A stretch of 64,000 nucleotides of DNA from Gordonia oryzae (GTDB lineage: Bacteria > Actinomycetota > Actinomycetes > Mycobacteriales > Mycobacteriaceae): assembly GCF_003797185.1 (NCBI RefSeq), contig NZ_RKMH01000008.1:124001-188000 (forward strand). The letters run 5' to 3'. Made by a program: the position numbers and the translations under genes. This document shows positions 1 to 64,000 of this stretch, piece after piece. The notes beneath the pieces were generated by a model that worked only from the letters and a program-made list of their open reading frames with translations, was not told the origin of the DNA and did not search any database. Every line of letters begins with the position of its first letter. Position 1 is the stretch's first letter.

Positions 1-502
1 CGTAGGTGCGCACTTCGATGTCGGCGGGGACGTCGAGGGAGGGCAGGCCATCGGCTCCGCCGGTTCGCCTCAACTGCAACAGCTCTCGCCGACGCCGCAG
101 CCCGAGCGATGCGGCCAACGACCGCGCGGCCGGCAGATCGCCGTGTGCCCAGGCCCGCACGGCGTCCGAGGCGGAGGCGCCGGCACGCTCGCGCGCCGCT
201 GTGAATGCGGTCTCGAGCAGCGCCCGACCGTGCCCCCGACGACGCTGTTCGGGATCGACGACGGCCTCGATCATCGCCGGCTCGTCGTCCCGGCCGGCAA
301 CAATATTGGCGTAGCCGACCGCGCTGACGACGTGTCGGACATCTACGCCGGCGCCGTCGATGGCGAGGACGGCCTGTTCCGACAGTGGCGCCACCCCGTC
401 GGCCGTGGCCGCTGCCGCGACGAGACGGTGCGCGTGGGCGGCCATATCCGGCGCCAGGGACTCGATGACGTGAACCTCGGGGAACTCGACCTCAGGGGGC
501 AC
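1..502 (-). CDS. mshD: mycothiol synthase MshD, N-terminal part (cut by window start)
   Basis: The gene runs off the left edge, so only about 167 N-terminal residues are visible. MshD is the GNAT acetyltransferase that completes mycothiol by transferring acetyl from acetyl-CoA to Cys-GlcN-Ins. Residues 87-96 read [10 protein letters not shown], the acetyl-CoA pyrophosphate-binding loop of GNAT domains. Residues 115-135 contain the [13 protein letters not shown] stretch typical of MshD. A GTG start at 502 overlaps the end of glnR by 11 bases, which implies translational coupling. The glnR-mshD order matches Rv0818-Rv0819. The second GNAT domain and the C-terminus lie outside the window. Confidence 0.88.
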
Positions 503-1292
503 TGAACTCCTTGTCGAAGGGATCGGTCCGGGTATCGCCGATGTCGCCGAAGCCCTCGCCGGGGCGTTCGCCTCCCGCATCCTCAGCCTCGTCGTCGGCG
601 GTCTCCGCCGAGGCGGAGCGGCCGCGCGTCGGGCGCACGGCCTTGTAGCCCACGTTACGGACTGTGCCGATCAGCGACTCGTGGTCGCTACCGAGTTTCG
701 CGCGCAGGCGCCGCACGTGGACGTCGACGGTGCGGGTGCCACCGAAGAAGTCATATCCCCAGACCTCCTGCAACAGCTGCGCCCGGGTGAAGACACGGCC
801 GGCGTTCTGCGCCAGATACTTCAGGAGCTCGAACTCCTTGTAGGTCAGATCCAACGGGCGCCCGCGCAGACGGGCGGTATAGGTACCTTCGTCGATGACC
901 AACTCACCGAGCGTGACCTTGCCGGAGGCCTCCTCGGCGCTGATGCCGCGGGTGCGCACGACGAGCAGGCGCAGGCGGGCGTCGAGTTCCGCGGGGCCCG
1001 TCCCGGGTAGCAGGAACTCGTCGAGCCCCCAGTCAGCATTCACCGCGACCAATCCACCCTCGGTGAGCACCGCGGCCACCGGCACCGCCGATCCGGTGCT
1101 GCCGAGCAGCCGGCACAGTCCGCGGGCCGCGGCCAGGTCGGTGCGGGCGTCGACGATCGCGACGTCGGAATTACCCGCCTCCATCAGCGACGACACCTCC
1201 GTCGGCGCCACCCGCACGGTGTGCGCGAGCAGCGACAGGGACGGCAATACCGACTCCGGGTTGGGATCGGCGGTCAACAACAGGAGATCCAC
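492..1292 (-). CDS. glnR: OmpR/PhoB-type winged-helix regulator, GlnR
   Basis: This 266-residue protein has a receiver-like domain (about 1-110) and a C-terminal OmpR-type winged helix (about 126-220). The DNA-recognition part shows [14 protein letters not shown] at 187-200 and VRNVGYK at 211-217. The receiver is atypical: an aspartate sits at position 48 (VDAR), but the usual acidic cluster and paired histidine kinase gene are missing, as in actinobacterial GlnR, an orphan regulator of nitrogen assimilation. A GTG start at 1292 is preceded by AAGGA at good spacing. The tail after residue 220 is acidic and low-complexity. It is the Rv0818 counterpart and overlaps mshD. Identity as GlnR rests on sequence pattern and synteny. 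Confidence 0.87.
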
Positions 1293-1475
1293 GTCCTTGC
1301 TCCGATCTTCCTCGTCGCGCCTCGCGCACCTGACGTCCCGAGGCAGGGGCCTCGGGGATGGTCGTACCCCGTCTCCCGGCCACCTCGACGTTGAGGCGAT
1401 CCACCGATCGCGCCCAAAAGGCCATGTTTACTCTGCCTTACCAACGTGTGCGCGACAGATGACAGAATAGCCGCA

Positions 1476-2444
1476 ATGTCACGTTCGGCTGTTAACAAGG
1501 CAGGCTCGGAGGCCGTGACCTCTGACGCAGCGACCCCAGCCCCCTGGCGTCATCGGCTGCGACGCGCGCTTCTGGTGGCGCTTGCGCTCGTCGTCGTCGT
1601 GGGTGCCATCGCGGCGATCGCCGACACCGTCGCGGCAAGTCGCGGCGAACATCGCCTCTCGACGTCCCTCGCGAGTGCCGCGGGTATCGCCTACCCGCCC
1701 GAGGTGACACTCGGCGGCTTGCCGTTCCTGACCCATGCCTCCTCCGGCGAGTTCACCGGTGCCACGATCACCGCCCGCGGGGTGCCGATCGCGCAGGGAT
1801 GCTCGTATCCGGCGGCCGGCCCCTGCTTCGCCGAACTCGGGGCGACACTCGGTACGTTGCGGGTCCCCAACGGCTTCAATATCGGGTCCACCGACACCAT
1901 GCACGCTGCTTCGGTCATCGCCTACTCGCGACTCGACTCGGTGAATTTGGGCCGTATGCTGGGAGTCCTGGATCTCACCGTCAACACCCCCGCCGGCCCC
2001 GACCGCGTCGGCGGCGGCGGACCCCAATTCGGCAATCTCGAGCGCACCTCGGGGATCGTGCTGACCGGATCGGTGGCGCTGCCACCGGACTCGGCACCCC
2101 CGACCGGTGCGACGCCGAGTCCACAGCGCGCGCCGTCGGCCTCGGAGTACCCGGGCCCGCGGACCAGGGTCAGCGTCACCGTCGAGGTATCAGTGCGCGA
2201 CGGCCGGCTGCATGTGCAGGCGACCGGCTTCTACACCGGGCCCGAAAAGCACGTCGAGGCACCGGAACTCGTCGGCGCCGACAAGTCCTCCCTACGCGCG
2301 GCCGTTCTCGCGCGTTTCACCGCCACGCTGCCGTTGCTGCCCATGCCGTGGGACCTGCCGGCGACCGGGGCGCACAGCTCAGGCAGCGACATCCTGCTCA
2401 CCGCCGGGTCCGGGCCACGCGACCTGCTGCCCGGACTCTTCTGA
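1476..2444 (+). CDS. lmeA: LmeA-like exported phospholipid-binding protein (DUF2993)
   Basis: The product is about 322 residues. It begins with a basic stretch followed by one strong hydrophobic segment (LLVALALVVVVGAIAAIAD), a signal anchor or uncleaved signal, and then a DUF2993 body. In mycobacteria the ortholog Rv0817c (LmeA) binds phosphoinositides in the periplasm and is needed for mannan elongation of lipomannan. I chose the ATG at 1476 over the in-frame GTG at 1446, because it puts the basic N-terminus directly before the membrane segment. A Pro/Ser-rich linker (about residues 205-230) precedes the last folded part. It is divergent from glnR, as in M. tuberculosis. Confidence 0.8.
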   Translation: MSRSAVNKAGSEAVTSDAATPAPWRHRLRRALLVALALVVVVGAIAAIADTVAASRGEHRLSTSLASAAGIAYPPEVTLGGLPFLTHASSGEFTGATITARGVPIAQGCSYPAAGPCFAELGATLGTLRVPNGFNIGSTDTMHAASVIAYSRLDSVNLGRMLGVLDLTVNTPAGPDRVGGGGPQFGNLERTSGIVLTGSVALPPDSAPPTGATPSPQRAPSASEYPGPRTRVSVTVEVSVRDGRLHVQATGFYTGPEKHVEAPELVGADKSSLRAAVLARFTATLPLLPMPWDLPATGAHSSGSDILLTAGSGPRDLLPGLF

Positions 2445-2507
2445 CCGCGACGATCGCAACCAGGGCCGGGGCGGGGACAGGCTTGCGGCGGGCGCCGATC
2501 GCTGTTG

Positions 2508-2513
2508 TACCCT
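2508..2513 (+). promoter_or_regulatory. -10 element of a leaderless promoter
   Basis: TACCCT fits the actinobacterial TAnnnT -10 pattern and ends seven bases before the ATG of the cysteine leader ORF at 2521. That spacing puts the transcription start at or next to the A of the ATG, so the leader ORF is predicted to be leaderless. No convincing -35 is seen. The call is from pattern only. Confidence 0.55.
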
Positions 2514-2520
2514 CGTGGAC

Positions 2521-2610
2521 ATGCAACAGCGCCGTGAGTTCATGCTCACCCGCCGCCGGGCGATCGACTTCTGTCGGGTCGCCGACTGTTGCTGTCGCAT
2601 CACGATGTGA
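2521..2610 (+). CDS. cysteine-rich leader peptide (attenuator uORF), 29 aa
   Basis: The 29-codon ORF has cysteines at positions 18, 23, 24 and 25 (CRVADCCCR) and ends with TGA 230 bases before the sulfurtransferase start. No Shine-Dalgarno precedes it, while a -10 hexamer sits at leaderless spacing. In mycobacteria a leaderless polycysteine uORF upstream of the same cysA-sseC operon acts as a cysteine-responsive attenuator: ribosomes stall at the Cys codons when charged tRNA-Cys is scarce, and the operon is then expressed. The same role is inferred here from position, Cys density and promoter geometry. The peptide itself probably has no function after synthesis. Confidence 0.75.
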   Translation: MQQRREFMLTRRRAIDFCRVADCCCRITM

Positions 2611-2840
2611 TCGTCTGGCTCGTGCCCGCCCCATCGCGCCCGAGTCGGGGATCACTCGATGTCGGCCGGTCGGGCGCGCGTTCCATGACGACGCCATCCA
2701 ACCGAGATCCTGGGTTCTCGCCCCGATCATGCCGTCATCATCCGCCGAAGTCCGCCGGCGTCTGAGGCCGGTCGCCTTCATCGCTGTTTCACGATCAACT
2801 CCACCACACCCGATACCCACATCTAACGGAGGAAACACCC
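2611..2840 (+). promoter_or_regulatory. 230-base untranslated segment between Cys leader and cysA (probable attenuator region)
   Basis: No ORF is convincing here. The segment has short GC-rich inverted pieces (for example around GTCCGCCGGCG near 2750) and ends with a strong ribosome binding site, GGAGG, before the cysA ATG. Its position between a polycysteine uORF and the operon it would control suggests alternative RNA structures that hide or expose that site. The pairing was not computed. Confidence 0.45.
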
Positions 2841-3680
2841 ATGGCACGTTCCGACGTCCTGGTCAGCGCCGATTGGGCTGAGCAGAACCTGCACACCGAC
2901 AAGGTCGTGTTCGTCGAGGTCGACGAGGACACCAGCGCCTACGACGGCGGCCACATCGAGGGCGCGGTCAAGCTCGACTGGAAGACCGACCTGCAGGATC
3001 CGGTTCGTCGCGACTTCGTCGACCGCGAGCAGTTCTCCGCGCTGCTCTCCGAGCGCGGCATCGCCAATGACGACACCGTCGTGCTCTACGGCGGCAACAA
3101 CAACTGGTTCGCGGCGTACGCCTACTGGTACTTCAAGCTCTACGGCCACCAGGACGTGAAGCTGCTCGACGGCGGCCGCAAGAAGTGGGAGCTCGACGGC
3201 CGTCCGCTATCCACCGACGCCGTGAGCCGTCCGGCCACCGAGTACAAGGCCGCCGATCCGGACAACTCGATCCGCGCCTTCCGCGACGAGGTCGTCGAGG
3301 CCATCGGCGCCAAGAACCTCGTCGACGTGCGTAGCCCCGACGAGTTCTCCGGCAAGATCCTCGCCCCTGCCCACCTGCCGCAGGAGCAGAGCCAGCGTCC
3401 CGGCCACATTCCCGGTGCCATCAACGTGCCGTGGAGCAAGGCCGCCAACGAGGACGGCACCTTCCGCAGCGACGACGAACTCGCCGAGCTGTACTCCGAC
3501 GCCGGCCTCGACGGCGAGAAGGAAACCATCGCCTACTGCCGCATCGGCGAGCGTTCCAGCCACACCTGGTTCGTTTTGCAGGAACTGTTGGGCCACAAGA
3601 ACGTCAAGAACTACGACGGCAGCTGGACCGAATACGGCTCGCTCGTTGGTGTTCCGGTTGAACTGGGAGAAGGTAAGTAA
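2841..3680 (+). CDS. cysA: thiosulfate sulfurtransferase (rhodanese), CysA2/SseA type
   Basis: The 279-residue protein is a two-domain rhodanese. The N-terminal domain (about 1-130) is inactive. The C-terminal domain (about 145-275) carries the active-site loop CRIGER with Cys233, which takes the persulfide sulfur. The family moves sulfane sulfur from thiosulfate to thiol or cyanide acceptors in the cytoplasm. The sequence is very close to what I recall of mycobacterial CysA2/CysA3, including GGNNNWFAAYAYWYFKLYG. The ATG follows GGAGG. It forms an operon with sseC two bases downstream and is probably controlled by the upstream cysteine leader. Confidence 0.93.
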   Translation: MARSDVLVSADWAEQNLHTDKVVFVEVDEDTSAYDGGHIEGAVKLDWKTDLQDPVRRDFVDREQFSALLSERGIANDDTVVLYGGNNNWFAAYAYWYFKLYGHQDVKLLDGGRKKWELDGRPLSTDAVSRPATEYKAADPDNSIRAFRDEVVEAIGAKNLVDVRSPDEFSGKILAPAHLPQEQSQRPGHIPGAINVPWSKAANEDGTFRSDDELAELYSDAGLDGEKETIAYCRIGERSSHTWFVLQELLGHKNVKNYDGSWTEYGSLVGVPVELGEGK

Positions 3681-3682
3681 TC

Positions 3683-3988
3683 ATGTGTGCTGCACCCAAG
3701 CAGGGACAGAAGCTGCCCGCGGGCGTCGATGTCGAGAAGGAGACCGTCCTGACCGGACAGGTCACCGACAACTCCGGGAGCCCGGTCGCGGGTGCGTTCG
3801 TGCGGCTGCTCGACGAGACCGGTGAGTTCACCGCCGAGGTTGTCGCCAGCCCCACCGGCGACTTCCGCTTCTTCGCCGCGCCCGGCCAGTGGACGCTGCG
3901 TGCGCTGAGCTCGGTCGGCAACGGTGACGTCACCGTCAACCCGGACGGACCCGGCGTGCATACGCACGACATCACCGTCAGCAAGTAA
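3683..3988 (+). CDS. sseC: SseC-like DUF1416 protein
   Basis: This 101-residue protein has a transthyretin-like/CarboxypepD-reg beta fold pattern (TGQVTDNSGSPVAGAFVRLL, then FTAEVVASPTGDFRFFAAPG) and starts with MCAAPKQG, leaving a conserved cysteine at position 2. The family is always next to the rhodanese CysA and is placed in sulfur metabolism, but no reaction is established. It starts two bases after the cysA stop, so the two are co-translated. It is followed by a strong terminator. Confidence 0.88.
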   Translation: MCAAPKQGQKLPAGVDVEKETVLTGQVTDNSGSPVAGAFVRLLDETGEFTAEVVASPTGDFRFFAAPGQWTLRALSSVGNGDVTVNPDGPGVHTHDITVSK

Positions 3989-4006
3989 GTCCACGCGGTC
4001 TCCCCG

Positions 4007-4039
4007 ACGGCCCGGTCACCCTCGCGGTGGCCGGGCCGT
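4007..4039 (+). terminator. hairpin after sseC
   Basis: Arms ACGGCCCGGTCACC (4007-4020) and GGTGGCCGGGCCGT (4026-4039) pair over 14 bases with one G-U, closing a five-base loop. It lies 19 bases after the sseC stop. No U-run follows, as is common for actinobacterial terminators. Confidence 0.7.
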
Positions 4040-4138
4040 TGGCATCCTCACCGGTTCTTCGCCGGGCGCGCGTGATTCATCTTTCACTCGGCCGGTCCGA
4101 CGACGTCCGCGCACACCCCGAGAGGTAAACTCCCACCC

Positions 4139-4237
4139 GTGGTCCTCTTCTTCGAAATCCTGCTGGGTCTGGCAACGCTGCTGATCATCTGGTTCACGCT
4201 GTACGTGATCTACCGCCTGGTCAACGACGAATCGTGA
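4139..4237 (+). CDS. 32-residue single-span membrane protein coupled to nitrobindin
   Basis: A GTG-started ORF of 32 codons encodes one hydrophobic helix ([21 protein letters not shown]) with a short polar end NDES. Its TGA overlaps the GTG of the nitrobindin gene (GTGA), a translational coupling arrangement. That overlap, the strict membrane-helix composition and the position after a terminator support a real gene, although it is too short for normal gene calls. Function is unknown. It could anchor or partner the downstream heme protein, or serve mainly to couple its translation. Confidence 0.6.
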
Positions 4238-4905
4238 CCCTGCCGTCCGACGGACAGCCCGACCCCGACGGGGCCGATATCCCACGTCGGTCGGGCGACG
4301 AGGCGATCAACCAGGCCGAAGTCCGCGCCGCCGAATCCGGTAGCCGCGAACGCAACGCCCCCGCGTGGGACGATCTGCCGTTGCCCGCCGACACCGCCAA
4401 TCTGCGGATCGGCGCCGACCTGCATCCTGGCCTGCTCGCCCTCCTGCCGATGGTCGGAGTCTGGCGTGGCGAGGGCGAGGGCCACGACCCGGTCAGCGGT
4501 ACCGACTACCACTTCGCCCAACAGATCGTGGTGAGCCACGACGGACAGAACTTTCTCAACTGGGAAGCCCGTTCATGGGTGATCGATGACGACGGCAACT
4601 TCGTCCGACCCGATCTGCGTGAGGCGGGCTTCTGGCGGATCGGCGAGGACGACAGCATCGAACTCCTCCTCACCCACGCCGAGGGCTCCATCGAGCTCTA
4701 CTACGGCCGCCCGCTCACTCAGACGTCGTGGAATCTGACCACCGACGTCATCATCCGCTCCGAGTCGGGCAAGCACACCGGAGGCGCCAAGCGTCTCTAT
4801 GGCATCGTGCCCGACGGCGATCTCGCCTACGTCGAGGAACGCGTCGACGCCGAGGGCGACCTCACCCCGCGCCTGTCGGCCAAGCTGCGGCGTCACGTCG
4901 GCTAA
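4234..4905 (+). CDS. nitrobindin-like heme beta-barrel (DUF1794, peroxynitrite isomerase family)
   Basis: The 223-residue protein has the nitrobindin/FABP-like signature GVWRGEG at 75-81 (GxWxGxG) and ends with a histidine (residue 221, KLRRH) at the position of the heme-proximal ligand in known nitrobindins. The family binds ferric heme b, resists NO reduction and isomerises peroxynitrite to nitrate. An N-terminal extension of about 60 residues is polar and probably disordered, so a later start remains possible. The GTG start overlaps the preceding mini membrane protein. The counterpart is Rv0813c. Confidence 0.85.
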
Positions 4906-4957
4906 CTGCTGCGTCGGCCAACTGCTGCCGGCTCACTGCTGCGTCGGCTCACTGCTG
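4896..4957. repeat. four-copy direct repeat of about 16 bases
   Basis: Units at 4896-4911, 4912-4927, 4928-4941 and 4942-4957 are variants of CGTCGGCTMACTGCTG (one is shortened to 14). The first unit covers the nitrobindin stop codon, and the array lies in the gap between two convergent genes. It looks like slippage-generated tandem duplication. No protein reading is convincing. Confidence 0.75.
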
Positions 4958-4962
4958 CGCCG

Positions 4963-5682
4963 TCACACCGACGGCGGTGCATGGACCGGCGCCGGCGCGG
5001 GCGCCTTGCCACCCCAGATGATTCCGCCGATTCCCAGAAGCACCACCACAACGCCGAGTATCACGTTCAGGATCGCTGACGGTCCGGCCGAGAAGGTGTA
5101 GTGGGCGTCGATGTACTGCGATGAGTCGTTGTCGAAGGTGCCGACCACTACCGAGGGATCGACGACGGCCACCGTCGCCACGCCCGCACCGATGACCCCG
5201 AACACCACGTTCACCGCAGAGAATCCGCGCCGGGCGACGTTGCACAGGATAAGGATCGACGACAGCAGGGTGGGAAAGAGGATGAGTAGCGGCAGGAGCA
5301 CCCCCGGGAAGACGACGGCATGCGATCCGCCCACCAGCGGCAGTCCCTCACCCTGCGAGGTCCAGTGAGCCCATCCGTTGAATGTCGAGTCGCCGCCGTC
5401 GTTTGCGGTCACCGTCGCGAAGGTGAGAAACCCGAAAACACCGATGAGCAGCCACGCGAGCATCGTGCACGCGGCAAACGTCCGCGTCAGCCCGACGTGG
5501 CGCAGCGGCGGCTTCGGGGTGGGTGCGTACGGTGCGGCCCCATACGCACCCGGCACCACGACACCGCCCGGGTACTGGGCGCCACCCCACTGCTGCTGGG
5601 CGTACTGCTGCTGGGGATACTGCTGCTGGGCGTACTGCTGCTGGGCGTGCGGATTCGAATAGGGGCTCCCCGGTTCGTTCAC
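4963..5682 (-). CDS. Q-rich N-terminal, multi-span membrane protein of unknown function
   Basis: The protein (about 239 residues from the GTG at 5682) starts with a Gln/Tyr-rich repeat zone (QQQYAQQQYPQQQ) encoded by 15-base units. A Pro-rich linker (TPKPPL) leads to about four hydrophobic segments (near residues 75-95, 125-150, 155-180 and 205-225). The frame stays open upstream to an ATG at 5805, but that extension reads through tandem repeats and is not protein-like. No domain is recognised. The same design, a Q/Y/G/P tail plus four helices, recurs at 28077-28925. It is convergent with the nitrobindin gene. Confidence 0.65.
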   Translation of the reverse strand: MNEPGSPYSNPHAQQQYAQQQYPQQQYAQQQWGGAQYPGGVVVPGAYGAAPYAPTPKPPLRHVGLTRTFAACTMLAWLLIGVFGFLTFATVTANDGGDSTFNGWAHWTSQGEGLPLVGGSHAVVFPGVLLPLLILFPTLLSSILILCNVARRGFSAVNVVFGVIGAGVATVAVVDPSVVVGTFDNDSSQYIDAHYTFSAGPSAILNVILGVVVVLLGIGGIIWGGKAPAPAPVHAPPSV

Positions 5683-5763
5683 CTCGCATACGCTACCGCC
5701 AATCCCCCATGTCGCCCAGGGAGGTTGATCGATATGACGATGTGCCCGGCTTCCGCCGGGAAC

Positions 5764-5826
5764 GTCATAGACATCACCGTCATACACATCGGGCTTCATA
5801 CACATCAGGCGTCATAGACATCAGGG
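5764..5826. repeat. four-copy direct repeat of 15-16 bases
   Basis: Units at 5764-5778, 5779-5794, 5795-5810 and 5811-5826 are variants of GTCATASACATCRSS. Read on the minus strand they give repeated D-V-Y-D. They separate the Q-rich membrane protein from the decayed gene upstream and touch the stop codon at 5821. Confidence 0.75.
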
Positions 5827-6267
5827 CCGCACGCGGATGACGTCGACGACGACGGGCTGCCCGCTTTCCCGAGCCGCCTGCACATAGTGGATGCCGGGGC
5901 CGGGAGGGATCGGGACCGGATTGCCCGGCGAGCGCGACGACGACGCCGAAGGCCCCCACCGAGCCCGGTCATCAGCACCGCGATTCGTCGCGGCGCACCC
6001 GACATCGCGAGGAAGCCGGGAGTCGAGAGTACGAAAAGATCGGCGCGGCGGCGGTTGGCAGGGTCAGACGGCCAGTGAGCCCGCCGAGGTAACCCGCGAT
6101 CCAGGTACCGCGCCGTCGTCGTTTCCACGTTTCCACCCGTGTTCGCCCCGGGTGAGAAAGCGCGACAACCCGCTGGTGGGTACCGAGAACTCCGGCGTCG
6201 ATGCGGTCGCGACACCCACAGCCGGAGATGAAGCAGTGTCGGACGAATTCAGGATGCCGGTGTTCAT
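5821..6267 (-). pseudogene. probable frameshifted gene remnant
   Basis: No single frame is open, but protein-like pieces follow one another in order on the minus strand in changing frames. They are a start MNTGILNSSDTASSPAVGVA (from 6267), then GYLGGLTGRLTLPTAAAPIF, then PGFLAMSGAPRRIAVLMTG, then AFGVVVALAG, and a C-terminus PGIHYVQAARESGQPVVVDV followed by IRVRP and TGA at 5821. Three or more frame changes would be needed, so decay is likelier than one sequencing error. The pieces resemble an exported or membrane protein, but no family is recognised. It could also be chance. Confidence 0.35.
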
Positions 6268-6635
6268 GACGTTTCCCGCGTTGGTGGGCTGATCTGCACG
6301 TCAGTCCACACCCGCCGGACCGCCCGAACACGAGTAGTGCGCTACCCGAAAACCCGGGCACACGAGAAAGATCCGAGCCCGCACATGGAACGACCCCCGC
6401 ACCGCCCGGGGATTCGGGCCGAGCGACCGGACCAGGTCGGGTGCGGGGGTCGGGTGACCACCTGGTATTCGCCGATGCGAGGGATCGATCGAGGGATATC
6501 AGATGGATCTCCGCGTCAGCGGATGGTCACCTCACTTGTCCGTGTGCCAATCAACTTCGGACCACCTCCTTCCATGTGTACCGACGAAAGTACGCCGCAA
6601 TCGCAAGCCCGGCAATGCTTTTTCGCGCCGAGGCG
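6268..6635. other. gene-free interval with a long inverted repeat
   Basis: No ORF here has convincing coding character. The one clear structure is a perfect 12-base inverted repeat, CGACCCCCGCAC at 6391-6402 and GTGCGGGGGTCG at 6441-6452. The 38 bases between hold smaller palindromic pieces (CCCGGGGATTCGGG). It lies 3' of the LpqC-like gene and may end its transcript. Confidence 0.5.
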
Positions 6636-7562
6636 TCACGCCGGATGCGCCGTGAAGAACTGCCAGATCACCGATGTCGCATCCAGGACGGTCGACGGCA
6701 CCGGCGCGCCGCGCGCCGCGCCTACAGATGCGGTATTGCTCCCGGGCCACTGATGTCCGGCACCGGTCACGGAGATGAGTTCGACGGCCCTGGACTGCGC
6801 GCATGTCGCCGACGACCGAGTCACCGATCCCGCCGTCACGGTAACGGGTGGGCCGCAGCGGTCGGTCGCCCTCCACAGCGCATTCACCTGCGGGATGGAC
6901 ATGCCCTCGACCCGGGCGGTCCCGCCGGCGTTGAACGCCTCACCCGGACCTCCGCCATACGGGACGCGGTCGTCGGACGTTCCGTGGATCTGCAGCACCG
7001 AGGTTGGGTGAGCCCCGACGCAGTCGGTGACGATCGTTCCCGCCACCGGCGCGATCGCCGCGAATTCCGATGTCTCACAGGGTAAGCGCAGTGCCATCAT
7101 CGCACCGTTCGACATACCGGTCGCGAACACGCGTCGGATGTCGATCGAGGTGCGACGTTCGATGTCATGCACCATGGCGAGCACAAACCCGACATCGTCG
7201 ACGTTGCGGCGCTGGGCCGGGCCGCAGCAACTTCCGGCGTTCCACGAGCGTCCGACGCCCTGCGGGTACGCGACGAGAACTCCACCACGGTCGGCCACCG
7301 CATCCCACCCGTACGCCCGCTCCGCCTGCCGCGCATCGCCGTAACCGCCGTGCAGCATCACCACCAGTGGCGCCGACGACGGCAACCGAGCGGGTCGGTA
7401 GATCTCGTAGCTGCGCTGCTGGCCGCCGAACTCAATGGCCGCATGCGAAGAGCCGACAGGGATGCCGCCCGGCGGGGCGCCCACCGCATCGCCCTGGCCG
7501 CAGCCAGATGCGGTAACGATCACGGCGATGGCGATGGCGACGGACCAGTGTCTTGCGCGCAT
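6636..7562 (-). CDS. lpqC: LpqC-like lipoprotein esterase (PHB depolymerase / feruloyl esterase family)
   Basis: The 308-residue product starts with a lipoprotein signal (hydrophobic stretch, then TASGC with lipid-modified Cys21). An alpha/beta-hydrolase of the esterase-PHB family follows: oxyanion HGG at 71-73, nucleophile motif GMSNG at 149-153 (Ser151), and GAGHQWPG near the C-terminus for the catalytic histidine. I took the ATG at 7562 because it directly gives the signal peptide. The longer open frame upstream is antisense to the MarR gene. The enzyme should act outside the cell membrane on an ester or polyester, with substrate unknown. It is divergent from marR and shares its operator region. 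Confidence 0.8.
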   Translation of the reverse strand: MRARHWSVAIAIAVIVTASGCGQGDAVGAPPGGIPVGSSHAAIEFGGQQRSYEIYRPARLPSSAPLVVMLHGGYGDARQAERAYGWDAVADRGGVLVAYPQGVGRSWNAGSCCGPAQRRNVDDVGFVLAMVHDIERRTSIDIRRVFATGMSNGAMMALRLPCETSEFAAIAPVAGTIVTDCVGAHPTSVLQIHGTSDDRVPYGGGPGEAFNAGGTARVEGMSIPQVNALWRATDRCGPPVTVTAGSVTRSSATCAQSRAVELISVTGAGHQWPGSNTASVGAARGAPVPSTVLDATSVIWQFFTAHPA

Positions 7563-7592
7563 GCGGACAAGTCTCACCCGATCGACCCAATT

Positions 7593-7609
7593 TGACAAGC
7601 TACTTGTCA
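7593..7609. promoter_or_regulatory. palindromic operator in the lpqC-marR divergent promoter
   Basis: TGACAAG, CTA, CTTGTCA is a perfect 7-base inverted repeat with a 3-base centre, 30 bases from the lpqC start and about 50 from the marR start. Size and position fit a MarR dimer site that controls both genes. Binding by the neighbouring MarR is inferred. Confidence 0.6.
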
Positions 7610-7659
7610 TTACTGGCGGGCTCCGTACTCGCGATCGCGGGTTTGGCAGACTTTCCACC

Positions 7660-8127
7660 ATGGCCTCGCGTCTACCCGGACGGCGTCCCACGGTGCCCGC
7701 CCTGCTCCAGATGCTCTCGGCAAGTGCCGGGCCGCGGCTGGCGCTCGCCTTCGCCGACGCCGGACTCGACGGAATCCGTCCGGCGCAGTCCCTGGTGTTG
7801 ATGGGCCTCATCGATGGCGGCTGCCACGCCTCAGACCTCGCGACCCGGCTCGGCGTGAGTCGGCAAGCGGTCGCGCAGGCCGTAACCGCCCTGGAACGCC
7901 ACGAGTACGTCTCCCGCGAACCCGACCCCGACGACGCGCGCGCCAAACGAATTCACCTCACCGGCCGCGGACGCAGCGCGCTTCGGGTCATGCGCGCCAA
8001 CGCGCTCGCCATAGAAGACGAATGGCGCGAGGTGCTCGGTGAGCAGCGCCTCGCCGGCTTCGGCGACACACTCGACGTTCTGCTACAGAACGCGCGCCAC
8101 TCACGGCTCAGCGCACCGCCGGACTGA
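7660..8127 (+). CDS. MarR-family transcriptional regulator
   Basis: The 155-residue protein has the MarR winged-helix core: recognition helix region DLATRLGVSRQAVAQAVTAL, then the wing YVSREPDPDDARAKRIHLT with the conserved D-D-x-R-x-K. The ATG at 7660 gives a normal-length MarR. A longer open frame upstream crosses lpqC on the opposite strand and was not used. It probably represses itself and lpqC through the palindrome at 7593. The ligand is unknown. Its last 20 bases overlap the end of cydC tail to tail. Confidence 0.87.
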   Translation: MASRLPGRRPTVPALLQMLSASAGPRLALAFADAGLDGIRPAQSLVLMGLIDGGCHASDLATRLGVSRQAVAQAVTALERHEYVSREPDPDDARAKRIHLTGRGRSALRVMRANALAIEDEWREVLGEQRLAGFGDTLDVLLQNARHSRLSAPPD

Positions 8128-9880
8128 GATCGACCACGTGGACCGCCGCCCGGTCCACCGCCGAGAGCTGGTGCGTCACCACCACCACGGTCCGATCCGG
8201 GGCGAACATGCTCGACGACGGGTCGAGGATGCGCCCCAGCAGGCGCTCGGCGTCGGCCGCGTCGAGGTGTTCGGTCGGCTCGTCGAGCAGCACGATCGGC
8301 GCGCGATGCAGCAACGCCCGGGCGAGCAGCAGTCGCCGGCGCTGCCCACCGCTGAGCGATTCGGCGCCGCCAGTCAATTCGGTGCCCAGCCCGTCGGGCA
8401 GTTCGGCCACCCAGTCGGCCAGTCCCACCTCGGCGAGCGCCGCGTGTATCTCCTCGACGGTCACATCCCCACGAGCGACGCGGAGGTTCTCCTCGAGCGA
8501 CGTGGAAAAGATGTGCCCCTCCTCGGCGAAATAACATGTCGCCGACCGGATTACCAGCAGATTCCCGGCGTCGTCGATGGCCGTCACCGACCCACCGCGG
8601 GCATCGAGCAGACCGGCCATCGTCAACAGCAGCGTCGACTTGCCGATACCACTGGGTCCGACGACGGCCATGCGTGCGCCCGGCCTCAGCGTGACGGTCA
8701 CGCCCGCGTCGGGGCCGAGCACTGTCGCATCCGACCATCCCCAGCGCGCAGCGTCGAGGCGCAGGGTCGTGGGCTCGACGTGCACGGCGACGTCGTCGAT
8801 GGCCGCATCCCCCACCGCCGAGTCCTCGCCGATCTGGCGTGCCCCGTCGACCAGTGCCATCACCCGTGCGGCGCTCTGGCGGCTGCGCTCGAGTTGGATT
8901 CCCGCCTCGGTCAGCAACGCCGTGGACTCGAAGGAGGACAGCGGCAACAGGATCACCACGCCGAGCACCATCGGCGTCAGCAGGCCGGTGGTACTCGAGA
9001 CGCCGGCCAGCGAGCCGGAAACCCCCGAGGCGAGGCCAATCGCGATAACGCAGGCCGCGATCAGCGACGCCCCCAACGAGAGTGGGGTCGCCGCGGCGGC
9101 CAGCGCTTCGATCCGTTCACCGCGGTCAGCGGCCCGGATCGCCTCGGCATCGGCTTGCCGCGCGCTGGCCAGCACACTGCGCCGCCGCCGCGAGACGGCC
9201 AGCTCGGGCGCATGCCACAGGGCGGTGGTGGTCGCCTCGGCGGCCGCGGTGTTCGCGCGGGCGGCGTCACCGAGCGCGCGATCGGAGCCGCGGGCCGCCA
9301 GCCAGGGCGCGATCACCCCGGACACGATCAGGGCGATCGCGAGGACGAGGGCGGCCCACCCGGAGACCAGCGCCATGATCGCCACGGCGGCCACCGAGGT
9401 CGTCATTCCGACGCCGATCGGGATGAGCGCCCGGATGAGCGCATTGCCGATCTCGTCGACGTCGTCTCCGGTGCGGGTCAACAGATCTCCGCGACGCAGA
9501 GTGACCGAGTAGGCGGGCGATCCCGACGCCAGCGCCACATACAGGCGTTCGCGCGCGGTCGCCATCGCGCCGAGTGCGAGGTCGTGGGTGGCGAGGCGCT
9601 CCAGGTACCGGAACAGTCCCCGCGAGATGCCCAGTGCGCGAACGGCGGTGATCGCGACCGACAGGTACAGCACCGGCGGCATCTGCCAGGCCCGGGTGAT
9701 CAGCCACGCCGAGAGCGCAGCAAGCCCCAGCGCCGAGAGGGCACCGGCCACGCCGAGCATCAGCGACCACAGCACCGGCCGGGTGCGCAGACCGAGGAAT
9801 CCCAGCGCGCGGATCAACGGATCACGATGCCGCCCAGTGCTTTCTGCGGCTTCAGAGGTCTCAGCGAGATCAGCGGACAC
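8108..9880 (-). CDS. cydC: thiol reductant ABC exporter, CydC subunit
   Basis: CydC forms a heterodimeric exporter with CydD that is needed for cytochrome bd assembly and moves thiols or heme across the membrane. The protein (about 590 residues from the GTG at 9880) has a six-helix membrane half and an ATPase half. The ATPase shows Walker A GPSGIGKST, the signature LSGGQ, and a Walker B region (IVLLDEPTEHLD). The start overlaps the end of cydD by 11 bases. It is the last gene of cydABDC, the mycobacterial order. Confidence 0.9.
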   Translation of the reverse strand: MSADLAETSEAAESTGRHRDPLIRALGFLGLRTRPVLWSLMLGVAGALSALGLAALSAWLITRAWQMPPVLYLSVAITAVRALGISRGLFRYLERLATHDLALGAMATARERLYVALASGSPAYSVTLRRGDLLTRTGDDVDEIGNALIRALIPIGVGMTTSVAAVAIMALVSGWAALVLAIALIVSGVIAPWLAARGSDRALGDAARANTAAAEATTTALWHAPELAVSRRRRSVLASARQADAEAIRAADRGERIEALAAAATPLSLGASLIAACVIAIGLASGVSGSLAGVSSTTGLLTPMVLGVVILLPLSSFESTALLTEAGIQLERSRQSAARVMALVDGARQIGEDSAVGDAAIDDVAVHVEPTTLRLDAARWGWSDATVLGPDAGVTVTLRPGARMAVVGPSGIGKSTLLLTMAGLLDARGGSVTAIDDAGNLLVIRSATCYFAEEGHIFSTSLEENLRVARGDVTVEEIHAALAEVGLADWVAELPDGLGTELTGGAESLSGGQRRRLLLARALLHRAPIVLLDEPTEHLDAADAERLLGRILDPSSSMFAPDRTVVVVTHQLSAVDRAAVHVVDLSPAVR

Positions 9881-11582
9881 CGAGTACCTCCGGGAGTTCG
9901 ACCACGTGGTCGGCGTGTGCGCGGGCCACATCGCGATGGGCGACGACGAGCACGGTGTCACCGGCGCGCGCCCGCGCGGCCAGCGCGGCGAGCACCGACT
10001 CCTCGCTCGCGGCGTCGAGGTGTGCGGTGGGCTCGTCGAGCAGCAACAGCGGCGACGGCGATGCCAGCACCCGCGTCAGCGCGAGCCGCTGCCGCTGCCC
10101 CGCGGAGAGCCCGACGCCACCGGTACCGAGCACGGTGTCGGCGCCGTCCGGCAACGAGGTCAAGACCTCGTCGAAACCCGTTGCGGTGCAGGCGCGACGG
10201 AGCCGCACCGGGTCGAGGGCGCCGAAGAGCGCGAGATTGTCGGCGACGGTGCCGGGCACCACGACCGGCTGTTGGGGCAGCCACGCGACCTGCTCGTGAT
10301 AGGCATCGGGTTCGAGTTCGGCCACCGGGATCGACCCGACGAGCACCGACCCCTCGTCGGGCGCGAGCAGTCCGAGGACAGCGGCGAACATCGTCGACTT
10401 GCCCGATCCGTTGGGTCCGGTGAACACCGTCAGCTCACCGGGATGCGCGGTTGCCGTGAGTTCGCACGGCGCCCAGCCGTCCCGGCCGTGCACACCGACA
10501 TCGAGCAGCCGGATCGGTTCTCCGGCAACGGTGCACGAGCGCGTCCGGCCGACACCCGCGCCCGTGGAACCGGCGTCGATGAGGTCGAGCACCTCGCCGG
10601 CGGCGGTCACCCCGTCGACCGAGTTGTGGAACTGCGCGCCGACCTGACGCATCGGCAGGTATGCCTCGGGCGCCAGAATGAGTGCGAGAATACCGGCGTA
10701 CAAGGTCATCTCGCCCGACACCAGACGCAGGCCGATACCGACGGCGACCAACGCCACGCTGATGGTCGCGAGGAACTCCAGGACCCCGCCGGAGAGGAAC
10801 GCCACCCGCAACGACGACATCGAGTTGCGCCGGTGCGCCTGCCCCAGATCGGCGACCTGCCGGGCGGGCGCGCGGGCGCGATTGAGTGCGCGCAGCGTGG
10901 GCAAACCGGTGACTAGGTCGAGCAGTTGAGCGCTGAGTCGGCTCATCGTCGCGAGCTTGCGCTCGGTGCGATCACGTGTCATCAGTCCGATGAGGATCAT
11001 GAACAGCGGGATCAGCGGCAGCGTGATCACGATGATCACCGCAGACGGCCAGTCGGCGACGGCGATGACGGCCAGCACCGTCGGCGTGACCAGGACCGTC
11101 ACGATCAAGGCGGGCACATATCCCGACAGATACGGGCCCAGCGCGCCGAGGCCCCGTAGCAGCACCGTTGTCGCGTGTTCGCGGCGCGCCACCAGCTCGC
11201 GCGGCGGCGTGCGGTCCGGGTCGGTCAATACATCCAGGGCGCGGGCGCGCAGCTCGGCGATCGCGGTCGCCGAGGCCCGGTGCGCGTACCGATCGTGGCC
11301 GAACGAGGTGAGCACGCGGACGACGACCGCCGCCGCCAGCACCCACAGATGCACCGACTGCGCGGCGAGGCAACGGCGTGCCGGCTCGGTCACCAACTCC
11401 GCGAGGATCGACGCCGTCATCACCGCGGTGACGATCACCGCGACCGTGGTGACCGCCGCCAGCAGGGCGGTCACCAGCACATAGCGCCGGGTGGCGGGCG
11501 AATACCGGAGCAGGCGGGGATCGAGCGGCGGGCGGGCCCGCCGTGTGCGCCGTGAAACCCCGTCCTCCTCCGCTAGTGCCAT
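9870..11582 (-). CDS. cydD: thiol reductant ABC exporter, CydD subunit
   Basis: The protein of about 570 residues is the CydC partner. An N-terminal membrane domain precedes an ATPase with Walker A GPNGSGKST, signature LSAGQ and Walker B LLLLDEPTAHLD. The ATG at 11582 overlaps the cydB stop by 10 bases, so translation is coupled. Longer in-frame starts lie inside cydB. As in other actinobacteria, cydD and cydC are separate but overlapping genes. Confidence 0.9.
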   Translation of the reverse strand: MALAEEDGVSRRTRRARPPLDPRLLRYSPATRRYVLVTALLAAVTTVAVIVTAVMTASILAELVTEPARRCLAAQSVHLWVLAAAVVVRVLTSFGHDRYAHRASATAIAELRARALDVLTDPDRTPPRELVARREHATTVLLRGLGALGPYLSGYVPALIVTVLVTPTVLAVIAVADWPSAVIIVITLPLIPLFMILIGLMTRDRTERKLATMSRLSAQLLDLVTGLPTLRALNRARAPARQVADLGQAHRRNSMSSLRVAFLSGGVLEFLATISVALVAVGIGLRLVSGEMTLYAGILALILAPEAYLPMRQVGAQFHNSVDGVTAAGEVLDLIDAGSTGAGVGRTRSCTVAGEPIRLLDVGVHGRDGWAPCELTATAHPGELTVFTGPNGSGKSTMFAAVLGLLAPDEGSVLVGSIPVAELEPDAYHEQVAWLPQQPVVVPGTVADNLALFGALDPVRLRRACTATGFDEVLTSLPDGADTVLGTGGVGLSAGQRQRLALTRVLASPSPLLLLDEPTAHLDAASEESVLAALAARARAGDTVLVVAHRDVARAHADHVVELPEVLGVR

Positions 11583-12649
11583 GCCTTCAACGACAAGCCG
11601 GTCGGTGCCGGGATCTGGCCGACACTGATGCGCTTGCGGAAGACCCAGTAGGTCCACCCCTGATAGGCGATGACGACGGGAGTCATGATCAGCGCGGCAA
11701 TGGTCATCACGGTCAGCGTGTAATGACTCGACGCGGTGTTGGCAACGGTCATGTTGTAGGCCGAATCAGTGTTCGACGGAAGCACATTCGGGAACAGCAC
11801 CGAGAACAACGTCGCCACGGTCCCGGCGATGGCGATCGAGGTCGCCAGGAAGGCTATACCCTCGCGCTGCACCTGGGTCGCCGCCACCATGACCAGCGCG
11901 GCGACGGCGGCGATGAGCACCGGGATCCACGTCCAGCCGTTGCCGTAGGCGAACTGCGTCCACAGCAGAAACGCCGCGGCCACGACCAGCGTCGGAATGG
12001 CCAGCAGCTTGGCGTACCTCATCGCGTCCTGCGCCAGCACGCCGCTGGTCTTGAGTCCGAGGAACACCGCACCGTGGGTCAGGAACGCAAGCAGCGTGGT
12101 GACACCACCGAGTAGCGCATAGGGATTGAGCAGGTTGAAGAATCCGCCGGTGTACTGGTGCGCGGCGTCGATCGGCAGACCGCGGACGACGTTGGCGAAG
12201 GCCACGCCCCACAGCAGTGCGGGAATCCACGAACCCAGGCCGATGCCGACGTCGCACCACATCCGCCAGCGCGGGTCGTTGATCTTGCCCCGCCACTCGA
12301 TGGCCACGACCCGGGTGATCAGTCCGATCAGGATGAGGAACAGCGGCAGGTAGAACGCGGTGAACATCGTTGCGTACCAACCACCGAACGCCGCGAACAG
12401 TGCGCCGCCGGCGGTCAGCAGCCACACCTCGTTGCCGTCCCACACCGGGCCGATGGTGTTGAGCAGTGCTCGCCTGCGTTTGTCCGGGTCTGCGGCGTCG
12501 TCGCCGTCTGAGACCTTCTCATCGCCACCGGTGTGGCTCGCGCCGAGGAACGGCATCAGCATGCCGACGCCGAAGTCGAAGCCCTCGAGTACGAAATAGC
12601 CGATGAACAGGACCGCGACGACGATGAACCAGAAGTTTTCGAGTGACAT
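11573..12649 (-). CDS. cydB: cytochrome bd quinol oxidase subunit II
   Basis: CydB is the second membrane subunit of cytochrome bd, the high-affinity quinol oxidase used at low oxygen or under respiratory inhibition. The 358-residue product starts MSLENFWFIVVAVLFIGYF and has the EGFDFGVGML helix near the N-terminus that is diagnostic of CydB, plus about eight to nine membrane segments. An acidic loop (around DEKVSDGDDAADPDKRRR) follows the second helix. It starts 13 bases after cydA. The longer upstream open frame is antisense material inside cydA and was dropped. Confidence 0.95.
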   Translation of the reverse strand: MSLENFWFIVVAVLFIGYFVLEGFDFGVGMLMPFLGASHTGGDEKVSDGDDAADPDKRRRALLNTIGPVWDGNEVWLLTAGGALFAAFGGWYATMFTAFYLPLFLILIGLITRVVAIEWRGKINDPRWRMWCDVGIGLGSWIPALLWGVAFANVVRGLPIDAAHQYTGGFFNLLNPYALLGGVTTLLAFLTHGAVFLGLKTSGVLAQDAMRYAKLLAIPTLVVAAAFLLWTQFAYGNGWTWIPVLIAAVAALVMVAATQVQREGIAFLATSIAIAGTVATLFSVLFPNVLPSNTDSAYNMTVANTASSHYTLTVMTIAALIMTPVVIAYQGWTYWVFRKRISVGQIPAPTGLSLKAWH

Positions 12650-12662
12650 CTTGTCCCGCTCC

Positions 12663-14228
12663 TCAGTACGCGAACGAAAGCTGTGTGGGCTCCTCGGAAT
12701 CGGAGTCGTCGGACTCCACCTCCGGAGCGATGTGGTCATACGCTGCGGGCCCTTCGATGGCGTAGCGCCGCTGCAGGAGGAACCACACCACACCCAGTCC
12801 GCCGTAGAGCAGCGTGAAACCGATCATGGTGACCCACAGGATCGGTGGCGTGTGGTTGGAGACGCCATCGGACACGAGCATGTGTATGCGCAGCGGGTCG
12901 AGGTTGTTCTCCCAGTTGGGTGCCACCACCCACGGCTGGCGGCCCATCTCGGTGAAGATCCAGCCGGATGCGTTGGCCAGGAACGGGGTCGGGATCATCC
13001 AGAGGGCCAACAGGCCCAGGCGTCTGGATTCGACCACCTTCTTTCGTCGGGTGAACCACAGTCCACCGAAGGCCACCACGACCGATCCGAGCGCCCAGGT
13101 GATCATCGCGCGGAAACCCCAGTAGGTGACGAACAGATTGGGGGCGAAGTTCTGGCCCGGCATGTTCAGCGCTTCCTGATATTGCGCCTGCAACTGATTC
13201 ACGCCCTGCAATGTTTCACCGAAGCGATGCGTGGCCAGGAAAGACAGCATGCCCGGGATCTCGATGACGTGGTCGATGTCGGCGCAATTGTTCTGCCGCC
13301 CGATCGAGAGCACCGAGAAACCGGCATTCTCCTGGGTGTTGCACAGTGATTCCGCCGACGCCATCTTCGTCGGCTGCTGCTTGAACATGATTTGCGCCTG
13401 GAAATCGCCAGTGAGGAACAACAGCACACCGGCGACGATGGCCGCCCAGCACGCGAACCGGGTCACCGGACGCCACAGGCGATGGGCGTCGCGCTCGAGA
13501 TCCTCAGGGGTGGCATCGATGTGGCTCGGCGAGGTGGTCTTGGGCATCCCACTCGTGTCGCCGGTGTCGATGGCCACGCGCAACCTCTTGGCACGCCACG
13601 TGTTTCGTGACATCCACCAGATACCGATGCCGCCGACGAAGGTGGCCGCGGTCAGCCACGCACCGGCGATCACGTGCGGGAACGCCGCGAGGGTCGTGTT
13701 GTTGGTGATGACCGCCCAGAAGTTGTTCATGACCGGGCGGTTACGGGCTTCATCCCAGGTCACGCCCACCGGGTGCTGCATCCACGAGTTCGCGGCGATG
13801 ATGAAGTATGCCGATGCGGTCACGCCGATCGCGACCAGCCAGATGGTGGCCAGATGCACTCGACGCGGCAAACGCGACCAGCCGAAGATCCACAGTCCCA
13901 GGAAGGTCGATTCGAGGAAGAAGGCGATCAATCCCTCGAGGGCCAGCGGCGCTCCGAACACATCGGCGACGTACCGGCTGTACTCGCTCCAGTTCATTCC
14001 GAATTGGAACTCCTGCACGATGCCGGTGGCCACGCCGAGGGCGAAATTGATCAGGAACAGTTTCCCGAAGAATTTCGTGGCCCGTAACCACTGCTCGTTT
14101 CCGGTCGTGTGCCAGACCGTCTGCATGACCGCCACCATCGGCGCGAGGCCGATGGTCAACGGGACGAACAGGAAGTGGTACACGGTCGTGATACCGAATT
14201 GCCATCGGGACAAATCCAGAGCGTTCAA
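12663..14228 (-). CDS. cydA: cytochrome bd quinol oxidase subunit I
   Basis: CydA binds hemes b558, b595 and d and oxidises menaquinol. The 521-residue protein starts MNALDLSRWQFGITTVYHF, with the histidine in the first helix that ligates a high-spin heme. It shows the conserved GRQPWVV motif that precedes the C-terminal helices, and ends in an acidic tail. Length and motifs fit a short-Q-loop CydA. It leads the cydABDC operon. A 6-base inverted repeat about 60 bases upstream is a possible regulator site. Confidence 0.95.
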   Translation of the reverse strand: MNALDLSRWQFGITTVYHFLFVPLTIGLAPMVAVMQTVWHTTGNEQWLRATKFFGKLFLINFALGVATGIVQEFQFGMNWSEYSRYVADVFGAPLALEGLIAFFLESTFLGLWIFGWSRLPRRVHLATIWLVAIGVTASAYFIIAANSWMQHPVGVTWDEARNRPVMNNFWAVITNNTTLAAFPHVIAGAWLTAATFVGGIGIWWMSRNTWRAKRLRVAIDTGDTSGMPKTTSPSHIDATPEDLERDAHRLWRPVTRFACWAAIVAGVLLFLTGDFQAQIMFKQQPTKMASAESLCNTQENAGFSVLSIGRQNNCADIDHVIEIPGMLSFLATHRFGETLQGVNQLQAQYQEALNMPGQNFAPNLFVTYWGFRAMITWALGSVVVAFGGLWFTRRKKVVESRRLGLLALWMIPTPFLANASGWIFTEMGRQPWVVAPNWENNLDPLRIHMLVSDGVSNHTPPILWVTMIGFTLLYGGLGVVWFLLQRRYAIEGPAAYDHIAPEVESDDSDSEEPTQLSFAY

Positions 14229-14286
14229 CGTCGCCTCGAATCACGTGGTCGCATCTCGGGCTTCGAGACGCGGTACGAAAGCTGGC

Positions 14287-14303
14287 TACTACACAACGTA
14301 GTA
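14287..14303. promoter_or_regulatory. inverted repeat upstream of cydA
   Basis: TACTAC, five bases, GTAGTA forms a perfect inverted repeat 58-75 bases before the cydA ATG, inside an AT-richer stretch. It does not match the Rex consensus or the CRP consensus TGTGAnnnnnnTCACA. The binding protein is unknown. Confidence 0.4.
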
Positions 14304-14426
14304 ACCACACCGGTGACGCTACGCCTGGCCAGTCACGCGAACAAGCGCCAAAGGTCCTATCCACCCGCGCTCGCTTGTGGGCTGCATCTCGCTGAGGCCG
14401 CCGCGAGAGCCCGCAGACACCGGCGA

Positions 14427-15377
14427 CTATTCGTCAGCGGAAATAGCGCGGTCGACCACATCGATAAAGTCCTGGCACGTTTCCGTCGCAGGCAGGGGGT
14501 GTCCGTTGAGCGCAGTCACCCGCGCGGCGAGGGTGACGCTGCTGATCAGCCATACCGAATCGGCCTCGAGAAGGTCTGCCGGTCGCAGCACCCTGGTCTC
14601 GGTCTGCCAGCCTTCGTGCGCCGCCAACGCGAACGTCGCCACCTGGGTGGTGCCGGGCAGGATGCCGGTTTCGGCCGGCGGCGTGACGAGTGTCTTTCCC
14701 ATCACAGCGACGACCGTCGAGCGCGGACCCTCCAGAATCGCACCCTCGCTGCTGACGTAGATCACGTCGTCGTAACCGTTGTCGGCGGCATGACGCAGCG
14801 CGGCCATGTTGGTCGCATAGCTGAGCGTCTTGGCACCGAGCAACTGCCATGGGGCGGCGTCGGCGACATCGATCGAATAGCCGCGGTCCAGGGTGATCAC
14901 CGAGACCCCGTTCGCCCTGACCTCGACAACCCGCTCGGCGACCGGACCCACCGTGAGATACGCCGTCGGCGCGCCGGACTCGGCACCTGCGCCTGCCGGA
15001 CGAGCTTCCCGCCCACGCGAATAGACAAGGCGTAGAAGACCCTCGGCATACTCACCGTTACGGTCGACCCAGGTGCGCGTCGCGACCTCGATCGCCGAAC
15101 GCCATGCCTGGGCATCAGGCTCGGGCAGATCGAGCATCTCCGCGGAGCGGGCCAGTCGTTGCAGATGCAAGGTGACGCACCGCGCCCGCCCGTCGCGGAT
15201 CAGCAGCGTCTCGAAGATCCCGTCACCCCGCACCGCGGCCAGATCGTCGGCATGCAGAAACGGGACCTCGGGATCGAGGACGGTGCCGTCGAGGGACACC
15301 AGGACGGACTGCGAAATGTCAGGCTGGGACTTGACGGGCTCGGACTTGACGGGCTGGGACTTGACGGGCTGGGACAT
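14427..15377 (-). CDS. pabC: aminodeoxychorismate lyase / class IV aminotransferase-fold enzyme
   Basis: The product belongs to the PLP fold-type IV family. The PLP lysine lies in LGAKTLSYATNM, and the family blocks GDGIFETL and SSEGAILEGPRSTV are present. Aminodeoxychorismate lyase makes p-aminobenzoate and pyruvate for folate synthesis, but branched-chain or D-amino-acid aminotransferases share the fold, so the substrate is less sure. The first 20 or so codons are tandem 15-base repeats (QPVKS), so the true start may lie at about residue 20-25. It is divergent from ygfZ and corresponds to Rv0812. Confidence 0.8.
   Translation of the reverse strand: MSQPVKSQPVKSEPVKSQPDISQSVLVSLDGTVLDPEVPFLHADDLAAVRGDGIFETLLIRDGRARCVTLHLQRLARSAEMLDLPEPDAQAWRSAIEVATRTWVDRNGEYAEGLLRLVYSRGREARPAGAGAESGAPTAYLTVGPVAERVVEVRANGVSVITLDRGYSIDVADAAPWQLLGAKTLSYATNMAALRHAADNGYDDVIYVSSEGAILEGPRSTVVAVMGKTLVTPPAETGILPGTTQVATFALAAHEGWQTETRVLRPADLLEADSVWLISSVTLAARVTALNGHPLPATETCQDFIDVVDRAISADE
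15326..15370. repeat. 15-base tandem repeat at the pabC start
   Basis: Three units of SGGACTTGACGGGCT lie at 15326-15340, 15341-15355 and 15356-15370, with degenerate partial copies on both sides. On the minus strand they encode the QPVKS/EPVKS repeats at the pabC N-terminus. Copy number could vary between strains. Confidence 0.75.
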
Positions 15378-15414
15378 GCCGCCACCCTATCGACCCGCCG
15401 CGTAGACTCGACCC

Positions 15415-16626
15415 GTGAGCCGCTCACCCATCCTGACCAGGTATTCCAGCCAGGGCGCGGTCGCCGCTCCCGAGACTCTCACCACCCCACACACCGCAGC
15501 AGATCCGCACAGCACCGAGGTCGCCTGGCATTACGGCGATCCTCTCGGCGAGCAGCGGGCGGCGGTCCGCGGCGCGGCAATCATCGACCGCACCGACCGC
15601 GCGGTTCTCGAACTCCCCGGCCCCGAACGCCTCACCTGGCTGAACACGATCTGCTCGCAGCAGGTGAGCGACCTCGGTGACCGGTCGAGCGCCGAGGCGC
15701 TGTCGCTCGATGCCAACGGGCGGGTCGAGGACCACTTCGTGCTCACCGACGTCGACGAGGTCACCTGGATCGACACCGAGGCCGCACGCGGCGACGCCCT
15801 GCTGACGTTTCTCACCAGGATGGTCTTCTGGGCCAAGGTGCAGCCCGCGGCACGCACCGACGTCAAGGTCGTCACCCTCATCGGCCCCGACGCGGTGCGC
15901 GGACCGATCGCCGACCTCCTCGAGATCAATCCGGACGCCGCCCCCTATCAGGCGGGCGACCTACCCGAATCCCATCACGAGGACGAGCCGCTCGGCTTCT
16001 GGCGGATGATGCCACCGCTGTCGGAGGGACCGCACGCCGACACCTCGCTGCCGATGGTCGACCTCCTCATACCGGAGCCCCTACTGCTGCGCTGGACCGA
16101 ACGGCTCACCGAAGCCGGCGCACGGATGGCAGGCAGTTGGGCCTTCGACGCGCTGCGCGTCGCCGCCCTGCGTCCTCGCCTCGGCGTCGACACCGACGAA
16201 CGCACCATCCCCCACGAGGCGGGATGGATCGGCGGCCCGGAGCGTTTCGGCGCCGTCCACCTCGACAAAGGCTGTTACCGCGGTCAGGAGACCGTCGCTC
16301 GCGTGCACAATCTCGGCAAGCCACCACGGCAACTCGTGCTGCTTCACCTCGACGGCAGCTCCGATTACCGTCCGCCGCCCGGTACACCGATCACCGCCGG
16401 TGGGCGCACTGTTGGCCGCCTCGGCACCGCCGTCGATCACTTCGACCTCGGCCCCATCGCCCTCGGGCTACTCAAGCGCGGTATCGGCCCCGACGTCGAG
16501 TTGCTCGTGAGTGGAGACGCCGACGAACCTCCGATGGCCGCCCGGGTCGATCCCGACTCCGTGGATGCCGACGATCGGGTGCAGGCGGGCCGGGCGGCCG
16601 TCGAACGCCTCCGCGGACGGGCGTGA
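15415..16626 (+). CDS. ygfZ: YgfZ/GcvT-like folate-binding protein (Fe-S cluster repair)
   Basis: The 403-residue protein has the YgfZ hallmark KGCYRGQE in its second half and a GcvT-like folate fold, but lacks the features of a true aminomethyltransferase. YgfZ family proteins use tetrahydrofolate to help assemble or repair certain Fe-S clusters in the cytoplasm. A GTG start at 15415 begins VSRSPILTRYSSQGAV. It overlaps the downstream MOSC gene by GTGA. It corresponds to Rv0811c. Confidence 0.85.
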   Translation: MSRSPILTRYSSQGAVAAPETLTTPHTAADPHSTEVAWHYGDPLGEQRAAVRGAAIIDRTDRAVLELPGPERLTWLNTICSQQVSDLGDRSSAEALSLDANGRVEDHFVLTDVDEVTWIDTEAARGDALLTFLTRMVFWAKVQPAARTDVKVVTLIGPDAVRGPIADLLEINPDAAPYQAGDLPESHHEDEPLGFWRMMPPLSEGPHADTSLPMVDLLIPEPLLLRWTERLTEAGARMAGSWAFDALRVAALRPRLGVDTDERTIPHEAGWIGGPERFGAVHLDKGCYRGQETVARVHNLGKPPRQLVLLHLDGSSDYRPPPGTPITAGGRTVGRLGTAVDHFDLGPIALGLLKRGIGPDVELLVSGDADEPPMAARVDPDSVDADDRVQAGRAAVERLRGRA

Positions 16627-17321
16627 CGACGGTGACACCGCCGGAGTCGGGACACACCGGTCACGCACACCCCGGACGAGTTCTGGCGGTCTGCGCAGTC
16701 CACGCCGACGTCGACCTCGGCCGGGCGGGCATCAGCGCCATCGACAAGCGTCCGCTGGACGGTCGGGCGCAGGTCGGCGAGCTCGGCCTGCTGACCGACC
16801 ACGTCCGTGACACGAAACACCACGGGGGCCACGACCAGGCCGTCTACGCCTACGACGACCGCGAGGCGAGCCGCTGGGCCGACGAACTCGGCCGCGACCT
16901 GCCCTACGGCTGGTTCGGGGAGAATCTGCGCGTCGACGGTCTGCCCGTCACCGATGCACTCGTCGGCGAACACTGGTGGGTGGGGCCACGGGACGACCCG
17001 TCGACCGGCGTCCTGCTGGAGACCACCATCCCCCGGACCCCATGCCGGACCTTCGCAGCGTGGGCGGGCGAGCCCCAGTGGGTCAAACGGTTCATGCAGC
17101 AGGGCGACGTGGGCACCTACCTGCGGGTTCTCACGGCCGGGAGTATTGGCGCCGGCGACGAGATCCGTGTTGTGGCGCGCCCGGACCACGGAGTCACCGT
17201 CCGCGATCTGCTGACCGGCACCGACGCCGAGCCCCTACAAGCCCTGCTGGCCGCCGACAACCTGCCCGCGAAGGTTCGTCGCGAGGCGAGTCGTCATCTC
17301 GCCCGGGTTGCGAAGGCTTGA
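16623..17321 (+). CDS. MOSC-domain protein
   Basis: The 232-residue protein carries a MOSC domain: KHHGGHDQAVYAYDDREASRW, GWFGENLRVDG, and the conserved cysteine in TIPRTPCRTFAAW. MOSC proteins (YiiM type) act on molybdenum cofactor-linked sulfur or reduce N-hydroxylated bases. The exact substrate is not predictable. I chose the GTG at 16623 because it overlaps the ygfZ stop as GTGA; the longer frame upstream lies inside ygfZ. Co-transcription with ygfZ groups two sulfur/cofactor-maintenance proteins. Confidence 0.83.
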   Translation: MTTVTPPESGHTGHAHPGRVLAVCAVHADVDLGRAGISAIDKRPLDGRAQVGELGLLTDHVRDTKHHGGHDQAVYAYDDREASRWADELGRDLPYGWFGENLRVDGLPVTDALVGEHWWVGPRDDPSTGVLLETTIPRTPCRTFAAWAGEPQWVKRFMQQGDVGTYLRVLTAGSIGAGDEIRVVARPDHGVTVRDLLTGTDAEPLQALLAADNLPAKVRREASRHLARVAKA

Positions 17322-17423
17322 CGGCCACCGACTCGATCACACGGGAAGACCCCGGGCAACACCCCATCACACCTGGTCGGCGTGCCATTGCCGGGGCAAT
17401 CCGCGTAATCGCGAAACGCGCGC

Positions 17424-17490
17424 TAAACTGGTGCCCACGAGATACTCAACTACCGAGAGAACGGGGCCGCCACCAGTTTGGCCGCCCCGT
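17424..17490 (+). promoter_or_regulatory. promoter and structured 5' leader of the DUF3073 gene
   Basis: TAAACT at 17424-17429 is a good -10 element. About 30 bases on, ACGGGGCCGCC (17461-17471) and GGCCGCCCCGT (17480-17490) form a hairpin with a single mismatch. The ATG with its GAGGGGG ribosome site follows 22 bases later. The hairpin sits in the untranslated leader, so it could influence translation rather than end transcription. Confidence 0.45.
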
Positions 17491-17511
17491 CATTGTGCGA
17501 GGGGGTCCCAT

Positions 17512-17688
17512 ATGGGCCGCGGCCGGGCTAAAGCAAAGCAGACGAAGGTTGCTCGTCAGCTGAAGTACTCCACTCCCCACACCGATTTCGACAGCTTGCA
17601 GCGCGAGTTGTCGGGTTCGGCGGATTCGGCAGACCGCCCGGATCCGGTGGACGAGTGGCGTGAAGAGGACGAGTGGCGTCGCGCCTGA
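17512..17688 (+). CDS. DUF3073 small basic-acidic protein
   Basis: This 58-residue protein begins with a very basic stretch (MGRGRAKAKQTKVARQLKY) and ends in an acidic Asp/Glu/Trp tail. It is the conserved actinobacterial DUF3073 family (Rv0810c), which always lies near purM. Function is unknown; the charge pattern suggests nucleic acid or ribosome contact. A GAGGGGG Shine-Dalgarno precedes the ATG. Confidence 0.9.
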   Translation: MGRGRAKAKQTKVARQLKYSTPHTDFDSLQRELSGSADSADRPDPVDEWREEDEWRRA

Positions 17689-17765
17689 TCGCGAACGCCC
17701 TCATTTCGCTCGCCCCTTGACGCCGACCGCCCCGGCGTCGTCGTCACGGTAGCGCCACCACAGGT

Positions 17766-17827
17766 GATCACCGGTTCATTCATCGAACGCATCTTTCATA
17801 ATGCGTTCGGCGAGCGAACCGGTGATC
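17766..17827. terminator. large two-part hairpin between DUF3073 gene and purM
   Basis: Outer arms GATCACCGGTTC (17766-17777) and GAACCGGTGATC (17816-17827) pair perfectly over 12 bases. Inner arms CGAACGCAT (17784-17792) and ATGCGTTCG (17801-17809) pair perfectly over 9, with a symmetric 6x6 internal loop and an 8-base apical loop. It lies between convergent genes, so a bidirectional terminator is the simplest reading. Confidence 0.65.
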
Positions 17828-17867
17828 GTTGGTTTCTCGGCGTGTCCCCGGTCGGGTCAGTAGCTGG

Positions 17868-18998
17868 TCAGAAGCGTGGGTGATCGCCGACGAGGTTCAC
17901 GCGCCCCAATCCACCCTTGGCCTCGGGATTGCGCTTGATGGTGCCGAGCACCCAATTGTCGACGTGGCGCGCGGTCAGTACCGCCTGGGCGCGATCGGTG
18001 TCCTCGGGCGCCACCACGGCCACCATGCCGACACCCATGTTGAAGGTACGTTCCATCTCGGCCTGCTCGACGCGACCACGCTGGGCGATCATCGCGAAAA
18101 TCGGTGCGGGAGTCCAGGTATTGCGTTCGAGTTCGGCCACAAGCCCCGACGGGATGACCCGAGCCAGGTTTTCAGCGAGCCCGCCACCGGTGATGTGGGC
18201 GAACGTCCGAACGTCGGCCTCGGCCGCCAGCGCGAGGCAATCGCGTGCGTAGATGCGTGTCGGTTCGAGGAGTTCCTCACCAAGGGTGCGGCCGAATTCC
18301 TCGACATCGCCGCCGAGATCCATGTGGCCCCAGTCGAGAAGGACCTTGCGCGCCAGTGAATATCCGTTGGAGTGCAGGCCCGATGAACCCAGTGCGATCA
18401 CCGAGTCGCCGGCGCGGACCCGATCCGGCGAGAGCACCTGGTCGGCCTCGACCACACCGACCGCGGTCGCCGAGAGGTCGTAGTGGTCGTCGCGCATGAG
18501 ACCGGGATGTTCTGCGGTCTCGCCACCGAGCAGTGCGCAGCCGGCGATCACGCAACCGTCGGCGATGCCGGCGACGATCTCGGCGACAGTCTCCGGGACC
18601 ACCTTGCCGATGGCGATGTAGTCCTGCAGGAACAGCGGTTCGGCGCCGCACACCACGAGGTCGTCGACGCACATGGCCACCAGGTCCTGGCCGACGGTGT
18701 CGTGTTTGCCGATCGCTTGCGCGACCGCGAGTTTGGTGCCGACGCCGTCGCTCGCCGCGGCGAGTACCGGCTCGCGGTAGTTGCCCTTGAGGGCGAACAA
18801 TCCGGAGAATCCGCCGAGGCCGCCGAGAACCTCCGGACGGGTAGCGCGTTTGGCGTGCGGACCGATCAGCTCGACAGCGCGATCACCGGCGTCGATATCG
18901 ACCCCGGCCTCCGCGTACGACAGGCCGCCAGAAGGAAAATCCGCAGAAGGGGAAGTGGACTTCTCGTCAGCCGCATCCTGTTCGCTCACGGGAGACAC
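17868..18998 (-). CDS. purM: phosphoribosylformylglycinamidine cyclo-ligase
   Basis: PurM (AIR synthetase) closes the imidazole ring in step five of purine synthesis using ATP. The 376-residue protein shows AASDGVGTKLAVA, AMCVDDLVVCGAEPLFLQDY and HITGGGLAENLARV, all PurM signatures. The first 25-30 residues are polar and variable. It lies 15 bases downstream of purF and is co-transcribed with it. Confidence 0.96.
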   Translation of the reverse strand: MSPVSEQDAADEKSTSPSADFPSGGLSYAEAGVDIDAGDRAVELIGPHAKRATRPEVLGGLGGFSGLFALKGNYREPVLAAASDGVGTKLAVAQAIGKHDTVGQDLVAMCVDDLVVCGAEPLFLQDYIAIGKVVPETVAEIVAGIADGCVIAGCALLGGETAEHPGLMRDDHYDLSATAVGVVEADQVLSPDRVRAGDSVIALGSSGLHSNGYSLARKVLLDWGHMDLGGDVEEFGRTLGEELLEPTRIYARDCLALAAEADVRTFAHITGGGLAENLARVIPSGLVAELERNTWTPAPIFAMIAQRGRVEQAEMERTFNMGVGMVAVVAPEDTDRAQAVLTARHVDNWVLGTIKRNPEAKGGLGRVNLVGDHPRF

Positions 18999-19012
18999 GC
19001 TACCCGAGTGCT

Positions 19013-20596
19013 TCAGGGCCGCATCACGGCGCTGACGTTGTCATTGGGAGCGGTCAATGGGTCGATCCGGGCGTCGTCGGCGGCGTTGGCGAGCATCTGC
19101 TCGAGCACCGCCTTGCCCAGCGACGACTCCTTGGGCAGTTCGATCGGATAGTTCCCGTCGAAGCATGCCGCACACAGCGCCGACGGCTCCTGATGCGTCG
19201 CCGCGATCATCTCCTCGGTACTGATGTAGCCGAGCGAATCTGCACCGATCGCCTGCCGGACGCCCTCGACCATGTGCTCCTCGGACTCCATGCCGTTGGC
19301 GATCAATTCCGCGGGCGAGGCGAAATCGATGCCGTAGAAGCAGGGCCAGCGCACCGGACTCGACGCGATACGGACGTGCACCTCGGCCGCGCCCGCCTCC
19401 CGTAGCATCCGGATCAATGCGCGTTGGGTGTTACCACGCACGATCGAATCATCAACGACAACAAGACGTTTGCCACGGATGACCTCTTTGAGCGGGTTCA
19501 GCTTGAGACGGATACCGAGCTGACGAATGGTTTGCGACGGCTGAATGAAGGTACGGCCGACGTAGGCGTTCTTCATCAGTCCCTGACCGTAGGGAATCCC
19601 CGACTCCTGGGCGAACCCGACGGCCGCAGGCGTGCCCGACTCGGGCACCGGGATCACCAGGTCGCCGACCGCCGGGAACTCGCGGGCCAGCCGCCGCCCG
19701 ATGTCGACACGCGTCGAATGCACCGACCGGCCGTGGATGACGCTGTCCGGGCGGGCCAGATAGACGTATTCGAAGACGCAGCCGCGGGGCGTCGGCTCGA
19801 CGAAACGGGAACTGCGCACGCCGTCGGCATCGATGGCGAGCAGCTCACCGGGTTCGATGTCACGCACGAACGACGCACCGACGATGTCGAGGGCCGCGGT
19901 CTCCGAGGCGACGACCCACCCTCGATCGAGGCGGCCCAGGCACAGCGGGCGGACGCCGTGCGGGTCGCGCGCCGCGTACAGGGTGTGCTCGTCCATGAAA
20001 GTCAGGCAGAACGCACCGCGCAAGGTGGGGAGCAACTCCATGGCCGCCTGCTCGATGCTGCTGTCGGCCGCTCCATGGGCCAGCAGCGCCCCGACGACAT
20101 CGGAATCCGAGGTCGCCGCGGTGCTCTTGATACCGACCTCACGCGCGCGCGCCGCGAGCTCCGCGGTGTTGACCAGATTGCCGTTGTGGCCCAGCGCAAC
20201 CCCCGTCCCGGCGTCGGTGGTGCGGAAGATGGGCTGGGAATTCTCCCAGGTGGTCGATCCGGTCGTCGAGTAGCGGCAATGGCCGATCGCGACGTGGCCG
20301 ACCATCGACGCCAGCGTCTGCTCGTCGAACACCTGGCTGACGAGGCCGAGATCTTTGAAGACCAGTACCTGCGAGCCGTCGCCGACGGCGATCCCGGCGG
20401 CCTCCTGACCACGGTGTTGCAGGGCGTAGAGGCCGTAGTACGAGAGCTTCGCAACGTCCTCACCAGGGGCCCAGACACCAAAAACGCCGCACTCCTCGCG
20501 CGGCTCGTTCTCAGGTTCGTCGATCGGTCGGCTCGGGGAACATTCCCGCGGCATGGGGGCCAGGAGGTTGTGGCCGGCTATCGACTCTTCGGTCAT
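19013..20596 (-). CDS. purF: amidophosphoribosyltransferase
   Basis: PurF commits PRPP and glutamine to purine synthesis. From the ATG at 20596 the protein has 527 residues. The glutaminase nucleophile is Cys36 (EECGVFGV), exposed after removal of a propeptide. The C-terminal phosphoribosyltransferase half carries the PRPP loop VVVDDSIVRGNT. An upstream in-frame ATG at 20650 exists, but MTEESIAG gives the usual propeptide length. It is the first gene of purFM. Confidence 0.96.
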   Translation of the reverse strand: MTEESIAGHNLLAPMPRECSPSRPIDEPENEPREECGVFGVWAPGEDVAKLSYYGLYALQHRGQEAAGIAVGDGSQVLVFKDLGLVSQVFDEQTLASMVGHVAIGHCRYSTTGSTTWENSQPIFRTTDAGTGVALGHNGNLVNTAELAARAREVGIKSTAATSDSDVVGALLAHGAADSSIEQAAMELLPTLRGAFCLTFMDEHTLYAARDPHGVRPLCLGRLDRGWVVASETAALDIVGASFVRDIEPGELLAIDADGVRSSRFVEPTPRGCVFEYVYLARPDSVIHGRSVHSTRVDIGRRLAREFPAVGDLVIPVPESGTPAAVGFAQESGIPYGQGLMKNAYVGRTFIQPSQTIRQLGIRLKLNPLKEVIRGKRLVVVDDSIVRGNTQRALIRMLREAGAAEVHVRIASSPVRWPCFYGIDFASPAELIANGMESEEHMVEGVRQAIGADSLGYISTEEMIAATHQEPSALCAACFDGNYPIELPKESSLGKAVLEQMLANAADDARIDPLTAPNDNVSAVMRP

Positions 20597-20823
20597 CGAC
20601 GATCTCCCTGGGGCTGGGCTCTGGTCTGCACATTCGGACGCGGACACCACGGCCGGATGAGATGTCGGGTCACGATGGTGATCCGATCACGGGCGAGACC
20701 GGCCGTGCGGAAGCCAACGCGGCAATGGGCTGGAGACCCTACCGAGTCTACCGATCGGTACTGCCCCGATGCCAACCGTGCAGCGACGACGCGCGCGACG
20801 ATATTCCGTCGGGGTGAGCAGGG

Positions 20824-21234
20824 TCATAGGACGGAGCGGGGCACCGGCACCAGGGGCAGCCATTGCGCAACCTCGCCCGCGCGGGAGCCCGACGCCGCGA
20901 CCACACCGGACTCGACGGCGTCGGCGAATCGCGCATCCCCCACCACCAGGCTCAACCAGGTGCGCGCGTCGGTCTCCACGACGTTCGGCGGAGTCCCCCG
21001 CGTATGCCGCGGACCCTCGATGCATTGGACGGCCACGTACGGTGGCACTCGGACCTCGACGGAGTTCCCCGGTGCGATGTCCTCGAGCGTGCGCGCGGTC
21101 AGCCGGACCGCGGCCGCGAGCGTGGGCCGTGCAGGCGCGGGCAGTTGCTCATCACGCAACCACTCGACAACAGCGAGAACCGCTGCGCGAGTGTCGGTAG
21201 GATCGATGGGTTTTCGAGCGGGCACGCCGCCCAT
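20824..21234 (-). CDS. sterol-carrier-like (SCP2-related) family protein
   Basis: The 136-residue protein matches the Rv0807 family annotated as sterol carrier-like: an N-terminal helical part ([13 protein letters not shown]), then [27 protein letters not shown] and a C-terminal [24 protein letters not shown] block. No ligand is established. It sits upstream of purF on the same strand, but a 227-base gap separates them. It corresponds to Rv0807 by position. Confidence 0.7.
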
Positions 21235-21403
21235 GATGCCTCGGGAGTCGATTCACGCCGCCTCGCGGCGGGATCGTTCGGGCACGCGGCGGGCAATCAG
21301 GACCCATTCCGGTAACGCTCCGCACAAACCCAGCGACATCATCAGTACTATTTGTCACACTAGCAACGTCAGTAACATGAGCACCACGATCTGGAGTGAC
21401 CGA

Positions 21404-22306
21404 ATGCCATTGACGTACGGCCGCAGCCACCGCCGACGCCTCGGCATCCGAACCATGCTGACCGCGGCGGCCACTGCCGTCGCACTCCTCGGCGGACTCA
21501 CCCAGGCCGGCGGGGCGCAGGCGGCCGACGGATACCCGTACGTGAATCTAGGTGACAGCTACAGCGCAGGCGCTTCGGTGTTTCCCCAGGCCACCAGTGC
21601 GGCCATCTTCTGCTCGAACTCGAGCGTCAACTACTCCCACCTCGTCGCCAAGCGACGTGGGATGAACGTCGCCGACGTCAGCTGCGCCGGCGCGACGACC
21701 GCCGACCTGACCCAGTCGCAGTACCGGTGGCAGGGACCGCAGATCAACGCGGTGGGACCGGCGACCCAATTGATCACCCTGACGATCGGCGCGAACAACA
21801 ACGGGCTGTTCAGCGACTCGACGTCGGCATGCCAGCAGGCCTGGCTGTCCTCGCCGTTGTCGGCCGCCCCGTGCCGCGATGCTTTCGGCACCTCGTTGGT
21901 CGACAAGATCACCACATCGACCTACCCCGACCTCGTGAACGCGTTGCGCCGCATCGAACGCGCCGCCCCGAATGCCCGCGTCGTGCTCGTCGGATATCCG
22001 CAGATCTTCCCGGCCGTGGGCTCCCCGGTCTGCTCGGCAGCGCTGCTCACCACGCCCGCCGACACCGAGTACCTGCACCGGGCCTTCGCCGCCCTCAACG
22101 ACGCCCTGCGCCGTGCCGCGGCGACGACGCATGCGACCTTCGTCGACATGACAAAGGCGTCCGCAGGACACGACGCCTGTGCGGGTGATCGGCGATGGGT
22201 CGAGCCGCCGCTGGGTGCGACCAACTTCCCGGCGATGCACGCCAACACACGCGGCCAACACGCGATGGCCGATCAGGTCATGGCAGCCCTTCCTGGAGCG
22301 CCCTGA
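21404..22306 (+). CDS. secreted SGNH/GDSL-family lipase or esterase
   Basis: The 300-residue precursor has a signal peptide (hydrophobic stretch TMLTAAATAVALLGG, cleavage near AQA/AD at 40-41). The SGNH hydrolase body shows block I NLGDSYSAG with Ser52, block III GANNN, and a C-terminal histidine in MHANTRGQHAM. Four or more cysteines suggest disulfides outside the cell. The usual Asp three residues before the His is replaced (PAMH), so it may work as a Ser-His dyad, as known for Streptomyces relatives. I chose the ATG at 21404 because GGAG lies nine bases before it; another ATG at 21377 lacks one. Confidence 0.8.
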   Translation: MPLTYGRSHRRRLGIRTMLTAAATAVALLGGLTQAGGAQAADGYPYVNLGDSYSAGASVFPQATSAAIFCSNSSVNYSHLVAKRRGMNVADVSCAGATTADLTQSQYRWQGPQINAVGPATQLITLTIGANNNGLFSDSTSACQQAWLSSPLSAAPCRDAFGTSLVDKITTSTYPDLVNALRRIERAAPNARVVLVGYPQIFPAVGSPVCSAALLTTPADTEYLHRAFAALNDALRRAAATTHATFVDMTKASAGHDACAGDRRWVEPPLGATNFPAMHANTRGQHAMADQVMAALPGAP

Positions 22307-22350
22307 GCTGATCGCGCCCCTAACCTGGACAGACCGGGCAGGATTGGACC

Positions 22351-23859
22351 ATGGGCACCGATGTCAGCACCCAGCAGTTCTCCGGCGCCGACCGGGTGCG
22401 TTTTCGCAAGCAGGTCAGCCGGGGCACCGAGGCGATCGCCCGAATGCTCGCCGACGGCTTGTTCACCGACCACGGCGCTCCGCCCGAGCCGTTGCTCGGC
22501 ATGGAGGTCGAGCTCAATCTCGTCGACGACGAGATGAACCCGGCCATGGCCAACGCCGAGGTACTCGACGCCATCGCCGACCCCGACTATCAAACCGAAC
22601 TCGGCCAGTTCAACATCGAGATCAACGTCTCCCCTCGGCCTTTTGTCGACAACGACACGATGTCTCTCGAACAACGGCTGCGCACCTCGCTCAATCGCGC
22701 CGAGCAACAGGCGACCCGCGTCGGTACGCACCTCGTCATGATCGGAACGCTGCCCACCCTGCGAACCGAGCACTTTGCACATCAATGGATCTCGGCGAAT
22801 CCGCGTTACGACCTGCTGAATCAGCAGATTTTCGCCGCCCGCGGCGAGGACATCGAGATCGACATTGCCGGCGTCCCGCTCGGCGAGTATCACGTCAGCG
22901 AAAGACTGCACACCGCAACCGATTCCATCCTACCCGAGGCGGCATGCACGTCGCTGCAACTCCATCTGCGGGTGGCGCCCGAAGATTTTGCCGCACATTG
23001 GAATGCCGCGCAGGCGATCGCCGGGGTGCAGGTCGCGCTGGCCGGCAACGCACCGTTCCTCGCGGAGACCGCGCTGTGGCACGAGAGTCGCATCCCGGTC
23101 TTCGAGCAGGCGACCGACACCCGACCGCTGGAACTGAAGAACCAGGGCGTGCGACCTCGAGTGTGGTTCGGGGAGCGATGGATCAACACGATCTTCGATC
23201 TGTTCGAAGAAAACACCCGCTATTTTCCGGCACTGTTGCCAGTGTCGACGGAGGTCGATCCGCTCGCCGAACTCGACGCCGGGCGCATCCCCGCGCTCGA
23301 GGAACTGCGTCTGCACAACGGCACCGTGTACCGGTGGAATCGGCCGGTCTACGACGTCGTCGACGGTCAGGCCCATGTGCGGGTGGAGAACCGTGTGCTG
23401 CCCGCCGGGCCGACCGTCGTCGACACCATGGCCAATGCCGCGTTCTATTACGGGGTGGTCCGCGGTCTCGTGGAGGCCGACCGGCCGCTGTGGTCGCAGA
23501 TGTCGTTCAATGCCGCCGCCGAGAATCTACATGCGGGTGCCCGCAGAGGCCTTGATTCCCAACTGTATTGGCCCGACATCGGATGGGTGCACCCTGACGA
23601 GCTCACGCTACGCCGACTACTCCCCCTTGCCGACGACGGCCTCCGCGCATTCGGCGTCTCGCCCAAGGCGCGCGCCCGCTACCTGTCGGTCATCGAAGGC
23701 CGCTGCGTCACCAGACAAACCGGCTCGGTCTGGCAGCGTCGGGCGGTCGCCACACGTGAGGCGGCCGGTGAGGACCGCACCACCGCCCTGCGCGGCATGC
23801 TGGCCGACTACGTCACCCGTATGCACGAGGGCGAGCCGGTGCACTCCTGGACCCTGTGA
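22351..23859 (+). CDS. glutamate-cysteine ligase family protein
   Basis: The 502-residue protein shows glutamate-cysteine ligase features: LGMEVELNLVDDEMNP near residue 50, GQFNIEINVSPRP about 90, and FYYGVVRGL with many conserved Arg/Glu. It should form a peptide-like bond between glutamate and an amine using ATP. Mycothiol producers do not make glutathione, so the real product in this organism is unclear; ergothioneine EgtA (gamma-glutamylcysteine for ergothioneine) belongs to the same superfamily and is one option. It starts 45 bases after the SGNH gene. Confidence 0.75.
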   Translation: MGTDVSTQQFSGADRVRFRKQVSRGTEAIARMLADGLFTDHGAPPEPLLGMEVELNLVDDEMNPAMANAEVLDAIADPDYQTELGQFNIEINVSPRPFVDNDTMSLEQRLRTSLNRAEQQATRVGTHLVMIGTLPTLRTEHFAHQWISANPRYDLLNQQIFAARGEDIEIDIAGVPLGEYHVSERLHTATDSILPEAACTSLQLHLRVAPEDFAAHWNAAQAIAGVQVALAGNAPFLAETALWHESRIPVFEQATDTRPLELKNQGVRPRVWFGERWINTIFDLFEENTRYFPALLPVSTEVDPLAELDAGRIPALEELRLHNGTVYRWNRPVYDVVDGQAHVRVENRVLPAGPTVVDTMANAAFYYGVVRGLVEADRPLWSQMSFNAAAENLHAGARRGLDSQLYWPDIGWVHPDELTLRRLLPLADDGLRAFGVSPKARARYLSVIEGRCVTRQTGSVWQRRAVATREAAGEDRTTALRGMLADYVTRMHEGEPVHSWTL

Positions 23860-24232
23860 GCAGCGGCTGTCGGGGGTCTCGGGCCTCGTCGCCGGCGCTA
23901 GAGAGCAACGAGCCGTTCATATCGCGATGGTCGAACAACCGGCGGCGCCCCTGCTCCGGGCGGTCGCGGTGCCGAGGCGCGTCAGCGACTGTCCTCGAGA
24001 CCTGTTGTGCAGCTGCCGGTTTCCGAACATCGACCGAGCACTCCCGATGGGCCTGAAGTCCGCGGTCGCCGCGGGTGTTGATCGGCGAGTCCGGTGGCGG
24101 TTGTGCGCCACCAGCATCGTCGGGCCCGCGGTCCGTCCGAGTGAATCCCGGTGGTGTGGTTCCCGGGGCCGGCACCCGGGTTATCGGGATGGCACGCGGT
24201 GTTCGAAGGTTGTCATATGGAATCCGTTGGGG
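23860..24232. other. gene-free interval
   Basis: These 373 bases between a plus-strand gene end and a minus-strand gene end hold no ORF with coding character on either strand, and I see no strong hairpin or repeat. Confidence 0.5.
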
Positions 24233-24610
24233 TCAGCCAGGTATCCCGGGCCTCCCGATCAGCCAGACGGATTCGGCTCGCCAACACACGAAAGCCAACA
24301 GCACGAGGACAACCGCCCGGACGACGGCGGCGCCAGGGCGACCGAGGGTCGTCGCAGCTGGTAGGCCGACTACCGCGAGACCGACAGCCGTAGCCGCGTA
24401 ACCGAGGAACACGCCGGGTCGCGCCGGGGCGTCGACGCCGATCATCCACGCCACGAGACCGCCTGCGGTCCAAGCGATCACAGCGACTGCGACAATCACG
24501 GTGACTCGCGTCGGCCACGCCAGTGACGGCACGGCGGTCACGCCCAGGAGCGACCACAGCGCCGTCCCTACGCAGACGGCGCAGAGCAGCAATGCCACCG
24601 AGGGATTCAT
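24233..24610 (-). CDS. small four-helix membrane protein
   Basis: The 125-residue protein is almost all membrane helices (four segments, including LLLCAVCVGTALWSLLGV and VTVIVAVAVIAWTAGGLVAWM). Its ATG overlaps the TGA of the PepSY gene (ATGA), so it is translated together with it. No family is recognised. The coupling suggests a partner of the iron-regulated PepSY protein. Confidence 0.7.
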   Translation of the reverse strand: MNPSVALLLCAVCVGTALWSLLGVTAVPSLAWPTRVTVIVAVAVIAWTAGGLVAWMIGVDAPARPGVFLGYAATAVGLAVVGLPAATTLGRPGAAVVRAVVLVLLAFVCWRAESVWLIGRPGIPG

Positions 24611-25965
24611 TCGGCGACGGTTGCGGCTGCGACGCTCGTCGAGCCGGCGGAGGTCTCGGGTGCAGCGGCCGCTCGGTCGCGGGCGCGACGACGCCTGCGC
24701 CGCGCGTTGCGGTTCCGGATCTGCCAGGTACTGAGTCCGGTGATCATCAGCAGCAGCGGCGTCATCCCGAAGATGAACCACAGCGCCCGCCACCAGCCGT
24801 TGACCGACACCCCGTAGTGCAGGGTCGGCTGCGCCCAGTCGTCGGCGATCGTGTTGGACACCGTCGCCGGCGGCCCGGAGAACTCCTTGATCACCGACGG
24901 GTCGTGGCCATCGATCCCCAGCTCTCGGTTGCCGTGGTAGGTCGCGCTCCCCGACCACAGATCAGGCCCTCCGACAAGCAGATCCACCGAGTAGTATTCC
25001 GAACCCTCCGACGGCATTCCCACCCAGGTGGCGCGCGAGCCCGGGTAATGGCCCTGCGCGGCGGCAATTGCCTGGTCGAGGGAGATCAGAGGTCCGGTCG
25101 CCTCCGAGGTCGGCATCGTATACGCGTCGGCGGCCGGCGCGACACCTCCGGTGGCGGCGTACCACACCTTGGCGACGCCTGGGATCTCGAAGTTCATCCC
25201 GGTCAGCCCCCAGATGAGCAGCGGGATCGCAGCCACGACACCGATCACGTTGTGCAGGTCGGCGTCCCTCGCGAACCGCCCCTTGCCGACGCGCACCCGT
25301 AAGCCGTTGCGCCAGCGGCGCAGCCCTGGGTACCAGATGACGATGCCGGAGATGGCGAGAAAGACCAGCAGTAGTCCACCGAGGCCGAGAAGTAGTGCAC
25401 CCCAATTCATATCGGCGGTGAACCACCCCCACCCGGCGACCACCGAGGGCTTGGCCAACCATGAGACATACCCAGGATAGCCCTCACAGGTCAGGCCACA
25501 GTCATGCAAGTTGACGAGGAAACCCAGAAATCCTCCGTCAATATCGCCGTGGCCGTTGACCTTTCCGGTACCGGCATCCACGGCCCAGGTGCCCGCGGCC
25601 GTTTCGGCGGAACTGATGAAGTACACACCGTCCTTGAGTGACAGGTACCGGGCATCGAAATCCGAGTCGGCTGCGTGGACGGCCGACACCGCATCGGCAA
25701 AACTCACCTGGCGCCCGGTGTCAGTGGTGGTGAACAGCGAGGAGTTGGTGACGCGCACCAGTTCTGGCTCGTACACCAGGATCGCGCCGCTGGTGCAGAC
25801 GATCACCAGAAACAGACCCAGAGCGATCGAACTCCACCTGTGCGTCACGATCAGCGCACGTCGCACCGGCTTCTTCGAGGTTCGCCGACGGTTCGCCGAT
25901 GCCCTGACACGTTCGGCCGATGAGCCGGCAACCTGTTCCGTAATCACGGTAGGGAAGGTTAGCAT
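24607..25965 (-). CDS. PepSY-domain multi-span membrane protein, iron-regulated
   Basis: The product (about 450 residues) has the PepSY-associated membrane fold. A first helix (WSSIALGLFLVIVCTSGAILVYEPELV) is followed by an extracytoplasmic PepSY portion, paired helices with LHNVIGVVAAIPLLIWGLTGM, and a last helix ending in a long basic Arg-rich tail. Relatives with conserved histidines in the helices are linked to ferric-siderophore reduction. The start is uncertain: ATG 25965 or GTG 25947 in the same frame. An iron box covers the region, and its TATGCT could be a -10 giving a nearly leaderless GTG. The gene is coupled to 24233-24610. Confidence 0.75.
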   Translation of the reverse strand: MLTFPTVITEQVAGSSAERVRASANRRRTSKKPVRRALIVTHRWSSIALGLFLVIVCTSGAILVYEPELVRVTNSSLFTTTDTGRQVSFADAVSAVHAADSDFDARYLSLKDGVYFISSAETAAGTWAVDAGTGKVNGHGDIDGGFLGFLVNLHDCGLTCEGYPGYVSWLAKPSVVAGWGWFTADMNWGALLLGLGGLLLVFLAISGIVIWYPGLRRWRNGLRVRVGKGRFARDADLHNVIGVVAAIPLLIWGLTGMNFEIPGVAKVWYAATGGVAPAADAYTMPTSEATGPLISLDQAIAAAQGHYPGSRATWVGMPSEGSEYYSVDLLVGGPDLWSGSATYHGNRELGIDGHDPSVIKEFSGPPATVSNTIADDWAQPTLHYGVSVNGWWRALWFIFGMTPLLLMITGLSTWQIRNRNARRRRRRARDRAAAAPETSAGSTSVAAATVAE

Positions 25966-25972
25966 AACCAAA
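25954..25972. promoter_or_regulatory. IdeR/DtxR-type iron box
   Basis: GAAGGTTAGCATAACCAAA matches 16 of 19 positions of the IdeR/DtxR consensus TWAGGTTAGSCTWACCTWA. It lies over the predicted -10 and start region of the PepSY gene, where a bound iron repressor would block transcription when iron is plentiful. Confidence 0.65.
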
Positions 25973-26046
25973 CCTGAAATGGAGCAGTCCGTCTTCTCCG
26001 ATGCATCACCCACTGCGCTGTCGTGCAGCAATACCTCCATGCGCAG

Positions 26047-27144
26047 TCAACGGGCGAAACCCGCATCCCAGCGCGACACCAGTCCGGCTCCGGTAATGAG
26101 CGGCAGATCGAGTGCCGTCACCAGGCCCGGTTGCGCATCAACGACCGCGGCAACCGAATTCACCAATCTCATTGCGGTCACGATCATCCCCGACACGTTG
26201 TGATCGCCGTTCTCACCGTGGTGGGCCAACTCCACCGACATCTGTGGCTCACCGGAGATGGTGACGCGGTAGCAGCCATCACCGTCGACGGGACTCGGCC
26301 ACTGCGGACACTGCTCGGGGTGAGTGCGGGTGTAATGCTCGAGCACAATGCGGTCAACTCCGGCGACCTGGCCGACGACCTCGAAATGCAGTGCGGCCAT
26401 GGTTCCCGCGGGAATCTCCACCGACACGGTCGAGTAGTCGCGACCGGCCACGATGCGCTCATGTCGTTCGATGAGCGGCTCGTCGAGCGTGAGTCCGAGT
26501 CCGGCGGCGAGCTGGCGGACGACACTGCCCCACCCCATCGCGAGCACACCCGGCAACAGGAGCAGCGGAGTGGCGTCCATCGGCTGCCCGAAACCGAAGA
26601 TGTCACGCATGACCACCGGTTGGTAGTACGTCGAGTAGTCGGCGATCTCGAGGCATCGCACCTCGTCGATCCGTTGCGACAGGCTCGTCATCGACAGCGC
26701 CAGCACATCATTCGCGAATCCCGGGTCGATGCCATTGACGTGCAGGCTGGCCCCACCCGCTGCGCCCGCGGCAGCGATGCGATCGAGGAGCTTCTGATCG
26801 AGAATGCCCTGGGGGAACTGCAGCACCACCGGCCCGCTCGAGACCACGTTGACCCCCGCCTCGACGAAGGAGATGAGATCGTCGATCGCCTCGAAGATAC
26901 GGTCGTCGGTCATCGCGGTGTGCACAATGGCATCGGGCGCCAGCGCGAGCAGTGCGGCCCGGTCGTCGGTCGCGAGTACACCGAGGTCCCGGCCGAGACC
27001 CGCGAGTTCGCCCGCATCCTTACCCACCTTCGCCGGGTCCGAGACCCACACCCCGGCCAGTTCGAGGTCGGGATGGGCGTCGATCCCGGCAATCGCACGT
27101 CGACCGACGGCCCCGGTCGACCACTCCACCACTCGTAACGTCAC
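26047..27144 (-). CDS. dihydrodipicolinate reductase-like NAD(P)-dependent oxidoreductase
   Basis: The 365-residue protein starts MTLRVVEWSTGAVGRRAIAG, an N-terminal Rossmann nucleotide-binding loop. It belongs to the DapB-like/2,4-diaminopentanoate dehydrogenase group common in mycobacteria and relatives. It is not the lysine-pathway DapB; the substrate is unknown. A perfect KstR-type operator lies 11 bases upstream of its start, which suggests a role in steroid or related lipid metabolism. It is divergent from the GDPD gene. Confidence 0.75.
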   Translation of the reverse strand: MTLRVVEWSTGAVGRRAIAGIDAHPDLELAGVWVSDPAKVGKDAGELAGLGRDLGVLATDDRAALLALAPDAIVHTAMTDDRIFEAIDDLISFVEAGVNVVSSGPVVLQFPQGILDQKLLDRIAAAGAAGGASLHVNGIDPGFANDVLALSMTSLSQRIDEVRCLEIADYSTYYQPVVMRDIFGFGQPMDATPLLLLPGVLAMGWGSVVRQLAAGLGLTLDEPLIERHERIVAGRDYSTVSVEIPAGTMAALHFEVVGQVAGVDRIVLEHYTRTHPEQCPQWPSPVDGDGCYRVTISGEPQMSVELAHHGENGDHNVSGMIVTAMRLVNSVAAVVDAQPGLVTALDLPLITGAGLVSRWDAGFAR

Positions 27145-27154
27145 GAGCCAAACC

Positions 27155-27168
27155 TAGAACACGTTTCA
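27155..27168. promoter_or_regulatory. KstR-type operator upstream of the DapB-like gene
   Basis: TAGAACACGTTTCA matches all fixed positions of the KstR consensus TnnAACnnGTTnnA and sits between two divergent genes, closest to the minus-strand reductase. KstR represses cholesterol genes and is released by a steroid CoA thioester. Confidence 0.65.
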
Positions 27169-27217
27169 CTTTGTCGGACACGTTTTGGCCGACTGTCAAC
27201 GGTAGAGTGCGCCGACG

Positions 27218-28090
27218 ATGAGTACCGCTGAACCGATCGCCGTGACATCCAACGGCCACCGAACCCGACTGAAATGGCATCGCGCACGCAAACGCGCCGA
27301 CGACCCGCCCTTCACGCGCAGCAGAATCGTGGAGGGGATGGCCGTCGGCGCGAGCGTAGAGGTCGACCTGGTGATCCACGGGTCCGGCTCATCCGCGGCG
27401 CGCGGCTTCGCGATCCTGCACGACCGCGATCTGGCCGGCACGACGACGGGCTTCGGCGACGTCGCCGAAGCCCCTGCCGATTACCTGCGATCATTGTCCC
27501 TGCGCGACAACGACGGTCATCGGATCGACGAACCGGTGACGCTGCTCGACGAACTGGGCGGTCTGCTCACCGACATTCACCCGAAGGCGCTGCTGCAGTT
27601 GGATCTCAAGCAGTCCGCGCGCGACCTCGACGAGTCGATCGTGCGGGCCTTCGTCGGGGCGGTTACACCGTTCGCCGAACACGCGATTCTCTCGTGCGGC
27701 GATGCCGATGCGGTACGCATCCTCACCGATGCGGTACCGCGCCTGCGTGTAGGGTTCGACCCCTGTCATCACGGCGCGGTCGACCGGGTACGCAGGTGGC
27801 GCACCTATCGGCGTTTCGTCGACCATGCGGTCGCCGCTTCCCCTCGGGCCGAGGTGATCTACCTCGACCGACGGCTCGTGCTGACCGTCGCCGATCGGGG
27901 CACCGACCTCGTCGCAGCGTTCCACGCCGCCGGACGCGAGATCGACATCTACACCTTCGGCCGGGCCGACGACCCCGCCATCGACCGCGCTCTTGAGTTG
28001 CGCGCCGATGCGATCACTACCGACGACCCCCACGGCGTGGCCCAGCGGTTCGGTTCGGCGACAGGGGGTTCGGGCGTCAGCCGGCCTTGA
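27218..28090 (+). CDS. glycerophosphodiester phosphodiesterase-like protein
   Basis: The 290-residue protein fits the GDPD TIM-barrel family: VEVDLVIHG at the second strand, FAILHDRDLAGTTTGFGDVA with the catalytic His and the HD-R-L-TT pattern, and a late RADAITTDDPHGV. The usual first motif HRG is altered to HRAR, so activity should be tested before it is assumed. The substrates of the family are glycerophosphodiesters from phospholipids. No signal peptide is seen. Its end overlaps the next gene tail to tail. Confidence 0.72.
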   Translation: MSTAEPIAVTSNGHRTRLKWHRARKRADDPPFTRSRIVEGMAVGASVEVDLVIHGSGSSAARGFAILHDRDLAGTTTGFGDVAEAPADYLRSLSLRDNDGHRIDEPVTLLDELGGLLTDIHPKALLQLDLKQSARDLDESIVRAFVGAVTPFAEHAILSCGDADAVRILTDAVPRLRVGFDPCHHGAVDRVRRWRTYRRFVDHAVAASPRAEVIYLDRRLVLTVADRGTDLVAAFHAAGREIDIYTFGRADDPAIDRALELRADAITTDDPHGVAQRFGSATGGSGVSRP

Positions 28091-28925
28091 TCCACTCTGC
28101 GGTGGACGGCAGCATCACGAGGATCGCCGTGCCGATCGGGAAGATCAGACCGACGAAGCTGAGAACGCCGCCTCCGAAGCCACCGCTGACGCCGTTCTGA
28201 CTCAACGCAGACTCGACAGCCAGGCCCGCTATCGCCCCGATGATGCCGAACACGATCGTCACGCCACACCCCGCGGCGATCAGAATCCGGCCGATCATCT
28301 TGTGCCGCAACACCGCGACGCCACCCCAGATCAACAGCACGGCGAGCACCACATCGACGATCAGCTGCATCACAAGGATGCCGGTGTACCACCCGGGGAT
28401 CTGATCCACCTCGGTCGTCAGCGCTGAGATGGCGGCGATGACGGCGATCGCAGCGATGATCCCGACAATCGCCGAGACACCTCCGAGGAAGCTCAGGACG
28501 GCCGCAGCGATCGCGGTGCCACCCGAGGGCTTGGGCGTGTACGGATCGCCGTACGGGTTCTGGGGATAGGGAACGCCGGCTCCTGCGGGTTGCCCCCACA
28601 CCGGTTGCTGCCCATATGCGGGTTGCTGCCCATACGCAGGCTGCTGCCCATAGGTCGGCTGCTGCCCGTATGCAGGCTGGCCATACGGGCCGCCAGGCTG
28701 ACCGTACTCGGATGATCCGGCCGCAGGAGACTGCCCGACGCCGCCGTACACCGTCTTCTGGTCCCACGGAGACGATCCTGACGTCGCACCCGGGTTGGGC
28801 TGTTGACCGTACAACTGTTGGTCATACGGCTGCGACTGTTGGCCATACGGCTGTGACTGTTGGCCATACGGCTGCGACTGTTGGCCATACGGCTGTGATC
28901 CCGAGTCGTCCTGCGGAGTGGTCAT
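28077..28925 (-). CDS. Tyr/Gly/Gln-repeat N-terminal, four-helix membrane protein
   Basis: From the ATG at 28925 (GGAG upstream) the product has 282 residues. The first 130 are repeats of QPYGQQS and YGQQPA, low-complexity and disordered. Then come a Pro-rich hinge (DPYTPKPSGG) and about four membrane helices (e.g. IVGIIAAIAVIAAISAL, LIVDVVLAVLLIWGGVAVL). No enzyme motif is present. It shares its architecture with 4963-5682 but not obvious sequence. Such tailed membrane proteins are common in mycolata; function unknown. Confidence 0.72.
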   Translation of the reverse strand: MTTPQDDSGSQPYGQQSQPYGQQSQPYGQQSQPYDQQLYGQQPNPGATSGSSPWDQKTVYGGVGQSPAAGSSEYGQPGGPYGQPAYGQQPTYGQQPAYGQQPAYGQQPVWGQPAGAGVPYPQNPYGDPYTPKPSGGTAIAAAVLSFLGGVSAIVGIIAAIAVIAAISALTTEVDQIPGWYTGILVMQLIVDVVLAVLLIWGGVAVLRHKMIGRILIAAGCGVTIVFGIIGAIAGLAVESALSQNGVSGGFGGGVLSFVGLIFPIGTAILVMLPSTAEWIKAG

Positions 28926-29024
28926 GAAGGTGCCGCCCTTTCTCCTCGATGCCCCAGATCTCACGTCCAGACACCGCGTAACGAGTGATCACCCGAGCAT
29001 ACGGGTATGTCTCGGCCAGCTCAC

Positions 29025-31316
29025 TCAGCCGAACAACGCAGGCAGTGTTCCCTCGTAAGCGGTGCGCAGTTCCTCGAGGGTGACCTCGAACTGGTCCTGC
29101 ACACTCACCGAATCGCTGCCCTGATCGACGACGCCGATGCGGGTCCACGGCATGCCCCGGGCGTCGAGCATCGCAACGAAACGCGACTCCTCGGTGCGCG
29201 GCACCGCCACCAACACCCGACCGGTCGACTCGGAGAACAGCCAGACGAACGGATCGGCACCCTCGGGCAGCAACACCCGGCAGCCGGTCTCGCCGGCGAG
29301 CGCCGACTCGACGACGGTCTGGATCAGCCCACCCTCGGAGAGGTCATGGGCAGCAGAGACCAGGCCGTCGCGGGACGCGGCGGTGAGGATGTCGCCGAGC
29401 AGCTTCTCGTGGTCGAGGTCGACCTCCGGCGCCACTCCCCCGAGGTGATCATGGGCGACCTGCGCCCAGATCGAGCCGTCGAACTCGTCCCGGGTCCGTC
29501 CGAGCAGGATGAGTGTCTCGCCGGGCTCGGTGCCGAATCCGGTGGGGATGCGGCGCCGGACGTCGTCGATCACGCCTAGCACGCCGACCACCGGTGTCGG
29601 CAGGATCGCCGTGGCGCCGGTCTGGTTGTAAAAGCTGACGTTGCCACCGGTCACGGGGATACCGAGCTGCGCGCATCCGTCGGCCAGACCGCGAACCGCT
29701 TGCTGGAACTGCCACATCACCGCAGGGTCTTCGGGTGACCCGAAGTTGAGGCAGTTGGTGACGGCCTTCGGCGTCGCACCGGATGTGGCGACGTTGCGAT
29801 AGGCCTCGGCGAGCGCGAGTTGCGCGCCGCGATAGGGGTCGAGATAGGTGTAACGGCCCGACGCGTCGGTGGCCAGCGCGATCCCACGGCCGGTGCGCTC
29901 GTCGATCCGGATCATTCCGGAGTCGGCATTCTCGGCGAGCACGGTATTGCCACGCACGTACCGGTCGTACTGCTCGGTGATGAACTTGCGGCTGCACAGC
30001 GCGGGCGAGGCCAACATCGTCAACAGGGTCCCGCGCAGTTCGTCCGGTGTCGACGGCCGAGCCAGTGACGCGGCGCCGTCGGCGATGACCTCGTCCTGCC
30101 ACTCCGGTCGGGCGAGGGGCCGCTCATAGACCGGCCCGTCGTGGGCGACGGTGCGCGGCGGCACGTCGACGACGGTCTCACCGTTCCAGGTGATCTCCAG
30201 GTGATCGCCGTCGGTGACCTCCCCGATGACCGTCGCCAGCACGTCCCACTTGCGGCACACCGCCAGGAAGGCATCCACATTCTCCGGCGTGACCACCGCG
30301 CACATGCGTTCCTGGGATTCGCTCGAGAGCACCTCTGCCGGCGTCATGCCGACCGCACGCATGGGCACCTTCTCCAGCTCGATCCGCATACCGCCGTCGC
30401 CGGCAGCAGCCAATTCTGAGGTGGCACAAGACAATCCGGCGCCGCCGAGATCTTGGATACCCACCACCAGCCCCGCGTGGTAGAGCTCCAGGCAGCATTC
30501 GATGAGCACCTTCTCGGTGAACGGGTCCCCGACCTGCACGCTCGGGAGTTTCTTGCGATTCGGCCCGGCCTCCCCCGAATCGTCGAAGGTCTCCGACGCC
30601 AGCACCGACACACCGCCGATGCCGTCGAGCCCGGTACGCGCACCGAACAGGATGATCTTGTTGCCCGCGCCGCTGGCGAACGCCAGGTGCAGATCCTCGG
30701 TGCGCAGCACACCTGCACACAGCGCGTTGACGAGCGGGTTGCCTGCGTAGCTGGCGTCGAAGACAGTCTCGCCGCCGACGTTCGGCAGGCCCAGCGAATT
30801 ACCGTAGCCACCGACCCCACGCACCACGCCATCGACGACCCGCCGGGTATCGGGGGCGTCGGCAGGGCCAAAGCGCAGTTGGTCCATCACCGCGATCGGA
30901 CGCGCACCCATTGCCATGATGTCGCGCACGATGCCGCCGACGCCGGTCGCCGCACCCTGGTAGGGCTCGACGTAACTCGGGTGATTATGCGATTCGACCT
31001 TGAAGGTCACCGCCCAGCCGTCGCCCACGTCGACGACGCCGGCGTTCTCACCGATCCCGGCGAGCATCCCGGCCCGCATCTCGTCGGTGGTGGTCTCCCC
31101 GAAGTACCGCAGATGCACCTTCGAGGACTTGTACGAGCAATGCTCGGACCACATCACCGAGTACATCGCCAGCTCAGCATCGGTGGGTCGGCGTCCGAGG
31201 ATCTCGCGGATGCGGTCGTACTCGTCGTCCTTGAGACCGAGTTCACGGTAGGGCTGGGGATGATCGGGGGACTGGGCGGCTGCGGAGACGGTGTCCACAT
31301 GAGTCTGATCGCTCAC
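29025..31316 (-). CDS. purL: phosphoribosylformylglycinamidine synthase II
   Basis: PurL converts FGAR to FGAM using ammonia delivered from PurQ. The protein (763 residues from the GTG at 31316) shows [15 protein letters not shown], the [13 protein letters not shown] site and [11 protein letters not shown]. The length is that of the small, PurQ/PurS-dependent form. The upstream in-frame start at 31367 is a weaker choice. It lies apart from purFM in the same neighbourhood, as Rv0803 does. Confidence 0.95.
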
Positions 31317-31457
31317 CCGGCCATGATAGACGTGGACAACGCAGCCTCGTGAGTCCACACAATCCACAGGCAGCGAGGGTATTGGTGTACGTCATCTCCC
31401 CGTGACGCACGCCACCGATTAGGCTCCCCACAGGGTCCGAAGCGGGGGGAGTTCTCG

Positions 31458-33251
31458 ATGGTCGACGTCGGCAGGGCACGACAACTGTTCGAACTCGGCG
31501 TGCTGTCGATGGGTATTGCGGTCGAGGGCACCGATCCGGTGGACAACCCGCAGCAGGCGGCACTCGCCTTCACTCGTGCGAGCGAGTGGGACCCGGGCAT
31601 GGCCGACGCCTGGATCGGCCGTCTCGCGTGCGGACCGGCGGCCATCGGTACGGGCGATGCGGTCAACGAGGCGCTGCTCGCGGTGTATCGCCACCGCGAT
31701 GCGATCGGTCGCGAACAGCGCCGTCTCGGGCTGCCGCCGGGACTTCTCGTCGGCCGCTGGTACACCGGGATGTTCATCGACTATCCACTCGTCGACGCCG
31801 ACCACGCCGTCGCCGCGTACGCCGCCACCCTCATCCGCGGACACGATCTCGCCGGGGCCGCCGAGGTCCTGTCACAGATCACCGGCGACGCACCGATCGC
31901 CGAGTTCATGACAGGCGTGCTGCACTTCTCGGCGCAGCGCTGGCCCGATGTCCTGACCGCACTGGGGCGAACCGACTCCTGGGCCGACGAGTATCTGGGC
32001 AGCGCCGCCGACTACATGTGCGGCAGCGCGTGCGTGCAGCTGGGCATGTTCACCGAGGGGCTGCGCCGACTGCAGCGGGCCATCGACGGCCCGATCCCCT
32101 CCTGCGCGACCCGGGCGCTGTTCGCTCTCGGGCTCGCCCGGCGGGAGACCGGACAGGAGGATCAGGCCCGCGCGGCATTCGAGCAGGCATTCTCCCGGGA
32201 TCCGACGTTCACCGCGGCCGCCGACGCGATGCGCAGCCAAACTCTGCGGCTGACCGTAACGAGCACCGAGGAGATCGCGGCGCGGGCCAACATGTGGGAC
32301 CCGGCGTCGATACTCCGCACCGACGCCCCGGCCGCGGCCGACAGCGACGAACTCGTCGCCCGTGCGCAACGGGAACTCGACGCGCAGATCGGTCTGGATT
32401 CGGTCAAAGAACAAGTGGCCAAACTGAAGTCGGCGGCGACACTGGCCCGGATCCGGGCCGATCGCGGGCTGTCGACGTCGGCACGCAGCCTGCATCTCGC
32501 CTTTACCGGGCCACCGGGAACCGGTAAGACAACGATCGCCCGGGTGATCGCCACGCTCTACTGCGGGCTCGGATTCATCAAGTCCGACAAGGTGGTCGAG
32601 GCGACCCGGCGTGACCTGGTCGGTGAGCACCTCGGCTCCACCGCGATCAAGACGTCAACGCTGATCGACTCCGCGATGGACGGTGTGCTATTCATCGACG
32701 AGGCGTACACGCTGATCCAACAAGGCCTTTCCGGTGGTGACGCCTTCGGTCGGGAGGCCGTGGACACCCTGCTCGCGCGAATGGAAGACGACCGCGACCG
32801 GCTGGTGGTCATCATCGCCGGCTACGATGCCGAGATCGACCGCTTCCTCGCCGCCAACGAGGGGTTGGGCTCGCGCTTCGCCCGTCGCGTCCGGTTCGAG
32901 TCCTACACTCCGAGCGAGCTGGCCCGCATCGGCGAGTTCCTGGCCGCGCAACGGGATTCGATCCTCACGCCGGAAGCGATGGCCGAGCTCGAGCAGGGCT
33001 GCACACCGCTATATCACGATGTGCGCCAGGGCCCCGGCGGAACACAGCGGGCCACCGACCTCGCCGGCAACGGCCGGTTCATCCGCAACATCATCGAGGC
33101 CGCAGAGGAAGAACGTGAGGTGCGCCTGTCGGCGGGCGGCGATCTGGAGAACCTCACCCACGACGAACTGATGCGGATTGAGATCGCCGACCTGCGTGCC
33201 GCGCTGAACTCGGTGCTGTCGGGGCTGGCATCGGCAAAAACTCTCCGATGA
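31458..33251 (+). CDS. EccA-like AAA+ ATPase of type VII secretion, orphan
   Basis: The 597-residue protein has an alpha-helical TPR-like N-terminal domain (about 1-280) and a CbbX-type AAA+ domain: Walker A GPPGTGKT at 351-358 and Walker B VLFIDEAY at 409-416, with LGSRFARRVRF nearby. That is the plan of EccA, the cytosolic ATPase that assists ESX substrates. No other ESX gene (eccB/C/D/E, esx, mycP) is visible around it, so it stands alone. It could serve a distant ESX locus or another process. A lipoprotein gene follows 31 bases on. Confidence 0.8.
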   Translation: MVDVGRARQLFELGVLSMGIAVEGTDPVDNPQQAALAFTRASEWDPGMADAWIGRLACGPAAIGTGDAVNEALLAVYRHRDAIGREQRRLGLPPGLLVGRWYTGMFIDYPLVDADHAVAAYAATLIRGHDLAGAAEVLSQITGDAPIAEFMTGVLHFSAQRWPDVLTALGRTDSWADEYLGSAADYMCGSACVQLGMFTEGLRRLQRAIDGPIPSCATRALFALGLARRETGQEDQARAAFEQAFSRDPTFTAAADAMRSQTLRLTVTSTEEIAARANMWDPASILRTDAPAAADSDELVARAQRELDAQIGLDSVKEQVAKLKSAATLARIRADRGLSTSARSLHLAFTGPPGTGKTTIARVIATLYCGLGFIKSDKVVEATRRDLVGEHLGSTAIKTSTLIDSAMDGVLFIDEAYTLIQQGLSGGDAFGREAVDTLLARMEDDRDRLVVIIAGYDAEIDRFLAANEGLGSRFARRVRFESYTPSELARIGEFLAAQRDSILTPEAMAELEQGCTPLYHDVRQGPGGTQRATDLAGNGRFIRNIIEAAEEEREVRLSAGGDLENLTHDELMRIEIADLRAALNSVLSGLASAKTLR

Positions 33252-33282
33252 ACCCCGAGTCACCCATGAGTACCGAGTCACT

Positions 33283-33732
33283 ATGAGTACACGCCGAATC
33301 CGAGTGGTCACCATCTCGCTGGCCGCGGTGGTGTTCGCGGCGGTCCCCGCGTGCACCGTCAGCGGCGACCCGGTGGCCGACCCGGCCGCCGCGTCGATCT
33401 CCACGACGACCACCGACCCCGACGCCACCACCGACTCCCCCGATCCCGACGACTCCACGGCTCCCGATGCGACAGAACCGGATGCCACCCAGCCCGATTC
33501 GAGCACCGAAGCGCCGATCAGCGACGTGCCCGCGCCACCGAACTCGACGACGATGACGTGCCGCCAGTTCGTGACGCTGGATCGGTCGACGCAGGCGGCG
33601 GTGTTGCGCGCCAACGGCGCCACCGCCGACGACACCCGACTCGGGGTGGTCATCGACATTTACACCGCCGTGTGTCCCGGCTACCCCGATGCGCTGATCG
33701 CCGACCTCGTCGCCGGACGCCTACCGAACTGA
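33283..33732 (+). CDS. small secreted lipoprotein with Thr/Asp/Pro-rich linker
   Basis: The 149-residue precursor has a signal peptide with lipobox VPAC, then about 60 residues rich in Asp, Thr, Ser and Pro (disordered, perhaps wall-spanning), then a short folded end with two cysteines (TMTCRQF and YTAVCPGY) likely to form a disulfide. It resembles small mycobacterial exported proteins of the DUF732/HdeA-like kind, but the family is not certain. It follows the EccA-like gene closely. Confidence 0.7.
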   Translation: MSTRRIRVVTISLAAVVFAAVPACTVSGDPVADPAAASISTTTTDPDATTDSPDPDDSTAPDATEPDATQPDSSTEAPISDVPAPPNSTTMTCRQFVTLDRSTQAAVLRANGATADDTRLGVVIDIYTAVCPGYPDALIADLVAGRLPN

Positions 33733-33759
33733 CCCTGGGGCGCGACCCGCCGGGGGTTC

Positions 33760-34521
33760 TCAGCTCGCAGACGTCACCGCGATGATCCGTTCGGTGAGCT
33801 CTGGTCGGCAGATCACCAAGTCGGGCAAGTAGGTGTCGTCGCGGTTGTAGGCCAGCGACGAGCCGTCGATCCGGCCGCACCACAAGCCTTTTGCCTGTGC
33901 CACGGCGACCGGCGCCGCCGAATCCCACTCGTACTGGCCACCGGCGTGCACGTAGGCATCGGCCTCACCGCGCACCACGGCCATCGCCTTGGCGCCTGCC
34001 GATCCCATCGACAACACCTCGCCGCCGATCGCGTCGGCCACCGGCTGCGAGAACGCCGGGGGCCGTGAGCCACTCACCACCACCCGCGGCAGCTCGCCCT
34101 TCGGGGTACTCGCCAGCCCGTCGGTGGGCGTGATCGGGAGGTCGTCGTCGACATAGGTGACCGCCAACGCAGGCAGGGCCACGGCCCCCGCGATCAGTGT
34201 GCCGCCACCATCGGCCGACCACAGCGCCACATGGACAGCCCAGTCGGCGTGTCCGTGCATGCCGTATTCGCGGGTGCCGTCGACCGGGTCGACGATCCAC
34301 ACGCGCTGCGCACCCAATCGCGACTTGTCGTCGGCGGACTCCTCCGAGAGCACCGCATCATCTGGCCGTTCCTCGGCCAGACGGCGCATCAGCAGGTCGT
34401 TGGAGCGCAGGTCCCCCGCCTTGCCGAGGTCTTTGCCCGTCAAGCCACTCGTTGCGCGAAGCTCAAGCAGCAGATGCCCTGCGGCCGTTGCCAACTCACC
34501 TGCGAGTGCTCGATCGTCCAT
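33760..34521 (-). CDS. cysQ: 3'(2'),5'-bisphosphate nucleotidase CysQ
   Basis: CysQ hydrolyses PAP, the by-product of PAPS use, to AMP. The 253-residue protein (ATG 34521) has the Li+-sensitive phosphatase motifs: SEES, DPVDGTREY and WDSAAPVAVA, which bind two or three metals. It lies 64 bases after cysNC on the same strand, so sulfate activation and PAP removal are grouped. The longer frame upstream was not used. It corresponds to Rv2131c type CysQ. Confidence 0.88.
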   Translation of the reverse strand: MDDRALAGELATAAGHLLLELRATSGLTGKDLGKAGDLRSNDLLMRRLAEERPDDAVLSEESADDKSRLGAQRVWIVDPVDGTREYGMHGHADWAVHVALWSADGGGTLIAGAVALPALAVTYVDDDLPITPTDGLASTPKGELPRVVVSGSRPPAFSQPVADAIGGEVLSMGSAGAKAMAVVRGEADAYVHAGGQYEWDSAAPVAVAQAKGLWCGRIDGSSLAYNRDDTYLPDLVICRPELTERIIAVTSAS

Positions 34522-34585
34522 CCTCGTCTCCCATGTTCGATTCCTCGATCGGCCCGCGACGTCCCCGCTGGCCACGACCTGAGCA

Positions 34586-36493
34586 TTACAGGCCCAGATT
34601 ACGCAGGACCGCGTCGGCAGCTGCCGACGGGGAACCGTCTGCGGGGGTCACGACGAGGTCGGCGTGCTCGGGGCGCTCGTACGGCGAGTCGATGCCGGTG
34701 AATTGGCTGATCTCACCACGTCGGGCCCTGGCGTACAGCCCTTTCGGATCACGCCGCTCGCATTCGTCGAGGGGGGTATCGACGAAGATCTCGAAGAACG
34801 GCAGCCCGCGTTCGGCATGGATCTCTCGCGCCCGGGTGCGCTCGTCACCGAACGGCGAGATGAGAGAGACGATCGCGATGGCTCCGGAGTCGGCGAACAG
34901 TGCCGCGACCTCGGCGGTGCGCCGGATGTTCTCGCGGCGATCGTCGTCGCCGAATCCGAGGTCGGAGTTCAGTCCGTGCCGCAGGTTGTCGCCGTCCATC
35001 AAGTAGGCGGGTCGACCCTCGGCGACGAATCGCCTCTCGAGTTCCATTGCCAGCGAGGACTTACCGGACCCCGACAGTCCGGTCAGCCAGACCGTCGCGC
35101 CGACGTACGGCCGGTGCTCTCGACCGACCTTGGTGGTCTGCCAGACGATATGGCTATCGTGGCTGACCGGGGCGGTGATCATGCCGGCACCGACCGTCTT
35201 GTTGGTGGCCTCGTCGATGAGGATGAAGCTCCCGGTTTCCCGGTTGCGCCGATACGAATCGAACATGACGGGCTGCTGCGTGCGCAGCGTCACGCGCGCG
35301 ATCTCGTTGAGGTGCAACGCCGTCGCCGCCTCGTCACGGTGCAGTGTGTTCACGTCGAGACGATAGGTGAGACCGGTGATCTCGGCGCGGGTGGTACGTG
35401 TACCCGCCATCAGCGCGAACCTGCTGTGCTCGGTCAGCCTCGAGTCCTCCGAGAACCAGCACACCATCGCATCGACGTCGCGACCCACGTAGGGCCGGTT
35501 GTTCGGTCGGGCGAGCATGTCACCACGGACGATGTCGATCTCGTCGGCGAGTTCGATCGAGCACGCCATCGAGGCGAACGCCTCGTCAACCTTCGTCCCA
35601 CCGGGGCCCCAGATCTCGGTGATGGTGGTGGTAAAACCACTGGGTAGCACCACGATCTCGTCACCGCGGGCGAAGACCCCGCCGGCCACCGTGCCGGCGT
35701 AGGCGCGGTGATCAGCGCCGTCGCTGCGCTGCGGCCGGATCACGTACTGCACCGGCATCCGCGCGTCGATGAGGTTGCGGTCGGAGGCGATGTGCACGTT
35801 CTCCAGATGGCTCAACAATGTTCGGCCCTGATACCAGTCCATCGCCACCGAGGAGTCGACGACGTTGTCACCACGCAGTGCCGAGATCGGAATGAAGGTG
35901 ATCTCACCGACGTTGAGTTTGGCCGCAAAATCGACGAATTCCGAACATATCTCGTCAAAACGCGCCCGGGACCACTCGACGAGGTCCATCTTGTTGACGC
36001 ACACCGTCAAGTGCGGGATGCCGAGCAGCGACGACAGGAAGGCGTGCCGCCGGGTCTGTTCGAGAACCCCTTTGCGCGCATCGATGAGAATGATCGCGAG
36101 ATTCGCGGTCGACGCGCCGGTGACCATGTTGCGGGTGTACTGCACGTGCCCCGGGGTATCGGCGATGATGAATTTTCTTCTCGGCGTGGAGAAGTAGCGG
36201 TAGGCGACGTCGATAGTGATGCCTTGTTCACGTTCGGCGCGCAATCCGTCGGTAAGCAACGCCAGATTCGCGTACTCGTCGCCGCGCTCGGCGCTGGTCC
36301 GTTCAATCGACTCGAGCTGATCGGCGAAGATCGACTTCGCATCGAAGAGCAGGCGCCCGATCAGCGTCGATTTCCCGTCATCGACCGATCCCGCTGTCGC
36401 GATACGGAGGAGTTCTCCGGTGGCGCCTGGCATCTCGGCCTGAGACCCCGGACTCTGGGGCATCGGACTCTGGGGCATCGGAATCTGCGACAT
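34586..36493 (-). CDS. cysNC: bifunctional sulfate adenylyltransferase GTPase / APS kinase
   Basis: The 635-residue fusion has an EF-Tu-like GTPase CysN part (GSVDDGKST at 35-43, DTPGH, NKMDLV) and a C-terminal APS kinase (GLSGSGKSS, then DGDNLRHGL). It drives ATP sulfurylase with GTP and phosphorylates APS to PAPS. The N-terminus has MPQSP repeats. Its ATG overlaps the cysD stop (ATGA). PAPS also feeds the sulfotransferase at 43350. Confidence 0.95.
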   Translation of the reverse strand: MSQIPMPQSPMPQSPGSQAEMPGATGELLRIATAGSVDDGKSTLIGRLLFDAKSIFADQLESIERTSAERGDEYANLALLTDGLRAEREQGITIDVAYRYFSTPRRKFIIADTPGHVQYTRNMVTGASTANLAIILIDARKGVLEQTRRHAFLSSLLGIPHLTVCVNKMDLVEWSRARFDEICSEFVDFAAKLNVGEITFIPISALRGDNVVDSSVAMDWYQGRTLLSHLENVHIASDRNLIDARMPVQYVIRPQRSDGADHRAYAGTVAGGVFARGDEIVVLPSGFTTTITEIWGPGGTKVDEAFASMACSIELADEIDIVRGDMLARPNNRPYVGRDVDAMVCWFSEDSRLTEHSRFALMAGTRTTRAEITGLTYRLDVNTLHRDEAATALHLNEIARVTLRTQQPVMFDSYRRNRETGSFILIDEATNKTVGAGMITAPVSHDSHIVWQTTKVGREHRPYVGATVWLTGLSGSGKSSLAMELERRFVAEGRPAYLMDGDNLRHGLNSDLGFGDDDRRENIRRTAEVAALFADSGAIAIVSLISPFGDERTRAREIHAERGLPFFEIFVDTPLDECERRDPKGLYARARRGEISQFTGIDSPYERPEHADLVVTPADGSPSAAADAVLRNLGL

Positions 36494-37431
36494 CAGAAGT
36501 AGCCTTCCTTCTTGCGATCTTCCATACCCGCTTCGGAGATGCGGTCGTCGGCGCGGGTGGCGCCTCGTTCGGTGATCCGCGTCGCCGCCACCTCCGCGAT
36601 GACCTCCTCGACGGTGTCGGCGTCGCTGAGGACGCAGCCCGTGCAGGTCGCGTCGCCCACCGTCCGGAATCGCACGCGCTCGGTGTGGGGTTGCTCCCCC
36701 GGCAGTCGCTCGAGGAACCGCGTGTCGGCCAACAGCATTCCGTCGCGCGGTATCACCTGACGCTCGTGGGCGTAGTAGATGGACGGCAACTCGATGTGCT
36801 GTTCGGCGATGTACTGCCAGATGTCGAGTTCGGTCCAGTTGCTCAGCGGGAACACCCGGATGTGCTCGCCCTTGTGGTGGCGGCCGTTGTAGAGGTGCCA
36901 CAGCTCGGGCCGCTGGGCGCGGGGGTCCCACGTGCCGAATTCGTCCCGGAAACTGAAGACGCGTTCCTTTGCCCGAGCCTTCTCCTCGTCGCGGCGCGCC
37001 CCACCGAACACCGCATCGAATCCGTTCTCGGTGATGCCGCGCAGCAAGGCGGTGGTCTGGAGCCGATTGCGGCTCGCGCCTGGGCCGGTCTGCTCGACGA
37101 CGCGACCGGCGTCGATGTCGTCCTGCACCGAACTGACCACAAGCCGCACGCCGGTCACGGCCACGACCCGGTCACGGTAGTCGATGACCTCGTCGAAGTT
37201 GTGGCCGGTGTCGACGTGCATGAGCGGGAAAGGGATCGGGGCAGGCCAGAACGCCCGGCGAGCGAGGTGGAACATCACCACCGAGTCCTTGCCGCCGGAG
37301 AACAGCAAGACCGGCCGTTCGAAGGTCGCCGCGACCTCACGGAAGATGTGGACCGACTCGGCCTCGAGCGCGTCGAGATGGCTCAGCTCGTAGTGCCCGC
37401 GTACGGGCGTGCTCGCGGATGACGCTGTCAC
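36493..37431 (-). CDS. cysD: sulfate adenylyltransferase small subunit
   Basis: CysD makes APS from ATP and sulfate in complex with CysN. The 312-residue protein has the PP-loop SGGKDS at 45-50. I chose the GTG at 37431, because AAGGGAG lies seven bases before it; the ATG at 37449 is also in frame and overlaps a palindrome. It is the first gene of cysD-cysNC-cysQ. Confidence 0.94.
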   Translation of the reverse strand: MTASSASTPVRGHYELSHLDALEAESVHIFREVAATFERPVLLFSGGKDSVVMFHLARRAFWPAPIPFPLMHVDTGHNFDEVIDYRDRVVAVTGVRLVVSSVQDDIDAGRVVEQTGPGASRNRLQTTALLRGITENGFDAVFGGARRDEEKARAKERVFSFRDEFGTWDPRAQRPELWHLYNGRHHKGEHIRVFPLSNWTELDIWQYIAEQHIELPSIYYAHERQVIPRDGMLLADTRFLERLPGEQPHTERVRFRTVGDATCTGCVLSDADTVEEVIAEVAATRITERGATRADDRISEAGMEDRKKEGYF

Positions 37432-37442
37432 TCTTCGCTCCC

Positions 37443-37472
37443 TTGACATGTCGAATATTCGACATTCAGTAT
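37443..37472 (+). promoter_or_regulatory. iclR promoter with an 18-base palindromic operator in the spacer
   Basis: A -35 TTGACA (37443-37448), an 18-base spacer and CAGTAT (37467-37472) point to a start of transcription at about 37480, the first base of the iclR GTG (leaderless). The perfect palindrome ATGTCGAATATTCGACAT (37448-37465) fills the spacer. A regulator bound there would block RNA polymerase, and it also overlaps the start of cysD. Confidence 0.55.
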
Positions 37473-37479
37473 TGACTAT

Positions 37480-38406
37480 GTGACGGATACGCTAGGCGCT
37501 ACAGGCCAGACGGGTCAACATCCACCCCACTCGTCGGTGACACGGTCGCCTTCGCCGCCGACTGCACGCGTCGTGGAGATCATCGAGATCCTCGGGATTG
37601 CCGACGGCCCGTTGTCCCTCGCCGACATTGTCCGCCGCACGGGGCACTCGCGCGCCACGGCACACGCGATCCTCGGCGAATTGACAGCCCGCGGATGGAC
37701 CACGCGCCTTCCCGATGGAAGCTATTCGCTGGGTGGTCGTCTCGTCGGCCTCGCCGTCGCGATCTCGCGGGCCGATCACCTCACCCGTCGAGCCGGCCCT
37801 GTCCTCGACGCACTCGCCGAACAGGTGGGCCTGCACTGTTTCCTGGCACGACGGGTCGGTGACGAGATCACCATCGTGGTGGGGTCGGCACCACCGGGCC
37901 GAGCCCCGGGCTCGGCGGAGTTGCTGACAGCCAATGCCAGGATGCCGTTACGTCCGCCGGCCTGCCGCGAGTTTCTCGCCTGGGCGCCACCGGCCGAGCG
38001 CGCGTCGTGGATCGCCACGGCTCCGGCACCGCTGCGCACCCGTCTGGCACTCGTCCTCGACGCTATCCGCGACCGCGGCGCCTCGATCGAGCGGATGACC
38101 GACGACCACGTGGCTCTGATGGCCACGCTGGACTCATTGAAGGTGCCCGCGGGTGTTCGACTGCGTGTCGACGAACTCCTCGAGCAAATCAGCACCATCG
38201 ACTACCTACCCGACGAACTCGGCGACAATACGATCGCCGCGGTCACCATCGGCGCACCGGTGTTCGACGCCGCCGGTGCCGTCCACGCCTCGGTCGTCGT
38301 CTGCCCGCGCGGCCACGTCGATCGCACCGAGCTCGATCGCCTCGTCGACGCGGCACGTGGGTGCGCCGCGGGACTCTCCGAGCACTGTCGCGCCGTCTCG
38401 CCCTAG
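37480..38406 (+). CDS. IclR-family transcriptional regulator
   Basis: The 308-residue protein has an N-terminal winged HTH (VVEIIEILGIADGPLSLADIVRRTGHSRATAHAILGEL) and an IclR effector-binding domain after about residue 100. It is divergent from cysD and 76 bases upstream of the steroid echA operon. Autorepression is suggested by the palindrome in its promoter. Whether it regulates cysD, the echA operon or neither is not shown. Confidence 0.8.
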   Translation: MTDTLGATGQTGQHPPHSSVTRSPSPPTARVVEIIEILGIADGPLSLADIVRRTGHSRATAHAILGELTARGWTTRLPDGSYSLGGRLVGLAVAISRADHLTRRAGPVLDALAEQVGLHCFLARRVGDEITIVVGSAPPGRAPGSAELLTANARMPLRPPACREFLAWAPPAERASWIATAPAPLRTRLALVLDAIRDRGASIERMTDDHVALMATLDSLKVPAGVRLRVDELLEQISTIDYLPDELGDNTIAAVTIGAPVFDAAGAVHASVVVCPRGHVDRTELDRLVDAARGCAAGLSEHCRAVSP

Positions 38407-38451
38407 AGCTGACGATCCGGGCAGTCACGGCCTGCCACGCCCGCACTACCA

Positions 38452-38465
38452 ACCAAGCACTTGCT
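38452..38465. promoter_or_regulatory. KstR2-type operator upstream of echA
   Basis: ACCAAGCACTTGCT matches every fixed position of the KstR2 consensus AnCAAGnnCTTGnT. It ends at the first base of a possible -10 (TAGGTT, 38465-38470), 13-18 bases before the echA ATG, where binding would repress. KstR2 controls degradation of the C/D-ring intermediate HIP. Confidence 0.68.
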
Positions 38466-38482
38466 AGGTTACGCTCGGTGGC

Positions 38483-39394
38483 ATGAGCGACGCCGTCATC
38501 CCACCACCCCTGGGTCCCGACGATCTCGGACCCGACACCTCCCCGGTCGCCTATGAGGTCGGCGGTCCGGCCGACGCGGTCGCGTATGTGACCCTCAACC
38601 GACCCGAGTACCGCAACGCGCAGAACTCGGTGATGACCTATTCGCTCGACGCCGCGTTTCGCAAGGCCGTCGACGACAAGTCGGTGAAGGTCATCGTGTT
38701 GCGGGCCAACGGCAAGCACTTCTCAGCCGGCCACGACATCGGTACTCCCGAGCGCGATGTCGAGACCTACTACGAGAATGCTGCTGTCCTGCACTGGGAT
38801 CACACCGGCAAGTCTGGTGCCGATCAGCGACTGGCCCGCGAGACGGAGGTCTACCTGGGAATGTGCCGCCGGTGGCGCGACATCCCCAAGCCGATGATCG
38901 CGGCGGTACACGGGGCATGTATCGCCGGCGGGCTCATGCTGGCGTGGGTCTGCGACTTCATCGTCGCCTCCGACGACGCATTCTTCTCCGACCCGGTCGC
39001 CCGCATGGGAATTCCCGGCGTCGAGTACTTCGCCCATGCGTATGTCCTCGGCCCCCGCCGGGCCAAGGAGATCTTGTTCACCGGCGAACGTTTCACCGCG
39101 ACCCAGGCCGCCGAGTGGGGCATGGTCAATCATGTCGTCGAACGAGATGGACTCGCGGGCAAAGTGAACAGCATCGCGGAGAAGATCGTCGAGATGCCGA
39201 TGCAGGGCCTGTTCTTGTCGAAGAAGGCGGTCAACATCTGCGAGGACCAGATGGGCATGCGCAACGCGATGGACTCGGTCTTCGGTTGGCACCACTTCGC
39301 ACACTCGGCCAACGCCGAATCCTCCGGCGGGGATTCGTTGGGAGGGATGGATACGAAGTCGATGAAGAGTGCTGCCGCCGGGTCGGGGTCCTGA
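38483..39394 (+). CDS. enoyl-CoA hydratase/isomerase family protein
   Basis: The 303-residue crotonase-fold protein shows the CoA/oxyanion blocks HFSAGHDIGTPE and AAVHGACIAGGLMLAWVCDF. It is the first gene of an operon with three acyl-CoA dehydrogenases, next gene two bases apart, and stands behind a KstR2 box. A role in hydrating or opening a steroid-derived CoA ester is inferred. It does not look like the ring-opening EchA20. The closest remembered type is EchA13-like, but orthology is not established. Confidence 0.8.
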   Translation: MSDAVIPPPLGPDDLGPDTSPVAYEVGGPADAVAYVTLNRPEYRNAQNSVMTYSLDAAFRKAVDDKSVKVIVLRANGKHFSAGHDIGTPERDVETYYENAAVLHWDHTGKSGADQRLARETEVYLGMCRRWRDIPKPMIAAVHGACIAGGLMLAWVCDFIVASDDAFFSDPVARMGIPGVEYFAHAYVLGPRRAKEILFTGERFTATQAAEWGMVNHVVERDGLAGKVNSIAEKIVEMPMQGLFLSKKAVNICEDQMGMRNAMDSVFGWHHFAHSANAESSGGDSLGGMDTKSMKSAAAGSGS

Positions 39395-39395
39395 C

Positions 39396-40562
39396 GTGGA
39401 CTATCTGTTGGATGATGCGGCACAAGCATTTCGCGCGGAGATCCGCAGCTGGCTCGCCGAGCATGTTCCCTCAGAGCCACTGCCGTCGATGGACACCGCC
39501 GAGGGCTTCGAGGCACATCGCTCGTGGGAGCGAACGATGGCAGCCGACGCGATGTCGGTGGTCAGCTGGCCCGAGGAGTACGGCGGTCGTGACGAGCCCC
39601 TGCTGCACTGGCTGATCTTCGAGGAAGAGTATTACCGATCCGGCGCACCCGGCAGGGTCAGCCAGAATGGCGTCTTCCTGTTGGCGCCCACCCTGTTCGA
39701 GCACGCGAGCACCGAGCAACTGTCCCGGATCATGCCGCGGATGGCACGCGCCGACGACATCTGGGGTCAGGCGTGGAGCGAACCGGAAGCCGGTAGCGAC
39801 CTGGCGTCGCTGCGCTCGAGTGCCACCCGCACCGACGGCGGATGGCTGCTCAATGGCCAGAAGACCTGGAGTTCGCGGTCGTCCTTCGCCGATCGCGCAT
39901 TCGGCTTGTTCCGGACCGACAAGTCCGAGCAACGACATAAGGGCTTGACCTACTTCATGTTCGACCTGCATGTCGACGGGGTGACGGTGCGTCCGATCGC
40001 CCAGCTCGACGGCGAACCCGGTTTCGCCGAACTGTTCCTCGAAGACGTATTCGTCCCCGATGACCCGGCTGATCCCGCAGCATCGGGGGTGATCGGAGAG
40101 GTCGACGACGGGTGGCGGGTGGCGATGAGTACCGCCGCCAACGAGCGCGGACTGTCACTGCGTTCCCCCGGCCGGTTCCTCGCGACCACCGACCGGCTCG
40201 TCGAACTGTGGAAGGCACGCGGCGAGAGTGTTCCACCGACCGCGGCGACCGATAGGAGCGTCGCGGACGCGTGGATCGGCTCTCGCGCATACGAATTGTC
40301 GACGTATCAGACGGTGAGCCGACTCGCCGCCGGCGGACAGCTCGGCCTGGAGTCGTCGATCAACAAGGTGTTCTGGAGTCAGTGGGACATCGCAGCACAC
40401 CAGACCGCCCTGGACCTTCAGGGCTCCGACGCCGAACTCGACGATGCGTGGCTCGACGGTTACCTGTTCTCGCTGTCGGGACCGATCTATGCCGGCACCA
40501 ACGAGATTCAACGCAATGTGATCGCCGAGCGACTCCTCGGCCTACCGCGGGGGGATCGCTGA
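39396..40562 (+). CDS. acyl-CoA dehydrogenase, catalytic (alpha) type, FadE31-like
   Basis: The 388-residue protein has the full ACAD fold: WSEPEAGSDL flavin motif, NERGLSLRS, and a C-terminal YAGTNEIQRNVIAERLLGLP, features of the catalytic alpha chain. It is followed by two ACAD genes of the non-catalytic beta type. The alpha-beta-beta order matches FadE31-FadE32-FadE33 of mycobacteria, which act on steroid-nucleus CoA thioesters under KstR2. The GTG at 39396 follows the echA stop at once. Confidence 0.83.
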   Translation: MDYLLDDAAQAFRAEIRSWLAEHVPSEPLPSMDTAEGFEAHRSWERTMAADAMSVVSWPEEYGGRDEPLLHWLIFEEEYYRSGAPGRVSQNGVFLLAPTLFEHASTEQLSRIMPRMARADDIWGQAWSEPEAGSDLASLRSSATRTDGGWLLNGQKTWSSRSSFADRAFGLFRTDKSEQRHKGLTYFMFDLHVDGVTVRPIAQLDGEPGFAELFLEDVFVPDDPADPAASGVIGEVDDGWRVAMSTAANERGLSLRSPGRFLATTDRLVELWKARGESVPPTAATDRSVADAWIGSRAYELSTYQTVSRLAAGGQLGLESSINKVFWSQWDIAAHQTALDLQGSDAELDDAWLDGYLFSLSGPIYAGTNEIQRNVIAERLLGLPRGDR

Positions 40563-40563
40563 C

Positions 40564-41535
40564 ATGGACTTCCAGCTCGCCGACTTCCACAACGACCTCG
40601 CCGACAGCGTCGATGCGCTGCTGACCAAGGCCGACAGTCCCGCCGTCGCCCGCGCATGGGCAGCCGGGGACCGTGCGCCGGGCGCCAGGGTCTTCGGCCA
40701 ACTCGCCGACACCGGCGTCTTCGGGCTGCTCATCGACGACGACCACGGCGGTGCAGGCGCGGGGGCGGTGGAGATGGTCGTGGTCGCCGAGGTCCTCGGC
40801 CGTCACGGCGTCCCTGGTCCGCTGGCCGAAACAGTGGCTGTCGCACCGACTCTGCTCGCCGGCACCGATGCCGCCGACGACCTCGGCGCCATCGCCGAGG
40901 GTCGGCTGGTGTCGGTGGCGGCGGCACCGTGGGCGCCGCGCGCCGCCGATGCCGACGCCGCGTCACAGGTGTACCTCCTTACCGATGACGTTTTGTCCAC
41001 GGCGCAGATCACCGCCACCCACCGCACAGTGGATCCGGCCCGCACGGTCTCCGAGGTGAGCGCGTCCGAACCGGTCGCCACCGAGATACACGGCACCGTC
41101 GCAGCCGATCTCGGTGCGCTGGCCATCGCAGCTCAGTTGCTCGGTCTGGGTGATCGGATGCTGTCGATCGCATCGGAGTACGCAGTGGCACGCAAGCAGT
41201 TCGGCCGCGCCATCGGCTCCTTCCAGGCCGTCAAGCACCATCTGGCCGATGTCGCCATCGCGTTGGAGATGGCACGGCCGCTGATTCACGGTGCGGCCGT
41301 CGGCGTCGACGGCGGAGCCCCGGAGGGCACCGACGTGGGTCGCGACATCTCCGCGGCGAAAGTGGCCGCCGCCGATGCGGCGTACCTGGCGTCGCGTCAG
41401 GCTCTGCAGGTGCTCGGGGCCATCGGTTACACCGCCGAACACGATCTCTCTCTGTATCTGACCAAGACCCGCGCCCTGATCGGCGCGTGGGGTACCCCCG
41501 CCGCGCATCGGGCGCGAATCCTGGAGACGCTGTGA
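40564..41535 (+). CDS. acyl-CoA dehydrogenase, beta type, FadE32-like
   Basis: The 323-residue protein has the ACAD middle and C-terminal domains (SEYAVARKQFGRAIGSFQAVKHHLADVAIA; VLGAIGYTAEHDLSLYLTK). It lacks the YxGxxEIQR end of catalytic chains and is shorter than a full ACAD. It should pair with the preceding alpha chain as a heterotetramer with shared FAD sites. It starts one base after the previous stop. Confidence 0.83.
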   Translation: MDFQLADFHNDLADSVDALLTKADSPAVARAWAAGDRAPGARVFGQLADTGVFGLLIDDDHGGAGAGAVEMVVVAEVLGRHGVPGPLAETVAVAPTLLAGTDAADDLGAIAEGRLVSVAAAPWAPRAADADAASQVYLLTDDVLSTAQITATHRTVDPARTVSEVSASEPVATEIHGTVAADLGALAIAAQLLGLGDRMLSIASEYAVARKQFGRAIGSFQAVKHHLADVAIALEMARPLIHGAAVGVDGGAPEGTDVGRDISAAKVAAADAAYLASRQALQVLGAIGYTAEHDLSLYLTKTRALIGAWGTPAAHRARILETL

Positions 41536-42665
41536 CCACCGAACCCGCTGTGCGCGAATCCATCTCCACCGAGGAGCGCGACGCCCTCAGAGAGTCGATC
41601 GGCGCGTTGCTCAAACAGCGGGGTGGTTCCGCCGCGCTGCGTACGTCGCTGTCGCGCACACCGCGAATCGACCGAGGGTTGTGGCAGACGCTGTCGGCCG
41701 AGATCGGGGTCACTGCACTGCCCATCCCCGAGGAGTTCGGTGGTGCCGGGGCGAGCTTCGTCGAGACCGCAGTGGTACTCGAGGAACTCGGGGGCTCGCT
41801 ATCTGTAGTACCGGTGTACTCGGCGGCGCTCGCGAGCGCCGCGCTGCTGACCGCTGGAGATGATGCGGCTTCCGCGCGGTTGCTGCCCGCGATTGCCGCG
41901 GGGACGTCGATCGTCGCGCTGTGTTGGGCGGCACCGTCGGGATGGTCGTCGTCCGGTGTCCGCGCGGAGGCCGGACTGCTCTCGGGCACAGCCCATTATG
42001 TTCTCGACGCGGAATCCGCCGATCGTCTGCTCGTCGTCGCCGGCACCGACGCCGGTCTCACCGTCCACGACGTCGATGCGCACGCCGAAGGTGTGACGAT
42101 CACAGCACAACCACTACTCGACCCGACGCGTCCGCTCGCGTCGGTGACTTTCGACGACGTGCCTGCCGAGACGATCACCGCCCGTGCCGGGACCATCGAC
42201 GCGATCCGGACCGCGGCCTGGGCTCTGATGTCGGCGGAGCAGGTCGGTGGCGCCGCCCGTGCTCTCGACCTGACCGTCGGGTACAGCAAGGAGCGCGAGC
42301 AGTTCGGCCGCGCCATCGGATCGTTCCAGGCACTCAAACACCGGATGGCCGAGATGTACGCGCACGTGGCGACGTCGCGTGCGATATCCCGGGCCGCAGT
42401 CTACGCACTCGCCTCCGGTTCGGCCGACGCCGCGCACCTCGCAGCGGCCGCCCGCGTCCACTGCTCGGAGGCCTACTCTAGCGTCGTCGGAGACGCCATC
42501 CAGATCCACGGCGGCATCGGCATCACCTGGGAACACGACATCCATCTGTACTTCAAACGCGCGCAATCGAGTTCCCAGCTGTTCGGCCAACCGCACGAGG
42601 TCGTCGCCGACATGGTGGCGCGGCTGCGCGGCCACGTGCCGACGGTACTCCCTACCGGCCCATGA
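41532..42665 (+). CDS. acyl-CoA dehydrogenase, beta type, FadE33-like
   Basis: The 377-residue protein resembles its neighbour in the C-terminal half (YSKEREQFGRAIGSFQALKHRMAEMYAHV; IHGGIGITWEHDIHLYFKR), again without a catalytic-type end. The GTG at 41532 overlaps the previous stop (GTGA). It would complete the FadE31-32-33 set. No gene follows for about 680 bases. Confidence 0.83.
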   Translation: MTTEPAVRESISTEERDALRESIGALLKQRGGSAALRTSLSRTPRIDRGLWQTLSAEIGVTALPIPEEFGGAGASFVETAVVLEELGGSLSVVPVYSAALASAALLTAGDDAASARLLPAIAAGTSIVALCWAAPSGWSSSGVRAEAGLLSGTAHYVLDAESADRLLVVAGTDAGLTVHDVDAHAEGVTITAQPLLDPTRPLASVTFDDVPAETITARAGTIDAIRTAAWALMSAEQVGGAARALDLTVGYSKEREQFGRAIGSFQALKHRMAEMYAHVATSRAISRAAVYALASGSADAAHLAAAARVHCSEAYSSVVGDAIQIHGGIGITWEHDIHLYFKRAQSSSQLFGQPHEVVADMVARLRGHVPTVLPTGP

Positions 42666-43349
42666 CACCGGGGGAGCACACCTAGCGCGTCGACGTCGGC
42701 GGTGACATGCCGCCCATCGTCAGTGACAACCGGATTCCCGAGCCGGCGACGGCCAGCGGGTCCGAATTCTGCGGGATACCAGTTGTCTGGCGTCGGCGCG
42801 AGTACCGGTTCGTCGCGCTATCGGGCGGAAATGCCATCGGCGTCGCTGTAGGTCGTCACGCTGTCGATGACCACCGCGTCCCTCGATGGTCCCTCGGTGT
42901 CCGGATGCTCTCCGCGATGAACGGTCAGCTCGGTGCCGGATACCCACCGGGGCGGTCTCGACGGCATGCGGATGCCGAGCACTGATTCGGTGCGACAGGA
43001 GAGACCGCGCTGTGTGCAACGCGCGCGAACCCGCCGAGCCCGCAGCATCTTTCCGGCGAAGCCCGATCCGCTCGTCCGTACCTGCCCGGTGGCGGCAACC
43101 ATATCAAGGTCATTGACCACCTCACCCAGCGAACAGTGGAGAGAACCTCGATATGACCACGACAGCCGATACCGACACCTCGCCCGACATCGACGACCCA
43201 CGTTGCTGTGCAGCGACCGCTTGGGCTCGTGGTCATCCATCATGGTGAGCCTGTCGGCTCCGACTCTTTGCCTACTCGACGGGTGGCCGGTGGTGTACAC
43301 CAACCGATCAGACCGGCGATGATCCCCTCCTCAGAGGGCGCCGGAGATG
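42666..43349. other. 684-base interval without a convincing gene
   Basis: Several short overlapping ORFs exist on both strands, but none has convincing coding character. One small plus-strand ORF (ATG at 43153, about 31 codons, MTTTADTDTSPDIDDPRCC) looks like the start of a protein that then breaks off, after a weak GGAG. The interval may be a decayed gene between two catabolic operons. No strong hairpin was seen. Confidence 0.45.
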
Positions 43350-44492
43350 TCAGGCCGTGAAAGCCTGAGCCACCGTCTCCTCATCGAGGCCGTAATCGGA
43401 TAACCGGTAGGTGTGACGGGGTGCTCGCGCCCCCGAACGGCTTTCCTCGTCGAGCACCCGCATCGCCGCTCGCGCCGCGTCGGACACCGAAGTCCCCAAT
43501 GCCGCATACACGCGGTCGACGACGCCGAACGGGTCTGCCCGCAATTCGTCGAACTCGACATCGACAAACTGTGCGGAATCGTATCGCTCTCGGGCACTAG
43601 AGAATTCACGCAGGCCACGCGACCACAGTTCGAGCTGTGCGGCACCGATCCGCTCGCCGACGAAGGTCGTCGACCACCCCGGGGTGGCATGTTCGGCGAG
43701 GCTGCACATGGAGGCGATGATCGTTTCCGGCGCACGATGCGTCTGAATCACCAGCGCATCGGGATAGGTGGACATCAGCGCATCCAAGGCAAACAGGTGG
43801 CTGGGATTCTTCAGTACCCAGCGTTTCTCGGGGTCGTTGGAGCCGATGAGCGCCAAGTTGCGTTTGTGTCGCGCGTACGCCGGCGTCCAGTCCTGGCCGG
43901 CGAGCCAGCGCGAGTAGGTGGGCAGGTACGCCAGTGACTCGTAGGAGATCGACATCATGCTCTGCCGCAACAACTGCCAGCATTCCTCGACCTCGGCCGC
44001 ATCCATGTAGTGCAGTCCCAGGAACTCCGGGTTCTCCACATGGTGTTGCGCGAAGCCCGCATCGATCCGCGTGAACACCGGATTGTCCGACCATGTCTCA
44101 CGCGGCGGGCGTGGCTGGGGGACCTCGCACAACCACATCTCCAGGCCCTGATGGGCAGGATCTGCGGTGAGCAGCCGATGCAGTGCGGTGGTCCCGGTGC
44201 GCGGCAATCCGGTGACGAAAATCGGCCGGGTGATCGGCACGTCGACATAGCCGGGGTTGGCCTTCCACGACGCCTCGCTGCGCAGACGTGCCACCAGCGC
44301 CCCTTTGAGGAAGTAGCGGAACATCTTGCTGCCGAGTTCGGTGAGCCCGGCCTCTTCGGCGTAGGAGCCGAGCAGGATCGCCAGCGCCTCCCGGTACCCG
44401 TCGTCACCGAAATCGTCCAGACCAGTCGCCCGCATCGCTGATTCGTGGAGGTCGTCGACGGTGCCCACCGTCGTCAACGTCGATTTAGTCAT
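43350..44492 (-). CDS. sulfotransferase family protein
   Basis: The 380-residue protein has the PAPS 5'-phosphosulfate loop TGLPRTGTT and a later 3'-phosphate region (IQTHRAPETIIASMCSL), the plan of the bacterial sulfotransferase family. It corresponds to Rv3529c, in the KstR regulon of mycobacteria. The acceptor is unknown: a sterol or lipid is plausible but unproven. Start: ATG 44492 or GTG 44501, both overlapping the SDR stop. It is the last gene of the hsaA operon. Confidence 0.8.
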   Translation of the reverse strand: MTKSTLTTVGTVDDLHESAMRATGLDDFGDDGYREALAILLGSYAEEAGLTELGSKMFRYFLKGALVARLRSEASWKANPGYVDVPITRPIFVTGLPRTGTTALHRLLTADPAHQGLEMWLCEVPQPRPPRETWSDNPVFTRIDAGFAQHHVENPEFLGLHYMDAAEVEECWQLLRQSMMSISYESLAYLPTYSRWLAGQDWTPAYARHKRNLALIGSNDPEKRWVLKNPSHLFALDALMSTYPDALVIQTHRAPETIIASMCSLAEHATPGWSTTFVGERIGAAQLELWSRGLREFSSARERYDSAQFVDVEFDELRADPFGVVDRVYAALGTSVSDAARAAMRVLDEESRSGARAPRHTYRLSDYGLDEETVAQAFTA

Positions 44493-45261
44493 GGTATTCA
44501 CCGCAATTCACATCGAGGGTGTGACCGGTGATGGCGCGTGCCATCGGCGAGGCGAGGAAGACCACGGCGTCGGCGATCTCATCCGGCTCGGGTAGCCGAT
44601 GTAGATCAGAGTGGGCCGCCGTCTGCTCGTATACCTGTTCGGCAGTGATGCCGTACTTCTTGGCCACCTCCCCGAAGTACCACTTGAGCTGGTCGTCCCA
44701 AATGTAGCCGGGTGCCACCGAGTTGATCCGAATACCCTTGTCCCCCAACTCGGTGGCCAGTGTCTGCGACATAGCGAGCATCGCCGACTTCGCCAGCTTG
44801 TAACTGCCGTACCGGGGCTCGGAATGACGGATCACCATCGAGTTGATGTTGACGATCGACCCACCCCTCTCGGCGAGTGAATCGGTGAATGCCTTGACCA
44901 CGCGCAGAGTCCCGAGAACGGTCAGGTTCAGGCTCGCGGTGATCTGGTCGAAGTCGGTGCGGGCCAGTGGTTTCATCGATGGCAACGCGAAAGCGTTATT
45001 CACCAGTACGTCGACACCACCGAACTCACCGACCGCGGCGCTCACCAGTGCGTCGACGTCGTCGTCGTCGGTGATGTCGGTCGGCACGACGAGCGTGGGC
45101 GCGTCGAGTTCAGCGGCCACCTCCTTGAGCCGGGATTCAGTCCGAGCGGCGAGGACCACACTCGCACCGGCGGCCGCGGCCCGAAGACAGATCGACCGTC
45201 CGAGCCCTGGCCCGACACCCGACACGACGACAACCTTGCCGGCGAGTAGCCCGTCACTCAT
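44485..45261 (-). CDS. short-chain dehydrogenase/reductase (Rv3530c type)
   Basis: The 258-residue protein is a classical SDR: SGVGPGLGRS cofactor loop, NNAF in place of NNAG, and YGSYKLAKSA with the catalytic Tyr-x-x-x-Lys. Its ATG overlaps the DUF1214 stop (ATGA). It corresponds to Rv3530c of the steroid region. It would oxidise or reduce a hydroxy/keto group on a steroid intermediate (inference). Confidence 0.83.
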   Translation of the reverse strand: MSDGLLAGKVVVVSGVGPGLGRSICLRAAAAGASVVLAARTESRLKEVAAELDAPTLVVPTDITDDDDVDALVSAAVGEFGGVDVLVNNAFALPSMKPLARTDFDQITASLNLTVLGTLRVVKAFTDSLAERGGSIVNINSMVIRHSEPRYGSYKLAKSAMLAMSQTLATELGDKGIRINSVAPGYIWDDQLKWYFGEVAKKYGITAEQVYEQTAAHSDLHRLPEPDEIADAVVFLASPMARAITGHTLDVNCGEYHD

Positions 45262-46457
45262 GCGAGCATCCTTCCGGCAAAGCCTCGCTGCCGCTGCGCT
45301 ATTCGCTGGGCCCAGGCGTCTGCATCGACCCGGTTGTGGTCGGGATACGGTAGATGCGCCATCACGTCGCCGACGTCGATGACCTGTGCCGTCGGGCCCT
45401 GTTCTCCGGTGATCGGACGTTCGGTCCGCTGCCAGCGGAACTGCATGATCCCGCGTTCGCGCCCGGTGGTCTCGATCCAGTTGGTGATGTGCGGATCGGT
45501 ATGGGAGATCACCATGCGGATCATGCCATCGGGATCGACCTGCGCCTGAGCAGAATTCAGGCTCGTCTGATGATGGACGTAGTCCAGTGAGATGTACCAG
45601 AGGCTGCCGAGCTGGAATCCCTGATAGGGCGCCTCGGACTTCGGGACGGTGACGAGGATCGCCTCGTCGGGGGCGAGACGATAGTGGCCAACCGACGAGA
45701 ACTGGGTCGCCAGCCCACCGGGGGTCAGCCGCGGCGGGGTAAAGGTGTTCACCGGTTCGTCGAGGTAGAACCACCGAGGAAAGTTGAACCAGGTGTTGAT
45801 GCGCGCGGTCAACATCTTGGCCGCAGTCCGGTAGCGACGGATGACCCGTTCGAGATCCGGTTCGGTGGGCGCGGTTCCGCTGGTGTCAACGCGTTCGATG
45901 GCGATGGTGCCCTTGCGCTGGGCCCAGTCGGTGTAGACCTCACGCACCGATAGAGTGGTGGCGCCGTCGGGGAGGACGAACTCGTCCGCGCCGCCCGGGG
46001 CGCTGCCCGCGGGGCGGAAGACGATCTCGAAGGCGCCGTCGTCGGCGATGGTAATACGCCTGTCGTCGAAGGCGTCGTCGCCGCCCGGTACCGCATCGGG
46101 AGTGTAATCCCCGCGCAGCACTTGGAAACTCAGGTCAGCGGTGGTACCTCGCCGACCCCACACCCGGTAGGTGCCGGTGGGGTCGATGTCGGCGTGGTAG
46201 TAGAGGGTGTCGGGGTTGTCCAGGCCCATCTTGGTGTATGGTCCGGTCGAGGCGACGAACACCGGGTGGGTGAGGTTGCGAGTACGAACCAGGTGACCGA
46301 TCGCCGAGATACTGCCGGCGAGATAGTCGAGCCCCTCGGCCAAATCCTGTTCGCTGCTCACGAATTCCGCTGAGCGGATCAGCTTCTCGGCCTCGGCGAT
46401 GGCATCAGTGAACGGCTTGGTGGCCTGTTGGGTGATGTTGATACTCGGTGCGCTCAT
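45258..46457 (-). CDS. DUF1214-containing protein (Rv3531c type)
   Basis: The 399-residue protein contains a DUF1214-like C-terminal part (LGSLWYISLDYVHHQTSLN, with conserved HTDPHITNWIETTG). Function is unknown. The ATG at 46457 overlaps the hsaB stop (ATGA). It corresponds to Rv3531c, a member of the mycobacterial steroid region. The upstream long open frame on this strand lies inside hsaB and was ignored. Confidence 0.75.
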   Translation of the reverse strand: MSAPSINITQQATKPFTDAIAEAEKLIRSAEFVSSEQDLAEGLDYLAGSISAIGHLVRTRNLTHPVFVASTGPYTKMGLDNPDTLYYHADIDPTGTYRVWGRRGTTADLSFQVLRGDYTPDAVPGGDDAFDDRRITIADDGAFEIVFRPAGSAPGGADEFVLPDGATTLSVREVYTDWAQRKGTIAIERVDTSGTAPTEPDLERVIRRYRTAAKMLTARINTWFNFPRWFYLDEPVNTFTPPRLTPGGLATQFSSVGHYRLAPDEAILVTVPKSEAPYQGFQLGSLWYISLDYVHHQTSLNSAQAQVDPDGMIRMVISHTDPHITNWIETTGRERGIMQFRWQRTERPITGEQGPTAQVIDVGDVMAHLPYPDHNRVDADAWAQRIAQRQRGFAGRMLA

Positions 46458-47029
46458 AGCCACGTGTCTCCTCCGGTCCAGGTCAGGAAGTGCTCTAGTT
46501 CGGCCTGCACCGGAGTCACGCGCGGGTGCTCGGTGGACAGATACCCACCGCGGTAGAACAGTAAAGGCTTGTCCTGCAGCACTTCTCCCAGCGTTTGAGC
46601 GCGGCCGATCACGATGTGGTGATCCCCTCCGTCGGCAACCTGCTCGATGGTGCACTCCACCCAGGTCAGGCAGTGCCGGATAACCGGCAGCCCCGCAGGC
46701 GAGGGATCCCAGACGACGCCGGAAAACTTGTCCTCGCGCGGCGCACCGAAGTTCGCGCTCACGTCCTGCTGACGATTCGAGAGCACATTGACGCAAAAGG
46801 CACCGCGCTGCTCGATCACCGACCACGTTCGTGAGGTCTTCTGCGGACAGAACAGCACCAGTGGCGGGTCGAGGGACAGCGCGGCGAACGACTGACAGGC
46901 AAACCCGACCGGCTGGTCGTCGGCGTTGAGCGTAGTGATCACGGTGACGCCGGTGCAGAACTGCCCCATCGCGGTCCGGAATTGCCGGGAGTCGAAATCG
47001 GCGGAGCCATAGGGGGTGTGGGCGCTCAT
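46454..47029 (-). CDS. hsaB: flavin reductase component of 3-HSA hydroxylase, HsaB
   Basis: HsaB reduces FMN with NADH for HsaA. The 191-residue protein has the flavin-reductase-like split barrel (MGQFCTGVTVITTLNAD; CQSFAALSLDPPLVLFCP). It starts 17 bases after hsaC. In mycobacteria hsaB closes the hsaADCB set. Confidence 0.9.
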   Translation of the reverse strand: MSAHTPYGSADFDSRQFRTAMGQFCTGVTVITTLNADDQPVGFACQSFAALSLDPPLVLFCPQKTSRTWSVIEQRGAFCVNVLSNRQQDVSANFGAPREDKFSGVVWDPSPAGLPVIRHCLTWVECTIEQVADGGDHHIVIGRAQTLGEVLQDKPLLFYRGGYLSTEHPRVTPVQAELEHFLTWTGGDTWL

Positions 47030-47046
47030 GGCAGACTCACCGCTAC

Positions 47047-49217
<2,171 letters not shown>

Positions 49218-49297
49218 CCCTGTTTTCTTCACTGTGTGTCTTGTGGTGTGCTCGTTCCCCAACCAGCACCGGCATCACGTGTAACCACTTCCAAGAC

Positions 49298-49311
49298 TAG
49301 AACACGTTCTC
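49298..49311. promoter_or_regulatory. KstR-like operator upstream of hsaA
   Basis: TAGAACACGTTCTC has the KstR core AACnnGTT and the 5' T, and fails only the last A (13 of 14 constrained spacing). The central GAACACGTTC is perfectly palindromic. It lies 81 bases before the chosen hsaA start. Confidence 0.6.
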
Positions 49312-49390
49312 ATTTATGTCGAGTACTGGGGCTTTGTGCCCATTTCCTGCCCGTATCCGGTTCCGCCGGCCGCGACCCGCTACTAGTTTT

Positions 49391-49404
49391 TGTAACATGT
49401 TCTA
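49391..49404. promoter_or_regulatory. KstR operator upstream of kshA
   Basis: TGTAACATGTTCTA matches TnnAACnnGTTnnA at all fixed positions, 50 bases before the kshA start. With the site at 49298 it brackets the divergent hsaA/kshA promoter region. Confidence 0.7.
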
Positions 49405-49454
49405 GTATTGTCCGTATGCGATTCGCATGAAGCGCCACGATGGGAGAGATCCGA

Positions 49455-50669
49455 ATGGCTGTGAGCACAGGCACCCCGACCGCAACCTCGCCCGCCGATG
49501 CGGCCGATTCGGGCGTGCGGGAGATCGACACCGGCACCCCACCGACCCGCTTCGCCCGCGGATGGCACTGCCTGGGCCTGGTGGGCGAGTTCGCCGACGG
49601 CACCCCGCACTCGGTGCAGATCTTCGGCACCAAGCTCGTCGTCTGGACCGACACGTCGGGACAGATTCAGGTGCTCGACGCCTACTGCCGACACATGGGT
49701 GGCGACCTGTCACAGGGCAGCGTCAAGGGCGACAACGTGGCCTGCCCCTTCCATGGCTGGCTGTGGAAGGGCAACGGACGCTGTGCCGGTGTTCCCTACG
49801 CCAAGCGCAACCCGAAGCTTGCCAAGACCCGGACGTGGCCGAGCATGGTTCGCAACGGGCAGGTGTTCGTCTACAACGACCCGGAAGGCAATCCTCCCCC
49901 CGAGGACATCATCATCCCGGAGCTGTCGGAGGTCGACAGTGACCAGTGGACCGCGTGGACGTGGAATCGGATCGTGATCGAGGGTTCCCACTGCCGCGAG
50001 ATCATCGACAACGTCGTCGACATGGCGCACTTCTTCTACGTGCACTTCGCACTCCCCGACTACTTCAAGAACGTCTTCGAGGGCGAGACCGCCGCGCAGT
50101 ACATGAATTCCCATGGGCGCCCTGATATCTCGTTGGGAACCGCTTACGGCGACACCCGCCTGGAGTCGATCGCGGCATATTACGGACCCTCGTACATGCT
50201 GAATCCGATGGTGCAGTACTACGGCGGCTACGCCGTCGAGACGATCCTCACCAACTGCCACTACCCCATCGACGCCGATTCGTTCGTCCTCATGTACGGC
50301 GTGATGGCCAAGATCCCCGAGGGCCTCTCACCCGAACAGGCCGAGAAGATGGCCCAGAAGATCACCGCGGGCATCGAGGTCGGATTCCTGCAGGACGTCG
50401 AGATCTGGAAGCACAAGACGCGCATCGATAATCCACTCCTCGTCGAGGAGGACGGACCGGTCTATCAGCTGCGTCGCTGGTACGAGCAGTTCTACGTCGA
50501 CAAGGCCGATGTCACCGAAGAGATGACCCAACGCTTCGAGTACGAGATCGACACCACCAAGGCCGTCGAGAACTGGAACATCGAGGTGCAGGAGAACATT
50601 CGTCGCCGCGAGGAACTCGAGGCGCAACAGGCCGACTCGTCCGCCGAGACGACCGAGTCGCGGGTCTGA
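49455..50669 (+). CDS. kshA: 3-ketosteroid 9-alpha-hydroxylase oxygenase KshA
   Basis: KshA hydroxylates C9 of 3-ketosteroids, which with KstD breaks ring B. The 404-residue protein has the Rieske motif C78-x-H80 ... C97-x2-H100 and mononuclear iron ligands in the DNVVDMAHFFYVH region (His192, His197). I chose the ATG at 49455, preceded by GGGAGAG. The reductase KshB is not in this window. It is divergent from hsaA. Confidence 0.93.
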   Translation: MAVSTGTPTATSPADAADSGVREIDTGTPPTRFARGWHCLGLVGEFADGTPHSVQIFGTKLVVWTDTSGQIQVLDAYCRHMGGDLSQGSVKGDNVACPFHGWLWKGNGRCAGVPYAKRNPKLAKTRTWPSMVRNGQVFVYNDPEGNPPPEDIIIPELSEVDSDQWTAWTWNRIVIEGSHCREIIDNVVDMAHFFYVHFALPDYFKNVFEGETAAQYMNSHGRPDISLGTAYGDTRLESIAAYYGPSYMLNPMVQYYGGYAVETILTNCHYPIDADSFVLMYGVMAKIPEGLSPEQAEKMAQKITAGIEVGFLQDVEIWKHKTRIDNPLLVEEDGPVYQLRRWYEQFYVDKADVTEEMTQRFEYEIDTTKAVENWNIEVQENIRRREELEAQQADSSAETTESRV

Positions 50670-50673
50670 ACCG

Positions 50674-51036
50674 GTGACCCGCGCGGGCTGGGCAAAGGCG
50701 CCCGACCACACCGACGACCCGCAGCTCCTCGCCCGGGTTCACCAGGCCACCGCCCGCGACCGCGACCACTACCTGCGCGGCGGTATGACGGAGATCGAAT
50801 GCCGCTCCTGCCACGCCTGCGTGATGGTCAAGAAGACCAGTCCGCACCACACCAGCGTGCAATGGAACCCCAGCGCCCGGGCGCGCTGCGACGAACTGGA
50901 GGAGATCCGGCGAATCGGCGGCAACCCGGCGATGATGCGGACCTGTCCGCGGCTCTCGGCGAGTATCGATCACGGTGTCGCCGAAGGGATCATCCCGGCG
51001 CAGTCTCCCGAGGCCGACCCCGACGGATACTGGTGA
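50674..51036 (+). CDS. small cysteine-rich protein downstream of KshA (Rv3527-like)
   Basis: The 120-residue protein starts five bases after kshA (GTG 50674) and contains CRSCHAC and a later Cys (MRTCPRLS), a possible metal or redox site. It matches the position of Rv3527, the neighbour of kshA in M. tuberculosis. Function is unknown; an accessory role for KshA is inferred from coupling. Its end overlaps the next minus-strand gene by 47 bases. Confidence 0.7.
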   Translation: MTRAGWAKAPDHTDDPQLLARVHQATARDRDHYLRGGMTEIECRSCHACVMVKKTSPHHTSVQWNPSARARCDELEEIRRIGGNPAMMRTCPRLSASIDHGVAEGIIPAQSPEADPDGYW

Positions 51037-51526
51037 GCGGTGCGAGCACCACGCTCGCCACCGCGAGGATCGCGGTGGCGATCAGACCCCACGCCGGCGA
51101 CAACAGCGGGCCCGGCGTCTGGATGGCGTCATTGACGGCGGCATCGAACAGGTGTCCCGCCGGGTCGGCGATCACCATCGCGGCCACGACGATCGTCGCC
51201 ACCCCCGCCGCCGTGATCACCGCCGACACGACGAGCACACCGATGGGGTTGCGGCGAAACGGTTTCCACCAACCCAGCAACGCCGCCAGGGCGATGATGA
51301 TGCCGAATACAAGAGTGAGCAACGCCGGGCGTTCGGTGTGGGCGGAGAAGGCCACCTCAACGTCGGCGGTCGCGGCTGCTCGGGCGCTGACCCCCCCGAG
51401 CCCGCTCACCTGAAGTTGTGCCCCCTGATCGGAAGCACCCCAGCTGGCCTGCGCACAGCCCACAATCGCCAGACCCACGACCACCAACGCCGGCCACAGC
51501 AACGGCCGAATCCTCTCAACGCTCAC
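50990..51526 (-). CDS. small membrane protein next to a TDT transporter
   Basis: The 178-residue protein (GTG 51526) has three to four hydrophobic segments (LLWPALVVVGLAIVG, LTLVFGIIIALAALLGW, VLVVSAVITAAGVATIVVAAMV and a C-terminal helix). Its start overlaps the TDT stop as GTGA. No family is recognised; it may be an auxiliary subunit of the transporter. Confidence 0.65.
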   Translation of the reverse strand: MSVERIRPLLWPALVVVGLAIVGCAQASWGASDQGAQLQVSGLGGVSARAAATADVEVAFSAHTERPALLTLVFGIIIALAALLGWWKPFRRNPIGVLVVSAVITAAGVATIVVAAMVIADPAGHLFDAAVNDAIQTPGPLLSPAWGLIATAILAVASVVLAPLTSIRRGRPRETAPG

Positions 51527-52662
51527 CGTCCCAGCGTGCCACGCACCTTTGCGGGGGCGATGAGCAAGGATCCGTCGACGATCCCGGCGACGGTACCGGC
51601 CGCAACGATCCCCCAGGCCAGGAGCAGGGCGGCGAATCCGATACCTGCGACCACTGCGAATTCCGTGTGCCCGGTGGTCGCCGCCACTGCCGACGACCCG
51701 GTCACGAAGGTACCCAACGGGAAGGTGAACGACCACCAGGTCAGACCGAACGGCAGGCCGCGGCGCACCGACCACACGGTGATGAGGGTGGCGACGACGA
51801 TCCAGATCACCGCCGCGGCCCATACCGTCAGCGCGTAGCCGTAGGCGAGGGCGCCGAGGACTCCGGCGGTGACTGCTCCGGTCACCCCGGTCGCGACGTG
51901 CGTGAGCAGACACGCCGCGGTCACCGATTGTCCAAGCGGGCCGAGAACGATCCACCACGTCGGCGCCAGACCGGTGGGCCCCGGCCCCCGCGTCACCAGG
52001 GAACCGACCACCGAGACCACGATCGGCACGGCGAGAACCAACGAGAACACGAAGGCCGCGAGCCCGATGACCAGCAGTGCGCGGCGGGCACCGGGCTCGT
52101 CGAATGCCTCGGCGAGTACCGCGGCCGCCGATGCCGACACCATCGGCGGGACCACCGACATCAGCCAACCCCCGAACGGTTCCGGCCGGTTCTGTTTCGG
52201 CCCGTCGGGTACTGCGGGGTCGCCCGCTCGGCCGAGGAGGTGGCGGGCGGGGATCAGCAGTGCCGTCGCGACTCCGCCGAGCGTGCCGAGGGTGAAGCAC
52301 ACGATGTCGACGGCGAGCGCGGCGGTCGACCCGATCACATGGACGCCGGCCACCAGGGTCGACGTGCCGACGGTCAGCGTCGCCATCGGCACAGCACCGT
52401 AGAAGTGCGCGATCATCGGATGCCGCAGATGAGCACGCGCGGCATCGCGGTGGCGACGCCAGTGCATGACGGTCGCGGCGATCACCCCGATGTAGACGAG
52501 GCACGCGAGTAACCAGAACACGACCGACAGCACGGTCAGCGCCGCGCCGGACCCAAGCCCGTGCGCGGCTACGGCCAGAATGCCTGTGCCCATCACCGTC
52601 GCGAACCAGTTCGGCGGCACGTGGGCGAAGTGGGTCCGGACCGGTGGTTCGCGCAACGTCAT
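51523..52662 (-). CDS. TDT/SLAC1-family membrane transporter
   Basis: The 379-residue protein has about ten membrane helices and starts with HFAHVPPNWFATVMGTGILA, the pattern of the tellurite-resistance/dicarboxylate and sulfite-efflux (TehA/SLAC1) family. The substrate is an anion such as sulfite or a C4-dicarboxylate, not decidable here. It is divergent from a LysR gene with a perfect 8-base inverted repeat between, so the LysR protein probably controls it. Confidence 0.78.
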   Translation of the reverse strand: MTLREPPVRTHFAHVPPNWFATVMGTGILAVAAHGLGSGAALTVLSVVFWLLACLVYIGVIAATVMHWRRHRDAARAHLRHPMIAHFYGAVPMATLTVGTSTLVAGVHVIGSTAALAVDIVCFTLGTLGGVATALLIPARHLLGRAGDPAVPDGPKQNRPEPFGGWLMSVVPPMVSASAAAVLAEAFDEPGARRALLVIGLAAFVFSLVLAVPIVVSVVGSLVTRGPGPTGLAPTWWIVLGPLGQSVTAACLLTHVATGVTGAVTAGVLGALAYGYALTVWAAAVIWIVVATLITVWSVRRGLPFGLTWWSFTFPLGTFVTGSSAVAATTGHTEFAVVAGIGFAALLLAWGIVAAGTVAGIVDGSLLIAPAKVRGTLGR

Positions 52663-52717
52663 GCACCTACGGTCGCCGATCGACGTCGCGGCCGGTAGAC
52701 GGCGATTACCTGCAAGA

Positions 52718-52738
52718 GTTACAACTAATGGTTGTAAC
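52718..52738. promoter_or_regulatory. LysR-type operator between the TDT gene and lysR
   Basis: GTTACAAC, five bases, GTTGTAAC is a perfect inverted repeat in the divergent promoter region and contains the T-n11-A pattern of LysR boxes. The neighbour LysR regulator is the likely binder. Confidence 0.6.
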
Positions 52739-52761
52739 CTGGGAGAGTGTTGAGCCCGCGC

Positions 52762-53682
52762 ATGCCCGACCTGCCCTCGCTGGAGACACTTCTCGCAGTG
52801 GTCACCAGCGGCAGCCTCAACGCCGCCGCGGGCGAGTTGGGGATCAGCCAGCAGGCCGTGTCGGCGCGGATGCGGGCATTGGAGGCCACGCTCGGGATCT
52901 CGCTACTGACCCGCTCCCCCACCGGCACCGCTCCCACCGAGGCCGGAATCCTGGTGTCGGAGTGGGCCGATCGGCTTCTCGGCCTGGCCTCCGAATTCGA
53001 CACCGGGCTCGCCGCACTGCGTAACGAACGACGCGACGAGCTGCGTCTGGCCGCCAGTCTGACGGTCGCCGAACATCTCCTTCCGCAATGGTTGGTGTCG
53101 TTCGGGCAGAGCGTCGAGCACGCACCCACGGTGTCATTCACGGCAACGAACTCCGAGCACGCCTGCGCATTGGTTCGGTCCGGCGACGTCGAACTCGGCT
53201 TCGTCGAGGGCCCACAGGTCGCACCCGGGGTACGAAGTAGCGTCGTCGCCTACGACACCCTGGTGCTCGTCGTTCCGCCCGAACACCCGTGGGCTCGTCG
53301 ACGGACGGCGGTGAGTGCCGACGAGTTGGCCCACACCCCGCTGGTGACCCGCGAATCCGGTTCCGGGACAAAACTCTTTCTGGACACCATGCTGGCCGAA
53401 GCCCTCGGACCCGCCGCCTCCCGCGCGCAACCGGTGCTCGAGCTGTCGACGACGGCGGCGATCCGCTCGGCGGTCGTCGCCGGCGCTGGACCGGCAGTTG
53501 TATCCGATCTGTCGGTACGCGACGACCTGGGTCGCCGGCTGATCGCCGTGCCGGTGTCCGGGCTCGATCTGCGCCGCGCCCTGCGGGCGGTGTGGATCGG
53601 TGGCGACGAACCGCGGGCCGGTGCGGCACGCGACTTCCTCACGCACGTCACGAGATCGGCAGGTCGGCCGCGACACCGATGA
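52762..53682 (+). CDS. LysR-family transcriptional regulator
   Basis: The 306-residue protein has a LysR HTH (SLETLLAVVTSGSLNAAAGELGISQQAVSARMRALE) and a substrate-binding domain (LVLVVPPEHPWARR). The ATG at 52762 fits. It is divergent from the TDT transporter. The inducer is unknown. Confidence 0.84.
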   Translation: MPDLPSLETLLAVVTSGSLNAAAGELGISQQAVSARMRALEATLGISLLTRSPTGTAPTEAGILVSEWADRLLGLASEFDTGLAALRNERRDELRLAASLTVAEHLLPQWLVSFGQSVEHAPTVSFTATNSEHACALVRSGDVELGFVEGPQVAPGVRSSVVAYDTLVLVVPPEHPWARRRTAVSADELAHTPLVTRESGSGTKLFLDTMLAEALGPAASRAQPVLELSTTAAIRSAVVAGAGPAVVSDLSVRDDLGRRLIAVPVSGLDLRRALRAVWIGGDEPRAGAARDFLTHVTRSAGRPRHR

Positions 53683-53760
53683 GTTTCGACGAGGATGGAG
53701 GTCTCACCTTTGTGACGCCAACCGTCTGTCACCAATCGTCATCGGAAGCAGGAGTTCACC

Positions 53761-54564
53761 ATGACCGCATATTCCGCCCCCGCGGGCGCACCAATCTGGT
53801 TCGACCTGATGAGCAGCGAGCCGGCGAAGGCCGCCGACTTCTACCAGGCCCTCTTCGGTTGGGAGGTCGAAGGCCCACCGCGCGAGGAGTTCGGCGGCTA
53901 TCAGAACTTCACCCTGCACGGCAAACGCGTCGCCGGGCTCAGTCCGTACATGGCCGAAGGCGGTGGCCCGTCTGACATCTGGTCGCTCTACCTGCGTACC
54001 GATGACCCGGAATCCACCGTCGAGAAGGTCGTAGCCGCGGGAGGCGAGATCATGGTGCCGCCCATGGCAGTCGGCGAGGAGGGCACAATGGTGGTCACCG
54101 TAGACAACGCCGGAGCCGTCATCGGGTTCTGGAAGCCCAACCAGCATCACGGTTTCACCGAGTGGGGTGTGCACGGAGCGCCTTACTGGTTCGAACTCGC
54201 CACCCGCGACTACCCGGCATCACTGGCGTTCTACACCGAAACCGTCGGCGCCCGCGCCGACGCCGTCATCGACAACACCGGTCAGGAGGTTGCCCCCGGC
54301 AGGCCTCTGCGCTACTCGCAGCTGTTCTTCGGGGAGAGCGCTTATGCCGGCGTCATGGACTCCACCGGCCTGTTCGGTGACGCCCCGTCGTTCTGGCAGA
54401 TCTACATCTGTGTCGACGACGTCGCCGCGACCGCCGCACAGGCCGAAGGTCTCGGCGGCGAGATCGTCATGCCCGGTGAGGACACCCCGTACGGCACCCT
54501 CGCCGTCATCAAGGACCCGTTTGGCGCGATGATCTGCCTGGGCCATCCGCCGGCCGGGATGTAG
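53761..54564 (+). CDS. VOC-family (glyoxalase fold) two-domain protein
   Basis: The 267-residue protein holds two VOC domains (about 10-125 and 140-260), each starting with a W-F-(D/E)-L strand followed by a helix with FY (KAADFYQALFGWE; PASLAFYTETVGA) and ending in an F/W-x-P strand. Such proteins are small-molecule hydroxylases or lyases/resistance proteins; no ligand set is clear. AGGAG precedes the ATG at good spacing. It ends before a hairpin. Confidence 0.78.
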   Translation: MTAYSAPAGAPIWFDLMSSEPAKAADFYQALFGWEVEGPPREEFGGYQNFTLHGKRVAGLSPYMAEGGGPSDIWSLYLRTDDPESTVEKVVAAGGEIMVPPMAVGEEGTMVVTVDNAGAVIGFWKPNQHHGFTEWGVHGAPYWFELATRDYPASLAFYTETVGARADAVIDNTGQEVAPGRPLRYSQLFFGESAYAGVMDSTGLFGDAPSFWQIYICVDDVAATAAQAEGLGGEIVMPGEDTPYGTLAVIKDPFGAMICLGHPPAGM

Positions 54565-54592
54565 GCGGCGGATCGGGCGGCACCTCCCCGGT

Positions 54593-54648
54593 GCGGCCTG
54601 AACTGGTGAACGCGCGAGCAATCACCGCGCCTCGGGGGTTCAGGCCGC
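54593..54648 (+). terminator. hairpin after the VOC gene
   Basis: Arms GCGGCCTGAAC (54593-54603) and GTTCAGGCCGC (54638-54648) pair perfectly; an inner GGTGA/TCACC pair (54605-54609, 54622-54626) stiffens it. It begins 28 bases after the VOC stop. There is no U-run. Confidence 0.6.
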
Positions 54649-55013
54649 GTCGTGGTGTCGAGGGGCCGATCCGTCCCCTCCTAGGTCCCGACCTGCACGA
54701 TGCGCTAACCGCGACGCGACACCATCGCGTCGGCATCGTTGCTCCCGACCACCTCATCGAGATCGACGGCGTCATCGTTGCAGGTAATGGAGTTGGCCGA
54801 GGCACGTACCACCTTCGACGCGGCGCTGAATACCGGCGCCGATGGCGTCGCGCCCGCGCGCGGTGCACCGTGGAATCGGCGTCGCGCGACGGCGCTCTGC
54901 ACCACGCCGACGGCACCACTGAAAGCCACGGCGAATCGTGGAGCCGAGCCCAGATGATCGAAGCCGGCTTTGCCCCGGCACGGCTTCAGCACCGCTTCCA
55001 CAACGCGCAGGGT
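54649..55013. other. 365-base interval, no clear gene
   Basis: Between the hairpin and the palindrome no ORF is convincing. A minus-strand frame (54705-55001) ends with NDDAVDLDEVVGSNDADAM and is protein-like only in its last third, so a decayed fragment is possible. Confidence 0.4.
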
Positions 55014-55047
55014 TCGTAGATGCGGTCTGCGCAGACCGCATCTACGA
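55014..55047. terminator. 34-base perfect palindrome 3' of hsaF
   Basis: Arms TCGTAGATGCGGTCTGC (55014-55030) and its exact reverse complement (55031-55047) meet with no loop. It lies 38 bases beyond the hsaF stop, in the gap between convergent transcripts. As RNA it forms a strong hairpin from either strand, so a bidirectional terminator is the simplest reading, but the perfect length is unusual. Confidence 0.6.
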
Positions 55048-55085
55048 GTGTGGTCAGCGTGTCGATGTAGCCTTCGCCGGGCCCG

Positions 55086-56153
55086 CTACACACCGGCGTT
55101 GGCGTCGGCCTTCTTCCGGAGTTCGAGCGCGATGTCGATGAGCTGATCTTCCTGGCCGCCGACGAGCTTGCGGTTGCCGGCCTCGATGAGGATCTCCGCG
55201 GCGGAGACGCCGTAGCGTTCGGCGTGACCCTCGGCATGTTTGAGGAATGAGCTGTAACAGCCCGCGTAGCCCATCATCATCGCCGATCGGTCGACCAGGC
55301 ACTCCGAGGGCATCACAGGGCGCACCACGTCCTGCGCCGCGTCGGCGATCTTCATGAAGTCCACGCCCGTGGTGATGCCGAGCTTGTCGCACACCCCGAC
55401 GAACGCCTCGGTAGGCGTGTTCCCGGCGCCGGCTCCAAAGCGCCGGATGGAACCGTCGATCTGCTGGGCCCCGGCGCGCACCGCGTTGATCGAATTGGCC
55501 ACGGCAATATCAAGATTCTCGTGCCCGTGGAAACCGACCTGCGCGTCGTCGCCGAGTTCGGCGACGAGCGCCTGCACCCGGACGGTGACGTCCTCGAGCA
55601 CCAAAGCGCCCGCCGAGTCGACGACATAAACGCACTGACAGCCCGCATCCGCCATGATCCGCGCTTGGGCGGCAAGCACTTCCGGTGGCTGACTGTGACT
55701 CATCATCAGGAAGCCGACGGTCTCCAGCCCGAGTTCCCGCGCCAGTCCGAAGTGCTGGATCGACACATCGGCCTCGGTGCAGTGCGTGGCGATGCGGCAG
55801 ATCTGGCCGCCGTTGTCCTGTGCGGCCCGGATGTCGTCCTTGGTACCGAGACCCGGCAACATCAGGAACGCGATCTTCGCGCGCTTTGCCGTCTCGGCGG
55901 CCGCGGCAATCAACTGCTGTTCCGGCGTTGCGGAGAATCCGTAGTTGAACGACGATCCGCCGAGACCGTCACCGTGGGTGACCTCGATGACCGGCACACC
56001 CGCCTCGTCGAGGGCGCCGACAATCGCCCGCACCTCGTCGGTGGTGAACTGGTGACGCTTGTGGTGACTTCCATCGCGCAATGACGAGTCGGTGATCCGG
56101 AGGTCGAGGCTCTCGGAATACTTTCGTGCAGTGGCCATCAGGTCGTTGCTCAT
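55086..56153 (-). CDS. hsaF: 4-hydroxy-2-oxovalerate aldolase HsaF
   Basis: HsaF cleaves 4-hydroxy-2-oxo acids to pyruvate and an aldehyde, with Mn2+. The 355-residue protein has the DRE-TIM motif [12 protein letters not shown] at 25-36 and the metal histidines in VGFHGHENL. It channels the aldehyde to HsaG, whose gene it overlaps (ATGA at 56150-56153). Confidence 0.93.
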
Positions 56154-57055
56154 GCCGACACTCCCAACTTCTGTTTGGCGATCTCTTCGCCGACCTTCGT
56201 AGCGGCGGCGGTCATGATGTCGAGGTTTCCGGCGTACGGCGGCAAGAAGTCCCCGGCCCCCTCGACCTCGACGAAGATCGAGACGCGGGCGTGGCCACCG
56301 TTGAGCACGCTCGGCGGATCGAACTGCGGGTCCTGTAGCAGTCGATAACCGGGCACGTATGCCTGGATCTCTTTTTCCCGCTTGTGGATCGACTCGGCGA
56401 TGGCATCGGTGTCGGCGTCTGCGGGGATCGCGCAGAAGATGGTGTCGCGCATGATCATCGGCGGATCGGCCGGATTGAGGACGATGATCGCCTTGCCGCG
56501 CGCGGCGCCGCCGATCGTCTCGACTCCCTTCGACGTGGTCCGGGTGAACTCGTCGATGTTGGCACGCGTCCCCGGACCGGCCGACACCGATGCGACCGAT
56601 GCGACGATCTCGGCGTAAGGAACCGGCACCACCGAGGACACCGCGTGGACCATCGGGATCGTGGCCTGCCCACCGCAGGTGATCATGTTGGTGTTCGGTG
56701 CGTCGAGATGCTCGCGCAGATTGGCCGGTGGCACCACTGCCGGGCCCACGGCGGCCGGCGTCAGGTCGACCGCGGTGATACCCGCCTGCTCATATCTCGG
56801 CGCATACTCGCGGTGCACATAGGCCGACGTCGCCTCGAAGATCAGATCCGGCATCTCCGACGACGCGAGCAACTCGTCGGCGCCGCCGCTCATCGTGATG
56901 AGCCCGTGGTCGGCGGCCCGCTTCATGCCCTCCGAATCGGCATCGATCCCGACCATCCATCGGGGAGCGATCACCTCGGATCGTTCCAGCTTGTACATCA
57001 AATCGGTACCGATGTTGCCCGAGCCGATGATCGCCGCGGTCAGCTTGGCTGCCAC
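56150..57055 (-). CDS. hsaG: acylating acetaldehyde/propionaldehyde dehydrogenase HsaG
   Basis: HsaG makes acetyl- or propionyl-CoA from the aldehyde. The 301-residue protein (GTG 57055, after GGAGG at six bases) has the NAD loop GSGNIG at 11-16 and the catalytic Cys127 in MITCGGQA. It partners HsaF. The upstream extension to 57154 is not needed. Confidence 0.92.
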
Positions 57056-57095
57056 CTGCGCCTCCTCTGAGAGTGTTATCGAAAATTGGTGTTGG

Positions 57096-57884
57096 TCAGG
57101 TGAAATCGAGGGTGACGCTGCCAAGTCCGGCAAACTCGGCGACGACGTGATCACCCGGCCCGACGTCGAATGCCCGTATCGCGGTGCCCGGCAGGATCAC
57201 ATCACCCTTGCGTAGTCGCACCCCGAAGGACTCCACCTTGCGCGCCAACCAGCTCACCGCATTCAACGGATGGCCCAGCACCGCAGAAGAATTGCCCTTC
57301 GCGACGATCTCGCCGTTGCGGTGCAACACTGCGTCGATGTCACCGGAGTCGATGTCGGTGATCGCCACACGCTCAGTGCCGAGAATCCATCCACACGACG
57401 ATGCGTTGTCGGCGATGGTGTCGCACAACGTGATCTGCCAATCGGTGATCCGCGAATCGATCAGCTCGATCGAGGGCACCACCCACTCGACGGCATCGAT
57501 CACGTCGTCGTTGGTGCACCCCGCGCCCGGCAGATCCTTGCCCAGGATGAACCCCACCTCCACCTCCACCCGCGGGAAACACAGCGTCGCGGTGTCGATC
57601 GGGGTGGCTTCGTGGTACTGCATCTCGTCGAGCAGATGCCCATAGTCGGGCTCGTCGACGTTCATCATCTTCTGCATGGCCTCCGACGCCAGCCCCACCT
57701 TGTGCCCGGCGACCTTCGCACCGGCGTCGAGGCGCTTACCGATGTTGATCAGCGCGATTTCGTAAGCGTCAACGACATCGAGTTCCGGGTGGGCATCGGT
57801 GGGTCGGTCGATCGCCGTCGCGGTCCGCTCCGCGGTCCACAGATCAGCGGCGATCCGCTCGCGGATTGCCTGGTCAACCGCCAT
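57096..57884 (-). CDS. hsaE: 2-hydroxypenta-2,4-dienoate-type hydratase HsaE
   Basis: HsaE adds water to the 2-hydroxyhexadienoate released from ring A/B cleavage. The 262-residue protein has the hydratase core [30 protein letters not shown] and a Mg-binding acidic set. Order hsaE-hsaG-hsaF on one strand, with divergent steroid genes, matches Rv3536c-Rv3534c. A KstR site lies upstream. Confidence 0.92.
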
Positions 57885-57904
57885 GAGTGCCTCACTTCCG
57901 TGGA

Positions 57905-57918
57905 ATGAACGTGTTCTA
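57905..57918. promoter_or_regulatory. KstR-like operator, hsaE side
   Basis: ATGAACGTGTTCTA keeps AACnnGTT and the 3' A but has A instead of the 5' T. Seventeen bases separate its centre from the next, perfect site at 57922. Confidence 0.5.
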
Positions 57919-57921
57919 GTT

Positions 57922-57935
57922 TAGAACATGTTCCA
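57922..57935. promoter_or_regulatory. KstR operator, hsaE/fadE divergent promoter
   Basis: TAGAACATGTTCCA matches TnnAACnnGTTnnA exactly, 38 bases from hsaE and 48 from the fadE start. It can control both divergent operons. Confidence 0.7.
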
Positions 57936-57982
57936 GATTTCCGGGAGGACTCCTCTGTCCGACACGGTGCTACCGTTCGACC

Positions 57983-59119
57983 GTGGGCACCGACCAGGCG
58001 AGTACCGACACACTGCGCCAGGAGATGCGTGAGTTCCTGGCCGCCGAACTCGATGCCGGGACGTTCGTCCCGGCATGCGACAGCTGGATGAGCGGATTCG
58101 ATCCGGCGTTCAGCGCCCGCCTCGGACAGCACGGCTGGCTGGGGATGACGATGCCCAAGAAGTACGGCGGCCGTGGTCGCAGCGCAGTCGAACGATTCGT
58201 CATCACCGAAGAACTCCTGGCCTGTGGGGCACCGGTCGCGGCGCATTGGATAGCCGACCGGCAGATGGCGCCGGGCATCCTCGCCCACGGCTCAGAACGC
58301 CAGCGGCAGCGCTATATCCCCGGAATATGCTCGGGTACAATGTTTTTCGCGATCGGAATGAGTGAGCCCGACGCCGGCTCCGACCTCGCCTCGGTACGCA
58401 CACGCGCGGTGTGCGCCGACGACGGGTCGTGGCGGATCAGCGGTACCAAGGTGTGGACCACTGGCGCCCACGTCGCGCACGCGATGGTGCTGTTGGCCCG
58501 CACCGATGGCACACCCGCCGACCGCCAGACCGGACTGTCCCAGCTGATCGTCGATCTCCCCCACCCCGACATCGAGATCCGCCCGCTGCGCAGCATCGAC
58601 GGCGGCGCCCACTTCAACGAGGTGATCTTCCACGACGCGAACGTGGGCACCGAGGCACTGTTGGGTGAACGCGGCGCCGGGTGGAAACAAGTGATGAGCG
58701 AGTTGGCTTATGAACGCTCCGGACCGGAGCGATTCCTCTCGACGATGCCGCTGCTGCGGGCGTGGGCCGCCGAGTTGCGCAGAATCGGAGCGTCCGCCGA
58801 GCAGCGGATCACCCTGGGAACGCTGACCGCCCGTGCGTGGGCGTTGCGCCGGATGTCGTTGCAAGTGGCTGCCGAACTCGCCGACGGCGGCGCACCCGAT
58901 GTGCTCGCCGCGATGGTCAAGGACATCGGCTCGCAGTTCGAGGGTGACGTCATCGAAGCCATCCGATCCTCCTCGGACACCGTGGTGCGGATCGGCGATA
59001 CGAACCCCTTCGCCACCCTGCTGGCGACGGCGATACTGCATACACCCGCCTTCACACTTCGCGGCGGCACCAACGAGATCCTGCGCGCAATCGTCGCCAG
59101 AGGGATGGGATTGCGGTGA
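57983..59119 (+). CDS. acyl-CoA dehydrogenase, alpha type (FadE26/28-like, steroid)
   Basis: The 378-residue ACAD (GTG 57983) has the flavin motif GMSEPDAGSDLASVRT, WTTGAH, and a C-terminal LRGGTNEILRAIVARGMG, the catalytic alpha pattern. The next gene, overlapping by GTGA, is a beta-type partner. Such pairs form the alpha2-beta2 steroid side-chain dehydrogenases of mycolata. Which FadE pair it is cannot be fixed here. It is under a KstR box and precedes kstD. Confidence 0.82.
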   Translation: MGTDQASTDTLRQEMREFLAAELDAGTFVPACDSWMSGFDPAFSARLGQHGWLGMTMPKKYGGRGRSAVERFVITEELLACGAPVAAHWIADRQMAPGILAHGSERQRQRYIPGICSGTMFFAIGMSEPDAGSDLASVRTRAVCADDGSWRISGTKVWTTGAHVAHAMVLLARTDGTPADRQTGLSQLIVDLPHPDIEIRPLRSIDGGAHFNEVIFHDANVGTEALLGERGAGWKQVMSELAYERSGPERFLSTMPLLRAWAAELRRIGASAEQRITLGTLTARAWALRRMSLQVAAELADGGAPDVLAAMVKDIGSQFEGDVIEAIRSSSDTVVRIGDTNPFATLLATAILHTPAFTLRGGTNEILRAIVARGMGLR

Positions 59120-60186
59120 CCGGGGACGCCGAGCTGCATGCGGCAGTGACCGCCGTGATCGAGCGCGTCGGCGTCGACACCACGACGCCGGCCACCACGA
59201 TCGACACCGGGGTCTGGACGGCGCTGACCGATGCGGGGTTCACCGGCGTCGGCATCGGCGAGGATCTCGGGGGTGCCGGTGGCCAGTTCACCGATGCACT
59301 GACCGTGGTGTCGGCGGCAGCGGGAAGTGGCGCACTCACCCCATTCATCGAGCACACCGTCCTGGCCGCTTGGTTGGCCGCACGTTCGGGACTCGACCTC
59401 GGCGGGCGCACCGCGACACTCGCGCTGGGCGGCGAGGGAATCACCGCACGCGCCACCGCGCAGGGATGGACGCTCGACGGGTTGCTGCCGGGCGTCGTAC
59501 ACGCCTGCGAGGCCGACGTCCTCGTGGTTCATTTCGCCTCGTCGGTGGCACTGGTCTCCCGCACCACACCGGGCCTGACTCTGTACCACGGCACCGATCT
59601 GCTCGGGGCATCGGTCGATGACGTCGCCCTCGACACCGTCGTCGTCGAACACCTCACGGACTCTCCAATCGACTCTGAGGAGCTGCGCCTGCGTGGCGCG
59701 GTGGCCTACGCGGTGGCCATGTCCGCCTGCGCGGACACCATCATCGAGACCACGGTGCGCCACGCGTCGCAACGCACACAGTTCGGTCGACCGCTGTCCG
59801 GGTTCCAGGCCATCCAGCAACGTCTGGCGTCCATGGCGGCGTCGGCAGCCCACAGCCGTGCCGCGGTGGAGCACGCCGTCGAGATGGCCGGGAACCCTGA
59901 TCACGCCGGCACGATCGCCGCGGCCAAGATCGTCGTCTCATCGACCGCGAGGGAGGTGGCCGCCGCAGCGCATCAGATCCACGGCGCGATCGGATTCACC
60001 TCCGAGCATCATCTCGGCCGATTCACCATGGCGCTGCTGGCATGGCGGGACCGACACGGCGACGAGAAGTACTGGTCACAGGTACTTGCCGGTCGTGAGT
60101 TGGAGGACGGGATCGACCCGTGGGATCTCGTCGTCGACGCCGATCACACCCCGTCGAGGGCGACCCCTGGCGCCGCGAATCTGTAA
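59116..60186 (+). CDS. acyl-CoA dehydrogenase, beta type (partner of preceding)
   Basis: The 356-residue protein (GTG 59116) keeps the ACAD helical parts (ASQRTQFGRPLSGFQAIQQRLASMAASA; QIHGAIGFTSEHHLGRF) but lacks a TNEILR-type end. It overlaps its alpha partner (GTGA). Its stop codon lies inside a KstR box that precedes kstD. Confidence 0.82.
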   Translation: MTGDAELHAAVTAVIERVGVDTTTPATTIDTGVWTALTDAGFTGVGIGEDLGGAGGQFTDALTVVSAAAGSGALTPFIEHTVLAAWLAARSGLDLGGRTATLALGGEGITARATAQGWTLDGLLPGVVHACEADVLVVHFASSVALVSRTTPGLTLYHGTDLLGASVDDVALDTVVVEHLTDSPIDSEELRLRGAVAYAVAMSACADTIIETTVRHASQRTQFGRPLSGFQAIQQRLASMAASAAHSRAAVEHAVEMAGNPDHAGTIAAAKIVVSSTAREVAAAAHQIHGAIGFTSEHHLGRFTMALLAWRDRHGDEKYWSQVLAGRELEDGIDPWDLVVDADHTPSRATPGAANL

Positions 60187-60195
60187 CGTGTTCTA
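60182..60195. promoter_or_regulatory. KstR operator, kstD promoter
   Basis: TGTAACGTGTTCTA is a perfect TnnAACnnGTTnnA match that includes the fadE stop codon. It suggests that kstD also has its own promoter inside the operon. Confidence 0.65.
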
Positions 60196-60204
60196 CTTTT
60201 AGGT

Positions 60205-60218
60205 GAGAACACGTTCCA
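60205..60218. promoter_or_regulatory. KstR-like half-matching operator, kstD promoter
   Basis: GAGAACACGTTCCA keeps AACnnGTT and the 3' A but not the 5' T. Its centre is 23 bases from the perfect site at 60182. It resembles the paired layout at 57905/57922. Confidence 0.5.
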
Positions 60219-60245
60219 CCCGCGGCGCACGAAGGGACCCGATTC

Positions 60246-62027
60246 ATGGCCGGCGCGACCGAACCAGCAGGACAGCAGGACCACACCCCCCCGGCAGGGC
60301 TTCCGGAGACCGAGGAGACCTACGACGTCATCGTCGTCGGTGCCGGTGCCGCGGGCCTGAGCGCCGCCATCACCGCGGCCACACAGGGCTTGCGGACGGT
60401 GATCATCGAGAAGTCCGCCTACTGGGGCGGCTCCACGTCGCGCTCCGGTGGTGGCGTCTGGATTCCGGGCAACCCGGTGCTCAAGCGCGACGGAGTGCGC
60501 GACAACCAGGAGACGGCGCGGCAGTACGTCCACGCAATCATCGGTGAACACGCGCCTGCGGAGAAAATCGACGCGTACATCGATCGCGGCCCCGAGGCGC
60601 TGGAATTTCTGATGGCCCATGCTCCCCTCGACCTCGAATGGGTGAAGAACTACTCCGACTACTACCCCGAGGCCCCCGGCGGACGCCTCGCCGGACGCAG
60701 CGTCGAACCGCGGCCGTTCGACGCCCGGGCACTCGGCGACGACCTGGCGACCCTGCATCCGCAGTACACCAAGGCGCCGCTCAACATGGTTGTGCTGCAA
60801 TCGGATTACCGCTGGCTCAACACCGGCCTACGGCACTGGCGCGGACCGGTGCGGATCGGCAAGGTCGGTGCCCGGTTCTTCTGGGCACGCAGCCGCGGCA
60901 AGAAGCTCATCGCGATGGGCGCCGCACTGGCCGCCGAGCTGCTGCTCGGGGTCCGCAAAGCCGGCGTACCACTGCGGCTGTCGACGGGTCTGGTCGACCT
61001 GATCACCGAGAACGACCGGGTGGTCGGGGTGATCGCCGAGCATGAGGGCACGCGTATCCGGCTGCACGCGCAGCGCGGTGTCATCCTCGCGTGTGGCGGC
61101 TTCGAGCACAACGCCGAGATGCGCAAGAAGTATCAGCGCGAGCCCATCGGATCGGAGTGGACCACCGGTGCACCGACCAACACCGGCGACGGCATCAACG
61201 CGGGCCTCAAGATCGGTGCCGCGGTGTCGCTGATGGACGACTCGTGGTGGGGCCCGACCATCCCGTTGCCGCGCGGGCCGTGGTTCGCGCTGTCCGAGCG
61301 CGCCGTCCCCGGCACCTTCATGATCAACGCGCGCGGAGAACGCTTCATGAACGAGTCGCTGCCGTATGTCGAAGCGGTGCATCAGATGTATGGCGGCGAC
61401 TTCGGACAAGGCGAGGGCCCGGGTGAGAACATCCCATCGTGGCTCATCTTCGACCAACGCTGCCGCAACCGCTACCTGTTCGCCGGCATCAATGCGCGCC
61501 AACCGCTTCCAAAGAAGTGGCTCGAGTCCGGAGTGGTCGTCAAGGCCGCCTCCATCGAAGCCCTGGCCGAGAAGATCGGTGTCCCCACCGAAGCGTTGCG
61601 CGCCACCACCGATCGTTTCAACGGCTTTGCCCGAAGCGGCACTGATGAAGACTTCGGGCGCGGACGCAGCGGCTACGACCACTACTACGGCGACATCACC
61701 AACAAGCCCAATCCGAGCCTCGGAGTGGTCGACAAGGCGCCGTTCTACGCGGTAAAAATGGTGCCCGGAGACCTCGGCACCAAAGGCGGCATCGACACCG
61801 ACGCACACGCCCGAGCGCTACGCGCCGACGGTTCGGTCATCGAGGGACTCTACGCGGCCGGCAACACCTCGGCGCCGGTGATGGGCCACACCTACGCCGG
61901 CCCAGGGGCCACCATCGGACCCGCAATGGTCTTCGGTTACCTCGCCGCACTCGACTGCGCCCAACACCGCGGGTCCCGAATCCCGGATACCGCAACGACA
62001 TCGGCGTCCGCCTTCGAGGAGAACTGA
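60246..62027 (+). CDS. kstD: 3-ketosteroid delta-1-dehydrogenase KstD
   Basis: KstD introduces the delta-1 double bond and, with KshA, opens ring B. The 593-residue FAD protein has DVIVVGAGAAGLSAAI near the N-terminus, YWGGSTSRSGGGVWIP, and the C-terminal HTYAGPGATIGPAM with the substrate-side Tyr and Gly. The N-terminal 25 residues are Pro/Gln-rich and variable. Two KstR-like sites lie just upstream. Confidence 0.93.
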   Translation: MAGATEPAGQQDHTPPAGLPETEETYDVIVVGAGAAGLSAAITAATQGLRTVIIEKSAYWGGSTSRSGGGVWIPGNPVLKRDGVRDNQETARQYVHAIIGEHAPAEKIDAYIDRGPEALEFLMAHAPLDLEWVKNYSDYYPEAPGGRLAGRSVEPRPFDARALGDDLATLHPQYTKAPLNMVVLQSDYRWLNTGLRHWRGPVRIGKVGARFFWARSRGKKLIAMGAALAAELLLGVRKAGVPLRLSTGLVDLITENDRVVGVIAEHEGTRIRLHAQRGVILACGGFEHNAEMRKKYQREPIGSEWTTGAPTNTGDGINAGLKIGAAVSLMDDSWWGPTIPLPRGPWFALSERAVPGTFMINARGERFMNESLPYVEAVHQMYGGDFGQGEGPGENIPSWLIFDQRCRNRYLFAGINARQPLPKKWLESGVVVKAASIEALAEKIGVPTEALRATTDRFNGFARSGTDEDFGRGRSGYDHYYGDITNKPNPSLGVVDKAPFYAVKMVPGDLGTKGGIDTDAHARALRADGSVIEGLYAAGNTSAPVMGHTYAGPGATIGPAMVFGYLAALDCAQHRGSRIPDTATTSASAFEEN

Positions 62028-62029
62028 TC

Positions 62030-62890
62030 ATGCCGATCGACCTGTCCGTGGCACTGGGCGCCGAGCTACCCGAGGTCTGCTTCGAGTGGTCGGCCTCCGA
62101 CGTCGCGCTCTATCACCTGGCCGTCGGTGCGGCCGCCGACCCGATGGACCGCGCGAGTCTCGCCTACGTCGACGATGTCGCCCCCAAGGTGTTGCCCTCC
62201 TTCGCGACCGTGGCGGCATCTTTCCATGTCACCGAGGCACCGAAGGTTTCCTTCCCAGGTGTCGACATCGACCTGGCCAAGGTGGTCCACGGCAGCCAGC
62301 GGGTCACCGCACACCGCCCGATCCCCGCGTCGGGCAAGGCCACCACCCGGACCACGATCGCCGAGATCCAGGACAAAGGATCGGCTGCGGTGATCATCCA
62401 GGAATCGGTCACCGTCGACGACGCCGGCACCCCGCTGTGGACAGCGCGCTCGTCCATCTTCGCCAAGGGCGAGGGCGGTTTCGGCGGCGAGCGCGGCAAC
62501 TCCGCCACGCTCGACTACCCCGATCGGGCACCCGACCACCGACTGTCGGTACCGACGCTGCCCAACCAGGCTCTGCTCTACCGGCTCTGCGGTGACCGCA
62601 ACCCATTGCACTCCGACCCCGAATTTGCCTCTCGCGCAGGATTTCCCCGCCCGATCCTGCACGGACTCTGCACATACGGGACAGTGTGCCGAGCCGTGGT
62701 CGACGCACTCCTCGACGGCGACGTGACCGCCGTCGCCGACTACTCGGCCACTTTCGCCGGCGTGGTGTTCCCCGGTGAAACCGTCGATATCGACGTATGG
62801 GACGAACCCCGGTCACTGCTGATAGCCGCGAGCGTCGCCGACCGCGACGGCGCACCCGCGCTGAAGAACGTGGTCATCGCGAAGCGCTGA
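62030..62890 (+). CDS. MaoC-type 2-enoyl-CoA hydratase (Rv3538-like)
   Basis: The 286-residue protein is a double hot-dog hydratase with the hydratase-2 motif YRLCGDRNPLHSD at 184-196. It would hydrate a steroid-derived enoyl-CoA. It starts two bases after kstD and matches Rv3538 (next to kstD). The N-terminal hot-dog lacks the motif, as usual. Confidence 0.85.
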   Translation: MPIDLSVALGAELPEVCFEWSASDVALYHLAVGAAADPMDRASLAYVDDVAPKVLPSFATVAASFHVTEAPKVSFPGVDIDLAKVVHGSQRVTAHRPIPASGKATTRTTIAEIQDKGSAAVIIQESVTVDDAGTPLWTARSSIFAKGEGGFGGERGNSATLDYPDRAPDHRLSVPTLPNQALLYRLCGDRNPLHSDPEFASRAGFPRPILHGLCTYGTVCRAVVDALLDGDVTAVADYSATFAGVVFPGETVDIDVWDEPRSLLIAASVADRDGAPALKNVVIAKR

Positions 62891-62914
62891 GAGCACTGCC
62901 TCGACGGCGTCCGG

Positions 62915-63535
62915 TCAGACCCGTCGAGGCACCATCAGCGCGAACATCGGGGCCAGGCTCGCCCGCAGACCACGACCCGGATTCGCGATCCACTGCTCGT
63001 GCCCGGCCGCCGACGCGGCCATCATGGCGTGCGCGACCGCGGTCGGATAGATCGCGGTCGCCGGCATGTCGCTCCGGTCGCCGACGAACTCGGCGATCAC
63101 CGCGCGCCACTGGCGATAGACCTCGCTGGCGCGAGCCTGCACGGCGGGCACCTCGAGGATCAATTGTGCTCGCCCGCAGGCCCATTCGTCCTCATGACGC
63201 CCGTGATCGACGACCGAGATAAACGCCTCGACCAGGATCTCGATCGGGTCGGTCTCCGAAATCGACGCCGCGAGCAAACGACGGAACTCGTCGAGTTCCT
63301 TGTCGGATTCGACCCACACCACGTCGGCCTTGGTCGGGAAGTACCGGAAGAAGGTGCGTCGGCTGACGCCGACCGCGGCGGCGATGTCCTCGACGCTCGT
63401 CTCGTCGAATCCGTCGCGAAGGAACAAGCGTTGTGCGGCCGCCGCGAGTTCGTGGGCGCTCGTGCTGGCCGGCCGTCCCCCGCGATCGACCTCGACCGAG
63501 GTGGCCGCGACGCTCCGCTCTGCGCTGAATGCCAT
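62915..63535 (-). CDS. mftR: TetR-family regulator, MftR-like (mycofactocin system)
   Basis: The 206-residue protein (ATG 63535) has a TetR HTH with [20 protein letters not shown], the distinctive form of MftR, the regulator of mycofactocin genes. The effector domain is only weakly distinctive. It is divergent from a mycofactocin-type SDR. In MftR systems the ligand is an acyl-CoA. Confidence 0.68.
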
Positions 63536-63590
63536 CCGCCCATCGTCCCACCGACCGATCTCAGAGTGGGGACCCTCGAACCCCTGGCGT

Positions 63591-63607
63591 TGTGACACCC
63601 TGTGACA
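63591..63607. promoter_or_regulatory. direct repeat TGTGACA in the mftR/SDR intergenic region
   Basis: TGTGACA occurs at 63591-63597 and again at 63601-63607. A TetR/MftR-like protein could bind here, but direct repeats are not typical for TetR, so the role is open. Confidence 0.35.
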
Positions 63608-63663
63608 TATCCTCGGGGTGCGACATGGATCACACGGGTTCGTCGAGGGAAGTAGGCAGCATC

Positions 63664-64000
63664 ATGGGCACACTCGAAGGCAAGGTCGCCTTCATTACCG
63701 GAGCGGCACGCGGCCAAGGGCGCAGCCACGCACTGCGTCTGGCTCAAGAGGGCGCCGACATCATCGCCGTCGACATCACCGAACAGGTCGATACCGTCCC
63801 CTACGCGACGGCACGTCCCGGCGATCTCGAGGAGACGGTGCGTGCGGTCGAGGCGCTCGACCGTCGCATCATCGCCTCCGAGGTGGACGTGCGCGATCTG
63901 GCCGGGCTGACCAAAGCCGCGCAGGACGGTGTGGCCGCCCTCGGCCGGCTCGACATCGTCCTCGCCAACGCCGGGATCTCCACCATGGCCCCCGCCCTTG
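63664..64000 (+). CDS. mycofactocin-type SDR oxidoreductase, N-terminal part (cut by window end)
   Basis: The visible 112 residues are a classical SDR with [12 protein letters not shown] (cofactor loop), VDIT and an early Asn in LANAG. An insertion after beta-2 ([16 protein letters not shown]) and the start [19 protein letters not shown] are typical of mycofactocin-coupled SDRs, in which NAD stays bound and mycofactocin accepts the electrons. The catalytic Tyr-Lys lies beyond the window. Confidence 0.78.

Follow-up and report, generated by a model that had tools for sequence, protein, structure and literature searches.

Our analysis points, with considerable confidence, to a short open reading frame (ORF) upstream of cysA in Gordonia oryzae as a leaderless attenuator that senses cysteine, in which the sensor is conserved and the output is probably something other than masking of a ribosome-binding site by the Cys codons. 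The ORF occupies positions 2521 to 2610 of the window, that is, of the whole 64,000-nucleotide stretch of DNA that was analyzed. According to the mechanism that we propose, translation of the leader would begin at the AUG that forms the 5' end of a leaderless mRNA, and this mRNA would extend through cysA and sseC. Under a shortage of charged Cys-tRNA, ribosomes would slow at codons 18 and 23 to 25, and the slowed ribosomes would affect what becomes of the RNA farther downstream, with higher cysA-sseC expression as the result. The output in Gordonia may consist of gap folding that is coupled to the leader (helices P1 and P2), together with access to a C-rich stretch 5' of cysA, for example by Rho. 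In this scheme we infer the transcription start, translation, stalling, the cysteine response, and the output step.

The leader ORF and its relatives

The leader and the genes behind it comprise the following features.

2508..2513, plus strand: -10 element TACCCT, with GTTG just before it and 7 nt to the leader ATG
2521..2610, plus strand: leader ORF, leaderless, Cys-rich, 29 codons, relative of NCBIfam leader_Ms5788A
2572..2574, plus strand: Cys18 codon TGT
2587..2595, plus strand: Cys23-25 codons TGT TGC TGT, presumed stall site
2611..2827, plus strand: gap from the leader stop to the ribosome-binding site, with no terminator-like site and no Rfam match
2828..2832, plus strand: GGAGG, ribosome-binding site of cysA, from the sequence
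2841..3680, plus strand: cysA, sulfurtransferase with rhodanese domains (gene name as in the initial annotation)
3683..3988, plus strand: sseC, DUF1416 (gene name likewise)

The ORF begins with ATG at 2521, encodes the peptide MQQRREFMLTRRRAIDFCRVADCCCRITM with Cys at positions 18, 23, 24, and 25, and closes with a TGA stop at 2608 to 2610, shortly after the run of Cys codons 23 to 25. It is encoded 5' of cysA-sseC in the same orientation, and 230 nt (2611 to 2840) separate its stop from the cysA ATG at 2841. An initial annotation of this DNA had claimed the 29-codon ORF with its four Cys codons, a leaderless distance between TACCCT and the start, and a GGAGG before cysA, all of which were confirmed. 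When both strands of the window were searched for ORFs of this kind (TANNNT, 5 to 8 nt, RTG, 12 to 45 aa, at least four Cys including CC), the leader was the sole one found, and none of 3,000 dinucleotide shuffles of 2445 to 2840 yielded another. A sigma-70 scan of 2300 to 3000 that required both hexamers returned no promoter and no -35/-10 consensus pair, so the putative leader promoter is defined by its -10 element only.

We compared the locus across a genus set in which all 59 genomes had a CysA match and 57 were readable. The set was read as Gordonia because the closest named cysA relatives are Gordonia (91 to 93% identity). The two genomes left out were G175, with only a 51% CysA relative, and L127, with 44 nt upstream at a contig end. 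Of the 57 genomes, 47 have an intact leader, three have a degraded or shortened one, and seven have none; the 47 intact and two degraded leaders make up the 49 that were folded. The distance from the -10 element to the start is 7 nt in 43 of these 49 and 6 nt in the other six, and GTTGTA is present in 34. Thus, the comparison with related genomes that had been suggested as a check found the -10 spacing and the Cys codons kept across most of the genus.

Among named cysA loci of relatives, 76 of 80 bear a Cys-rich ORF of this kind, at leaderless spacing and no more than 3 kb upstream, with Cys-Arg at codons 18 and 19 in every one of the 76. The conserved amino acid stretch of the leader is LTRRRAIDFCR. 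The named loci that lack a leader are L068 (86 nt upstream), L069, L077, and L079. In L069 and L077, which are Geodermatophilus, a short ORF (MDLCRVGSCLCPAS) about 590 nt 5' of cysA might be a remote variant of the leader.

A Cys-rich leader of the Ms5788A family has been described before cysA2 in mycobacteria, and the output of the mycobacterial leader is reportedly sequestration of the ribosome-binding site. The window's peptide matches NCBIfam leader_Ms5788A (NF042933) with an E value of 1.8e-10 and 40.3 bits, which is 4.7 bits below the curated cut-off of 45 bits. That cut-off passes few such leaders: across 151 family genomes, eight score above it and 135 match at E of 1 or less, a threshold at which 6 of 14 control genomes match as well. 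Shell 2015 describes a conserved, Cys-rich, leaderless small ORF 5' of cysA2/Msmeg_5788 that is occupied by ribosomes in M. smegmatis. Given the NF042933 match and that report, the leader is, by its sequence, a relative of a described kind and the counterpart of the mycobacterial leader before cysA2, which bears out the likeness drawn in the initial annotation. The two have in common a colinear peptide, the leaderless -10 spacing, Cys at 18 and 23 to 25, and a place 5' of cysA. Apart from its score below the family cut-off, the Gordonia leader is set apart by its ATG start and by the pattern DFCR...CCCR. Its locus differs in that there is no intervening DUF4395-type gene, the Cys tract is not complementary to the next ribosome-binding site, and the relatives show recurrent gap helices and a C-rich linker.

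Cysteine leader peptides have also been predicted before cys operons in Mycobacterium, Propionibacterium, and Bifidobacterium (PMC1262725, 2005). Like the leader described here, they are short ORFs with runs of Cys and no conserved terminator. A search of open-licence papers found none on the cysA leader in Gordonia. Judged from sequence, cysteine-type leaderless leaders reach beyond the mycobacteria.

Gap RNA, the ribosome-binding site, and the output step

The RNA between the start of the leader and cysA holds the following predicted or proposed elements.

2523..2592, plus strand: predicted leader RNA fold, pairing 2523-2529/2586-2592, 2534-2538/2545-2549, and 2559-2568/2573-2583
2656..2671, plus strand: proposed 5' arm of P2 (GATG-T-CGGCCGGTC), complementary when isolated
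2766..2784, plus strand: proposed 3' arm of P2 (GGCCGGTCG...CATC), complementary when isolated
2782..2826, plus strand: linker rich in C and poor in G (C 0.42, G 0.09), where Rho might enter

The gap had been described as structured, which holds for the genus as a class and fails for the window's sequence alone. Folding of the window's leader and gap together gave a z-score of -0.49 against shuffles, and the gap by itself gave -0.39 (-0.5 in a second computation); being no better than shuffles, the fold of this one gap was rejected as stand-alone evidence. Over the 49 genus members, the gap had a mean z-score of -1.63 and the first 78 nt of the leader one of -2.70, compared with -0.12 for a length-matched upstream control, and the P values of these scores are too strong because related genomes are not independent. 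The window's own leader scored -2.0. In its predicted fold, the pair 2523-2529/2586-2592 joins the start region with the Cys codons, and the 5' window of the leader ranks 0.20 for pairing with the Cys tract. Across the relatives, the start-region/Cys-codon pair at columns 6 and 69 occurs as A-U, G-U, and G-C, with overall covariation not above that of shuffles: 93.5% of cells were paired, against 93.1% in shuffles, and the covariation was matched by 59 of 500 shuffles.

Among the gaps of the genus, two predicted helices recur at set positions. P1, just 3' of the leader stop, was found in 26 of 49 gaps (4.5 expected), P2, typically GATG... with ...CATC, in 32 (9.7 expected), and both together in 21 (0.3 expected), figures that come from search windows chosen post hoc and from relatives that are not independent. 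The base pairs of the helices differ between subclades. Neither P1 nor P2 was called in the window's own sequence, in which the two isolated P2 arms pair at -20 kcal/mol. RNAalifold gave no consensus on an alignment of mixed groups, and a known Rfam element was rejected, there being no match in 2300 to 3000.

Our best guess for the Gordonia output is Rho-dependent or coupled control. In the Rho-dependent form, which we entertain as a possibility short of an expectation, a ribosome in cysteine-rich conditions would leave at the stop, Rho would load on the C-rich gap, and transcription would end before cysA, while stalling would alter P1 and P2 and block Rho. This is consistent with the composition of the 45 nt before the ribosome-binding site, where C exceeds G by at least 0.2 in 37 of 49 leader-bearing genomes and in only 2 of 21 other genes of the window. 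The mean over the 49 is C 0.41 and G about 0.15 to 0.17, compared with C 0.35 and G 0.31 in the eight genomes that have no intact leader (the seven without one plus the shortened L173). An intrinsic terminator of the trp type (hairpin and U run) was sought as a candidate and rejected, with 0 sites in 2300 to 3000, which also favors Rho, and PMC1262725 suggests Rho for the mycobacterial cys leaders, weakly by the authors' own words. However, within the 16-row subclade in which leaders were lost, keepers and losers have nearly the same linker composition, and the model does not explain how ribosomes that stall short of the stop would exert an effect across 100 nt.

Direct masking of the ribosome-binding site is a less likely output. 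In the standard mycobacterial form of translational attenuation, the downstream ribosome-binding site is bound up in base pairs with the Cys codons until a ribosome stalls on the leader and releases it. The loci outside Gordonia lend this some credence. A gene of at least 80 codons stands between leader and cysA in 68 of the 76 named leader-bearing loci; it carries a VDVRGPRF-like motif in 62 of the 68 and is DUF4395 (Pfam) in both loci tested. The ribosome-binding site of this gene, such as CAACAGGAG or GCGCAGGAG, tends toward pairing with the Cys tract: the median is -16.1 kcal/mol, and in 34 of the 68 loci the site is among the top 5% of windows, counts in which the script-picked start codons of the intervening genes are possibly wrong in some rows. 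Gordonia, in contrast, has no intervening gene, its gaps measure 122 to 231 nt (49 leaders), and the ribosome-binding site of cysA pairs with the Cys tract at -7.1 kcal/mol, a median rank of 0.48 that is no better than a random window and reaches the top 5% in 1 of 49. Letter-shuffled Cys tracts gave the same contrast (27 of 68 versus 1 of 49). Four non-Gordonia loci without an intervening gene, three from Mycobacterium (L022, L033, and L040) and one from an Actinomycetes MAG (L023), are likewise without complementarity (ranks 0.82 to 0.92). Moreover, when 47 Gordonia leaders were folded computationally for three states (no ribosome, a stalled ribosome, and a ribosome that has reached the stop), mean pairing of the ribosome-binding site was similar, single rows shifting both ways. 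By computed pairing, then, the leader's Cys tract does not sequester the downstream site, and we rejected direct pairing in Gordonia, which ranks like a random window and shows no consistent shift with ribosome position. The second Gordonia leader described below also lacks strong pairing with its ribosome-binding site (25 of 30 loci read; median rank 0.40), which leaves the non-Gordonia set as the only one with a positive pairing statistic.

The claim that the whole layout matches the mycobacterial attenuator was therefore not upheld: most of the named loci have an intervening gene, Gordonia has none, and its cysA site is not complementary to the Cys tract. As for the further claim that the regulatory logic extends to this organism, the sensing logic probably does, and the published output by sequestration is not visible here. 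With the mycobacterial type of RNA pairing absent, the output step of the proposed cysteine-sensing attenuator probably differs or is yet to be found. We suggest tentatively that, without the DUF4395-type gene, the cysteine sensor was kept while the output moved from masking of the ribosome-binding site to transcription or coupling via the gap RNA (P1, P2, and the C-rich linker). If this is true, one sensor family would drive two output mechanisms, with natural leader losses within the same genus. The sensor can persist without pairing to the ribosome-binding site, and for this reason Gordonia offers a test of whether such leaders also act on transcription, with the natural losers as controls.

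Retention and loss of the leader within Gordonia

On a cysA tree, the seven genomes without a leader fall in two clades (L165, L169, and L175; L171, L174, L178, and L179), which corresponds to two changes of state. L178 was counted among them and holds a 5-codon stub without Cys. The degraded leaders make up a third group next to an intact one, and all of these groups lie in a single subclade of 16 rows. L166 and L172 keep the leader with fewer Cys codons, and the leader of L173, which was read by eye, is shortened. In L161 (G129), cysA groups with that of Rhodococcus L078 (100/99), yet it has a Gordonia-type leader in front of it, as though the two had different histories.

These losses bear on whether the leader is a relic, retained merely as part of the promoter region after regulation had gone. 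Two losses and a degradation in one subclade would fit such decay, as would the persistence of TTGTANNNT in six of the seven genomes without a leader. Nevertheless, 47 of 57 genomes have an intact leader, leader RNA as a class shows more structure than shuffles do, and we regard the relic explanation as improbable.

Codon use points toward a sensor. All 49 genus leaders encode both Cys18 and Cys25 by TGT, a choice that opposes the usage in 20 ORFs of the window (82 TGC and 18 TGT). The whole leader is under no stronger synonymous constraint than the first part of cysA (entropy 0.55 over 15 codons versus 0.38 over 23 codons). That the ORF instead encodes a small functional protein, as its conserved amino acid sequence (LTRRRAIDFCR) might suggest, is very improbable, given that NCBIfam describes its relatives as leader peptides, that it is degraded or lost in a subclade while cysA stays, and that its Cys codons run against the window's bias.

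A second cysteine leader and the neighborhood of the locus

The same genome contains a second Cys leader at G000:C29:64223-64303 (L181, 2224 to 2304), with a GTG start and the peptide VNFPGVWLAARRHVDLKRVCSATCRL. It is Ms4527A-like, scoring 40.1 to 41.9 bits against a cut-off of 45 (match at G000:C29:64244), and precedes a gene with a nitrite/sulfite reductase domain. Leaders of the Ms4527A family (NF042936) resemble the cysA leader in bearing Cys, in their leaderless distance, and in standing before a sulfur gene, and they differ in having another peptide (ARRHVDLKRVCSATCRL) and another target. In 5 of the 25 second leaders read in the genus, one Cys is left (VNSAFCR). Of the seven genomes without a cysA leader, four keep the second leader and three have none by pattern; the clade of L165, L169, and L175 has no leader before the reductase gene either.

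A second CysA relative, at 51%, lies at G000:C22:83267-84088, and among the matches listed, most genus members have matches of this second kind. Within the window, the gene 5' of the leader (1446 to 2444) encodes an LmeA-like domain. A GlnR-like regulator (Pfam GlnR_1st) is encoded on the minus strand at 492 to 1292, and an ORF with a Q/Y-rich stretch of AQQQYAQQQYPQQQY repeats lies at 4963 to 5805, also on the minus strand.
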